DNA from: Acidobacteriota bacterium
GTDB taxonomy: Bacteria; Acidobacteriota; Aminicenantia; Aminicenantales; Saccharicenantaceae
Length of the DNA: 43,192 nt
NCBI GenBank assembly: GCA_014894455.1
Contig: JADBLN010000102.1
Coordinates: 5,345 to 48,536 of the forward strand
Direction of reading: 5' to 3'
Part shown: positions 1 to 43,192 of the stretch, in pieces
Layout of the letters: each line of letters starts with the position of its first letter
Position numbering within the stretch: the first letter of the stretch is position 1
Program-made: the position numbers and the translations under genes
The notes under the pieces: model-generated
Seen by the model: only the letters and a program-made list of their open reading frames with translations
Told to the model about the DNA's origin: nothing
Databases searched by the model: none

Positions 1-85
1 TGAGTCGCATAAGAGTTATTATGTCAACTAATATCGACCGAACGTATCGAGGGGCAGAAAGAGGGTTCGAAGGCGAGCGTATTAT

Positions 86-943
86 TTACACTTTAAGATC
101 CGGCGCCTGGTCCTTCTTTCTGATTTGCTCGATGATTTCCTCGAGGACGGCGATGATTTCCTGTTTCGAAACCGTCTGTTTCTTGAATTCGAGCCTCAGC
201 CGGAACCTGTCGTTGTCGTCGGGGACGAAATTATAGACGTAATACTTGGTTTTTTTGGTCTTCCCCTTGAGATACTTGGCCAAATCGCGCGTATCCTCGC
301 GCGTCAGGCGCCGATCGACGATCTCCCGGGCCAGCTTGAGCATGTCCTCTTCCGATTTCTGCTTGGCGATCTCGATGATGGTCGACCGGCTGAAGACCCC
401 GGTCTCCCGGATGATGTCCCGGACATTCTTGGGGATCTTGGCTATGCACAGGATCTCGGTTATCGTCGACCGGGCTTTGCCGATCTTTTCCGAGATCTGC
501 TGATGGTGATAATGATGGAAGTCTGCCAGAGCTTGAAGCCCGTCGGCCTCCTCGAAAATGTCGAGGTCTTTGCGCTGGAGGTTCTCGATCAGGGCGATCT
601 CCATGGCCTCGTTGTCCTCGACGTCCATTTCGATGCAGGGCAAATCCTTGAAGCCGATGTTCTTGGAAGCTATGAAGCGGCGCTCGCCGGCGATGATCTC
701 GAACCGGCTGCCCTTGGCCCGGACTAGGATGGGCTCCAGGATGCCCTTGCTCTTGATCGAGTCCTGGAGCTCCCCGATATTGCCGAGTTCACATCGGGCC
801 TGATGGGGATTCGGGTCGATTTTCTCGAGAGGGATCATCCGGATCCTCGGCCCAAGAGATCTCGCGGAGATCAGGTCGACGAAATGCCCATCGTGTTTCA
901 TTCCAATCGTTTCGGGCAGGCCGGATCTTTTAGTTTTTTGCAC
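86..943 (-). CDS. parB: ParB-family chromosome partitioning protein
   Basis: Predicted DNA-binding partner of ParA (285 residues) that would load on parS-type sites and help segregate the chromosome or replicon. The N-terminal ParB/Srx-like CTPase region carries the expected signatures: IDPNPHQAR, then GSRFEIIAGERR (the GERR box) and ALIENLQRKDL (the ENxQR box). A helix-turn-helix follows around residues 145-175 (QQISEKIGKARSTITE). The C-terminal 80 residues are Lys/Arg-rich and may dimerise; they resemble no domain I can name. The ATG lies inside the end of parA, an overlap of 14 bases, so the two are probably translationally coupled and share the parA promoter. Length is typical of the family. 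No clear consensus parS (GTTTCACGTGAAAC-like) site is visible in the window, so chromosome versus plasmid origin cannot be decided from sequence alone. Confidence 0.93.
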   Translation of the reverse strand: MQKTKRSGLPETIGMKHDGHFVDLISARSLGPRIRMIPLEKIDPNPHQARCELGNIGELQDSIKSKGILEPILVRAKGSRFEIIAGERRFIASKNIGFKDLPCIEMDVEDNEAMEIALIENLQRKDLDIFEEADGLQALADFHHYHHQQISEKIGKARSTITEILCIAKIPKNVRDIIRETGVFSRSTIIEIAKQKSEEDMLKLAREIVDRRLTREDTRDLAKYLKGKTKKTKYYVYNFVPDDNDRFRLRLEFKKQTVSKQEIIAVLEEIIEQIRKKDQAPDLKV

Positions 944-1694
944 GATGCATTATCTCCTCGGCGACTTTCTGATATTGCTCCGCCCCGATGGAATTTGGCG
1001 CATAGGTGAATATCGATTCTTTGTAGGCCGGACTTTCCTCGAGCTTGACGCTCTTCGAAATGAAGGTCTTGAAAACCTTGGCGCCGAAGACTTTCCTTAT
1101 CCTCTCGACGACGTCCCGGGCCAGGTTCGTCCGCTTGTCGAAAAGGGTGATCAACACGCCCAGGACCTTGAGGTTGGGGTTGGCGATCCGCTTGACTTTC
1201 TCGATCGTCTCGAGCAGGTCGTCCGTCCCCTCCAGACAGAGATAAGAGGACTGGATGGGTATGAGAATGTAGTTCGCCGCGACCAGGGCGTTCAAAGTGA
1301 TCAGGCCTAGCGTGGGAGGAGTGTCGATGAAAATGTACTGGTACTTGCCCCGGATCTGTTCCAGCGCATCCTTGAGGCGGAAATGGCCGTCGAATTCGCC
1401 GGCCAGCGACGGCTCGAGCTTGGCCATGGAGATCTTGGTGATGGACATGTCCAGACCGGGGATGTTCGATCGGACGATGATGTCCTCGAGCCTCTCGGTC
1501 TTGGTCATCAGAACGTCATAGAGAGATTTTTCATATTTTTCGGGGTTAGTGACCGTCGAGATGGTGCTGTGGGCCTGCGGATCCATGTCCAGCAGAAGCA
1601 CTTTTTTCCCCATCAAGGCGATGGCTGATGCGACATTGACCGACGTGGTCGTTTTTCCGACCCCGCCCTTCTGATTCGTTATCGCTATGATCAA
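930..1694 (-). CDS. parA: ParA/Soj-family partitioning ATPase
   Basis: Walker-type ATPase (254 residues from the chosen start) that works with ParB in DNA segregation. The deviant Walker A motif NQKGGVGKTTT lies within the first 20 residues, DMDPQAHST follows at about residue 40, and the Walker B-like FIDTPPTLG is present. I chose the TTG at 1694 because it gives the usual Soj start (LIIAITNQKGG) and is preceded by a strong ribosome-binding site, GGAGGGAG, with about 8 bases of spacing; an upstream ATG would add 24 unconserved residues. A sigma70-type promoter (TTGCTT, 17 bases, TATAAA) lies 43 bases upstream. The gene is first in a parA-parB pair. The TTG start may keep expression low. Confidence 0.94.
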   Translation of the reverse strand: MIIAITNQKGGVGKTTTSVNVASAIALMGKKVLLLDMDPQAHSTISTVTNPEKYEKSLYDVLMTKTERLEDIIVRSNIPGLDMSITKISMAKLEPSLAGEFDGHFRLKDALEQIRGKYQYIFIDTPPTLGLITLNALVAANYILIPIQSSYLCLEGTDDLLETIEKVKRIANPNLKVLGVLITLFDKRTNLARDVVERIRKVFGAKVFKTFISKSVKLEESPAYKESIFTYAPNSIGAEQYQKVAEEIMHRAKN

Positions 1695-1737
1695 GAGGCT
1701 TCTCTCCCTCCAAGGACGTATGCCCGAATAAGAATAT

Positions 1738-1766
1738 TTTATAGTCCTCGGGAGGATAAAAAGCAA
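1738..1766 (-). promoter_or_regulatory. Predicted parAB promoter
   Basis: On the minus strand the -35 box TTGCTT (1766-1761) and the -10 box TATAAA (1743-1738) are separated by 17 bases and point at parA. The -10 box is overlapped by one arm of a perfect 10-base inverted repeat, TTTATAGTCC (1738-1747) and GGACTATAAA (1813-1822), which could be an autoregulatory site. Confidence 0.6.
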
Positions 1767-2246
1767 TAGGAGCAGAACCTATTTTGAAAGAATAAATAAA
1801 ATATATTTTTCTGGACTATAAAGGAATCTCGATATGTTCGTCGGCGCTACACCTGAGTCGATATCCCCTTCTAAAGAATTGCCGCCGGACCGATCTCGAA
1901 GATGGAAACAGGCAATGTCGGCGTGCCGACATTCTGCGTAACTCATTGAATATTAGGATGATAGTAGGTATATTAAAAGAAATTCGGAGAGAATTCGGGC
2001 ATCCAACTGGACGGGATCCGTGTGCACGTGTGCCGGCGCGCCGATCCATCGAGCGCTCGGATCAAAAAGTTATGTAGATTCGTTAGAAAGCGAATAAATC
2101 TGATTAAGTAGTTGATAATAATATAGTTAAACGCATATTTCATAACGCGTTGATTATAAATACTTTAAAAACTCGCCGCATCCCTATTTGGGAAACATGC
2201 CGAGAAACAGGATTGCTTGTTGGAACCGGACGGGATTTTACATACA
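1767..2246. other. Gene-free AT-rich spacer between parAB and the permease
   Basis: About 500 bases with no convincing gene. It is far more AT-rich than the rest of the window, most of all at 1780-1812 and 2055-2175. It contains a 20-base palindrome at 1914-1933, the self-complementary CGGCGCGCCG at about 2035, and a repeated GAATTCGG-type motif near 1980-2000. A 35-codon reading frame beginning ATG at 1834 with an upstream AAGGA exists but has no recognisable product. I looked for DnaA boxes (TTATNCACA) and a cobalamin riboswitch and found neither. It could be regulatory DNA, a partition site or a decayed gene. Confidence 0.5.
1914..1933. repeat. 20-base palindrome next to parAB
   Basis: AATGTCGGC and GCCGACATT are perfect inverted copies separated by only GT. 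A dyad this tight looks more like a dimeric protein-binding site than an RNA hairpin. Its length is close to that of parS sites, but its sequence does not match the known parS consensus. Confidence 0.6.
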
Positions 2247-2258
2247 ATGGGAATCGCG

Positions 2259-3710
2259 ATGACCATGCCTGCTGAAGACGAATCGAAACCCGAGTTTCTC
2301 AGGCGGCTCGGCCTGCTGGACACATCCTTTCTCGTCATCGGCGCCGTAGTCGGCTCGGGGATCTTCATGACGCCCGGGCTCATCGCCGCCGGCCTCCCCT
2401 CCCCCGGGCTCCTCCTGACGGTCTGGCTGGCCGGAGGCCTGGTCACCCTTTGCGGGGCCCTTTCCTTCGCTGAACTCGGGGCCATGTACCCGCAGTCCGG
2501 CGGTCAGTACGTTTACCTCCGGGAGGCCTACGGTCCGGCGGCGGCCTTTTTGTTCGGCTGGGCTTTTTTCGGTTTCATCATGTGCGGCGGGCTGGCGGCC
2601 TTGGCCGTGGCCTTCGCCGAGTTCCTCGGGTCCTTCGTCCCCGCTCTATCGACGGGACACCTCCTTTTCCGGGTCGAAGCGGCCGGGCTTTCCTACAGCC
2701 TGTCGGCTGGGCAGATCGTCGCCGCCGCTTCGATCTTGGCCCTGACCTTCCTCAATACCTTCGGCATTCGTTCCAGCGCCGCCGTCCAGAACCTCCTGAC
2801 CGTTTTCCGCCTCGGCACGGTCGCCGCGCTCGTCGGCCTGGGCGTTATCTTCGGCGCCAAGATGGGCGGCGCTAATTTCCATCCTCTGTTTCCTCCCGGG
2901 CCGGCCTTCCCCGCCGTCCTCAAGCCCCTCGGCCTGGCCCTCGTGGCCGTATTTTGGACGTACGACGGCTGGTACGCCGTCAACTGCACGGCCGAGGAGA
3001 TCCGGGACCCGGAGCGGACGATCCCCCGCGGCTTGACCATGGGAGTCTTGGCCGTGACCGCCATCTATGTCCTGGTCAACCTCGTCTACCTGATGGCCCT
3101 GCCCCTCGAAAAGATCAGCGGGGTCGTCCGCGTCGGCGAGCTGGCCGCCGCGGCACTTTTCGGCGGCGGCGGAGCCGCCTTGTTCTCAGCCCTGGTCATG
3201 GTCTCGGTGTTCGGATGCCTGAATGCCAACATTCTTTTCGGCCCCCGCGTTTTTTACGCCATGGCCAAGGATGGGCACTTTTTCCGGGCCATGGGCCGAC
3301 TCGGCGCGCGCAGCCGGGTCCCGACCGGAGCGTTGTGGAGCCAGGCGGCCTGGTCGGCCGTCCTCTGCCTGTCGGGGACCTACGAATCGCTCTACGAGTA
3401 CATGGTTTTCGCCCTCCTCCTCTTTTTCGCGGCGACGGGGCTGGCCGTCTTCGTTCTCCGGCACAAGCGCCCGGGGACGCCCCGCCCTTACCGGACCTGG
3501 GGATATCCCGCCGTTCCCCTGGTTTTCATCGTCATGTGCCTGGCGGTATTTTCGAGCATCGTCATCTCCCAGCCTCTCAAGTCCGCGGCCGGGGCCGGAC
3601 TTCTCCTGGCGGGCTTCCCCGTCTACCTGGTCTGGAAGAGCCGCGGCGGCCGCAACCCGGCCGGGACGATAAATAAAGATTCCCCGGACACCGAATTTCG
3701 TTTAAGATGA
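2259..3710 (+). CDS. APC-superfamily amino acid/amine permease
   Basis: Inner-membrane secondary transporter of the amino acid-polyamine-organocation type, about 483 residues with roughly 12 hydrophobic segments. The first transmembrane helix carries the unwound substrate-site motif GSGIF (VIGAVVGSGIFMTPG), followed by the conserved FAELGAMYPQSGGQYVYLREAYG stretch after helix 2, which is diagnostic of the family. The substrate cannot be read from sequence. It sits 25 bases upstream of a corrinoid methyl-transfer operon on the same strand, so it may import the methylated substrate (for example a betaine) or methionine; this is inference. The start is uncertain: TTG 2217 and ATG 2247 are also in frame; I prefer ATG 2259 because GGGA lies 6 bases upstream and the cytosolic N-terminus is then of normal length. 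Confidence 0.88.
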   Translation: MTMPAEDESKPEFLRRLGLLDTSFLVIGAVVGSGIFMTPGLIAAGLPSPGLLLTVWLAGGLVTLCGALSFAELGAMYPQSGGQYVYLREAYGPAAAFLFGWAFFGFIMCGGLAALAVAFAEFLGSFVPALSTGHLLFRVEAAGLSYSLSAGQIVAAASILALTFLNTFGIRSSAAVQNLLTVFRLGTVAALVGLGVIFGAKMGGANFHPLFPPGPAFPAVLKPLGLALVAVFWTYDGWYAVNCTAEEIRDPERTIPRGLTMGVLAVTAIYVLVNLVYLMALPLEKISGVVRVGELAAAALFGGGGAALFSALVMVSVFGCLNANILFGPRVFYAMAKDGHFFRAMGRLGARSRVPTGALWSQAAWSAVLCLSGTYESLYEYMVFALLLFFAATGLAVFVLRHKRPGTPRPYRTWGYPAVPLVFIVMCLAVFSSIVISQPLKSAAGAGLLLAGFPVYLVWKSRGGRNPAGTINKDSPDTEFRLR

Positions 3711-3735
3711 TGCCGTTCGAAAAACCGAGAAGCCG

Positions 3736-5517
3736 ATGACCGACACATCCTTCATCGTCCAGATCCTTCCCGACGGGACCAAGGTCCGGGCCCGGGCCGG
3801 CGAGGTCCTGTCCGACGTCCTCGCTCGGGCTGGGATCCCGCTCAGTCTCTACTGCCATAAGCGGGGGATCTGCGGCAAGTGCGCCGTCCGCATCCTCAAC
3901 GGTCTCCTGCCCTTCCCCGCCGCGCTCGAGGCGTCCCTTCTCGAGAACCGTCGGCTCGGCCCCGACCATCGGCTGGCCTGCCGCTATGAAGTCCGCAGCG
4001 ACCTCACCGTGGAAACGCTCCCGGGGTCGCGCCTCGAAAAGATCGCCGTCCTCGACACGGGAGTCCCCTCGGCGGTCTTCATCGACCCGGCCGTGAAGAA
4101 GCTTTCTCTCGTCCTGGAGAAGCCGTCCCTGTACTCACCGACGGCGGTGGCGGACTCCCTCCGGGCGCACCTGAAGTCGCCCGGGCTCGGCCTTCCCCTG
4201 GCGGTCCTGTCGAAGCTCGGCGGCCCGATCCTCGCCGGGGGACGGCCGGCGACCGCCGTCCTCTACGACGACCGTGAGATCCTCGACATAGAACCGGACG
4301 ATACCGGGAGCGAGGCCTACGGCCTGGCGGTCGACCTGGGCACGAGCACGGTCGTCGCCGAGCTCGTCGACCTGAGGACCGGGAAGGTCGTCGAGCGGGC
4401 CGCCGCGGTCAACGCCCAGAATTCCTACGGCGCGGACGTCGTCTCTCGGATCACTTTCGCCTTCGAGAACCCCGATAACCTCCAGCGCCTGAAAAACGCC
4501 GCCGTCCAGCTCATCAACGACCTCGTCGCAGGCATGTCCAGGCGGAGCGGGGTCCCCCGTCACCGCATCTACGACGCGGTCATCGCCGGGAACACGGTCA
4601 TGAACCACATCCTCTGCGGCGTCACCGTCGACACGCTCGCCCTCGCCCCCTTCCACGCCGTGTTCTCGAGCCTGCCGCCGCTTCCCGCTTCCGACGTCGG
4701 GTTCGCCCTCCATCCCCAGGCCCGGGTCTACATCGTGCCCAACATCAAGAGCTTCGTCGGCGGGGACATCACGGCCGGGCTCGTCGCCTCGGAGTTCGCC
4801 GGGGAGGCCGCGAACGAGCTCTACATCGACCTCGGGACCAACGGCGAGATCGTCCTCAAAAAGGGCCGCGAATTCGTGACCACGTCGACGGCCGCCGGCC
4901 CGGCCTTCGAAGGCATGAACGTCAGCTGCGGCATGCTGGCGGTCGCCGGGGCCATCCACCGGGCCGAATGGGACGACGGCTTCAAGTTCCGCACGATCGA
5001 CGACCTCCCTCCCCAGGGCGTCTGCGGGACCGGCCTCATCGACATCCTGGCCCTGTCCCTGGCCCGGGGCCTCCTCGGCCGCGACGGCCGGATCGCCGGA
5101 CCGGAAAAGAAGATCCGGCTGACCGACCGGCTTTCCCTGACCCAGCAGGATGTCCGGAACGTCCAGTTGGCCGTGGCCGCGGTCAGGAGCGGGGTGGGGC
5201 TGATGCTCCGGGAGTTCCGGGTTCCGATGGCCCGGCTCGACCGGATCCTCGTCGCCGGGGCTTTCGGCAGTTCCCTGGACATCGGGAACGCCCAGGACCT
5301 GGGGCTTCTGCCGGACGTCCCCGAGAGCAAGGTCGCGTTCATCGGCAACGCGTCATTGGCCGGGGCCCGGAAGTTGCTCCTGTCCCGGCCTGATCGGACG
5401 GGCGCGGAAACCCTGGCCGCCAAGATCGCCCACGTCTCCCTGGCTACCCGTCCGGATTTTCAGGACGAGTTCGTCAAAGCCCTCGAATTCAAGCGGTATT
5501 CGGGAGGGGAAAAATGA
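3736..5517 (+). CDS. RACo-type reductive activator of corrinoid proteins (ASKHA ATPase with 2Fe-2S domain)
   Basis: Reactivates corrinoid proteins whose cobalt has been oxidised to Co(II), using ATP and a low-potential electron. The N-terminal ferredoxin-like domain shows four cysteines spaced as in 2Fe-2S proteins: C40, C46, C49 and C82 (CHKRGICGKC, then LAC). The C-terminal half is an ASKHA nucleotide-binding fold (DUF4445 family): phosphate loops DLGTSTV near residue 200 and DLGTNGE near 365, GVCGTGLID near 430, and VAGAFGSSLDIGNAQ near 510. The 593-residue length fits RACo/RamA-like proteins, although RamA itself uses 4Fe-4S centres. Its stop overlaps the start of the homocysteine methyltransferase (ATGA), placing it in one operon with a corrinoid protein, its obvious client. 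Confidence 0.9.
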   Translation: MTDTSFIVQILPDGTKVRARAGEVLSDVLARAGIPLSLYCHKRGICGKCAVRILNGLLPFPAALEASLLENRRLGPDHRLACRYEVRSDLTVETLPGSRLEKIAVLDTGVPSAVFIDPAVKKLSLVLEKPSLYSPTAVADSLRAHLKSPGLGLPLAVLSKLGGPILAGGRPATAVLYDDREILDIEPDDTGSEAYGLAVDLGTSTVVAELVDLRTGKVVERAAAVNAQNSYGADVVSRITFAFENPDNLQRLKNAAVQLINDLVAGMSRRSGVPRHRIYDAVIAGNTVMNHILCGVTVDTLALAPFHAVFSSLPPLPASDVGFALHPQARVYIVPNIKSFVGGDITAGLVASEFAGEAANELYIDLGTNGEIVLKKGREFVTTSTAAGPAFEGMNVSCGMLAVAGAIHRAEWDDGFKFRTIDDLPPQGVCGTGLIDILALSLARGLLGRDGRIAGPEKKIRLTDRLSLTQQDVRNVQLAVAAVRSGVGLMLREFRVPMARLDRILVAGAFGSSLDIGNAQDLGLLPDVPESKVAFIGNASLAGARKLLLSRPDRTGAETLAAKIAHVSLATRPDFQDEFVKALEFKRYSGGEK

Positions 5518-6404
5518 CCTTGCCTCTGCTCGACCTCGTCAGGATACGGACGGTCCTCCTCGATGGCGCCATGGGAACCGAACTCATGGCCCGGGGACTC
5601 CCCCAGGGGACGGCTCCGGAAGCCTGGAATGTCGAACGGCCCGGTCTCGTCAAGGAGATCCACGGCGAATACTTCGCGGCCGGAGCGGATGTCGTCTCGA
5701 CCAACAGCTTCGGAGGAAACGCTCTCAAATTAGCCGGCCATGGCCTCGGGGGCCGGACCTATGAGCTGAACCTGGCGGCGGCCCGCCTGGCCCGGGAAAT
5801 CGCCCCCGCTGGACGCTACGTGGCCGGAAGCATGGGCCCCACGGGAAAGTTTCTGAAACCCCAGGGGGAATTCACCGAGGAGGACTTCGCCGCCGCTTAC
5901 GCCGAACAGGCCCGCGGCCTCGCCGACGGCGGGGCGGATGTCCTGCTTGTCGAGACCCAATACGACCTGCGCGAAGCTCTCGCGGCAGTCCGCGGCGTGC
6001 GAAGCGTTTCTTCGCTTCCCGTCTTCGTCACGATGACATTCAACGCGTTCCCCCGGGGCTATTTCACCCTCATGGGAGACACCGTCGTCAAGTCGGCCGC
6101 GGAGCTCGAGAAGGAAGGCGTCGGGGCCGTGGGGGCCAACTGCACGCTGAACAGCGAACAGATGGTCGGCTGCGTCCGGGCCCTCAGGGCGTCGACGGAC
6201 TTGCCCATCATCGCCCAGGCCAACGCCGGCCAGCCGGTCATCGGCCAGGACGGCCGCGTCGGCTATTCCCAGGGCCTCGAGGACTACGTGCGGTTCGTCC
6301 CCGAGATCGTCCGAGCCGGCGCCGGCTTGGTCGGAGGCTGCTGCGGGACGAACCCCGCGTTCATCCGGGCCATGGCCCGAATAATCAAAAAGGAGCGGTC
6401 ATGA
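5514..6404 (+). CDS. Homocysteine S-methyltransferase (MetH N-terminal module, stand-alone)
   Basis: Zn-dependent methyltransferase, 296 residues, equivalent to the homocysteine-binding module of cobalamin-dependent methionine synthase. The barrel opens with LLDGAMGTELMARG; the three zinc cysteines are C210 (GANC) and C276-C277 (GGCCGT), as in MetH. No folate, B12 or activation domain follows; the B12 domain is the next gene. The ATG overlaps the RACo stop and is preceded by the strong site GGGAGGGG. In context it should move a methyl group between homocysteine and the neighbouring methyl-corrinoid protein, most simply making methionine. A different thiol acceptor cannot be excluded. Confidence 0.9.
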   Translation: MTLPLLDLVRIRTVLLDGAMGTELMARGLPQGTAPEAWNVERPGLVKEIHGEYFAAGADVVSTNSFGGNALKLAGHGLGGRTYELNLAAARLAREIAPAGRYVAGSMGPTGKFLKPQGEFTEEDFAAAYAEQARGLADGGADVLLVETQYDLREALAAVRGVRSVSSLPVFVTMTFNAFPRGYFTLMGDTVVKSAAELEKEGVGAVGANCTLNSEQMVGCVRALRASTDLPIIAQANAGQPVIGQDGRVGYSQGLEDYVRFVPEIVRAGAGLVGGCCGTNPAFIRAMARIIKKERS

Positions 6405-7054
6405 ACAAAGACGAGCTTTTGCGGAGCATGAACGAAGCGATCGTCGCCGGCAACAAGGCGGCGGCCGCGGCCCTCGGGGCGGAAGCCGTCCGGTCCGGGG
6501 CGGACCTTCTCGAGGTCATCGAGAAAGGATACGTCCCGGGCCTCCAGAAGGTCGGAGAGCTCTGGGAACAGGGGGAGTATTTCCTGCCCGAGCTCATCTC
6601 GAGCGCCGAGGCCATGAAAGCGGCCATGGCCGTCCTCAAGCCGGAGCTCGACCGGAAGAATATCGAGGCCCAGCGGGGCGGAAAAGTGGTCATCGGGACG
6701 GTCGAGGGCGACATCCACGACATCGGGAAGAACCTGGTCGCTTCGATGCTCCAGGCGGGCGGCTTTGAGGTCTATGACCTCGGGGCCGACGTCAAGCTCG
6801 AGCGGTTCATCGAAAAAGCCGAAGCGGTGGGCGCGGGGATCATCTGCCTGTCCGCCCTGCTGACGACGACGATGACCAACCAAAAGCGGCTCATCGGGCT
6901 TCTCCGCGAAAAGGGCCTCCGCGACAAGTACAAGGTCCTCGTCGGCGGCGCGCCTGCCAGCCACAAGTGGGCCGATGAAATCGGAGCGGACGGCTACGCC
7001 GAAAACGCAGTCGCCGCGGTCAAGCTGGTCCGAACCATGTCCGGCGGGGACTGA
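6401..7054 (+). CDS. Corrinoid (B12-binding) methyltransferase protein, MtbC/MttC family
   Basis: Carries the cobamide that shuttles the methyl group between MttB and the acceptor enzyme. Of its 217 residues, the first 85 form the helical cap domain and the rest a Rossmann-like B12 domain with the lower-ligand motif D104-x-H106-x-x-G109 (GDIHDIGKN), where H106 coordinates cobalt. The conserved SALLTTTM segment near 155 and VGGAPAS near 190 also match the family. It overlaps the upstream gene by four bases (ATGA) and is preceded by AAGGAG. It is the hub of the operon: RACo repairs it, MttB methylates it and the homocysteine enzyme unloads it. Confidence 0.94.
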   Translation: MNKDELLRSMNEAIVAGNKAAAAALGAEAVRSGADLLEVIEKGYVPGLQKVGELWEQGEYFLPELISSAEAMKAAMAVLKPELDRKNIEAQRGGKVVIGTVEGDIHDIGKNLVASMLQAGGFEVYDLGADVKLERFIEKAEAVGAGIICLSALLTTTMTNQKRLIGLLREKGLRDKYKVLVGGAPASHKWADEIGADGYAENAVAAVKLVRTMSGGD

Positions 7055-7104
7055 GACGGGGCCGGGCGAACAAGCTTGGAAAAAAAGAGAGAGAGAGGTT
7101 GGAG

Positions 7105-8574
7105 ATGATCGAAACAAAAAGGCCGAAAATGGAACTCCTGAGCGGGACGTTCGTCGAAATGCTCGTGGACGAGGGGCTGACGCTCCTCGAAACGCAGGGG
7201 ATCATGGTCGAGAACGCCGAGGCGCTTCGACTTCTCGGCGACGCCGGGGCCGTCGTCGACCTGGCCGCCCAGAGGGCCCGGCTCGGACGGCGGATGGTCG
7301 AGGGATGTTTGGCTTCCACGCCGTCTTCCATCACCCTCTTTGACCGGAGCGGCGAGAAGGCGTTTGCCGTCGGCGGTGACGAAGTCCATTTCGACCCCGG
7401 CTCCGCAGCCGTGACCCTCCTAGATCACGACACGCAGGAGGAACGCAAGGCCATGACCGCCGACCTCGTGGACTTCTACAAGCTCGTCGAAACCCTGGAG
7501 CATATCCATTTTCAGAGCACGGGCCTCATCTCCTCCGACGTCCCGGCCGCGGTCTCCGACGGCTACCGCCTTTACCTCGGACTGTGTCTTTCGTCCAAGC
7601 CGTTCGTCACCGGGACCTTCCGCGTGGAGGGTTTCCGGCCGATGAAGGACTTCCTCGTCGCCGTCCGCGGCGGCGAGCGCGAGCTTCGCCTCAAACCGCT
7701 GGCCATTTTCGACGCCTGCCCCTCCCCTCCCCTCAAGTGGAGCAACCTGACCGCCCAGAGCCTGCTCGACGCCGCCCGGGCAGGGATCCCTTCCGAGCTC
7801 ATCTCCATGGGCTTGACGGGAGCGACATCGCCGGTCACGATCGCCGGGACGCTCGTCCAGCACGTGGCCGAGAACCTCTCCGGCCTGACCATCTGCCAGG
7901 TCGCCGCCAAGGGCGCGCCGGTCATCTTCGGCGGCTCCCCGGCGAGCTTTGATATGAGGAAGGGGACGACCCCCATGGGCGCCGTCGAGACGATGATGAT
8001 CGATTCGGCCTACGCTCAGATCGGCAAGTTCCTGAAATTGCCCACCCATGCCTACATGGGGCTGAGCGACGCCAAGGTCAACGACCCCCAGGCGGGGTTC
8101 GAAACGGCCATGGGGGCCGTCTTGGGGGCCCTTTCCGGGATCAACGTCATCTCCGGTCCGGGGATGTTGGACTTCGAGAGCTCGCAAAGCCTCGAAAAAC
8201 TCGTCATCGACGACGGCATCTGCGCCATGGTCTACCGCCTCTTGGCCGGCATCGCCCAGCGGGACGACCCCATCGCCCTGGGCCTTTTCGAGGCGTTCGC
8301 TCCTGACATGCAGTTCCTCTCCCTTCCCCACACCCGCCAATGGTACAGGAAGGAGCACATCCTGGCCGGCCTCGTCGACCGCGACCCCTACGAAGCCTGG
8401 GTGACGGCGGGCCGGACGTCCATCGTCGACAAGGCCCATGCCGACGTCCGTCGGCGGCTCGGGAAGTACGAAGCTTCTCCGCTAGCCGATCCTGTCCGCA
8501 AGGAGATGGACAAGATCATGGCCGCCTATGCCCGGTCCCAAGGTGTCGACCGGCTGCCGGTGTCGGACTTCTAG
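7105..8574 (+). CDS. MttB-family methyltransferase (non-pyrrolysine type)
   Basis: Member of the trimethylamine methyltransferase superfamily, 489 residues, predicted to transfer a methyl group from a quaternary or tertiary amine to the corrinoid protein encoded just upstream. Family features include SMGLTGATSPVTIAGTLVQH in the middle of the barrel, IFGGSPASFDMRKG, and SGPGMLDFESSQSLEKLV towards the C-terminus. The reading frame has no internal amber codon; at the region where archaeal MttB has pyrrolysine this protein reads GLSDAKVNDPQAGFE. Known proteins of this kind (MtgB, MtpB, MtcB) demethylate glycine betaine, proline betaine or carnitine, but the substrate here cannot be assigned. I chose ATG 7105 (GAGAGAGG 6 bases upstream) over TTG 7099. 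Last gene of the operon. Confidence 0.92.
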   Translation: MIETKRPKMELLSGTFVEMLVDEGLTLLETQGIMVENAEALRLLGDAGAVVDLAAQRARLGRRMVEGCLASTPSSITLFDRSGEKAFAVGGDEVHFDPGSAAVTLLDHDTQEERKAMTADLVDFYKLVETLEHIHFQSTGLISSDVPAAVSDGYRLYLGLCLSSKPFVTGTFRVEGFRPMKDFLVAVRGGERELRLKPLAIFDACPSPPLKWSNLTAQSLLDAARAGIPSELISMGLTGATSPVTIAGTLVQHVAENLSGLTICQVAAKGAPVIFGGSPASFDMRKGTTPMGAVETMMIDSAYAQIGKFLKLPTHAYMGLSDAKVNDPQAGFETAMGAVLGALSGINVISGPGMLDFESSQSLEKLVIDDGICAMVYRLLAGIAQRDDPIALGLFEAFAPDMQFLSLPHTRQWYRKEHILAGLVDRDPYEAWVTAGRTSIVDKAHADVRRRLGKYEASPLADPVRKEMDKIMAAYARSQGVDRLPVSDF

Positions 8575-8618
8575 ACAGGGAACGAGTGACAAATCGGCGT
8601 TTTTATGAATAAGCCAGG

Positions 8619-10019
8619 CTAATCCAGGTCCCAGATCTCGAGGTATTCCGGGACCTCGACCGTCCAACCCCTCTCCTGCCGGACCCGTTCGGCGGTATTC
8701 CGGGCGACGTCCGCGTCGCCGTGGGTGATGAAGAGGCGCCGTGGCGGGGTCTTAAACCCGTCGAGCCAGCGGCCCAAGGCCTTGCGGTCGGCGTGGGCCG
8801 AGAAGCCATTGATCTTGGCCACCCGGGCCCTGACCGGGAAGGTTTTACCGAAGAGGCGGACTTGGGCGGCTTTCTCGAGGATCTGACGGCCCAGCGTCTC
8901 CCGGGCCTGATAACCCACGAAAAGGATGGTGGATTCGGGGCGGGTGATGTTATGGACCAGGTGGTGCTTGATCCGTCCGCCCGTGCACATGCCCGAACCG
9001 GCCATGATCACGGCCGGGCCGCGGGCGGTATTGATGGCCCTGGACTCCTCGGGCGTCCGGACGATGACGAGCCCTGGGAAGCGGAACGGGTGTTCTTCCG
9101 AAGCGAAGAGCTTCCGGGCTTCCTCGTCGAGGAACTCGACGTGGCGCTCAAAGGCCTGGGTCACTTCCCGGGCCATGGGGCTGTCGAGATAGACGGGCAC
9201 CGGCGGGATGGCCTTGGCCCGGACGAGCCGGCTGAGATGGAACATCAGATCCTGGGCCCGTTCGATAGCGAAGGTGGGAATGACGACGTTGCCGCCCGCC
9301 CCGGCCGTGTCGCGGATGAACCCCCCCAGCAAGTCGTCCACCCGGCCCGGGTCTTCGTGGTCCTGGTCGCCGTAGGTGGATTCCATGACGATGTAATCGG
9401 CCCGCTCGAAGAGGGAAGGATCGCGGACGAAGGGACTGCCCCACTGGCCGATGTCCCCCGAGAAAACGATCGTCCGGACACCCTCCTTGACCCCGACGCT
9501 GAGCTCGACCATGGCCGAGCCGAGGATGTGGCCGGCATCCCGGAAGCGGACCGAGACGCCCCGGCCGAGTTCGCGAGCTTCGTCGTAGGCCGCCTCCTCG
9601 ACGAGGGGCATGGTCATCTGGACGTCCTCGGTCGTGTAGAGCGGGACTTCCGTGGGGAGACCGGAGCGCCCTTCCTTCTGGTGGCGTTTTTTCTTGTAGG
9701 CCGCGTCTTCCTCCTGGATTTTCGCGGCATCCATGAGGGCGATGGCAACCAGGTCGGCCGTAGCGGCCGTCGTCAAAATTGTCCCGGCGAACCCGTCGCG
9801 GACGACGGTCGGGATGAGGCCCGAGTGGTCCAGGTGGGCGTGGGTGAGCAGGATGAAATCGATGTCCGCCGGGGGCACGGGAAGCGGCGACCAGTTCCTT
9901 TCGAGGTAGGGCCTCTCCTGGTAGAGGCCGCAGTCGATGAGGATGCGGAGCCCGTTCGCTTCGACGTAGTAACAGGACCCCGTGACCTGCCGCGCCGCCC
10001 CGAAGAACGCCAGTTTCAT
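8619..10019 (-). CDS. Beta-CASP metallo-beta-lactamase-fold RNA hydrolase
   Basis: Predicted zinc-dependent nuclease of the CPSF/Ysh1-like group, 466 residues. The MBL motif H60-x-H62-x-D64-H65 (LLTHAHLDHSG) binds the two metals; further ligands lie in SGDIG and MESTYGD. The beta-CASP insertion is recognisable from IPTFAIERAQDLMFHL, then the AGSGMCTGGRIKHHL block and the C-terminal FSAHAD motif. Such enzymes process or degrade RNA in the cytoplasm; the natural substrate is not known. An in-frame extension reaches much further upstream, but the start at 10019 gives the canonical MKLAFFGAARQVTGSCY N-terminus and forms an ATGA overlap with the membrane-protein gene before it. Confidence 0.92.
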   Translation of the reverse strand: MKLAFFGAARQVTGSCYYVEANGLRILIDCGLYQERPYLERNWSPLPVPPADIDFILLTHAHLDHSGLIPTVVRDGFAGTILTTAATADLVAIALMDAAKIQEEDAAYKKKRHQKEGRSGLPTEVPLYTTEDVQMTMPLVEEAAYDEARELGRGVSVRFRDAGHILGSAMVELSVGVKEGVRTIVFSGDIGQWGSPFVRDPSLFERADYIVMESTYGDQDHEDPGRVDDLLGGFIRDTAGAGGNVVIPTFAIERAQDLMFHLSRLVRAKAIPPVPVYLDSPMAREVTQAFERHVEFLDEEARKLFASEEHPFRFPGLVIVRTPEESRAINTARGPAVIMAGSGMCTGGRIKHHLVHNITRPESTILFVGYQARETLGRQILEKAAQVRLFGKTFPVRARVAKINGFSAHADRKALGRWLDGFKTPPRRLFITHGDADVARNTAERVRQERGWTVEVPEYLEIWDLD

Positions 10020-10876
10020 TGCGACCTGTAGAATTCGGCTTGGGCGGCGAAGAACAGGGTTTTGATCCAGACCCGGAACAGCACGTTGAGCTGCATCCAG
10101 ACGAAGCCCAGGAGGACGAAGAGGACCGTCGATCCGGAAAGGAGTCCAAAGACGGCGTAGAAAACGACCGTCCCGGCGACGAACCCCGCGACGACGAGAA
10201 GATAGAGGGCCCAGGACCGGAAAAAGCGCTTTTTGAGGAAACTGAGGGCATGACGGAGGGCCCGTAGGACCTTGGTTTCTTCGTCGGCGACGACGGCGAT
10301 GCGGGCGTAGTCGAAGACCATGTGGACGATGGAGAAAAGGAGGATGGCGACGAGGAAATGGAGGTTCCTCAGGATGACCGACGGCCACTCCGTCCAAGCG
10401 TTCTCGAGCCAGAGTTTCATCAGAGCCGAGAGCAGGCGGAGGATGACGCCGAAGGTCAGGATGAGGAAGACGAGCGAGGCGAGGAACAGCCGGACGAACC
10501 TCCAGAAATAGCGGCCGCAGTCGCCGAAAAACGCCTGGAGCGTCGGCCGGCCTTCCCTGTCGAGGAGGCGGCCGATAATGCCGCCGTTGAGAAAGACGTA
10601 AAGCACGAGGAAGAGAAGGGCCGAGACGACGAGGCCTCCGATGATGGCCGGCATCGCCTCCTGGTACTTGAGGACGGCTTCGCCCAGCCACATAAGGTCG
10701 AACGGTCGGACGTTCGAGCCCAGGAAGGAATGACCGAGCTCCGTCTGGACGAGGAAGACGAGCGGAAAGGCGACGACCGCGGCGAAGACGATATTGACGA
10801 CCCAGAGGATGGCGAGCAGCCGAGGTTTCCGAAGCGTTATCCCCAGGCCTTTTCCAATGGCTTTGAAGACACCCAT
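10016..10876 (-). CDS. Uncharacterised six-helix membrane protein
   Basis: I do not recognise a specific family. The 286-residue product has about six hydrophobic segments (roughly residues 22-46, 78-101, 130-150, 172-192, 218-240, 247-270) and a basic, Arg/Lys-rich N-terminus facing the cytoplasm. Charged segments between helices 2-3 and 4-5 (DREGRPTLQAFFGDCGRYFW and DEETKVLRALRHALSFLKKR) resemble the amphipathic loops of DUF-type integral membrane proteins with internal duplication. It sits 10 bases after the M1 peptidase gene and overlaps the nuclease gene by four bases, so all three are probably co-transcribed. Confidence 0.75.
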   Translation of the reverse strand: MGVFKAIGKGLGITLRKPRLLAILWVVNIVFAAVVAFPLVFLVQTELGHSFLGSNVRPFDLMWLGEAVLKYQEAMPAIIGGLVVSALLFLVLYVFLNGGIIGRLLDREGRPTLQAFFGDCGRYFWRFVRLFLASLVFLILTFGVILRLLSALMKLWLENAWTEWPSVILRNLHFLVAILLFSIVHMVFDYARIAVVADEETKVLRALRHALSFLKKRFFRSWALYLLVVAGFVAGTVVFYAVFGLLSGSTVLFVLLGFVWMQLNVLFRVWIKTLFFAAQAEFYRSQ

Positions 10877-10886
10877 GGGACCCTCC

Positions 10887-13019
10887 TTAGCTCCATGAAC
10901 TGACGAACTGAAGTAAGTTCTGGACGGTGAACAGCAGCTGGGTCAGGAGCTTGACGACGTTGCGCCGGAGCCCGTCGACGCCGCGGCTGTTGTTGGCGAG
11001 GTTCGCGTCGATGAGCCAGACGCCCTCCGGGTCGACCTGGGCGCTTTCGACCTCGACCGGCTTGATGAACTCCAGGCGGGTCCAGCGGGCTTGGCCGTCC
11101 CACATGCGCGTTTCCGTCGTCCCGTCCTTGAACCGCACCAGGACCTTGACCTGGGCATCCCCGCGGACGCGCGCCTCCCCGAAACGCCTCAAGACGACCG
11201 TCGTCAGGTACGCGGTCTTGGCCTTGGCCTCGGGGGACTTGGCTTCCCGGGTGTCGAGTTCCTCTATTTTTTTCGAGGTCATCTCTTCGCGGGCCCCCTT
11301 GACGTCGAAGACCCCGCGCCGCGCGCGGGGGACTTTGACCGACGCGACCTGGGCGACGCCGTAGTCGAAGGCCTGGGTCGAGTCGAGGAGCTCGTCGAAA
11401 AACCAAGTCATGTCCTTGCCGGAGACCTCGTTGACGAGTCCGACGAATTCGGCCTTCCCGGGGTGCTTGTAGCGATAGCGCATATGGTAGGTCCGCATGA
11501 CCCTGGCCCACGCCGGCTCGCCAAGAAGCCCTTCGAGCGTGCGGAGGAGGGTCGCCGCCCTCATGTAGACGTTGGCGGCGTAGCTTCCGGAGTTATAGAA
11601 TCTCCAGGACCAGGCGGTCACCGGGTCGTAACGGACGGTGTTGATCGCCGCGACCCGGTCGAGTTCGAAATCGAAGGTCTTGGGCAGGCGGAGCAGCCCG
11701 GTCAGCGGGATCCCCTTGAAAACCATCGGCATGGCGCCGGGGCCGTAGGCCCGAGCCATGACCCGGCCCGTCGAGTAGGTGTTGAAGCCCTCGTCGAGCC
11801 AGGCCGCCTCGAATTCGTTGTTGGCCACGAGCCCGTACCAGTAGCCGTGTCCGAACTCGTGGACGATGACCCCCTCCGGGGAGAGGATGTCCTTGCTCGT
11901 CAGGACCTGGGTGCCGGCGGTGAACAGGGTGGGATACTCCATCCCGCCGCTCCCGGTGCGGTAAGGCGGGTCGACCATGGTCACGGTTTCGTAGGGATAG
12001 GGGCCGTACCAGAGGCCGTAGTACTTGATAGCCGCCCGGAGCGCCCGGAAATGACGCTCAGTCTGCCGCTCGTGCTCGGGGGCGATGAGCAGGGTCATCT
12101 TGACGTCGGGGAGCTTGACCTCTTCGAGGGGAAGCCCGAGCAGGTCGGCCGTCTCCCGGTATTCCTCCGGGGTCACTTCCTTGTGGGCGATGAACTCGCG
12201 TTCGATCTTGATGTAGCGGGGGTCGGCCATCCAGGCGAAGTCGTGGACCATGGACTGGCGGTATGTATAAGTGGTTTTCTTGGCCGACTCGTCGATCCGG
12301 ACTTCGGTCTGTTTTCCGGACGAACCGACCGTGAAATCTTGGGGCACGGTGATGTGGACGACGAAATCGGCGAAGTCGGCGAAGAACTCGGAATTCTGAT
12401 GGTAGGCGTGGGCGTTCCAGCCCTTCCCTTCTTCGTAGACGCCGGGCTTGGGAAACCATTGGGCGATGAAAAAGGAGCTCTTGTAATAACCGGAGCGGGC
12501 CACGGTCCGGGGGACCTTGCTCCGGAATTCGAGCTGGAGACGGACGCTCTCTCCGGGTTTGACGGGTTCGGGGAAGAGGACGCGCATGACGGTCTGGTCG
12601 TCCGGGTGCTCCGGTCCGTCAGGCGTGGCGAAGCCGAGGCCGGACTTGAGGTCCGTGCCGTCCGCCAGCCGGATGTCCGTGACGTCGATCCAGCCCCACT
12701 CGCCTTTGTCGGGGGCCTTGCCCCGGCCGAACATCGATTCGGCCCGGGCTTCCCGGAGAAAGGCGCTCTCCTCGTTCTTGAAGGCGTTCCAGTAAAGATG
12801 GAGGAGCATGTCGGGGACGGCCTCCCGGGACGTGTTGGTCCAGACGATCTCTTCCTTGCCGAGGAGCATCTTGCCCGCGGCGTCGAGCTCGACCCAGATC
12901 TCGTAGCGGAGGACGGGAGCGGCGGCGACGCCGGCCGCCTCCTGCCGCGGAAGCGCCAGCGGCGGCAGGACCAGGAGAGCGGCGCCTAACAAACACACGG
13001 TGCCGATGCGTTTTCTCAT
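10887..13019 (-). CDS. Exported M1-family metallopeptidase
   Basis: Zinc aminopeptidase-like enzyme, 710 residues, with a clear signal peptide (MRKRIGTVCLLGAALLVLPPLALP) for export. The gluzincin motif H387-E-F-G-H391 is followed by the third ligand in WLDEGFNTY, and the M1 exopeptidase signature appears as GSGGMEYPTL (the GxMEN-like loop, here GGMEYP rather than GAMEN). The N-terminal 250 residues form the expected beta-rich domain. The C-terminal region after about residue 560 is beta-strand rich and ends in a hydrophobic tail (LLTQLLFTVQNLLQFV) that could anchor it. The altered GAMEN loop is typical of bacterial secreted M1 relatives and may change N-terminal recognition. It lies in the four-gene minus-strand operon that begins at 13524. 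Confidence 0.9.
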   Translation of the reverse strand: MRKRIGTVCLLGAALLVLPPLALPRQEAAGVAAAPVLRYEIWVELDAAGKMLLGKEEIVWTNTSREAVPDMLLHLYWNAFKNEESAFLREARAESMFGRGKAPDKGEWGWIDVTDIRLADGTDLKSGLGFATPDGPEHPDDQTVMRVLFPEPVKPGESVRLQLEFRSKVPRTVARSGYYKSSFFIAQWFPKPGVYEEGKGWNAHAYHQNSEFFADFADFVVHITVPQDFTVGSSGKQTEVRIDESAKKTTYTYRQSMVHDFAWMADPRYIKIEREFIAHKEVTPEEYRETADLLGLPLEEVKLPDVKMTLLIAPEHERQTERHFRALRAAIKYYGLWYGPYPYETVTMVDPPYRTGSGGMEYPTLFTAGTQVLTSKDILSPEGVIVHEFGHGYWYGLVANNEFEAAWLDEGFNTYSTGRVMARAYGPGAMPMVFKGIPLTGLLRLPKTFDFELDRVAAINTVRYDPVTAWSWRFYNSGSYAANVYMRAATLLRTLEGLLGEPAWARVMRTYHMRYRYKHPGKAEFVGLVNEVSGKDMTWFFDELLDSTQAFDYGVAQVASVKVPRARRGVFDVKGAREEMTSKKIEELDTREAKSPEAKAKTAYLTTVVLRRFGEARVRGDAQVKVLVRFKDGTTETRMWDGQARWTRLEFIKPVEVESAQVDPEGVWLIDANLANNSRGVDGLRRNVVKLLTQLLFTVQNLLQFVSSWS

Positions 13020-13071
13020 TCTGAACCCCCTAATGGTGATGGGCCTCGGCCAGGCCGGATAATCTTCAAGA

Positions 13072-13524
13072 TCAGTCTCGCAGCCATTCCTCCCAGGCGG
13101 TCCGCCGGGGGAAATACATGAAGACCAGGACGAGGGAGGCGAAGACGAGGACGTAGAAGTCGATGTTATACCCGCCGAGGAGGAACAAGCCGAGGCCCAG
13201 GATTCCCGGGATCTCTCCCAGGACCATGGTCACGATCGCGGCCTTCTGAAGCCTGTGGAGGGCGGACTTGGCGTCCTCCAGGGGGGCCTTCCGGAGGAGC
13301 CGGGGACGAAGAAGGCGGATGAGGACGATGACGGCGGCGGCCGCCCCGAATACGGCGTAACGCAGCTGCGGAATGTTGGCGAGCGTGGCGAAGCCGCGGA
13401 AAGGTCTGTACACGGACCGCAGGATTTCGACGAGGCCCAGATAGACGACCAGGCTGGCGATGATGGCCGTCGCGATCAGAGTTACGGACTTGAGATGGAC
13501 CCTGAGCTCGTCCTGGATGTCCAT
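13072..13524 (-). CDS. Small membrane protein, four predicted helices
   Basis: Not recognised as a named family. The 150-residue product shows hydrophobic segments at about residues 13-33, 52-68, 94-118 and 122-138, with a basic stretch (RLLRPRLLRKAP) between the second and third. The start is well supported: GGAGG precedes the ATG by 7 bases, and a consensus promoter (TTGCTT, 17 bases, TATAAT) lies 47 bases upstream. It is the first gene of the operon with the M1 peptidase, which starts 52 bases after its stop. Confidence 0.75.
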   Translation of the reverse strand: MDIQDELRVHLKSVTLIATAIIASLVVYLGLVEILRSVYRPFRGFATLANIPQLRYAVFGAAAAVIVLIRLLRPRLLRKAPLEDAKSALHRLQKAAIVTMVLGEIPGILGLGLFLLGGYNIDFYVLVFASLVLVFMYFPRRTAWEEWLRD

Positions 13525-13571
13525 GTCGGCCTCCTCGCATGCGCGGCTCGACAGCCGGCTGTATCGGCGTA

Positions 13572-13600
13572 ATTATATGAGAATCGGGGTCCGCAAGCAA
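13572..13600 (-). promoter_or_regulatory. Predicted promoter of the membrane protein/M1 peptidase operon
   Basis: Minus strand -35 TTGCTT (13600-13595) and a perfect -10 TATAAT (13577-13572) are separated by 17 bases. The -35 box directly abuts the first arm of the palindromic repeat at 13601, so that element could affect promoter activity or shield the operon from read-through. Confidence 0.7.
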
Positions 13601-13730
13601 TCTACCCTAGGCAGACCCCAGACTTCAGGCCGGGATCTGCTTAGGGTAGATACTGAGCACCACCCACCCCGTTTTATAAAACGGGGTGGGTGGTGTCGAA
13701 CGTATCAACCCCTTCGACAGCGGCCGGGGC
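13601..13730. repeat. Palindromic repeat element, copy 1
   Basis: Two nested structures fill this spacer. TCTACCCTAGGCAGA (13601-13615) pairs with TCTGCTTAGGGTAGA (13636-13650), 14 of 15 bases. Next comes a perfect 38-base palindrome at 13658-13695, made of 19-base arms ending CGTTTTA/TAAAACG. The palindrome and its flanks (GCTCAGTAT on one side, GATACGTTCGAC on the other) recur in the opposite orientation at about 27.44-27.51 kb, inside the M28 peptidase gene. The element continues as TTCGACAGCGGCCGGG up to the stop codon of the rRNA methyltransferase gene, and a related TTCGAC-GGCCGGG hairpin occurs at 35939. Confidence 0.85.
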
Positions 13731-14897
13731 TCAATCGACATAGAGCAGGAAGCCCTTCAAGTAGGATGTCTCAGGGTGATAGATGTTGATAGGGTGGTCG
13801 CAGGCCTGGCGGTGCTTCTGGAGGATGCGGACGCGCCTTCCCGCTTCGAGCGCCGCCTGGAAAACGACCTGCTGGAAGAGCCCCTCGTCGACGTGGTGGG
13901 AACAGGAGAACGTCAGCACGAGCCCCGGGCTGCGGACCCGCAGGAAGGCCAGGCGGTTGATGTCCTTGTAGCCGCGGCAGGCGGCGACGACGTCGGCTTT
14001 TTTCTTGGCGAAGGCCGGCGGGTCGAGGATGATGAAGTCGTGGTCGAGGGCCGGCTCCCTCAGGAATTCAAACACATCGGCCGTGAAGAAGACCCCGGAG
14101 TCCGCGGGAAGGCCGTTGAGCTCGAAATTCTCCCGGGCCAGCGCGATGGCCGAAGCCGACGAATCGACGGAATCGGCCCGGGCGGCCCCGCCTTTGAGAG
14201 CGCAGACCGAGAAGGCCCCTGTATAGGAGAAGGCGTTGAGGACTCGCCGGCCGGCGGCGAAGTCGCGGACGAGCTTCCGGCTTTCCCTTTGATCCAGGAA
14301 GAAACCGGTTTTTTGGCCCTGGGCGAAACTGACCCAGTAAGGGATCCCTTCTTCGAGGATGCGGACTTTGTCAACCCTCTCCCCCGCGAGGAGGCCCTCG
14401 GTCTCGACGAGGCCCTCTTCCCTCCGAGCCGGCAGGTCGGATTTTTCGAGAACGGCCCGGGGCCTGACGGCTCCGGCCAGGAGGTCCAGGATGAGAGGCT
14501 TGAGCTTTTCCATCCCCAGGGTCGCGATCTGAAGGACGAGAACGTCGTCGTAGAAGTCGGCGATGAGGCCGGGCAGGCCGTCGCCCTCGGCGTTGATCAG
14601 CCGGCGGGCGTTGGTCACGGTCGGGTCGAAAAGCCGGGTCCGGAGCGCCAGGGCCCGCTCGACGCTCCTGCGAATCCCCTCTTCGGGCGGCTCGTCCCCG
14701 AAGCTGACCATCCGTCCGGTGATCGAGCTTTTCCGGTTGAAATAACCGTGGCCCAAGAGGTCTCCCCCGGCGCTGCGGACGGGAAGGACGGCGCCGTTTT
14801 CGAACTCGGGCAGGTCCCGGATGGCGCCGGAGAAGATCCAGTGGTGCCTGTTCAGGACGGCCTTGTCCCGGCCGGGCTTGAGGACGACGGCGTTCAC
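13731..14897 (-). CDS. rlmI: RlmI-like 23S rRNA (cytosine-C5) methyltransferase
   Basis: SAM-dependent RNA methyltransferase of 388 residues, close to the 396 of E. coli RlmI, which makes m5C1962. The N-terminus is a PUA-type domain (LKPGRDKAVLNRHHWIFSGAI). An RlmI-type central domain follows, then the Rossmann methyltransferase with SAM loop LNAFSYTGAFSVCALKGGA near residue 215-235, catalytic DPPAFAKKK near 295 and FSCSHHV near 340. The start is a GTG at 14897 whose GTGA overlaps the stop of the Nudix gene; GGAG lies 6 bases upstream. Orthology to RlmI itself is probable, but close paralogues of the same fold exist. Confidence 0.85.
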   Translation of the reverse strand: MNAVVLKPGRDKAVLNRHHWIFSGAIRDLPEFENGAVLPVRSAGGDLLGHGYFNRKSSITGRMVSFGDEPPEEGIRRSVERALALRTRLFDPTVTNARRLINAEGDGLPGLIADFYDDVLVLQIATLGMEKLKPLILDLLAGAVRPRAVLEKSDLPARREEGLVETEGLLAGERVDKVRILEEGIPYWVSFAQGQKTGFFLDQRESRKLVRDFAAGRRVLNAFSYTGAFSVCALKGGAARADSVDSSASAIALARENFELNGLPADSGVFFTADVFEFLREPALDHDFIILDPPAFAKKKADVVAACRGYKDINRLAFLRVRSPGLVLTFSCSHHVDEGLFQQVVFQAALEAGRRVRILQKHRQACDHPINIYHPETSYLKGFLLYVD

Positions 14898-15286
14898 GCC
14901 GGTCTCCGCGCTTGGAGCAGCCGGACGACGGGGCGGTCGGGCTCCGAAAAGAGAGCTTCGTCCATGTCTCCGGGCGCCTGCCAGCGGACCTCGTCGTGGT
15001 CGGTGAGGCTGAAGGAGTCCGAAAGGAGCTCTGCCCGGAAGACCAGGAGCTCGAAGGCCATGAGGGCGCCCGAAAACGGTACGGAACACAGAAAATCGCC
15101 CGCCCGGGCGCGCACCCCCAGTTCTTCCTCCAGCTCCCGCTCCAGGCACCTTTCGGCGGTCTCCCCGTCCTCGAGCTTCCCGCCCGGGAATTCCCACATC
15201 CCGCCGGCCATCAGCCCCGGCTTCCGCAGGGCGACCAGGACCTTCCCGTCTTTTTCGATCACGGCGGCGACGACATTCGTTTTCAT
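14894..15286 (-). CDS. Nudix hydrolase, MutT-like
   Basis: Nucleoside-diphosphate-type pyrophosphohydrolase, 130 residues. The full Nudix box (GX5EX7REUXEEXGU) is visible at residues 36-58 as GKLEDGETAERCLERELEEELGV. Size, and the MWEFPGGKLEDGE sequence, match 8-oxo-dGTP diphosphatases such as MutT, which remove oxidised nucleotides. The gene overlaps the next one by four bases. A promoter (TTGTCA, 17 bases, TAAGAT) ends only 9 bases before the ATG, so the transcript may be leaderless. Confidence 0.9.
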   Translation of the reverse strand: MKTNVVAAVIEKDGKVLVALRKPGLMAGGMWEFPGGKLEDGETAERCLERELEEELGVRARAGDFLCSVPFSGALMAFELLVFRAELLSDSFSLTDHDEVRWQAPGDMDEALFSEPDRPVVRLLQARRPA

Positions 15287-15295
15287 GTCCGTCCC

Positions 15296-15324
15296 ATCTT
15301 AATTCACTGTCGCTCCGTTGACAA
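15296..15324 (-). promoter_or_regulatory. Predicted promoter of the Nudix/rlmI pair
   Basis: Minus strand -35 TTGTCA (15324-15319), 17-base spacer, -10 TAAGAT (15301-15296). The -10 box ends 9 bases before the start codon, leaving room for at most a few untranslated bases. Confidence 0.55.
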
Positions 15325-15418
15325 TAGGCCTAAAGGCTAACTAGTACGACATCCATCTATTTTCGCTCAGGTTATTCCCGCCGTCGGCCGCGTAGGGTCC
15401 TCGGGTGTCGTCTCCGTC

Positions 15419-15775
15419 CGCTGCGGTGATTCTTAACGCCTTCCCGGGCCGGATCCGATGGGAGGAGTCCGCGTATCCGTCCCGGGAACGCTAAATCACC
15501 GCTTTATGCTCCCTTCGACGACACCTCTCAGCCCCTGTTTCCGCGGCCTCCTTTTTCGCTTCGTCGACAGGAGGTTGTCACGATCCTCCAAATAAATTGG
15601 GCCGAAGGGGGTCATCAGAGAGAGCATAAGCGGTGATTTAGTCGATCAGAAGCCGGACGAGGGCAGTTTCAGGGGAAACCGCTAAAACGTGTTTGAGCTC
15701 GGCGTAGCGTACGCCGAGCGAGTTGTTTTGGCGCCGAGCCCGGCGCACTGATCGGCGTGAAAAATCACCGCAGCG
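15419..15775. mobile_element. MITE-like nested inverted-repeat element upstream of glgA
   Basis: The ends, CGCTGCGGTGATTCTTAACGCC (15419-15440) and its inverted counterpart at 15754-15775, match at 20 of 22 bases. A second, inner pair (15491-15511 and 15622-15641) is a 20-base inverted repeat with a single inserted base. Both pairs share the core AATCACCGC, so this nonamer occurs four times, twice in each orientation. A perfect hairpin lies at 15697-15719. There is no reading frame for a transposase and no clear target duplication at the ends, so this is a non-autonomous element or a structured RNA rather than an insertion sequence. The rest of the 15287-15854 spacer shows nothing else. Confidence 0.55.
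15697..15719. repeat. Perfect 10-base-pair hairpin inside the MITE-like element
   Basis: GCTCGGCGTA and TACGCCGAGC are perfect inverted copies around a GCG loop. No T-run follows on either strand, so it is unlikely to be an ordinary intrinsic terminator. Confidence 0.7.
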
Positions 15776-15816
15776 AACGAGGATGAGCCCTGAGGCCCAA
15801 ACCTTGATCTGCAGAA

Positions 15817-15845
15817 ATGACGGTGCCTGTGACTTATGCTAGAAT
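15817..15845 (+). promoter_or_regulatory. Predicted glgA promoter (extended -10)
   Basis: The -10 box TAGAAT (15840-15845) is preceded by TGC, giving an extended -10, with a weak -35 ATGACG (15817-15822) at 17 bases. The box ends 9 bases before the glgA ATG and there is no Shine-Dalgarno sequence, which points to a leaderless mRNA. Confidence 0.55.
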
Positions 15846-15854
15846 AACCGGGCC

Positions 15855-17303
15855 ATGAAAATAGCTTTTCTCGCTTCGGAAGTCATGCCCTACGCCAAGA
15901 CGGGCGGCCTGGCCGACGTGGCCGGGGCCCTGCCCAAGTTCCTGTCCGGGCTCGGCGCCGACGTCCGGGTCTTCATGCCGCTCTACCGGGAGGTCCGCAA
16001 AAAGAACCTGCCGCTCGAGCCCGTCCTCGTCGACGCCGCGCTCGACCTGGGCGGGAAGCGGGTGACGTTCTCGGTCTCGGCGCACCGCGCCGGAGGCCTG
16101 TCCGTCTTCTTCATCGACCAGGCGGCCTACTTCGACCGCGATCAGCTCTACGGGACCCCGGCGGGCGATTACCCCGACAACGCCGAACGGTTCGCTTTCT
16201 TCAGCCGGGCTTCGCTCGAAACCATGCGGGCGACCGGCTTCCGCCCCGACGTCGTCCACGGACACGATTGGCAGGCGGCCGCGGCGTTCGCCTATCTCAA
16301 GTTCAGCTACGCGGACGACCCCTTCTTCGCCGGGACGCGCTCGCTTTTCACCATCCACAACCTGGCCTACCAGGGCTTGTTCGAAAAGGACGTCCTCGGC
16401 CGTATCGGCCTGCCCGAGTCGCTGTTCAACATGAACGATCTCGAGTTCTACGGCAAGGTCAACACGCTCAAGGCCGGCATCCTCTACGCGACGGCGGTGA
16501 CCACGGTCAGCCCGAGATACAGCCGTGAGATCCAGACGCCCGAATTCGGCTGCGGTCTCGACGGTCTCCTCCGACACAGGGCGGACGCGCTCCGCGGCAT
16601 CCTCAACGGCGTCGATTACCAGGACTGGGATCCCGCGACCGACCGGCTCATCCCCCGGAACTTCGGGCCCGCCGACCTGGCCGGGAAAAACGACTGCCGG
16701 GAGGAGCTCTTCCGGATGTTCGGCCTCGCGGCGCCCGCCGACCTTCCCGTCGTGGGCATGGTCACGCGGCTGGCCGGGCAAAAGGGCCTCGACATCGTCT
16801 GCGAGGCGTTGGACTCGCTCATCGGCCTCGGCTTGACGTTCGTCATCCTGGGCACGGGCGACCAGAAGATCCAGGATTTCCTCCTCGCGGCCCAGAAGAT
16901 ACACCCGGCCCGCCTCGGGCTCAAGATCGCCTTCGACGAGAGGATCGCCCACACGATCTACGCCGGGAGCGACATCTTCCTCATCCCCTCGCGCTACGAG
17001 CCGTGCGGGCTGACCCAGATGTACGCGCTGAAGTACGGGACGATCCCCGTCGTCCGGGCCACAGGTGGGCTCGACGACAGCATCGAGGAGTACGACCCCC
17101 TCGCCGGAAGCGGGAACGGCTTCAAGTTCGTCGAGGCCGCGCCCGAAGCGCTCCTCTCGGCGGCGGCTCGTTCGGTCGAGGCGTTCCGGCGGCCGGGAGC
17201 GTGGAAGGCCCTCGTCGGGAACGCCATGGCCGCGGACTTTTCCTGGAAGCGCTCGGCGGCGGCCTACCTCGAGCTTTACAAGAAGATCGCCGCGACCGCC
17301 TGA
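15855..17303 (+). CDS. glgA: Glycogen synthase (GT5)
   Basis: Elongates alpha-1,4-glucan from ADP-glucose; 482 residues, the usual bacterial length. The N-terminal ADP-glucose/acceptor motif K15-TGGL is present in SEVMPYAKTGGLADV, and the C-terminal catalytic segment reads PSRYEPCGLTQMYALKYGT followed by ATGGLDDSIEEY, both diagnostic of GT5. It is transcribed toward the galT end of the glgC run and stops 4 bases before the galT stop, so the two convergent units have no terminator space between them. It lies apart from glgC and the GH57 genes, under its own promoter next to the MITE-like element. Confidence 0.96.
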   Translation: MKIAFLASEVMPYAKTGGLADVAGALPKFLSGLGADVRVFMPLYREVRKKNLPLEPVLVDAALDLGGKRVTFSVSAHRAGGLSVFFIDQAAYFDRDQLYGTPAGDYPDNAERFAFFSRASLETMRATGFRPDVVHGHDWQAAAAFAYLKFSYADDPFFAGTRSLFTIHNLAYQGLFEKDVLGRIGLPESLFNMNDLEFYGKVNTLKAGILYATAVTTVSPRYSREIQTPEFGCGLDGLLRHRADALRGILNGVDYQDWDPATDRLIPRNFGPADLAGKNDCREELFRMFGLAAPADLPVVGMVTRLAGQKGLDIVCEALDSLIGLGLTFVILGTGDQKIQDFLLAAQKIHPARLGLKIAFDERIAHTIYAGSDIFLIPSRYEPCGLTQMYALKYGTIPVVRATGGLDDSIEEYDPLAGSGNGFKFVEAAPEALLSAAARSVEAFRRPGAWKALVGNAMAADFSWKRSAAAYLELYKKIAATA

Positions 17304-17307
17304 GCCG

Positions 17308-18333
17308 CTAAGACCGCCGCAGGAACTGGGCCGCCGTTTCCGGCGGGACGGGGTTGATATAGAACCCCGTCCCCCACTCGAACCCCGCGACCTTGGTCAG
17401 GATAGGGAAAATTTCCAGGTGCCAGTGGTAGTTCCTGTCGATCTCCGGCCAGCCCTCGAGCGATAACGAGGGATTGGGGGCATGATGGAGGACCATGTTA
17501 TAGGGCGGGTCGCCGATCGTCTCCTTGAGCCGGGCGAGGACCTGTTTCATCGTCTCGGCCAGGATCAGGAGCTCGGCGTCGTCGACGTCCGTGAAAAACG
17601 GCGAATGCCTCAGCGGGTAGACGGCCATCTCGAAGGGGAAGCGCGAGGCGTAGGGGGCGACGACCGAAAAATGCCGGTTGAGGATAATCTGCCTCGCCCC
17701 GGCCGCCGCTTCCTCCCGGAGGATCCGGCAGAAGGCGCATTCCTTGAAGTTCCGGAAAAGCCTGTCGCCGCCGTAGATCTCCTCCTTGACTCGCTTCGGG
17801 ACGATGGGCGTCGCCACGATCTGGGAATGGGGATGGCTCAGGGACGCGCCCGCCTCCTTGCCTTTGTTTTTGAAGAGCTGGACGTACTGGTAGTGGAGCT
17901 CCTGTTCGATGGCCTTGATCCTCAACTGGAAGACCCGAAAGACGTCCCGGATGTGCGGGACGGGGAGGTCGCTCAGCTCGAAGCCGTGGTCGGGATTCTC
18001 GATAACCACTTCGTGGACGCCGACCCCCTCCATCGACTGAAAGACGCCGCCCGTCGGCTTGGGCGGCGGCGTGCCGCGGTTCAGGGCGGGGAACTTGTTG
18101 GGCACGACCCGGACCTTCCAGCCGGGGGAATCGGGCGCCGTCCCTGCCGTCCTCAGGGCGAAGACCTCGGGCGGGGTTTTCGTCTCGTTGCCTTCGCAGA
18201 ACGGGCAGAACCCGACGGGTTCCGCGGGCCGTGCCGTTCCGTCGCTGGGACGGAAATCGTCGGGCCGCTTGCTGCGTTCCGTGGCGATGATGACCCATCG
18301 TCCGCTGACCAGGTCTTTCCTCAGTTCCGACAT
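17308..18333 (-). CDS. galT: GalT-family hexose-1-phosphate nucleotidylyltransferase
   Basis: Histidine-triad-like nucleotidyltransferase of 341 residues. The catalytic H167-P-H169-S-Q motif (SLSHPHSQI) corresponds to H164-P-H166 of E. coli GalT, and an N-terminal CPFC zinc site is visible (FCPFCEGNE). The canonical reaction exchanges UDP-glucose and galactose-1-phosphate. Its place at the end of a glycogen run, next to a two-component pair and glgC, leaves open an ADP-glucose phosphorylase-type role, as known for some GalT relatives; this is inference. ATG 18333 overlaps the receiver-gene stop (TGATG). Confidence 0.9.
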   Translation of the reverse strand: MSELRKDLVSGRWVIIATERSKRPDDFRPSDGTARPAEPVGFCPFCEGNETKTPPEVFALRTAGTAPDSPGWKVRVVPNKFPALNRGTPPPKPTGGVFQSMEGVGVHEVVIENPDHGFELSDLPVPHIRDVFRVFQLRIKAIEQELHYQYVQLFKNKGKEAGASLSHPHSQIVATPIVPKRVKEEIYGGDRLFRNFKECAFCRILREEAAAGARQIILNRHFSVVAPYASRFPFEMAVYPLRHSPFFTDVDDAELLILAETMKQVLARLKETIGDPPYNMVLHHAPNPSLSLEGWPEIDRNYHWHLEIFPILTKVAGFEWGTGFYINPVPPETAAQFLRRS

Positions 18334-18689
18334 CAATCGCCTATCAGCTGCTTGATCTTCGATTTGAGCTCGTCCAGGGAAGCGGACTTGACGACGTAGG
18401 CGTCGGCGGCCCAGGTCATGAAATCCTCCTTGTAGCTCTGGTAGGCCGAGTTGATGATGATCGGGATGTCCTTGCGGAGCCCCATGATCTGGGTGATGAG
18501 CTCGATCCCGTTCTTGCCCGGCATGCGGATGTCGGTGACGATCAGGTCGAAAGCCGTTATTCCGAGTTCGGCCAGGGCGGCCTCGGCGTTGGTCACCGCG
18601 GTGACGGCGTAGCCCTCCCGGCTCAGTTCCTCTTCATAGAGCAGGCCGAGGGCTTTCTCGTCCTCGACCAGCAGGATATTCTTTTTCAT
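18333..18689 (-). CDS. Single-domain response regulator (CheY-like)
   Basis: Receiver domain only, 118 residues, with the phosphoacceptor D53 (LIVTDIRMPGKNG), the acidic pair E9-D10 near the N-terminus and a C-terminal Lys in YVVKSASLDE (K about 100). There is no DNA-binding or enzymatic output domain, so it must act through protein contacts or phosphorelay. It starts 6 bases after the histidine kinase gene and abuts galT, so kinase and regulator are a cognate pair. In place of the usual conserved Thr/Ser after strand 4 it reads INSAYQ, which is normal. Confidence 0.93.
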   Translation of the reverse strand: MKKNILLVEDEKALGLLYEEELSREGYAVTAVTNAEAALAELGITAFDLIVTDIRMPGKNGIELITQIMGLRKDIPIIINSAYQSYKEDFMTWAADAYVVKSASLDELKSKIKQLIGD

Positions 18690-18695
18690 GGCCTT

Positions 18696-20036
18696 TCACT
18701 CCTTTTCGCGGCAGACAAAAATGAGTTTGAACAGGGCCCCTTTCCCCACTCGGCTCAGGACCTCGATCTTGCCGCCGCAAGTGTCCATGACCCGCTTGAT
18801 GAAGGGCAGGCCGAGGCCCATGCCTTTTTCCTTGGTCGTGAAAAAGGGCCTGAAGAGCTGGTCCTTGTCCGGGTTGGAGATCCCCCTGCCCGTGTCCCGG
18901 ACGGAGAGGACGAACCCGCTCCTGTTCTTCCGGTACCCCCGGATGGTGATCGCTCCCCCGGCGATCGTCGCGTCGAAAGCGTTGTCCAGGAGGTTGCGGA
19001 CGACCTCGCCGAACGAGATCGGGTCGCAGAGGATCTGAGGCAGGCAGGTCTCCAGCTTGACGTTCAGCGCGTATCCCTGCGATTTCGTCTGGACCTCGGG
19101 GCTGTCGAAAACCCCGGCCAGGACCGGCCCCGGGTCGAAATAGACGGGCTCCTTCAGGCTGACCTTGAGGAAGTGGCCCATCTGGTAGATGATGTCCTCG
19201 AGCCGGCGGACCTCGTCCCGGATGATGGTCAGGTTCCTGCGCTTTTTCTCTTCGGGGACGTCGGGCTTGAGGAGCTGGTCGGTAAACCCCCCGACGGCGA
19301 CGATGGGGTTCCTGAGCTGATGAGTGACGAACATGGCCATCTCGCCCATGGCCGCCATCTTCTCCATGTCGAGGAGCTTGCGGTGGAGCGTCGTCGAGTA
19401 GATGTAGTTGCCGGCGATCAGGCCGCAGAGGCCGGCCAGCTTGATATCGGCCGGCGTGATGGGCGTCCGGGTGATGGCGTTGTCGAGGACGATCTCGCCG
19501 AGGACCTCGTCCCGGGCGAGGAGCGGGATGCAGAGGAACTCGTCGACCTGGATGACGTCGAGGAAGCGCTTGTCGACGAGGGGCTCGCTCGCGGCCTCGC
19601 GGACGAGGAGGATCTCCTTGCGGCAGGCCGCGTAGGCCGGGATGAGCGCGGTTTCCTCGTCCGCCGCGAAGACGAGTCCCTTGAGGCGGCTGCTGAGGGT
19701 GTCCTCGTTCTTGCTGACCAGGGCCCGGTTGTGCTCGATGATCTCGATGTAGCCGATGCCCGGCGTCGACAGGACCTCCCAGATGAACCCGGCCTCCTCG
19801 GCCGAGCGGGGGCCCAGCCACATCTCCCCCTTGAGGCGGTCCCCCTGCTTGAGGAAGAGCATGGCCCGGTTGAAGCCGACGCCCGAACCCGAGGTCAGCG
19901 CCGTCAGGATGACGAGAAGGTTGTCCTCGAGGGAGAAAGGCTGGAAGAAGCTCTGGGAGATGATCGACAGGAGCACCATTTCCCGGGGAGCGTCCCGCTC
20001 GAAGTCGGAGCCGAGGAAGTCGTATTTTTCGATCAT
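18696..20036 (-). CDS. Cytosolic GAF-domain sensor histidine kinase
   Basis: Soluble kinase of 446 residues with no membrane segment. Residues of about 30-215 form a GAF-like sensor (NRAMLFLKQGDRLKGEMWLGP, then FLCIPLLARDEVLGEIVLDNA). The dimerisation and phosphoacceptor box follows with H239 (MAMFVTHQLRNPIVAVGGF), then the catalytic ATPase domain: N box EVVRNLLDNAFDA, G1 VRDTGRGI, F box FRPFFTTKEKG, G2 GMGLGLPF. The start at 20036 overlaps the glgC stop (ATGA). Because it is embedded between glgC and a single-domain regulator it could sense a small cytosolic ligand linked to carbon storage; the ligand is not evident. Confidence 0.92.
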   Translation of the reverse strand: MIEKYDFLGSDFERDAPREMVLLSIISQSFFQPFSLEDNLLVILTALTSGSGVGFNRAMLFLKQGDRLKGEMWLGPRSAEEAGFIWEVLSTPGIGYIEIIEHNRALVSKNEDTLSSRLKGLVFAADEETALIPAYAACRKEILLVREAASEPLVDKRFLDVIQVDEFLCIPLLARDEVLGEIVLDNAITRTPITPADIKLAGLCGLIAGNYIYSTTLHRKLLDMEKMAAMGEMAMFVTHQLRNPIVAVGGFTDQLLKPDVPEEKKRRNLTIIRDEVRRLEDIIYQMGHFLKVSLKEPVYFDPGPVLAGVFDSPEVQTKSQGYALNVKLETCLPQILCDPISFGEVVRNLLDNAFDATIAGGAITIRGYRKNRSGFVLSVRDTGRGISNPDKDQLFRPFFTTKEKGMGLGLPFIKRVMDTCGGKIEVLSRVGKGALFKLIFVCREKE

Positions 20037-21217
20037 TCGGACGTCCAGCCCTTGGGGACGACCCGGACGCCGGCCTTGCTGATCTTGAAATTCCGGCTGT
20101 CCTTGTCGGCGTCGAAGCCGATCTCGAAACGCTCGGGGATCGTCGAGGACTTGTCGATGATGACCTTGCGGAGACGGGCGCCGCGACGAACGGCGACGTC
20201 CTCGAAGAGGATCGAGTCCACGACCTCGGCCCCGGCTTCGATGCGCACGCCCGGGGCGATGATCGATCTCTCGATGAGGCAGCCGGATAACCCGCACCCG
20301 CTGCCGATGATGGAGGAGCGCAGCTCTCCGCTGGCGATGAACGTCGGCGGATACTGGGGCTTGTAGGTCCGGACGGGCCAGGCCGGATCCTTCAGGATGC
20401 CGGGCGGCGAAGGGGACACGAAGGCCATGTTGGCCTCCCAGTACGCGTCGATCGTGCCGATATCTTCCCAGTAATCGTCGAAGGTGTAGGCGAAAACCCG
20501 ATGGCCGCCGATAAGGGCCGGGATGATGTCTCTTCCGAAATCGTGAGAGCTCTTCATGTTCCGGGCGTCCTTGATCAGGGCCTTGATCATGACGGAGGTC
20601 TTGAAAAGGTAGACGCCCATCGAGATGAGGCTCTTCCCCGGGTCCCAGGGTGTTGAAAAGGGCTTCTTCGGCTTTTCCGCGAATTCAACGATCCGCCGTT
20701 CGGCGTCGACGCCGATGACGCCGAAGCGTGAAGCACTCTCGACGGGGATCGTCCGGGTCATGATGAGCGCGTCGGCATCGGTCTGGCTGAAGAAAAGCAG
20801 GAGCTTCCGGTAGTCGGCGTTGTAGATGTGGTCCCCCGAGAGCACCAGGACGGCCTCCGGGTTTTCCTGCTGGATGGTGTAGACGTTCTGGAAGACGGCG
20901 TCGGCCGTCCCCTCGTACCAGTGGTCGCTGACACGGCCCTGGGCGGGGAGCGAGATGATGTAGTCGCCGCTCTCGGCATGGAAGATGCTCCAGCCGTTGA
21001 GGATGTGGCGTTCGAGGGACAGGGACTTGTACTGGGTGAGCAGGGCGATCCTGCGGAGGCCGGAATTGAGGGCGTTGGACAGGCTGAAATCGACGATCCG
21101 GTAGGCGCCGAGGAATGGCACGGACGGTTTGGCCCGGTCGCGCGTCAGCGGGTAGAGGCGTTCGCCCTTGCCGCCGCAGAGGACCATGACCAGCGTTTTC
21201 TTAGATAACAGTTCCAT
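20033..21217 (-). CDS. glgC: Glucose-1-phosphate adenylyltransferase
   Basis: Makes ADP-glucose from ATP and glucose-1-phosphate, the committed step of bacterial glycogen synthesis. The 394-residue product has the nucleotidyltransferase signature VLCGGKGERLYPLTRDRAKPSVPFLG at the N-terminus, and the glucose-1-phosphate region (FAEKPKKP) near the middle. A C-terminal left-handed beta-helix begins around residue 285 (IIGSGCGLSGCLIERSIIAPGVRI). It overlaps the upstream branching-enzyme gene by 17 bases and the downstream kinase by 4, so the three are tightly coupled. Confidence 0.95.
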   Translation of the reverse strand: MELLSKKTLVMVLCGGKGERLYPLTRDRAKPSVPFLGAYRIVDFSLSNALNSGLRRIALLTQYKSLSLERHILNGWSIFHAESGDYIISLPAQGRVSDHWYEGTADAVFQNVYTIQQENPEAVLVLSGDHIYNADYRKLLLFFSQTDADALIMTRTIPVESASRFGVIGVDAERRIVEFAEKPKKPFSTPWDPGKSLISMGVYLFKTSVMIKALIKDARNMKSSHDFGRDIIPALIGGHRVFAYTFDDYWEDIGTIDAYWEANMAFVSPSPPGILKDPAWPVRTYKPQYPPTFIASGELRSSIIGSGCGLSGCLIERSIIAPGVRIEAGAEVVDSILFEDVAVRRGARLRKVIIDKSSTIPERFEIGFDADKDSRNFKISKAGVRVVPKGWTSE

Positions 21218-22853
21218 CGGGCAGGACGACCTCCTCGAACAGCCTGTCTTCCGTCTCGAAGACGCTTAGGAGCGATTCCTCGGCGTCCGTGAGGACACGG
21301 CCTTCCTCGAGCCACCCGGCCAGCGTCAGGGCCCGCTCGAAGTGCTCGGCGGCCCTGTTCTCGGCATAATCCCGGGCCGACCAGGTCGAGACGAGGAACG
21401 GCCAGTCCGAGCTCTCGAGCAGGAACTTCTCGCGGAAGAACTGCTTCAGGATCCGCCGGTCGAGGCGGGCGAGGCGCGGCGTGAACGCGGCCGCGGCCTC
21501 CTCGATCCTGTAGATCTTCTTCCAGATCCAGGACGTGTCGTCGTTGAGCCAGATCCAGTGGAACCCGCCCTGGCCCCACGACCCTTCGGGGAGGGAAACG
21601 ACGGTTTCGGGCGGCAACCGGTCGAGACAGCCGCCGGCGGTCATGGGCTTGATCGGCCCGGCCGCCAGTTTTTTGATGACGAGGTAAAGCCACTCGGGAC
21701 CTTCGAACCACCAGTGGCCGAACAGCTCCGTGTCGTAAAGGGCGACGACCGAGCCCGAGGTTTTTCCCTGGAGGGTCTCCTCGATGACGGAGACGAAATG
21801 CCCGGCGTGCTCCTCCATCCTTTCCCGGGTCCGGGCCGGGTCATAGGGTTTTTTGAGGCCCAGGTCGGCGTCGCTCGAGGTGATCCTCCAGTAGCGCATG
21901 CCGCCCGGGAAATGTTTTTTGTGGAATTCGAGATATGCGCTGTCCCCGGGATAACCCATGTTGCGGCTCCAGACCTGCGAACCGGAGACGTCGTCCCGGG
22001 CGAAAAACGGCACGTGCGAGGGATGGGCCAGGTAGGAGGAATAAGGGTCCTGCGGCAGTTCGTCCGTCGGCTGATAGGAGCCCTTAAATTTCTCCCAGAG
22101 GAGCTTCAGGCCGGGAAAGCGGTCGAGGTAGACGCCCTTGGCCTCCCCTCCCTTGAGGAGGTGGGCGTCGACGAAGAAATAGCCGATGCCCTCCTGGCCC
22201 AGGATCTCGTCGACGCCGAGACGGGGATAAGGCGCTTTGTCTTCGATCGGGGATTTCCAGTTGTAGCCGGGCCGGTAGGCGCACTCGGGGATCCAAAATC
22301 CCCGGGCTTCCCGGCCGAAGTACTTGCGGTAGGTGTAAAGCCCCTGCCGGACCTGCTGGCGGATGCTTTCGTCCCTGGCGAGAAGCGGGAAATAGCCGTG
22401 CGTCGCCGCCGAAGTCAGGACCTCGATATAGCCGCGGTCCTGGAGAGACCGGAACGCGCCGAGGATATCGCCGTGATAACGGCCCTGGAAATCGTCGAGG
22501 ATCTTCCGGTACCAGGCCTCCCAAAAATCGGTGAGCGGACGAAGGGCGCCGTTCCCCGTCCGCCCGAAATAATCCCGGTCACGGACGGCGATCTCGATCT
22601 TCATCCTCAGGTACTCGTCGAAGCCCCGGGCGAAGCCGGGATCCTTGAGTTGCTCCATCAGGACCGGGGTGAAGCTGACGTTCGCCCGGGCCGCGATCCC
22701 TTCGCCGGCCAGCCGCTCGAAGACGTCGAGGAGCGGCATGTATGTTTCCGCGGCGGCCTCGTAGAGCCAGTCCATCCCGTGCGGCCAACTGCCGTGGGCC
22801 AGGACGTAGGGAATGTGGCTGTGAAGGACGAGAGAAAAGTACTTATCGGCCAT
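21201..22853 (-). CDS. GH57 1,4-alpha-glucan branching enzyme
   Basis: Introduces alpha-1,6 branches into glycogen; 550 residues. The GH57 barrel begins with LVLHSHIPYV; the catalytic nucleophile is E190 in FWIPECAYRPGYNW, and the acid/base is D374 in LYDTELFGHWWFEGP, both typical of the branching-enzyme subgroup (as in Thermococcus and Thermus enzymes), along with the downstream DUF1957 helical region. The C-terminal helices contain SWGQGGFHWIWLN. It lies between another GH57 gene (11-base overlap upstream) and glgC (17-base overlap). There is no GH13 GlgB in this window, so this may be the organism's main branching enzyme. Confidence 0.92.
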   Translation of the reverse strand: MADKYFSLVLHSHIPYVLAHGSWPHGMDWLYEAAAETYMPLLDVFERLAGEGIAARANVSFTPVLMEQLKDPGFARGFDEYLRMKIEIAVRDRDYFGRTGNGALRPLTDFWEAWYRKILDDFQGRYHGDILGAFRSLQDRGYIEVLTSAATHGYFPLLARDESIRQQVRQGLYTYRKYFGREARGFWIPECAYRPGYNWKSPIEDKAPYPRLGVDEILGQEGIGYFFVDAHLLKGGEAKGVYLDRFPGLKLLWEKFKGSYQPTDELPQDPYSSYLAHPSHVPFFARDDVSGSQVWSRNMGYPGDSAYLEFHKKHFPGGMRYWRITSSDADLGLKKPYDPARTRERMEEHAGHFVSVIEETLQGKTSGSVVALYDTELFGHWWFEGPEWLYLVIKKLAAGPIKPMTAGGCLDRLPPETVVSLPEGSWGQGGFHWIWLNDDTSWIWKKIYRIEEAAAAFTPRLARLDRRILKQFFREKFLLESSDWPFLVSTWSARDYAENRAAEHFERALTLAGWLEEGRVLTDAEESLLSVFETEDRLFEEVVLPDGTVI

Positions 22854-24813
22854 GATGCTCCTTCAAGACGATGATCAAGCGCTTTTTCGCGTTCCCGGCC
22901 AATACCAACGGCCACACCGGGCAGAAACAGTACCCTTGATGGATTATATCAAAACCCCCTTCGGATTGGGAGAGCGTCCGCAGGGCGAACGACCAAAGGG
23001 CGTCCGCCCCCTCCGGCTCGAACAGGAGATGCCCCCCGTAAAGGGCCGCTCCGCCGGGGCCCCGGAGCTCGAGCTCGTGGGGGAAGGCCAGGAAGTTCCA
23101 TTCCGAACCGTATTTCAAAGAGATGGCCTTTTCGGACAGGTTCTCGACTTCGAGGATGACGCGGAGCGCGCCGTCGCCGGCCTCGATCGTCTTCCTGACG
23201 GCGAGAGGGACGCGCTCGCCCGAGGCCCAGACCGCTCCGCGGCGCTCCAGGACGAGCGCTTTCCCCGCGGCTTTGAACGAGAACGGCTGGTCGACGAAAT
23301 CCCCCTGTTCCCCGTAGTCGACCTTCCGGAAATCCTCCGCTTTCGTGTCGGCGTGGAAGAAATGGTCGATGAGCGAGAATCGGGGGTACCAGTCGGGGCG
23401 GGTCAGCTCTTCGGCTTCGGGCGGCAGTTCCTTGCGGAGCTCGTGGATGCTCTTGCCCGTCCCCTCCTCCCCTTCCCCGGCTTCCGGCGACCGGTGGTAG
23501 GATTCACGGCGCCGCGAGAGGACGTTGGAGAGGTTCCGCGACCAGGGGCGGTAGTCGACCTCGACGAGAGTTCCGCCGAAGGACGGCTTGACCAGCAGGC
23601 CGAATACGGAGTCCCGGTAAACGAGCTCGTCCCGTCCGTCGCAATCGTAGTCCAGGGAATTCCAGGCGGGCGCGTCCGGCGTCCTCTTCTCGGCTTCGAG
23701 AAGATGGTGGTAAGCGGCTTCCCGGAGATGGGGCAGATAGAGTCCGCCGAAGACGCCGTGCCAGTAGGGGTCGTTGCATTGGCCCTTGTAGAGGTCCTTG
23801 AGCGCGCCCCCCTCCGCCCGGGCGGCGTGGACTTCCCGCGAGATCATGACCATCCGCTTGTGGAGGTGGCTCGCTTCAGGGTACTTGAGGAAGAATTCGC
23901 GGAAGAATCCGCCGCGCAGGAACCGGCGGGCTTCCGGGCCGGACCCGGCCTTGAGCTTCTTGAAGGCCGCCTGGTCGTCGGGCTCGAGGACCCACTCCAT
24001 CATCTCTTCGTAGGACGCCGGCGGAAGGTAGACCCTGCCCGAGGGCGGATGCGCGTCCAGATACTCGGAAAAGGACATCGTCCGGATGCCTTTGTCTTCG
24101 ACGTAGGCGAGGAACCGCTCGAGCCAGCCTTCCTCGAACACCCATTTGTGGGTGCCCGGCCAGACGCCGAATTTCTCGCCGTCGTCCCCGAGGATGGCCG
24201 TCCCGCCCGACGCCCGGAGGCCGTCGAGATGGGCGTCGATGTCGTCGAGGCCGTGGAACGGCACGAGGTAGCGCAGCTTTTTGTTGATCGGAAAAAGGCG
24301 CAGACTTCGGCCCTCTTCCTCGGTGACATAGGTCGTGGCCAGGTCGCGGATCCCGGCGTAGTGAAAATGCTCTTCGTCGAGGAGGGTGTATTCGATGCCC
24401 GCCGCCGCCAGGGACTTGGGCAGGTGGGGCTCCCAGACCCTTTCGGTGAGCCACAGCCCGCGCGGCGCCTGTCCGAAATTCTCCAGGAGGTAGTCGTTCA
24501 TCATCCGGATCTGCCCGACCCGGTCCTCTTCGGGAATGATCGACAGGATGGGTTCGTAAAAGCCTCCGCTAAGGAGCTCGACCTGCCCCCGGCCGGACAG
24601 TTCTTTGACGAGGTCCCAACAGGTCCGCTCGTTCTTTTCCATGTACTCCCAGAGAGGGCCGGAGAAGTGGAGGGCGAAGCGGAAGCCCGGATGCCCGGCC
24701 AGGCGATCCAGCAGGGGCCGGTAGCAGTCCTCGAACGCGTCCTTGACGACGTGGTCGAAATTCCCCACCGGCTGATGGTTGTGGACGGCGAACAGAAAGA
24801 TGAGCTCGTTCAT
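22843..24813 (-). CDS. GH57 4-alpha-glucanotransferase (amylomaltase-like)
   Basis: Remodels alpha-1,4-glucans by disproportionation; 656 residues with the two-domain architecture of Thermococcus litoralis TLGT. The catalytic nucleophile is E124 (GLWLTERVWEPHL), matching E123 of TLGT, and the acid/base is the aspartate at about 211 in LGDDGEKFGVWPGTH. The C-terminal half is a beta-sandwich (DUF1925/1926-like). Activity could also be alpha-amylase, since the subgroup contains both. The ATG at 24813 overlaps the preceding gene's stop (ATGA); an in-frame extension further upstream is not supported. Confidence 0.9.
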   Translation of the reverse strand: MNELIFLFAVHNHQPVGNFDHVVKDAFEDCYRPLLDRLAGHPGFRFALHFSGPLWEYMEKNERTCWDLVKELSGRGQVELLSGGFYEPILSIIPEEDRVGQIRMMNDYLLENFGQAPRGLWLTERVWEPHLPKSLAAAGIEYTLLDEEHFHYAGIRDLATTYVTEEEGRSLRLFPINKKLRYLVPFHGLDDIDAHLDGLRASGGTAILGDDGEKFGVWPGTHKWVFEEGWLERFLAYVEDKGIRTMSFSEYLDAHPPSGRVYLPPASYEEMMEWVLEPDDQAAFKKLKAGSGPEARRFLRGGFFREFFLKYPEASHLHKRMVMISREVHAARAEGGALKDLYKGQCNDPYWHGVFGGLYLPHLREAAYHHLLEAEKRTPDAPAWNSLDYDCDGRDELVYRDSVFGLLVKPSFGGTLVEVDYRPWSRNLSNVLSRRRESYHRSPEAGEGEEGTGKSIHELRKELPPEAEELTRPDWYPRFSLIDHFFHADTKAEDFRKVDYGEQGDFVDQPFSFKAAGKALVLERRGAVWASGERVPLAVRKTIEAGDGALRVILEVENLSEKAISLKYGSEWNFLAFPHELELRGPGGAALYGGHLLFEPEGADALWSFALRTLSQSEGGFDIIHQGYCFCPVWPLVLAGNAKKRLIIVLKEHHGR

Positions 24814-26135
24814 TCGGGCTCCTTCACGCCCGCGTCCCGACAGGCCTTCCGGATATAGGCTTTGAAGAGGTAATCGAACTCGTCCTTGCCCTCCTCGCCG
24901 TACCACCAGAACCAGTCCGAGCCTTCGGCCACGGCCATCTCTTCCGACGGCCCGCAGGCCTCGCGGGCCTTTGCGAGCAGGTCCCAAGCCGTGTTCTTGG
25001 CCGGGTGGCCGACCCACTTGGAAAAGTTCCCCAGCCAGGTCCCCGGGACCAGATCGATCTCATCCCGGGCCGGTTCGGCCGCGAGGTAGCCCTCGAGAGA
25101 AGTCAGGGTGAAACCTTCGAGACGCTTGACCCTGTCGTAAAGGGCGCGCAGGAAAGGGACGCCGTTTCCGGGATAGTACTCCCACGGGTTCTCGCCGTCG
25201 AGGACGATGACGAGGATCGAGGCCTCGTCGGCGGCCTTTCTCCGCGCCTCGAGCTTCGCCACGAAATCCTCGATGGCCGCCGCGGCCGGCCACTTCTGGT
25301 ACTCGAAGCTCAGCAGGTCCGAGAGCTCCCGGTCGCGGAAAAAGAGCGCGATCGACTCCGCAAGGTAGGGCTTGAACAGGTCGGCGGGGGCATGAGGCGC
25401 TGGCCGGCTTTTCCAGAGGACGTTCTCATCCGTCAGGGCGAAGCGGAAGCCGGCGGCCGCGGCGGCGCGGGCGACCTCGCGGCTGACGCCGCCTTCCGAG
25501 GGCCAGAGGCCCGCCGGCTCGAAACCGAAGATCTTCGCGAAATAGGCCCGGCCCTTGGCCAGCTGGGCCTTGCCGTCCTCGGGGTGACGGAACGGCAGCT
25601 TCGGAAGGGTTTCGCCGACGGCGGCGTGGATGTCGAAAACGAGCGGCAGAAGAGGGTGATAATAAGGTGTGGTGGTGAGTTCGGCCAAGCCTTTCTCGTG
25701 GAGACGGAGGTAGCTCGGCAGGAGGTCAGCGAGCACCTCTTTCCTGATCTGGAGCAGGCCGTCCCGGTCTCTCTCCGGAGTCAGGGGCGCGGAGAACAGG
25801 GCCTTTACGGCCAGCTCCTGCAGGCGACGGGCGTTCCTCTCGCCGGGGACGATCTTTCCGAGGAGCCGGACGTCCGCATAGGTCAGCTTGCCCGGGTCTT
25901 TTTCGAGCGCGGCCTGGAAGGGGTCGTTGGCGGAACCGCCGACGTATTCGAGGACCTGCTCGAGGAGGCAGGGGACGAAGTTGTAGGTCCCCGGGAACTC
26001 CGCCTCTTCGGCCAGGCGGGCCATCTGGTGGTAGTTCTTCACGGCGTGGTAGTTGACCCAGGGGAGGATGTATTCCCGCGTGTCGGGGTCGCGGTAGATC
26101 GGCTGATGGAAATGCCAGACGAACGCCAGGTGCAT
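24810..26135 (-). CDS. GH57 glycoside hydrolase, amylopullulanase-type
   Basis: Glycogen- or starch-degrading enzyme of 441 residues with no signal peptide, so it acts in the cytoplasm. The barrel opens MHLAFVWHFHQPIY; the nucleophile is E214 (GLWPSEGGVS) and the acid/base D313 (VIVLDGENPWEYYP). These two motifs place it in the amylopullulanase/alpha-amylase branch of GH57 rather than the branching or transferase branches, so debranching or endo-cleavage is likely. It starts 2 bases after the M28 gene's stop, preceded by AAGGGG, and overlaps the next gene by 4 bases. Confidence 0.9.
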   Translation of the reverse strand: MHLAFVWHFHQPIYRDPDTREYILPWVNYHAVKNYHQMARLAEEAEFPGTYNFVPCLLEQVLEYVGGSANDPFQAALEKDPGKLTYADVRLLGKIVPGERNARRLQELAVKALFSAPLTPERDRDGLLQIRKEVLADLLPSYLRLHEKGLAELTTTPYYHPLLPLVFDIHAAVGETLPKLPFRHPEDGKAQLAKGRAYFAKIFGFEPAGLWPSEGGVSREVARAAAAAGFRFALTDENVLWKSRPAPHAPADLFKPYLAESIALFFRDRELSDLLSFEYQKWPAAAAIEDFVAKLEARRKAADEASILVIVLDGENPWEYYPGNGVPFLRALYDRVKRLEGFTLTSLEGYLAAEPARDEIDLVPGTWLGNFSKWVGHPAKNTAWDLLAKAREACGPSEEMAVAEGSDWFWWYGEEGKDEFDYLFKAYIRKACRDAGVKEPE

Positions 26136-26137
26136 GG

Positions 26138-27847
26138 TCAGGCCCCTTCTTGGGCGAGGATGTAGACGAGAGCGGCCAGGATCACGGCTTGGAGCTCGAG
26201 CTCGCGCGGATGGACGCTCGAGACGACATCGAGAGCGGAGTGGTGGACGTCGAAGTAGGCTTGGGAGTTGATCATGACGGCGGCCGGCTCCGCCCCCTTT
26301 TCGATAAGAGGCCCGACGTCCACTCCCCCGCCGCCGGGAACGATGAACGATACGCCGAGCGGCCTGAAAAGGTCCGCATATGAGGAGATCTTTTCAAGCA
26401 CCCGGCTGTCGTGTCCGCCGATGGCCAGTCCGACCGGGGCGAAGCCTCCGCGGTCTGCTTCCACGGCGACGAGGTGGCGTTCGCCTTTCCTCTGCAGGGC
26501 GCGGACGTAGGCCCGGCCTCCCGTTCCGCCGAATTCCTCGTCCATGAACAGGACGACGCGGATGGTCCGCCGCGGCCGCAGGCCGACGGCTTTGATCAGC
26601 CTCAGCGCCTCCAGGCTCGCCGCGCATCCCGCGGCGTCGTCATGGGCGCCGGCGCCGATGTCCCAACTGTCCAGGTGCCCGCCGACAAGGATGACCTCGT
26701 CCGGGAGATCGGTCCCGGTGAGCTCTCCGACGACGTTGGCCGAAGCCACGCGACCCATGTCCCGGCAGTTCATCCTGAGCGATACGGAAAGGCCCCGCTC
26801 CTTTTTCAACAGGGCGCTCAGCACCTCGGCGTCTTGGGTGCTGACCGCGGCCGCCGGGATCCGGGGAACGCCGGGGTCGTACTGCATCAGTCCGGTGTGC
26901 GGGTTCCTGTCTTCCCTGAAGGTCAGCGAGCGGACGAGGACACCGAGCGCGCCGTAGCGGGCCGCCGCCGAGGCCCCGCTGACCCGCTGGTCGACAGCTC
27001 CTCCGTAGGCGGAGAAGGGCTCGGCGAGACGCCTGTCCATCGGCCGGTTGAAGAAGACGAACTTGCCCTTGAGCTTCGGCCCCAAGCGGCCGAGCTCATC
27101 GAGAGACAGGACCTCGACGACAGGCGCGGTGAGGCCCCGGTCCGGCGTCCCGACGCTCCCGCCCAGGGCGCAGACGGCGAGCGGGACGGCGGCCCGGGTC
27201 CCGGAGGCGGTGATTTCGGCCTCCCCGACCTCCCCCCGCACCCAGTGTCCGACCTCGACCGGCTCCGCGTGGACGTTGGCGAAGCCCAGCTCCTTCATGA
27301 GCTGGAGGGACAGGTCGATCGCGGCCGCGGCTCCGGACGACCCGGTCAGACGCGGGCCGACCGATGTGATCCGTTTGAGGAGTTCGAAGCCTTGTTCGCC
27401 CGTCAGGCCGGCGTCCCGGAGCCTATCGACGGTTTGCTGATACGTTCGACACCACCCACCCCGATTTTTTAAAACGGGGTGGGTGGTGCTCAGTATTAAC
27501 CCTGAGCGTATCCCGGCCTTGCCACCGCCCTTGCCGGTCTCCAGCACCGGCACTGCCAAGCCGGTGGCGAAGCCGGCAGGACCGGGACTGCCGGTTTCCA
27601 GCACCGGCACTGCAAAGCCGGTGGGAAGCCCGGCCCCGGGCTTCAAACCGGGGAGGCGAATGGGTTGATACATTCGCGCGGGCCAAGCGCCGCTCAGTAT
27701 TACCCCTGAGCCTGCTCCGGGCTTCAAACCGAGGAGGCAAAGGGGTTTATACGTTCGACCCCCGTCCTGGAGTCCAGCCGCGCCCGGGCGAAAAGAGCAG
27801 ATCAATAGGGCCAGGGTGAGCAGGGTCCGAACGGATCGTTTTTTCAT
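26138..27847 (-). CDS. Exported M28-family metallopeptidase carrying an in-frame repeat insertion
   Basis: Zinc aminopeptidase/carboxypeptidase-Q-like enzyme, 569 residues. A signal peptide occupies residues 1-25 (MKKRSVRTLLTLALLICSF). Residues of about 31-136 are encoded by repeat DNA (GLKPGAG twice, AVPVLETG twice, RTY/RMY/RTY), after which the normal family N-terminus begins (TVDRLRDAGLTGEQGFELLKRI). Metal ligands are in GGHLDSWDIGAGAHDDAAG and DEEFGGTG, and near the C-terminus YFDVHHSALD. Between them lies a protease-associated insert. The frame remains open through the insertion. GAGGGAG precedes the ATG; it lies 12 bases after the AICAR transformylase gene and 2 bases before the first GH57 gene. 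Whether the extra segment survives in the mature protein is unknown. Confidence 0.87.
   Translation of the reverse strand: MKKRSVRTLLTLALLICSFRPGAAGLQDGGRTYKPLCLLGLKPGAGSGVILSGAWPARMYQPIRLPGLKPGAGLPTGFAVPVLETGSPGPAGFATGLAVPVLETGKGGGKAGIRSGLILSTTHPVLKNRGGWCRTYQQTVDRLRDAGLTGEQGFELLKRITSVGPRLTGSSGAAAAIDLSLQLMKELGFANVHAEPVEVGHWVRGEVGEAEITASGTRAAVPLAVCALGGSVGTPDRGLTAPVVEVLSLDELGRLGPKLKGKFVFFNRPMDRRLAEPFSAYGGAVDQRVSGASAAARYGALGVLVRSLTFREDRNPHTGLMQYDPGVPRIPAAAVSTQDAEVLSALLKKERGLSVSLRMNCRDMGRVASANVVGELTGTDLPDEVILVGGHLDSWDIGAGAHDDAAGCAASLEALRLIKAVGLRPRRTIRVVLFMDEEFGGTGGRAYVRALQRKGERHLVAVEADRGGFAPVGLAIGGHDSRVLEKISSYADLFRPLGVSFIVPGGGGVDVGPLIEKGAEPAAVMINSQAYFDVHHSALDVVSSVHPRELELQAVILAALVYILAQEGA
27439..27760. 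repeat. Composite palindromic repeat, copy 2, inside the M28 gene
   Basis: The core palindrome (arms CACCACCCACCCCG at 27450-27463 and its inverse at 27475-27488) matches copy 1 at 13.6 kb. Further internal direct repeats are: a 36-base unit at 27532 and 27589 (34 of 36 identical, 57 bases apart); GCTCAGTATTA-CCCTGAGC at 27488 and 27692; GGGCTTCAAACCG-GGAGGC at 27638 and 27719; and GATACRTTCG or a close variant at 27439, 27667 and 27748. The GATACRTTCG and 36-base unit spacings (57, 81, 228 bases) are multiples of three, which is why the host reading frame survives. Confidence 0.88.
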
Positions 27848-27859
27848 GACGCGGCTCCC

Positions 27860-28939
27860 TCACCGATGAAGGAAACAACGTTCCGAACCGAGCTCTCCCG
27901 GCTTCCGGGTGATGATCATGGCCAGTCCGAGCTCGTTGGCCTTGTCGATGACTTCCTGGTCCTTGACCGAGCCCAGCGGGTAGATGATGGCTGTGATGCC
28001 GTGCTTGGCTGCGAGCTCGACGACGTCGGGGAAGGGCATGAACGCGTCGGAAGCAAGGACGCAGCCCTCCGGGCCGTAGCCGCGCCGCGAGAGACGGATG
28101 GCGTCCTCGGCGGAGTCGATGCGACTTCGCTGGCCGGAGCCGATGCCATGCGTTTTATCGGAAGTCCCGATGACGACGGCGTTCGACCTGGTGAAGCAGG
28201 CCACCGTCCAGTTGAACAGCGCGGCCTGGACCTCGTCGGGACTCGGTTTCTTCGTGGAGACGACGTCCACGGACTCCAGGGAGACGATCTTCGAGTCGAA
28301 GCGTTTTTGGACGAGCAGTCCTCCGGCCACCCGCTTGACTTCGAGGCCATTATCCGTCGAGGGCGCGTCGAGCGGCGCACCCATCTTGACCACCCGAAGG
28401 ATCTTCCGCGCCGCCAGGACGTCCAGGGCCTCGGAGTCGTAATCGGGGGCGTAGACGACCTCGATATTGCGGGGGCTCTCGACGAGGAGGCGGGCCAGCG
28501 GTTCGGTGACGCGGTAGCTGAAGACGTCGACGCTGCCGAAGTTCGAGAGCGAGTCGCACTTCCAGGCCTTTTCGAAGGTCCCGACCGGGTCGTCCCCGAG
28601 GGCGACGCCGCTCGGCATCTCGTGCTTGATCAGGACGCAGACCCGGCGGCCCTTGAACACCTGGACGAGCTTCCGGGCCAACCGCTGGCCGAGGTCCATA
28701 TCGCCGACATTGATGTAGCTCAAACCCTTCGTGCCCTCTTGAAGGACCTCGAGGTGGCCCATATTAGGGCCCGCCGCGCCGGCCTCCTGGTAGAAGGCTG
28801 CTGGATAGCCCGGATTCTCGCCGTAGCGCATGGGGAACTTTTTGACGAACCGGTCTTCACCCAAGTTGAACGTTTCCGGAAAATCCTCCCCGACCTTCAT
28901 CTGGTACTGGCTGCGGGCCGTCCGCTCGGGCTTGCTCAT
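27860..28939 (-). CDS. Stand-alone AICAR formyltransferase (PurH C-terminal domain type)
   Basis: Adds the formyl group to AICAR in the penultimate step of IMP synthesis. Its 359 residues correspond to the C-terminal transformylase half of bifunctional PurH; the N-terminal MGS-like cyclohydrolase domain is absent. Recognisable motifs are LIKHEMPSGVAL (the KHxNPCG loop, here KHEMPSG), HGIGSGQRSRIDSAEDA, and LASDAFMPFPDVVELAAKHGITAIIYPLGSVKD. The changed NPCG loop (MPSG) is notable but K-H is kept. The missing cyclohydrolase is supplied by the adjoining PurO gene, 3 bases upstream. AAAGGAC precedes the ATG. Confidence 0.9.
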   Translation of the reverse strand: MSKPERTARSQYQMKVGEDFPETFNLGEDRFVKKFPMRYGENPGYPAAFYQEAGAAGPNMGHLEVLQEGTKGLSYINVGDMDLGQRLARKLVQVFKGRRVCVLIKHEMPSGVALGDDPVGTFEKAWKCDSLSNFGSVDVFSYRVTEPLARLLVESPRNIEVVYAPDYDSEALDVLAARKILRVVKMGAPLDAPSTDNGLEVKRVAGGLLVQKRFDSKIVSLESVDVVSTKKPSPDEVQAALFNWTVACFTRSNAVVIGTSDKTHGIGSGQRSRIDSAEDAIRLSRRGYGPEGCVLASDAFMPFPDVVELAAKHGITAIIYPLGSVKDQEVIDKANELGLAMIITRKPGELGSERCFLHR

Positions 28940-28942
28940 CGC

Positions 28943-29677
28943 TCATGTCCTTTCGTGGCGGTTGATGATGTGGAGATCGATTCTCCCGGGGTCGGAAAGA
29001 GAGACGAAGGCGCAGGCGACGGCGACCCGGAAGTCTTTTTCCGCTGCGGCGGGAGCGAGGTCCCCGTAGACGGCTTCGGCCGTTTCGCGGGCGGTCTTGC
29101 CGGCAAGCCCGACCCGGCGAGGCTCCCCCTCGAACGCGGGCAACGGGTCGGAGTTTGGCCCGGCATAGGTCGAGACGAGCCGCCCCTCCCCTTCACGGAA
29201 TGGGACCTCGAAGTAGCTCCTCAAAGGCTCGCCCGACTCGCCCCTGCGGACGACGCTCAGACCGGCCGCGCCGCGGACGAGACAGCCGCTGATCCGGGGA
29301 GTGAAAATGGGCGCGTCGGGCTCGTAGTCCCAGGCCGCCAGGGCCTGCGACAGTACGGCCACAGGGGCGGCTCCGGCGAGGAGCGCATCCCGGATATCGG
29401 CGGTCTGCTTGCCGTTGGAGACGGCGACTCCCGCTTGTCCGAAAAAGAGGGCCGGGTAGACGAGAAGGTCAATATTCCCCTTTTTCAGAACGTCTTCGTC
29501 GGTGGGCTGGACCCAGACCCCGCTGTCGCGGTGGACCAGTTTCCGGGCCTGGCTCGAGGGCGAGCGTCCGGTTATGGCGTAGACGATCACGGCTTTGGTG
29601 CCCGCGGAAGCCAGGCCCATGGCAATGAGGCGGCCGGGGTATTCGAGCGTCGCGAGCAGTCCTGTCGTCTTGTCCAT
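28943..29677 (-). CDS. purO: Archaeal-type IMP cyclohydrolase PurO
   Basis: Closes the ring of FAICAR to give IMP, the last step of purine synthesis. The 244-residue product matches the PurO family first described in methanogens, with YAITGRSPSSQARKLV near residue 30 and an Ntn-hydrolase-like fold, and it is not related to the PurH cyclohydrolase domain. It is somewhat longer than archaeal proteins of about 200 residues. The ATG at 29677 is preceded by AAAGGAC; an upstream in-frame TTG lacks support. It is the first gene of the long minus-strand run and has a good promoter (TTGACA, 17 bases, TATCAA). The downstream AICAR formyltransferase makes its substrate, so the pair replaces PurH. Confidence 0.88.
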   Translation of the reverse strand: MDKTTGLLATLEYPGRLIAMGLASAGTKAVIVYAITGRSPSSQARKLVHRDSGVWVQPTDEDVLKKGNIDLLVYPALFFGQAGVAVSNGKQTADIRDALLAGAAPVAVLSQALAAWDYEPDAPIFTPRISGCLVRGAAGLSVVRRGESGEPLRSYFEVPFREGEGRLVSTYAGPNSDPLPAFEGEPRRVGLAGKTARETAEAVYGDLAPAAAEKDFRVAVACAFVSLSDPGRIDLHIINRHERT

Positions 29678-29697
29678 CGCTCGTCCTTTCGCGCCTA

Positions 29698-29726
29698 TTG
29701 ATAACACAGCCCCTCGCGCCTGTCAA
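29698..29726 (-). promoter_or_regulatory. Predicted purO promoter
   Basis: Minus strand: consensus -35 TTGACA (29726-29721), 17-base spacer, -10 TATCAA (29703-29698) preceded by TGT (extended -10). It is the best candidate promoter for the co-directional genes that run down to galT, since gaps between them are at most about 12 bases. Confidence 0.65.
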
Positions 29727-29733
29727 AAACGAC

Positions 29734-29763
29734 TTGAGGGAAATCCTGCGAATCTGGTAGAAT
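29734..29763 (+). promoter_or_regulatory. Predicted promoter of the LOG-family gene
   Basis: -35 TTGAGG (29734-29739), 18-base spacer, -10 TAGAAT (29758-29763) preceded by TGG (extended -10). It is back to back with the purO promoter, 7 bases between the -35 boxes. Confidence 0.6.
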
Positions 29764-29798
29764 CCTGAGGAGATCCGGTGAAGGAGGCCGAGCCGAAG

Positions 29799-30536
29799 AT
29801 GAAGAAAGTCGACTACCATGAGGAATCCTTCCGCGACCCCGAATTCCTTGAGTCCCTCGAGGGACGGACGCTGCGCATCCTGAGCGAATACCTGGGCCCG
29901 ATGGCCCGCCTCGACAAAGCCAAGATCAACAGTACGATCCTTTTCCTCGGCTCCGCAAAGGCCGACCCGACCGACGCCGATTCCGACTTCTATCGCTATT
30001 ATTGGGAGGCGGAGGAACTGGCTTTTCTCCTGGCCAAATGGGCCATATCGCTGAAGAAACCCAAGGGCAAGGATTTTGTCGTCTGCACGGGGGCCGGCCC
30101 CGGCATCATGGAGGCGGCCAACCGCGGCGCTTCCCGGGCGAGAGGAAAGACGATCGGGATGAACATCTCGCTCCCCCAGTCGCAGAACCCGAACCCTTAC
30201 GTCACGCCCGAGCTGTCCTTCTCCTTCCATTATTTCTTCATGCGGAAATTCTGGCTCGTCTACAAGGCCAAGGCGGTGATCATCTTTCCGGGAGGATTCG
30301 GCACGCTCGACGAGTTCTTCGAGATCCTCACCCTTCTCCAGACGAGCAAGATCTCGAAAAAGGAGCTTGTTCTCGTCCTCTACGGCGGGGACTACTGGCG
30401 GGACCTCATCAAGTTCGATTCCATGGTCGAGAAGGGGGCCATCTGCGCCGACGACCTCAAGCTCTTCCGTATCTGCTCGACGCCTCGCGAGGCCTTCGCT
30501 TATCTCAAGAAGAGGCTGACGGGTTTTCTTGGCTGA
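29799..30536 (+). CDS. LOG-family (TIGR00730-like) nucleotide-binding protein
   Basis: Rossmann-fold protein of 245 residues related to lysine-decarboxylase-like LOG proteins, of which characterised members hydrolyse nucleoside 5'-monophosphates to base and ribose-5-phosphate. The family signatures are GAGPGIMEAANRGA near residue 100 and PGGFGTLDEFFEILTLLQ near 170. ATG 29799 is favoured because GGAGG precedes it by 11 bases and the promoter places the transcript start at about 29770; a GTG at 29778 with GAGGAG upstream is also possible. Its neighbour purO is divergent, and the RlpA gene overlaps its end by 8 bases. A role in purine salvage would fit the context but is inference. Confidence 0.87.
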   Translation: MKKVDYHEESFRDPEFLESLEGRTLRILSEYLGPMARLDKAKINSTILFLGSAKADPTDADSDFYRYYWEAEELAFLLAKWAISLKKPKGKDFVVCTGAGPGIMEAANRGASRARGKTIGMNISLPQSQNPNPYVTPELSFSFHYFFMRKFWLVYKAKAVIIFPGGFGTLDEFFEILTLLQTSKISKKELVLVLYGGDYWRDLIKFDSMVEKGAICADDLKLFRICSTPREAFAYLKKRLTGFLG

Positions 30537-31185
30537 CCGGCCCGGGGTTCAGGGGACGGAGCGCGGGGGCCGAGTCCGCGCCGTCCTCACCGTCGCCCTG
30601 GCCCTGAGCGCGGCCGCCTGCGCCAGGCTGCCTTACGCCCCGAAGAGCGGCCTGGAGATCGGCGTCGCCTCCTGGTACGGGCAGGAATTCCACGGCCGTC
30701 CGACCTCGAGCCGGGAGGTCTTCGACATGAACGACATGACGGCCGCCCACCGCACGCTGCCGTTCGGGACACACGTGATGGTGACGGACCTCGCGAACGA
30801 CCGTTCGGTGGTCGTCCGTATCAACGACAGGGGACCTTTCGTCCGGGGCCGGATCATCGACTTATCCTATGCGGCCGCGCGCGTCCTGGGCATCGTCGGT
30901 CCGGGCACGGCCCGCGTCCGGTTGGATATTTTGGGCGGATTCCGGGAACCGGCCCCGACATCGCCGCCGACATGGATCCAGGTCGGCGCCTTCTCGGCCC
31001 AGGAGAACGCCTACGCACTGAAAAAACGATTGGAAAAGACCTATCCGGGCGTGGTCGTGTCGACGCTCAAGACCGGGAACGGGGCTTACTACCGGGTCAG
31101 GGTCCGGACCGACGGGGATTCAGCCGATGCTCTGGCCTCGCGATTGGCCGGAGAAGGCTTCCCCGTCATCCTCATCCGCGAATAA
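30529..31185 (+). CDS. RlpA-like septal lipoprotein with SPOR domain
   Basis: Predicted peptidoglycan-processing lipoprotein, 218 residues. The signal peptide ends in a lipobox LSAAAC with lipidated C31. The double-psi beta-barrel follows, with catalytic residues H74 (AAHRTLPFGT) and D100 (INDRGPF), the pair essential in Pseudomonas RlpA. A C-terminal SPOR domain (about residues 145-218, WIQVGAFSAQENAYALKKRLE) should bind denuded glycan at the division site. The only available start is TTG 30529, overlapping the LOG gene by 8 bases; it makes the N-terminus a little long (16 residues before the hydrophobic core). Confidence 0.9.
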   Translation: MADRPGVQGTERGGRVRAVLTVALALSAAACARLPYAPKSGLEIGVASWYGQEFHGRPTSSREVFDMNDMTAAHRTLPFGTHVMVTDLANDRSVVVRINDRGPFVRGRIIDLSYAAARVLGIVGPGTARVRLDILGGFREPAPTSPPTWIQVGAFSAQENAYALKKRLEKTYPGVVVSTLKTGNGAYYRVRVRTDGDSADALASRLAGEGFPVILIRE

Positions 31186-31203
31186 AAGCCGTCCCGCCGA
31201 AAC

Positions 31204-32271
31204 CTACCGGATTTTCTCCCGGCGCTTGAACAGATAGGCGGCGTCCCTAAGCTTGTTTTCGACGCCGTCGTGGACCGCGTATGTCCCGCCCTCGTAAAGG
31301 CAGGCCGCGCCGAACTCGCCCTTTTTGTTGAGCGCGTAGAAATCGAGGCCGAACTTGGGCCGACCCTCCCCGTCGCAGAGCCGGGGCACGAGCTTGGTCT
31401 TCGCGGCGATGGCTTCGCAGGTCTTCAAGCAAGCCTGCTCGGGCGACAGGCCGTGACCCATGAAATCGACGATCCGGAAGCTGGCGCACGTTTGGAGGTT
31501 GGCCTCACCCCGCCCCGTCGACCCGGCCGCGCCGATCTCGTTGTCCACGTAGAGCCCGGCCCCGATGATGGGCGAATCCCCCACCCGGCCGGAGAGTTTC
31601 CAGGACAGGCCGCTCGTCGTGGTCACGCCGGCCAATCTTCCCGCGGCGTCCAGGGCGATGCAGTTGATCGTCCCGTGCGTGCTCATGACCGAGCGGAGCT
31701 CTTCGGGGACGTTGTCGGACTTCGGGGGGAACCAGTTGTCCCGGTCCGAAATGGTTTCCTTCCAGCGCAGCCAGGCGGCGCGGGACTTATCCGTCAGGAG
31801 GTCCTCCTCCTTGAAGCCGTGGGCCCGGGCGAACTTCAGGGCGCCTTCTCCGACGAGAAGGACATGGTCGGTCCTCTCCATGACCAGGCGGGCCACCTTG
31901 GACGGGTTCTTGATGTTCCTCAAGGCGGCCACTGCGCCGGACGTATGCGTCGGCCCGTACATGACCGAAGAGTCGAGTTCGACGACGCCGTCTTCGTTCG
32001 GCAGGCCGCCGTAGCCGACGGACATGTCGTCGGGGTCGTCCTCGACGATGTTCACCCCGGCGATGACGGCGTCGAGGGGGTTGCCGCCCGCCTTGAGGAT
32101 CTCCATGGCTTTTTGAGTGGCCCGGATCCCGTTCCCGCTGGACACGACGCGGGGACGCGCGTCGGCTGCGGCCGTCATGCCCGCCGCCCGTCCGAGCCCG
32201 ACGGGGACGAACGCCGCCGCGCCGGCGCCGACGCCGGTCTTGAGAAAATCCCGTCTCGTGAATTTCGACAT
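31204..32271 (-). CDS. Tat-exported glycosylasparaginase (Ntn hydrolase)
   Basis: N4-(beta-N-acetylglucosaminyl)-L-asparaginase/isoaspartyl peptidase-type enzyme of 355 residues. It is made as a precursor that cleaves itself before T201 (MSTHG-T201-INCIALD), which then becomes the N-terminal nucleophile. VGDSPIIGAGLYVDNEIGAAGSTGRGE is the conserved substrate-binding region. A twin-arginine signal TRRDFLKTG at the N-terminus indicates export folded. AGGAG precedes the ATG. It follows the GH63-like hydrolase by 17 bases in the same direction; together they could trim N-linked glycans and then cut GlcNAc-Asn, although asparaginase activity alone would also fit. Confidence 0.9.
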   Translation of the reverse strand: MSKFTRRDFLKTGVGAGAAAFVPVGLGRAAGMTAAADARPRVVSSGNGIRATQKAMEILKAGGNPLDAVIAGVNIVEDDPDDMSVGYGGLPNEDGVVELDSSVMYGPTHTSGAVAALRNIKNPSKVARLVMERTDHVLLVGEGALKFARAHGFKEEDLLTDKSRAAWLRWKETISDRDNWFPPKSDNVPEELRSVMSTHGTINCIALDAAGRLAGVTTTSGLSWKLSGRVGDSPIIGAGLYVDNEIGAAGSTGRGEANLQTCASFRIVDFMGHGLSPEQACLKTCEAIAAKTKLVPRLCDGEGRPKFGLDFYALNKKGEFGAACLYEGGTYAVHDGVENKLRDAAYLFKRREKIR

Positions 32272-32288
32272 TTCGCTGGCTCTCCTTT

Positions 32289-34664
32289 CTATTCCGGTGG
32301 ATTCTGTTTTTCCAGATCTTCGAGCAGCTGGATGAGGACGGTGTGGTCGCCCTCAGGGACTTCGAACTTGCGCGAATTCCCGCTGAAGACGTCCATCTCC
32401 CGGCCGTCCACGAGAATCTGATACTTGCCTTTCTTCAGAAAGCGCAGCTTGATCTCGCGCCTTTTCAGGGTCTTGATTTCGAAGGATACCTCCCCCTCAT
32501 TGTAAAGGAAGCGGCGGACGACCGCTCCGCCGTCAACGGCGAGGATGGTTTCGCCTTCCTCGCGGAGGACGGTAGCGGAGTTTCCCGCCTCGACCTCGTA
32601 GTGGCGGCCCTGGACGAGGACCCGGGACAGCTTCCCCTTGCCGTCCGGCTTGAGGATCCCGAAGCGGAAGCCCTCGTGGGGCGTGAAATCGAGGTACTCC
32701 TCGACCGCGATCAGGGCGGCCAGGGGGCCGCCGCTCTGGTAGCGCTGGCCTCCCGCCTCTCCGGTCAGGGAATCGAAATTCTCGGGCGACAGGCCGAAGC
32801 TCGTCCAGCTCCGCAGGAACATCTCGGCGCTCTTGCGGGCTAACTCGGAGGCGACGGCGTCGAAGCCGGAGGCCTTCAGCCCCTGGTAGACGAGGTAGTT
32901 GGCCGCGGGCCAGATCAGACCGCGCCAGGACTGCTGGCTCTCGGGCTTGAAGGACGGGTCGTCCCGGGAGATGGACGGGATGACGTAGTCGCCCCAGAAC
33001 TGCTTGGGATCGAGCAGGTGCTTGAGCATCCTTTGTGCGCGGGCTTCGTCGGGGATCCTGGCCAGGAGAGGGAAAAAAGCGGAGGCCGCCTTGTGGACCG
33101 AAAACCGGCCGTCCCAGTAGCGGTCGCAATAGAAACCGTCCTTCTCGTTCCACAGCCGGGAGTTGACGAGGGCCCGGGTCTTCTCGTACTGATCGCGGTA
33201 GTGTTCGACGTCGACGGGGCGTCCGAGGACCGAGGCCATCTCGGCCAGGCACCAGGCGTCCAGGGCGTATAGGGAGTTCAGGTCGACGCAGTTCAGCATC
33301 ATGGTGCCGGTCTCTTCGCTGAAAGGGGCGTCGTCCCAGTTGGGCAGGTCGTCCTGCCCCGATTCCCAGCCGGCCCTCATCCGTCCCGAAGCGTTCTTCT
33401 CCCAGGACGGGACGTTCCTGCCGACGAGCTCGGCGTCCGATCCCCACTCGAGGAGGCCGTCACCGTTGCCGTCTCTCCGGGCGATACCGTTCGCCCGCGG
33501 CGACATCCAATAATTGTGCCAGCGCTGGAGATAGGGATAGGCGTGCCGAAGGATCTCTATGTCTCCCAGCCGCTCGAAAAGCTTCAGGACGACGAAGGCC
33601 CCGACGGGAGGCTGCGAGCGGTCGGCGGTGCCCCCGAAACGGCCCCGCCAATTCGGGATGTTCCCGTTCGGGTACTGAGTTTCCAGGACGGCCCGGAGAG
33701 CGTCGACGGCCAGTTTCTGGCTTTCGAGGACGAGCCCTAGGGCGTTGAACAGGGAATTCTCGCCGAGGATCGTCCAGTGATCCCGGCCCCCATCCGGCCG
33801 GGGGAGGATCCCTGCCCGGCTTGACGGAGTGTAAAGACGGTGGCTTCCCGCCTGGTAAAGGACCGTCCAATGCAAGCTGTTGGTGATCGCCTCGGCCACT
33901 CCGGCGTAAGGGCCGCGGAGTTTGACCCGTTTTTTTTCATAAACGGCGGCTTCCTCGTCGATGAAAGCGCCTATGGTCTCGGCGTTCTTGTAACGGTAGA
34001 TGCGGTTGCCCACGGCTTGGGCGTCTGGACCGACCCCGGCCACGAAGGCGATCGTGCGGTCGGCATCCGGGAGGTAGGATAGGGCGAGGCCGCCGGCAGG
34101 GGCGGAAGCCGGCTCCCCGGGTCGGCTCGTCCAGATCAAGTAGGACGGATTCCCCGGAGCGCCGCAGCGTCCCCGGACCTGGCCGTCGGAGAGCAGGGTG
34201 TATTCGCCTTTGAGGTCCCATGGGAAATAGTGGACGATGGTGACGCGGACGTCCTCGGGGCAAAGGATGCGTCCGATGACGGTCGTCTCGTCGCGCCGCG
34301 ACCATTCGACGGTCAGGGTCAACTTTCGCGGCGGGGGCTTCAGCAGGATGGGTGTGTCCTTGCCCATCTTGAAGGGAAGTCCGAGGTCGAACTTGACACG
34401 GGCGTAGAGGCCGTCGGGCGAATGCGGGCCGACCTGGGAGACGAGGTAGTAGAAATCCCCGCCCTCGGCGGTTTCACCCACTCTCTCGACGCGCAGGAGG
34501 AAGGCGAAGGCGCAATCCTTGGCCGGAGCGATAACCAGGCCCGGCCAGCCGGGCCCGTCGAGCGATCCGACGTAGGTGTCTTTCCAGGGATAGAAGATCT
34601 CGGGCGCGAGGCTGGACGTTCCGATGAGCAGCAGACCCAGAACGAGGACTGTTTTTTTCGTCAT
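32289..34664 (-). CDS. Exported GH63/trehalase-like glycoside hydrolase
   Basis: (alpha/alpha)6-barrel hydrolase of 791 residues of the GH63/MGH1-type group, which act on alpha-glucosides, mannosylglycerate or trehalose. A hydrophobic signal peptide (KKTVLVLGLLLIGTSSLA) predicts export. The barrel shows GNGDGLLEWGSDAE (about residue 410), MLNCVDLNSLYALDAWCLAEM, QQSWRGLIWPAANYLVYQGL and SPENFDSLTGEAGG, the last three being typical of the barrel core. A C-terminal beta domain (about residue 690 onward) follows. Substrate cannot be fixed from sequence. A good promoter (TTGATT, 17 bases, TAAAGT) lies upstream; the glycosylasparaginase gene is downstream in the same unit. Confidence 0.8.
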   Translation of the reverse strand: MTKKTVLVLGLLLIGTSSLAPEIFYPWKDTYVGSLDGPGWPGLVIAPAKDCAFAFLLRVERVGETAEGGDFYYLVSQVGPHSPDGLYARVKFDLGLPFKMGKDTPILLKPPPRKLTLTVEWSRRDETTVIGRILCPEDVRVTIVHYFPWDLKGEYTLLSDGQVRGRCGAPGNPSYLIWTSRPGEPASAPAGGLALSYLPDADRTIAFVAGVGPDAQAVGNRIYRYKNAETIGAFIDEEAAVYEKKRVKLRGPYAGVAEAITNSLHWTVLYQAGSHRLYTPSSRAGILPRPDGGRDHWTILGENSLFNALGLVLESQKLAVDALRAVLETQYPNGNIPNWRGRFGGTADRSQPPVGAFVVLKLFERLGDIEILRHAYPYLQRWHNYWMSPRANGIARRDGNGDGLLEWGSDAELVGRNVPSWEKNASGRMRAGWESGQDDLPNWDDAPFSEETGTMMLNCVDLNSLYALDAWCLAEMASVLGRPVDVEHYRDQYEKTRALVNSRLWNEKDGFYCDRYWDGRFSVHKAASAFFPLLARIPDEARAQRMLKHLLDPKQFWGDYVIPSISRDDPSFKPESQQSWRGLIWPAANYLVYQGLKASGFDAVASELARKSAEMFLRSWTSFGLSPENFDSLTGEAGGQRYQSGGPLAALIAVEEYLDFTPHEGFRFGILKPDGKGKLSRVLVQGRHYEVEAGNSATVLREEGETILAVDGGAVVRRFLYNEGEVSFEIKTLKRREIKLRFLKKGKYQILVDGREMDVFSGNSRKFEVPEGDHTVLIQLLEDLEKQNPPE

Positions 34665-34702
34665 CCTAGAGATCCCAGCCGACGCGGTCCTCCTCGCCGT
34701 CT

Positions 34703-34731
34703 ACTTTATGGAAATCGGGCCTTGAAATCAA
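34703..34731 (-). promoter_or_regulatory. Predicted promoter of the GH63-like/glycosylasparaginase pair
   Basis: Minus strand -35 TTGATT (34731-34726), 17-base spacer, -10 TAAAGT (34708-34703), 38 bases before the start codon. The opposite strand carries a TGG-TAGATT extended -10 (34762-34770) for the divergent M20 gene. Confidence 0.6.
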
Positions 34732-34761
34732 GTTAAGGAAGGTGCTTTTCTTTTCGAGCTG

Positions 34762-34770
34762 TGGTAGATT
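34762..34770 (+). promoter_or_regulatory. Possible extended -10 box for the M20 peptidase gene
   Basis: TGGTAGATT resembles the extended -10 seen before glgA and the LOG gene. No clear -35 box is visible, so confidence is modest. Confidence 0.35.
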
Positions 34771-34799
34771 AAGACTTACGAATTCCGGTGGAGGAAATC

Positions 34800-35930
34800 A
34801 TGGATTTCCGGCTCTATTTTCGCTCCCGTCAGGGGGAGATGGTCCATCTCCTGAAGCAGCTCGCGATGCTCGAATCCCCGACCCACGACAAGAAGGCGGT
34901 CGACGCCTGCGCGGCCTTCGTGGCCAGGGAGTTCAAGAGAGTCGGATGCAAGGTCACGACTCTCCCCCAGAAGGATATCGGCGACCTGATCGTGGCCGAG
35001 TTTGCGCCGGGACGCCTGAAAGACGCCGACGACGAGATCCTTGTCCTGACCCACATCGACACCGTCTGGCCCGTGGGGAAGATCGCCAAGATGCCCTTCT
35101 ACGTCTCCGGGAACAAGCTCTACGGCCCCGGTGTCCTCGACATGAAAGCTGGAGTTGTGATGCTCCTGACGGCCCTGCGGAGTCTCAACGGCCTCAACGT
35201 CAAGCCCCAGAAGCGGGTCATGGTCGTCGTCAACACGGCCGAGGAGACGGGGCACCCCGCGGCCCACGACCTCATTCGCAAGCTGGCCCGGAAGGCCTCT
35301 CTCGTCCTTTGCCTGGAGCCCGCCATCCCGGGCGGAGCGCTCAAGCTCGAAAGGAAGGGCCGGCTGGTCGTCCGCCTGGACGTCAGCGGCCGGGCGGCCC
35401 ACGGCGGGAGCCCCGAGAAAGGGGTCAGCGCCATCGAAGAACTGGTCACCCAGATCGCCCGCCTCAAGAGGCTGAGGACCGGCGAAACCACGGTCAACGT
35501 CGGCCTGGCCGGCGGGGGCGAAAAGGCCAACGTCGTCGCCGAGAATGCCTGGGCCGTGCTGGACATCCGCTTCTGGAAGTCCACCGACCGGGACAGGGTC
35601 CTGAAGATCCTGCGCGAGGCCGTCCCGGCCCTCCGCGGGGCGCGTCTCAAGGTCTCTGTCGAAAGCACGACGCCGCCCATGGAGAAGACCAAGGCCTCGG
35701 AAAAACTCTTCGTCCGGGCCCAGGAGATCGCCGCCGGCATGGGGCTCTCGCTCAAGGGAGGGAAAACGGGCGGCGGCTCGGACGCGTCGATCGCGGCGGG
35801 GATGGGGATCCCGACGCTCGACGGCCTCGGCCCGGACGGCGACGGGATCCACGCCGAACACGAACATCTCATCCTCTCCTCCTTCGTCGAACGGACGGCC
35901 CTGCTGACAGAGCTCCTGAAGGACTTGTGA
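34800..35930 (+). CDS. M20-family metallopeptidase (CPG2-like)
   Basis: Cytosolic dizinc carboxypeptidase/dipeptidase of 376 residues, without signal peptide. Metal and catalytic residues are visible: H85-x-D87 (LTHIDTVWP), bridging D114 (GPGVLDMKAG), base E148 and ligand E149 (NTAEETGHP), and a C-terminal His in DGIHAEHEHL. The lid-domain motif GRAAHGGSPEKGVSA is also typical. The closest named relatives are glutamate carboxypeptidases such as CPG2; substrate is unknown. ATG 34800 has GGAGG 6 bases upstream and is preferred to GTG 34788. Confidence 0.92.
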   Translation: MDFRLYFRSRQGEMVHLLKQLAMLESPTHDKKAVDACAAFVAREFKRVGCKVTTLPQKDIGDLIVAEFAPGRLKDADDEILVLTHIDTVWPVGKIAKMPFYVSGNKLYGPGVLDMKAGVVMLLTALRSLNGLNVKPQKRVMVVVNTAEETGHPAAHDLIRKLARKASLVLCLEPAIPGGALKLERKGRLVVRLDVSGRAAHGGSPEKGVSAIEELVTQIARLKRLRTGETTVNVGLAGGGEKANVVAENAWAVLDIRFWKSTDRDRVLKILREAVPALRGARLKVSVESTTPPMEKTKASEKLFVRAQEIAAGMGLSLKGGKTGGGSDASIAAGMGIPTLDGLGPDGDGIHAEHEHLILSSFVERTALLTELLKDL

Positions 35931-35938
35931 TTGATCCG

Positions 35939-35972
35939 TTCGACGGCGGCCGGGGTCCCGGCCTCTGTCGAA
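35939..35972. repeat. GC-rich hairpin related to the dispersed palindromic repeat
   Basis: TTCGACGGCGGCCGGG and CCCGGCCTCTGTCGAA pair at 14 of 16 positions around GT, beginning 9 bases after the M20 stop. The right arm read on the minus strand (TTCGACAGAGGCCGGG) matches TTCGACAGCGGCCGGG beside copy 1 at 13.71 kb at all but one position. No U-run follows, so termination would be inefficient. Confidence 0.65.
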
Positions 35973-36035
35973 GGAGTTGACTTAGACCGGAAATATTTGA
36001 TAGTTTAATTTCACCTTTATTTTAAGGAGTACAAC

Positions 36036-37184
36036 ATGATTAAAAAGTACTATCTTCTGTCCCCCGGACCGACTCCGGTGCCGGAACGGGCCCTGTCGGC
36101 GGCCGCGGAACCGATCATCCATCACCGGACCCCCGAGTTCTCGGCCATCTTCATGGAGGTCACGGAAGGCATCAAGCAGATCTTCGGCACGAAGGAAGAC
36201 GCCTACATCCTGACGTCCTCCGGGACCGGAGCCATGGAGACTGCCGTGGTCAACCTCCTCAGCCCGGGCGACAAGGTCCTGACGATCAACGGCGGCAAGT
36301 TCGGTGAGCGCTGGGGCAACATCTGCAAGGCCTATGGCATCAACTATAAGGAGATCGTCCTCGACCCGTGGGGTAAGGACTTCTCCAAGGACGAACTCGA
36401 AGCCGAGCTGAAAGCCATGCCCGACTGCAAGGCCGTTTTCGCCACTCTGTCCGAAACCTCCTCCGGGGCCATGTTCGACATCCAGGGATTCGCTGAGGTC
36501 GTGGCCAAGACGGGCGCCGTCCTCGTCATCGACGGCATCTCCGGGGCCGGCGTCACGCCCTGTCCCATGGACGACTGGAAGGTCGACGTCCTTCTTTCCG
36601 GGTCGCAGAAGTCCTTCATGATCCCGCCCGGATTGGCCTACATCGCCCTGAGCCCCAAGGCTTGGGCCCTGGCCGCCAATGCCAAGCTGCCCAAGTTCTA
36701 CTTCGACCTCAAGAAGGCCAAGAAGAACCTGGCCGACAAGACGACCCCTTGGACGCCCGGGATTTCCCTCATCATCCAGCAGAAGCACGCCTTGGACATC
36801 GTCAAAAAGATGGGCCTTGACGCCCTTTTCGTCCATCACCGGATCCTGGCCGACGCGACCCGGGCCGGGGTCAAGGCCCTCGGGCTCGAGCTTCTGTCGC
36901 AGAGGCCGGGCAATGTTCTGACCTGCTGCAAGGTCCCGGAAGGGATCGAGGGCTCGAAGCTCGTCAAGACCATGCAGGGCAAGTACATGGCCTACATCTC
37001 CGGCGGGCAGGACCCCTACAAGGGGAAGATCTTCCGCATCGCCCATCTCGGCTACATGGGCGGCTTCGACATCATCACCGCCCTCTCGGCGCTCGAAATG
37101 ACCCTCATGGACCTCGGCTTCAAGTTCGAGGCGGGGGCCGGCATCAAGGCGGCCCAGGCCGTCCTCAAGGAGAATTGGCAATGA
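36036..37184 (+). CDS. Class V aminotransferase (serine/alanine-glyoxylate type)
   Basis: PLP enzyme of 382 residues, predicted fold type I. The Schiff-base lysine is K192 (LLSGSQKSFMIPPG); LSPGPTPVPERAL at the N-terminus and LTSSGTGAMETAVVN are family hallmarks. Such enzymes use serine, alanine or phosphoserine with glyoxylate or 2-oxoglutarate. Overlap with the SerA-like gene (ATGA) suggests it serves as the phosphoserine aminotransferase of serine synthesis, as proposed for several prokaryotes lacking classical SerC; this is inference. AAGGAG precedes the ATG. A possible -35 TTGACT (35977-35982) lies upstream, with a weak -10. Confidence 0.88.
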   Translation: MIKKYYLLSPGPTPVPERALSAAAEPIIHHRTPEFSAIFMEVTEGIKQIFGTKEDAYILTSSGTGAMETAVVNLLSPGDKVLTINGGKFGERWGNICKAYGINYKEIVLDPWGKDFSKDELEAELKAMPDCKAVFATLSETSSGAMFDIQGFAEVVAKTGAVLVIDGISGAGVTPCPMDDWKVDVLLSGSQKSFMIPPGLAYIALSPKAWALAANAKLPKFYFDLKKAKKNLADKTTPWTPGISLIIQQKHALDIVKKMGLDALFVHHRILADATRAGVKALGLELLSQRPGNVLTCCKVPEGIEGSKLVKTMQGKYMAYISGGQDPYKGKIFRIAHLGYMGGFDIITALSALEMTLMDLGFKFEAGAGIKAAQAVLKENWQ

Positions 37185-38080
37185 CTAAGATCCTCATCGC
37201 CGACGGCCTGGACAAGGAGGCCTTGGAACTCCTCCGGGCCGTTCCGGGCTTCGAAGTCACCGTCAACAAAGGGATGAGCGAGGCCGACCTCGTCCAGATC
37301 GTTCCCGGCTTCAGCGCCGTCGTCGTCCGGAGCGCCTCCAGGATCACCCGCCCGGTCATCGAAGCCGGGAAGGACCTGAAGGTCCTCGTCCGGGCCGGCA
37401 TCGGGCTCGACAACATCGACCGCGACGCGGCCAAGGAAAAAGGGATCGCCGTGGCCAACACCCCGGCGGCCACTTCCATCTCCGTCGCCGAACACACGTT
37501 CGGGCTCATGCTCGGGGCCGTCCGCAACCACGCCAAGGCCGTCCTGTCGATGAAGGCGCACAAGTGGGACAAGAAGGCGCTCGAGGGCACGGAGCTCTAT
37601 GGGAAGACGCTGGGCATCATCGGCTGCGGCCGGATCGGCATCGAAGTCGCCAAGAGGGCCCTGGCTTTCGGCATGACGGTCCTCGTCTATGACGTCATCC
37701 CGGTCAAGACCGACGTCGCCGTCAAACAGGCGCCGCTCGAGGAGCTGCTGGCCGCTGCCGACCTCATCACGCTCCACGTCCCCAAGCAGGCCAAGCCCAT
37801 ACTCGGCGAGGCCGAGTTCGGCAAGATGAAGAACGGGATCATCATCGTCAACGTCGCCCGAGGCGGGGTCGTCGACGAAAAGGCCTTGCTCGCCGCGCTC
37901 AACTCCGGCAAGGTCCGCGCCGCGGCCCTGGACGTCTTCGACAAGGAGCCGCCCGAGGACTTCGCGCTCGTCGACCATCCCAACGTCATCCCCATCCCCC
38001 ACCTCGGCGCTGCCGCCGCAGAAGGCCAGCAGCGGGCCGGCCTCGAGGTCGTCCGCATCCTCAAGGAGAAGCTGGGCTGA
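37181..38080 (+). CDS. serA: D-3-phosphoglycerate dehydrogenase (short form)
   Basis: NAD-dependent D-2-hydroxyacid dehydrogenase of 299 residues that would oxidise 3-phosphoglycerate in the first step of serine synthesis. The NAD motif is GIIGCGRIGIEVAKRA near residue 145. Substrate and catalytic residues are in VRAGIGLDNID (about 75), VNVARGGVVDEKALL (Arg of the triad, about 225), DVFDKEPPED (Glu) and IPHLGAAAAEGQQRAG (His). It lacks the C-terminal ACT and ASB regulatory domains, so it is the type III form without serine feedback. ATG 37181 overlaps the aminotransferase stop, and a strong terminator follows. Confidence 0.91.
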   Translation: MTKILIADGLDKEALELLRAVPGFEVTVNKGMSEADLVQIVPGFSAVVVRSASRITRPVIEAGKDLKVLVRAGIGLDNIDRDAAKEKGIAVANTPAATSISVAEHTFGLMLGAVRNHAKAVLSMKAHKWDKKALEGTELYGKTLGIIGCGRIGIEVAKRALAFGMTVLVYDVIPVKTDVAVKQAPLEELLAAADLITLHVPKQAKPILGEAEFGKMKNGIIIVNVARGGVVDEKALLAALNSGKVRAAALDVFDKEPPEDFALVDHPNVIPIPHLGAAAAEGQQRAGLEVVRILKEKLG

Positions 38081-38090
38081 AATCGAATCA

Positions 38091-38134
38091 AAGAGAGACA
38101 GTCCCCTCCAGGGGGACTGTCTCTCTTTTTCTTT
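38091..38134 (+). terminator. Intrinsic terminator after the serA-type gene
   Basis: A perfect 16-base-pair stem, AAGAGAGACAGTCCCC with GGGGACTGTCTCTCTT, around a 5-base loop, followed by a T-rich run (TTTTTCTTT). It begins about 10 bases after the stop codon. Confidence 0.92.
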
Positions 38135-38160
38135 ACGTTCTTCCGGCCTTGCCCGGGTTC

Positions 38161-38169
38161 TGATAAAAT
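38161..38169 (+). promoter_or_regulatory. Extended -10 box of the cysteine desulfurase gene
   Basis: TGATAAAAT gives TG-A-TAAAAT; no good -35 box at the usual spacing. It ends 6 bases before the ATG, and no usable Shine-Dalgarno sequence lies between, so a leaderless transcript is likely. Confidence 0.5.
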
Positions 38170-38175
38170 AGAGGC

Positions 38176-39330
38176 ATGATCTACCTCGACCACAACGCCA
38201 CGACACCCGTCGACCCGGCCGTCGCCGAGCGGATGGCGTGGTTTCTCAAGGAACACTTCGGCAACCCCTCTTCTATCTACCCGATCGGGCGGAAGGTCAA
38301 GGAGTTGATGAACGAAGCCAGGGAACGCGTCGCCGGCTCCCTGGGCGTCGACCGCGGCGAGATCTTCTTCACCGGATCGGGCACGGAATCCGACAATTTC
38401 GCTATCTTCGGGACCTTCGATGCCGCGCCGGAGAAAAACGAGTTCGTCACGTCGGCCATCGAGCACCCTGCCGTCATCGAAACGGCCAAGGCCCTGGAAA
38501 AGAGAGGGGTCAAGGTCACCTATCTACCCGTCGACGAGTACGGCACGGTCGGCCTGGACGAGCTGCGCTCGGCCCTGACACCGAAAACGGGCCTCGTCTC
38601 GGTCATGCACGCCAACAACGAGATCGGCACGATCCAGCCCATCGCCGAGATCGTCCGGATCGCCCACGAGCGGGATATCCCCGTTCATACGGACGCCGTC
38701 CAGAGCTTCGGGAAGATCGACGTCGACGCCCGCAAGCTCGGGGTCGATTTTCTGACCGTCTCCGCCCACAAGGTCTACGGCCCCAAAGGCATCGGAGCGC
38801 TCTACATCCGCCGGGGGGCGAATATCTGTCCCTTCGTCCGGGGCGGCCGCCAGGAGCGCGGCCTCAGGGCCGGGACGGAGAATACGGCCGGGATCGTCGG
38901 TTTCGGCGAAGCTATCCGCGTCCTCGAGGAAAAGGGCCGCAAGGAACGCTCCCGGGTTGAAAAGCTCGCCGAGGCTCTGAAAAAGGGGATCGAAGAAAAG
39001 ATCCCCAGCGCCAGGTTCAACGGCCACCCGGAAAACCGGATCAAAAGCACGCTCAATTTCGCCTTTCCGGGACTCGAGGCGGAAGCTATCCTGCTGGCCC
39101 TGGCGACCAAGGAGATCTACGTTTCCACGGGCTCGGCCTGCAGCGAGGAATCGGAGGAAGTCTCCCACGTCCTCCAGGCCATCGGGCTCAAACCCGAGAT
39201 CGCCCGCTCCTCGATCCGGATGTCCCTCGGACGCTCCAACACGGAAGAGGATATCGCCTGCGTCCTCCGCGAGCTCCCGGAGATCATCAAGAGACTGCGG
39301 GCCATCACGGCCTTCCACCCCGAAGGCTGA
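38176..39330 (+). CDS. Cysteine desulfurase (IscS/NifS family)
   Basis: PLP enzyme of 384 residues that takes sulfur from cysteine for Fe-S clusters and thio-nucleosides. The N-terminus reads MIYLDHNATTPVDPAV, the PLP lysine is K199 (TVSAHKVYGPKG) and the persulfide cysteine is C322 in STGSACSEESEEVSHVLQAIG. The short SACSEESE loop and missing C-terminal IscU-docking tail put it with NifS/IscS-like group I enzymes; a scaffold gene is not adjacent. A strong terminator before it makes it an independent unit. Confidence 0.95.
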   Translation: MIYLDHNATTPVDPAVAERMAWFLKEHFGNPSSIYPIGRKVKELMNEARERVAGSLGVDRGEIFFTGSGTESDNFAIFGTFDAAPEKNEFVTSAIEHPAVIETAKALEKRGVKVTYLPVDEYGTVGLDELRSALTPKTGLVSVMHANNEIGTIQPIAEIVRIAHERDIPVHTDAVQSFGKIDVDARKLGVDFLTVSAHKVYGPKGIGALYIRRGANICPFVRGGRQERGLRAGTENTAGIVGFGEAIRVLEEKGRKERSRVEKLAEALKKGIEEKIPSARFNGHPENRIKSTLNFAFPGLEAEAILLALATKEIYVSTGSACSEESEEVSHVLQAIGLKPEIARSSIRMSLGRSNTEEDIACVLRELPEIIKRLRAITAFHPEG

Positions 39331-39341
39331 ATCTCCGGCCG

Positions 39342-39884
39342 CTAGGCCGGAGGCTCACGGAGCCGGCGCAGGTACAGCTCGCGGACGGTCCGGAAAAACT
39401 CCTGACACGGCCCTCTCCGGAAGTCGGGATAGGTCCAATCCAAAGTTTTGACCCCCGTCTTCGTGAAGAGGAATTCGAGATGGGCGTAGATACCCCGCCC
39501 GAGAGGGATGCGGTGGGAGAAATCCTTGGCCGTGGCCATGACCAGCGCGGAGGCGGTGAGATAGCCCGGGTCGACGTTGACGGGCCTCCCCGCAGCGCCC
39601 ATTTCCCGGCGAAAGGCCGCCTCGAGTTCAATCGTCCGGAGTTTTGCCTGAGGCAGGATTTCAGGGGCAACCAGCCCGGAGAAGCTCATGAATCGTCTCT
39701 TAAGATTGGGGCCCATCTCCGGTTCATAATACGCGGTCAGGTCGAAAGCGAAAGCCGGGCTCTCCATGTCGACAGACCCCCACTCCCCGATGAGCCGGCG
39801 CCGGATCTCCTCGTACAGGGCTTCCTCTTTATAGATGACCCCGCAGACGAGCTTGACGGGCGCGAACGGTTTCGGCTGAGCCAT
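39342..39884 (-). CDS. DUF4416 family protein
   Basis: Conserved bacterial protein of unknown function (DUF4416), 180 residues. Recognisable family blocks are PVKLVCGVIYKEEA at the N-terminus, FAFDLTAYYEPEMGPNLKRRFMSF in the middle, and VNVDPGYLTASALVMATAKDFSHRIPLGRGIYAHLEFLF towards the end. It has no signal peptide or membrane segment. The ATG at 39884 gives the expected N-terminus; an in-frame extension to 39941 is unconserved. A TATACT -10 box ends 12 bases upstream, and it faces the cysteine desulfurase gene with an 11-base gap. Confidence 0.85.
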   Translation of the reverse strand: MAQPKPFAPVKLVCGVIYKEEALYEEIRRRLIGEWGSVDMESPAFAFDLTAYYEPEMGPNLKRRFMSFSGLVAPEILPQAKLRTIELEAAFRREMGAAGRPVNVDPGYLTASALVMATAKDFSHRIPLGRGIYAHLEFLFTKTGVKTLDWTYPDFRRGPCQEFFRTVRELYLRRLREPPA

Positions 39885-40000
39885 TTTTCCGAGGCCAGTA
39901 TATCCTATCCGCTCAAATTCGGAAAAGTCCGTCCTGCGCATTAGGAATATTACGAGTTTATCCGGTGGCGCGATTCCCTTGGCATTACTTCTCTGGCTCG

Positions 40001-40170
40001 ATCAAGGTATTTGTCAGAATTGCGGCTCCGAGCTGCTCCGCCGAAGATCTAACTGCCAAATTTCTATCAAGATATTTACCAGAATAGCGGCTTCGGGCCG
40101 CTCCGCCGCTATTCTGCCGGTCGCTTCCAAGAGTCCGCTCCCTGCCGCTCCTAAGAATCCGCTCTCCGCC
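40001..40170. repeat. Two degenerate tandem duplications upstream of asnS
   Basis: A 43-base unit occurs at 40001-40043 and 40066-40108 with 7 mismatches, and a 24-base unit at 40123-40146 and 40147-40170 with 5 mismatches; 11 of the 12 differences are transitions. The second 43-base copy also folds: AGAATAGCGGC (40081-40091) is a perfect inverse of GCCGCTATTCT (40105-40115). No gene is supported in the 39885-40301 spacer. Confidence 0.75.
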
Positions 40171-40263
40171 GGCGGCGGGGCGATGCCGGGAGGAGGCCGT
40201 CGGAAACAGGGGCCGACGGCGGGAATACCCAGAGCGAAAATTAATCGAGTCTCGTGGCATAGT

Positions 40264-40292
40264 TTGCACGGCGAGCGCGTTTCTTTTATAAT
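40264..40292 (+). promoter_or_regulatory. Predicted asnS promoter
   Basis: -35 TTGCAC (40264-40269), 17-base spacer, perfect -10 TATAAT (40287-40292). The box ends 9 bases before the ATG with no Shine-Dalgarno sequence between, so the mRNA is probably leaderless. Confidence 0.75.
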
Positions 40293-40301
40293 TGGCCCAT
40301 C

Positions 40302-41594
40302 ATGAAATGGGTTTATATCGAGGACATCGCCCAATACGATGGCCAGGATGTCGAAATCCGGGGCTGGGTCTACAACAAACGCTCCTCCGGCAAGGTCCGC
40401 TTCCTGCTCGTCCGCGACGGGACGGGCCTCGTCCAGGCGACCGCCTTCAGCGCCGAGAAGGACTCCCCCCTCTTCCAGAAATTCGACCGGCTGACCCAGG
40501 AGTCCTCGCTCGTCGTCCGCGGCCGCGTCCGGGAGGACAAGCGGGCGCCCGGCGGCTATGAGCTGACCATAGCCGACCTCGACATCGTCCAGGTGGCCGA
40601 GAACTATCCGATCACGCTCAAAGAGCACAGCACCCCCTTCCTCATGGAGCACCGGCACCTCTGGCTGCGGTCCTCGAAGCAGCACGCCGTCCTCCGCGTC
40701 CGGGCCGAGGTCGTCAAGGCCATCCGCGATTTCTTCGACGGCCGCGGTTTCCGCCTCATGGACACGCCCATCCTGACCCCGAGCGCCTGCGAGGGGACGA
40801 CGACCCTATTTGAGACGGAGTATTTCGACCAGAAGGCCTACCTCAGCCAGAGCGGGCAACTCTACAACGAGGCCACGGCCATGGCCTTCGGCAAGGTCTA
40901 TTGCTTCGGCCCGACGTTCCGGGCCGAGAAATCCAAGACCCGGCGTCACCTCATCGAGTTCTGGATGGTCGAGCCTGAGGTGGCCTTCGCCACGCTCGCG
41001 GACATCATCGAGCTCGGCGAAGACCTCGTGCTGTTCATCATGGAGCGGGTCTTGACCAAGCGCAAGAACGATCTGGAAACCCTCGAGCGCGACACGCGGC
41101 CCCTCGAGGCGGTCAAGAAGCCCTTCCCCCGCCTGACCTATGACCAGGCCGTCCCCTTGCTCCGCGAGAAGGGTTCGACGATCGAATGGGGGAACGACTT
41201 CGGCTCGCCCGAGGAAACACTGATCTCCGAGGTCTACAACTCCCCCGTTTGCGTCACGCACTTCCCGGCAGCCATCAAGGCTTTCTACATGCAGCCCGCG
41301 CCGGAGAACCCGGACGTCGTCCTCGGCGTCGATTTCCTGGCCGCGGAAGGCTACGGCGAGGTCATCGGCGGCGGCCAGCGCATCCACGACCTGGCCCTGC
41401 TCGAGCGGCGCCTCGAGGAACACAAACTTCCCCGCGAGGCCTACGAATGGTACCTCGACCTCCGCAAGTACGGTTCCGTCCCGCATTCGGGATTCGGCAT
41501 GGGCGTCGAGCGGATTGTGTCTTGGATCTGCGGCATCAAGCACATCCGCGAAGCCATCCCGTTCCCCCGGCTTCTCTACAGGATCTATCCTTGA
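40302..41594 (+). CDS. asnS: Asparaginyl-tRNA synthetase
   Basis: Class IIb synthetase of 430 residues that charges tRNA-Asn. An N-terminal OB fold ([27 protein letters not shown]) binds the anticodon. The catalytic core carries class II motif 1 ([25 protein letters not shown]), motif 2 ([25 protein letters not shown]) and motif 3 ([15 protein letters not shown]). EKSKTRRHL and the absence of an AspRS GAD insert favour AsnRS over AspRS. Its presence means direct Asn-tRNA formation rather than transamidation only. The stop overlaps the rimO TTG. Confidence 0.95.
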
Positions 41595-42952
41595 CCCGAC
41601 CGACGCGCGGCGCCCCGGGGGGCCGGCGCGCCGCCGAAAAAATCGCTCTCATCAGTCTGGGCTGCGCCAAGAACCTCGTCGACAGCGAGGTGATGCTCGG
41701 GACCCTGAAAAAGTCCGGGTTCGTAATCGTCACTCGGGCCGAGGACGCGGACGTCGTCATCGTCAACACCTGCGGCTTCATCGGGCCCGCCCGGATGGAG
41801 GCCGAGGAGACGCTGGGGACGGTCCTCCGTCTTAAAGAGAAAGACCCGCGGAAAAAGATCGTCGCCGCCGGCTGCTACGTTGAGCGGGACCGGCCCGGTC
41901 TCCAGAAAAAATTCCCCGGGGTCGACGCCTGGACCGGTGTCCGTTCCTTCGACCGAATCGCAGCGATCGTCCGGGGACAGCCCGTCTCCGGCCCGGACCG
42001 GACGTTCCTTTATTCGGACGCATCGCCGCGGCTGGTGTCGACTCCGGGAACCTGGGCCTATGTCAAGGTTTCCGAGGGTTGTTCCCACAGTTGCGGCTTT
42101 TGCGCCATTCCGTTGATCAAGGGGCCTTACGTGTCCCGGAGCCTGGCCTCCATCGTCCGCGAGGTCCGGACCCTCGCCGGCCTCGGCGTCAAGGAGATCG
42201 ATCTCATTTCGCACGATACGACCTGGTTCGGCCGCGACCGCGGGCTGCGCGACGGGTTGGTCAAGCTGCTCGAGCGCCTCGTCCGGGTGGAAGGCGTCGC
42301 TTGGGTCCGCTTCCTCTACGGCTATCCCGGGGAGATCACGGAGCCGCTTCTCGAGATCATGGCCGACCCGAAAATTTGCCGTTACTTCGACATCCCCTTC
42401 CAGCATTCCGACCCCGGTTTGATCAAGGCCATGAAGCGGGGCCTCGATGGAGTCCGGGCTCTCCGCCTTCTGGACCGGATCCGAGCGAAACTTCCCGGCG
42501 CCGCCGTCCGGACGTCGCTCATCGTCGGTTTTCCGGGAGAGGGACGGAGGGAATTCGCCGGTCTGCGGAACTTCGTCCGGACGGCCCGCTTCGACCACCT
42601 GGGCGTCTTCACGTATTCGCCGGAGAGGGGGACGGCGGCCTTCGGCCGGACGGATACCGTCGAAGCGGCGGAAAAGGAACGACGCCGCGGCGAGATCATG
42701 GACATCCAGGCCAATTTGTCGCTCGAGAGGAACAGAGGCTACTTGGGGCGGCAGGTGGAGGTCATTGTCGAGTGCCGCGAAACCGGAGATTCCAGCCTCT
42801 GGGTGGGGCGGGGCCGTTTCCAGGCCCCTGAGGTCGACGGCGTCATCCGCTTCGACCTGCCCGCCGGCATGACCGCCCACCCCTCCCCCATCGTCCGGGT
42901 CGAGATCACCGCGGCCGGGGCCTACGACCTCGAAGGAAGGCTCGTCCCATGA
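41591..42952 (+). CDS. rimO: Ribosomal protein S12 methylthiotransferase RimO
   Basis: Radical SAM enzyme that methylthiolates an aspartate of ribosomal protein S12; 453 residues. The N-terminal MTTase domain has its cluster cysteines C25 ([12 protein letters not shown]), C61 (NTCGFIGPA) and C95 (AAGCYVER); the radical-SAM motif is C164-x3-C168-x2-C171 ([14 protein letters not shown]). A C-terminal TRAM domain binds substrate. VDSE and the short SLGCAKN motif distinguish RimO from MiaB. The start TTG 41591 overlaps the asnS stop (TTGA), with AGGA 8 bases upstream; ATGA overlap with pgpA follows. Confidence 0.94.
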
Positions 42953-43192
42953 AAACCGCGGCGAAAATCCTGGCCACTTTCTTCGGCATCGGTTTGTTCT
43001 CCGTGGCCCCGGGCACGCTGGCCAGCGCCGTCGCGGCCCTGGCTTTCAGGATCGCCCTGCACGGACTCGCCTGGCCCCTGTATCTCCTCCTGCTGGCCTT
43101 CCTCTTCTTCGCCGGCACGGCGGCTTCGGCCGTCCACGCAGCCGCGCTGGGCCGCCCCGACCCGGGCCGGATCGTTATCGACGAGGTTTGCG
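42949..43192 (+). CDS. pgpA: Phosphatidylglycerophosphatase A (partial, cut by the right edge)
   Basis: Only the first 81 residues are in the window; the gene continues to the right. The N-terminal GIGLFSVAPGTLASAVA matches the PgpA signature (APGTxGS-type loop), and IVIDEVCG follows, another family motif that carries conserved acidic residues. The enzyme dephosphorylates phosphatidylglycerol phosphate in the inner membrane; hydrophobic segments are visible at residues 20-40 and 43-63. The ATG overlaps the rimO stop (ATGA). The rimO-pgpA order is common in bacteria. Confidence 0.85.
   Translation, partial: MKTAAKILATFFGIGLFSVAPGTLASAVAALAFRIALHGLAWPLYLLLLAFLFFAGTAASAVHAAALGRPDPGRIVIDEVC

Follow-up and report, generated by a model that had tools for sequence, protein, structure and literature searches.

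A probable two-input variant of the split methionine synthase encoded by a Candidatus Aminicenantes operon

The classical methionine synthase, MetH, is a single polypeptide composed of homocysteine S-methyltransferase (HMT), pterin and B12 domains, and usually also of a SAM-binding reactivation domain. Systems in which such functions are carried by separate proteins have been described. In P. inhibens, the methionine synthase consists of three parts and is reactivated in a RamA-like manner (PMC5764234), and genetic studies on R. pomeroyi demonstrated that the corrinoid protein MtgC and the pterin enzyme MtgD serve both methionine synthesis and demethylation of glycine betaine, together with the MttB-type protein MtgB (PMC12478193). 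MtgABC of Desulfitobacterium hafniense and MtqABC of Eubacterium limosum are quaternary amine:folate methyltransferases (PMC12155760, PMC7154762), and MesA-D are folate-independent core methionine synthases of the MetE type, PF01717 (PMC7857596). We found no description of the Aminicenantes operon considered here in the open-access literature searched.

The window, by which we mean the whole analysed stretch of 43,192 nucleotides, comes from the genome of an uncultured Candidatus Aminicenantes bacterium (G000; 96% complete, 125 contigs) and bears five genes arranged in one tight operon on the forward strand. Its first gene is probably that of an APC-superfamily amino acid permease (2253..3710; PF13520, 210 bits), which ends 25 bases before the gene of a RACo-type ATP-dependent reductive activator of corrinoid protein (3736..5517; Fer2, RACo_linker, Raco_middle and RACo_C_ter domains, the last scoring 226 bits). 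These are followed by genes encoding a MetH-like HMT (5514..6404; PF02574, 234 bits), a separate corrinoid (B12) protein with a cap domain (6401..7054; PF02310, B12-binding, and PF02607, B12-binding_2), and a non-pyrrolysine methyltransferase of the MttB superfamily (7099..8574 with TTG 7099 as the start codon, or from ATG 7105; PF06253, 289.5 bits). All five families were matched well above the curated Pfam cut-offs, so the profile search bore out the families and positions which a sequence-only reading had assigned. That reading had also placed neighbouring core genes within 51 bases of each other or overlapping; indeed, the RACo and HMT genes overlap by 4 bp, as do the HMT and corrinoid genes, and the corrinoid-MttB gap amounts to 50 bases with ATG 7105 or 44 with TTG 7099.

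Conservation of the gene neighbourhood in relatives, named previously as a check, was found as well: the RACo-HMT-corrinoid-MttB order is kept in every locus of the same genus or family examined, barring cuts at contig ends, which indicates that the arrangement is not due to chance. Other loci of the genus, and several further families, likewise have an APC gene 5' of the RACo gene, even where the homocysteine gene sits elsewhere (L088, L098, L123, L092), and the permease might be considered a candidate importer of the MttB substrate. The parAB genes are located 5' of the operon (window positions 86-1766), and in relatives they are kept beside APC-RACo or beside the homocysteine gene. The Rfam scan of the window gave no riboswitch above threshold.

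Compared with classical MetH, the homocysteine, pterin and B12 modules are homologous and presumably perform the same chemistry, but they are encoded by separate genes, RACo stands for the C-terminal SAM domain, and MttB is added. The best PDB matches of the window HMT are MetH chains 8g3h and 1q7m (E 1e-41), while similarity to BHMT is far weaker (E 1e-15). Alignment to MetH 1q7m indicated that the zinc and homocysteine residues are intact, and zinc-binding Cys210, Cys276 and Cys277, as well as Glu147 and Asp17, are invariant across 21 HMT homologs; thus, the loss of homocysteine-binding residues, to which the earlier proposal had been declared vulnerable, was not seen. The corrinoid protein scores 236 bits to TIGR02370 (cut-off 215.3), has the DxHxxG, SxL and GG motifs, and aligns to MttC 7xcn (E 7e-56) and also to MetH 1bmt. 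The nearest PDB chain to the window activator is RACo itself (3zyy, E 3e-96); its proposed role in place of the SAM-dependent reactivation domain agrees with the profile search of G000, in which that domain (Met_synt_B12, PF02965) was not found.

In the window MttB, the pyrrolysine position is occupied by Leu322, with no in-frame stop (alignment to MttB 7xcl and MtgB 2qne). A PYLIS_3 match found by Rfam at 8062-8161 is below threshold and begins at the Leu322 codon; as the frame is open, we rejected it as a true element and take it to reflect the homology of mttB coding sequences. PYLIS_3 was also matched, above threshold, inside non-pyrrolysine mttB genes of three relatives (L184, L172, L067). 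A quick FastTree tree, which did not include the D. hafniense MtgB and E. limosum sequences, placed the MttB proteins studied here in their own clade, apart from MttB of S. meliloti and Terrarubrum. This clade is marked by the signatures HAYM..SD[AS]K, PGSAA and SGPGMLDFES, and all 31 MttB rows compared agree at 21 positions whose residues are missing from the outgroup rows, though one of them, F491, is the terminal residue and hence uninformative. By score, the window protein is about equally close to M. barkeri MttB and D. hafniense MtgB, thus similarity does not assign a substrate to it.

The arrangement most similar to ours is MtgBCDE of Ruegeria and Phaeobacter. In both, the homocysteine, corrinoid, pterin and MttB functions reside on individual proteins, reactivation is of the RACo/RamA type, and the pterin enzyme is encoded at a distance from the other parts, next to a metF-like gene (in G000 on contig C37, 9299-10135, a divergent member). 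In S. meliloti pSymB and in Terrarubrum, the homocysteine gene likewise lies near or adjoins an MttB gene. What differs is the phylum, the gathering of the window parts in one tight operon, and the affiliation of these parts: in quick FastTree runs with some weak nodes (the Aminicenantes HMT node has a support of 0.476), the clade of the window HMT excludes, at low support, MtgE of S. meliloti and Terrarubrum, the MttB proteins of these two fall outside the window MttB clade, and S. meliloti MtgC groups with another corrinoid protein of G000, encoded on contig C12, instead of the window one. As HMT, MttB and the corrinoid protein thus lie outside the MtgBCDE clades, in part at weak support, the Aminicenantes operon is a variant rather than a member of MtgBCDE, probably one with two methyl inputs. 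As with MtgABC and MtqABC, the genome encodes a non-pyrrolysine MttB, a folate methyltransferase and a corrinoid protein, here in putative functional pairing; the system differs in having the homocysteine module in the operon and only one MttB gene, in that no CoFeSP was found in G000, and, with respect to MtgABC, in the MttB scores given above. MesA-D share the idea that a corrinoid protein donates the methyl group; in contrast to them, PF01717 was not found in G000, and neither MetE nor MesA-D was accepted as its methionine route.

A separate problem is the source of the methyl group. The sequence-only reading held that a folate methyltransferase of the MtgA or MtqA type was absent. There is none in the operon, yet the PF00809 search of G000 returned two matches: FolP on C79, and a protein on C37 whose nearest PDB family is that of methyl-tetrahydrofolate:corrinoid methyltransferases. 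Residues D75, N96, D160 and N198, the expected folate-site positions of the AcsE family, are invariant in C37-type proteins, and the C37 enzyme is divergent, a close homolog reaching 95 bits against an NCBIfam cut-off of 259 bits. In G000, a gap of 100 N in the assembly lies between its gene and the MetF-like gene; G002, G004 and G009 (L106, L108, L111) have both genes intact, with an 8 bp overlap. Of 13 genus genomes, 11, G000 among them, carry a full-length homolog, at 78-96% identity in the other 10, and the two lacking one are fragmented assemblies. Since C37 MtgD and the window HMT are 96% and 95% identical, respectively, to their G004 counterparts, a binning error of contig C37 is unlikely. 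In family f2, the MTHFR and pterin domains are fused in one protein; for example, a protein of about 860 amino acids in G016 (C112, 5427-8006; L118) consists of MTHFR, MTHFR C-terminal and pterin-binding domains, and similar long ORFs are present in other f2 genomes. The C37-type enzymes of G016 and G022 are 79-82% identical between families as compared with about 55% for the homocysteine module, which could point to lateral transfer or to strong constraint.

A folate methyltransferase specific for the window corrinoid protein was regarded earlier as the gene whose discovery elsewhere would speak against a folate-free synthase. A gene of this kind is present on C37, and its specificity for the window corrinoid protein is putative. 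As CoFeSP was not found and G000 encodes only two capped corrinoid proteins, the one from the window and the one on C12, either of these is a likely partner of the C37 enzyme. Acetogenesis was rejected as the role of this enzyme on the same CoFeSP result. The C12 protein (C12 1-1118, L010), which groups nearer S. meliloti MtgC in a quick tree, is encoded beside an N-terminal fragment at the contig start; the fragment has no Pfam match, and its UroD-like label is our own reading.

The explanation towards which we lean is a split methionine synthase in which one corrinoid protein is methylated both from methyl-folate and, through MttB, from an amine. RACo would reduce the corrinoid cobalt to Co(I), and the Co(I) protein would be methylated either from methyl-tetrahydrofolate, by the separate MtgA/MtgD-type enzyme encoded elsewhere with the MetF-like gene, or by MttB from an amine, probably a quaternary one. 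The homocysteine module would then pass the methyl group to homocysteine to give methionine. The window corrinoid protein is thereby predicted to serve MttB, the homocysteine module and the folate partner alike, and the methyl group to flow toward methionine. At the level of sequence, the scheme stands on the parts, their conservation and catalytic residues, on a folate partner that is present, and on MetE, Met_synt_B12 and CoFeSP, which the profile searches did not find; the precedents cited above (PMC12478193, PMC5764234) also speak for it. The divergent C37 enzyme could, against it, serve the C12 corrinoid protein. From the earlier idea of direct methyl transfer from MttB to homocysteine without folate, the route itself survives, as both methyltransferases would use one corrinoid protein, whereas replacement of folate is unsupported given the folate partner in the genome. 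MttB is thus probably an extra methyl input.

The distribution of methionine synthases among relatives favours the two-input reading. As the suggested genome searches revealed, no ORF of G000 joins PF02574 with PF00809, and MetE (PF01717) is missing from the matches in 58 of 59 relatives as it is in G000. One further PF02574 match (C57 3441-3638, L013) covers the N-terminus only, the gene being cut by the contig end; its best match among the references used, at 77% identity, is a bifunctional HMT/MTHFR from G006, and a second homocysteine gene of this kind weighs against our reading. Relatives with fused MetH mostly lack MttB: among 60 genomes, 8 have fused MetH only, 44 MttB only, 2 both and 6 neither (Fisher p 4e-5, and p 0.005 within genus g4). 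These counts were tallied by hand from search tables, and the p values overstate independence, as the genomes are related and the pattern is concentrated in one genus, which also counts against the two-input reading. An MtgA-type match (standalone, fused or partial) accompanies MttB in 37 of the 44 relatives lacking MetH. The remaining 7, one of which has MetE and several of which are fragmented, show none and form a further argument to the contrary. In four genomes (G013, G017, G022, G023), a Met_synt_B12-like match lies just 3' of MttB, beside the RACo operon, suggesting two reactivation systems.

Synteny in sister families provides another link to folate. In G019, G021, G024 and G025, the homocysteine gene adjoins a different, MtgA-type folate methyltransferase gene, and the same pairing is seen at L155 and L171; in G019 the two genes overlap by 4 bp and lie beside a cysteine-desulfurase-like gene. 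The RACo-corrinoid-MttB genes fetched from G019, G021 and G024 sit away from the homocysteine gene. G013 and G033 have the MtgA-type gene at the same syntenic place (with the cysteine-desulfurase-like gene in G013 and other common neighbours in both), whereas their homocysteine gene is found in the RACo operon. This suggests that the homocysteine gene moved between operons. Clusters of corrinoid, HMT and MttB genes are not confined to Aminicenantes: we found them in Zixibacteria, Krumholzibacteria, Lokiarchaeia and a record of Heimdallarchaeota. Several of the non-Lokiarchaeal ones encode a protein of about 210 amino acids between HMT and MttB, and those tested, from Zixibacteria and Krumholzibacteria, match the MetH reactivation domain, which again supports the two-input reading. 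A selenocysteine tRNA is located near one corrinoid-HMT-MttB cluster (L172 4511-4604).

One may alternatively assume that MttB is the sole methyl source of a folate-free methionine synthase and that the C37 enzyme serves another corrinoid protein, for which the C12 protein would be available. We regard this as unlikely for Aminicenantes, despite the corrinoid-homocysteine-MttB linkage kept in Zixibacteria, Krumholzibacteria and Lokiarchaeia: the folate partner is conserved in the genus, the orthologous homocysteine module adjoins MtgA-type genes in sister families, and most relatives with MttB and without MetH have an MtgA-type match. In six Lokiarchaeal and several other genomes, the search for an MtgA-type protein gave nothing or weak matches of at most about 38 bits, and folate-free methionine synthesis is possible in these lineages; the Krumholzibacterial genomes do have such a protein. 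Less probable still is methyl catabolism, in which MttB and the corrinoid protein would strip methyl groups from an amine chiefly for the folate pool, as in Ruegeria grown on glycine betaine (PMC12478193); the homocysteine gene would be a passenger that happens to lie alongside and draws on their corrinoid protein. In favour of this, other families have RACo-corrinoid-MttB units, some of them together with APC, that lack a homocysteine gene nearby; nevertheless, G000 has a single MttB gene, it would have no corrinoid Wood-Ljungdahl outlet as CoFeSP was not found, and the link to the homocysteine module is conserved across phyla. Finally, a homocysteine enzyme acting alone with a small donor (betaine or S-methylmethionine), like BHMT or MmuM, has a precedent in P. 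inhibens Bmt, which does so in vitro (PMC12366255), but the window HMT is closer to MetH chains, its gene shares 4 bp with that of the corrinoid protein, and their co-location is conserved; such a role is very improbable, and a direct BHMT role was judged unlikely.

Under the two-input reading, the hub of methionine and methylated-amine metabolism, published in 2025 for marine Proteobacteria, would extend to Acidobacteriota and deep lineages including Asgard archaea, where it is apparently built from different subfamilies of each part. When the folate partner lies elsewhere, it can be wrong to annotate such a genome as devoid of methionine synthase or as independent of folate. The analysis also names a previously uncharacterised MttB subfamily tied to methionine synthesis. 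Tentatively, this subfamily with its invariant pocket signature, from Aminicenantes to Lokiarchaeia, might be a dedicated methyl-donating enzyme for methionine synthesis with one common substrate; if that is true, it would turn the corrinoid-homocysteine pair into a folate-free methionine synthase in lineages without MtgA-type enzymes.
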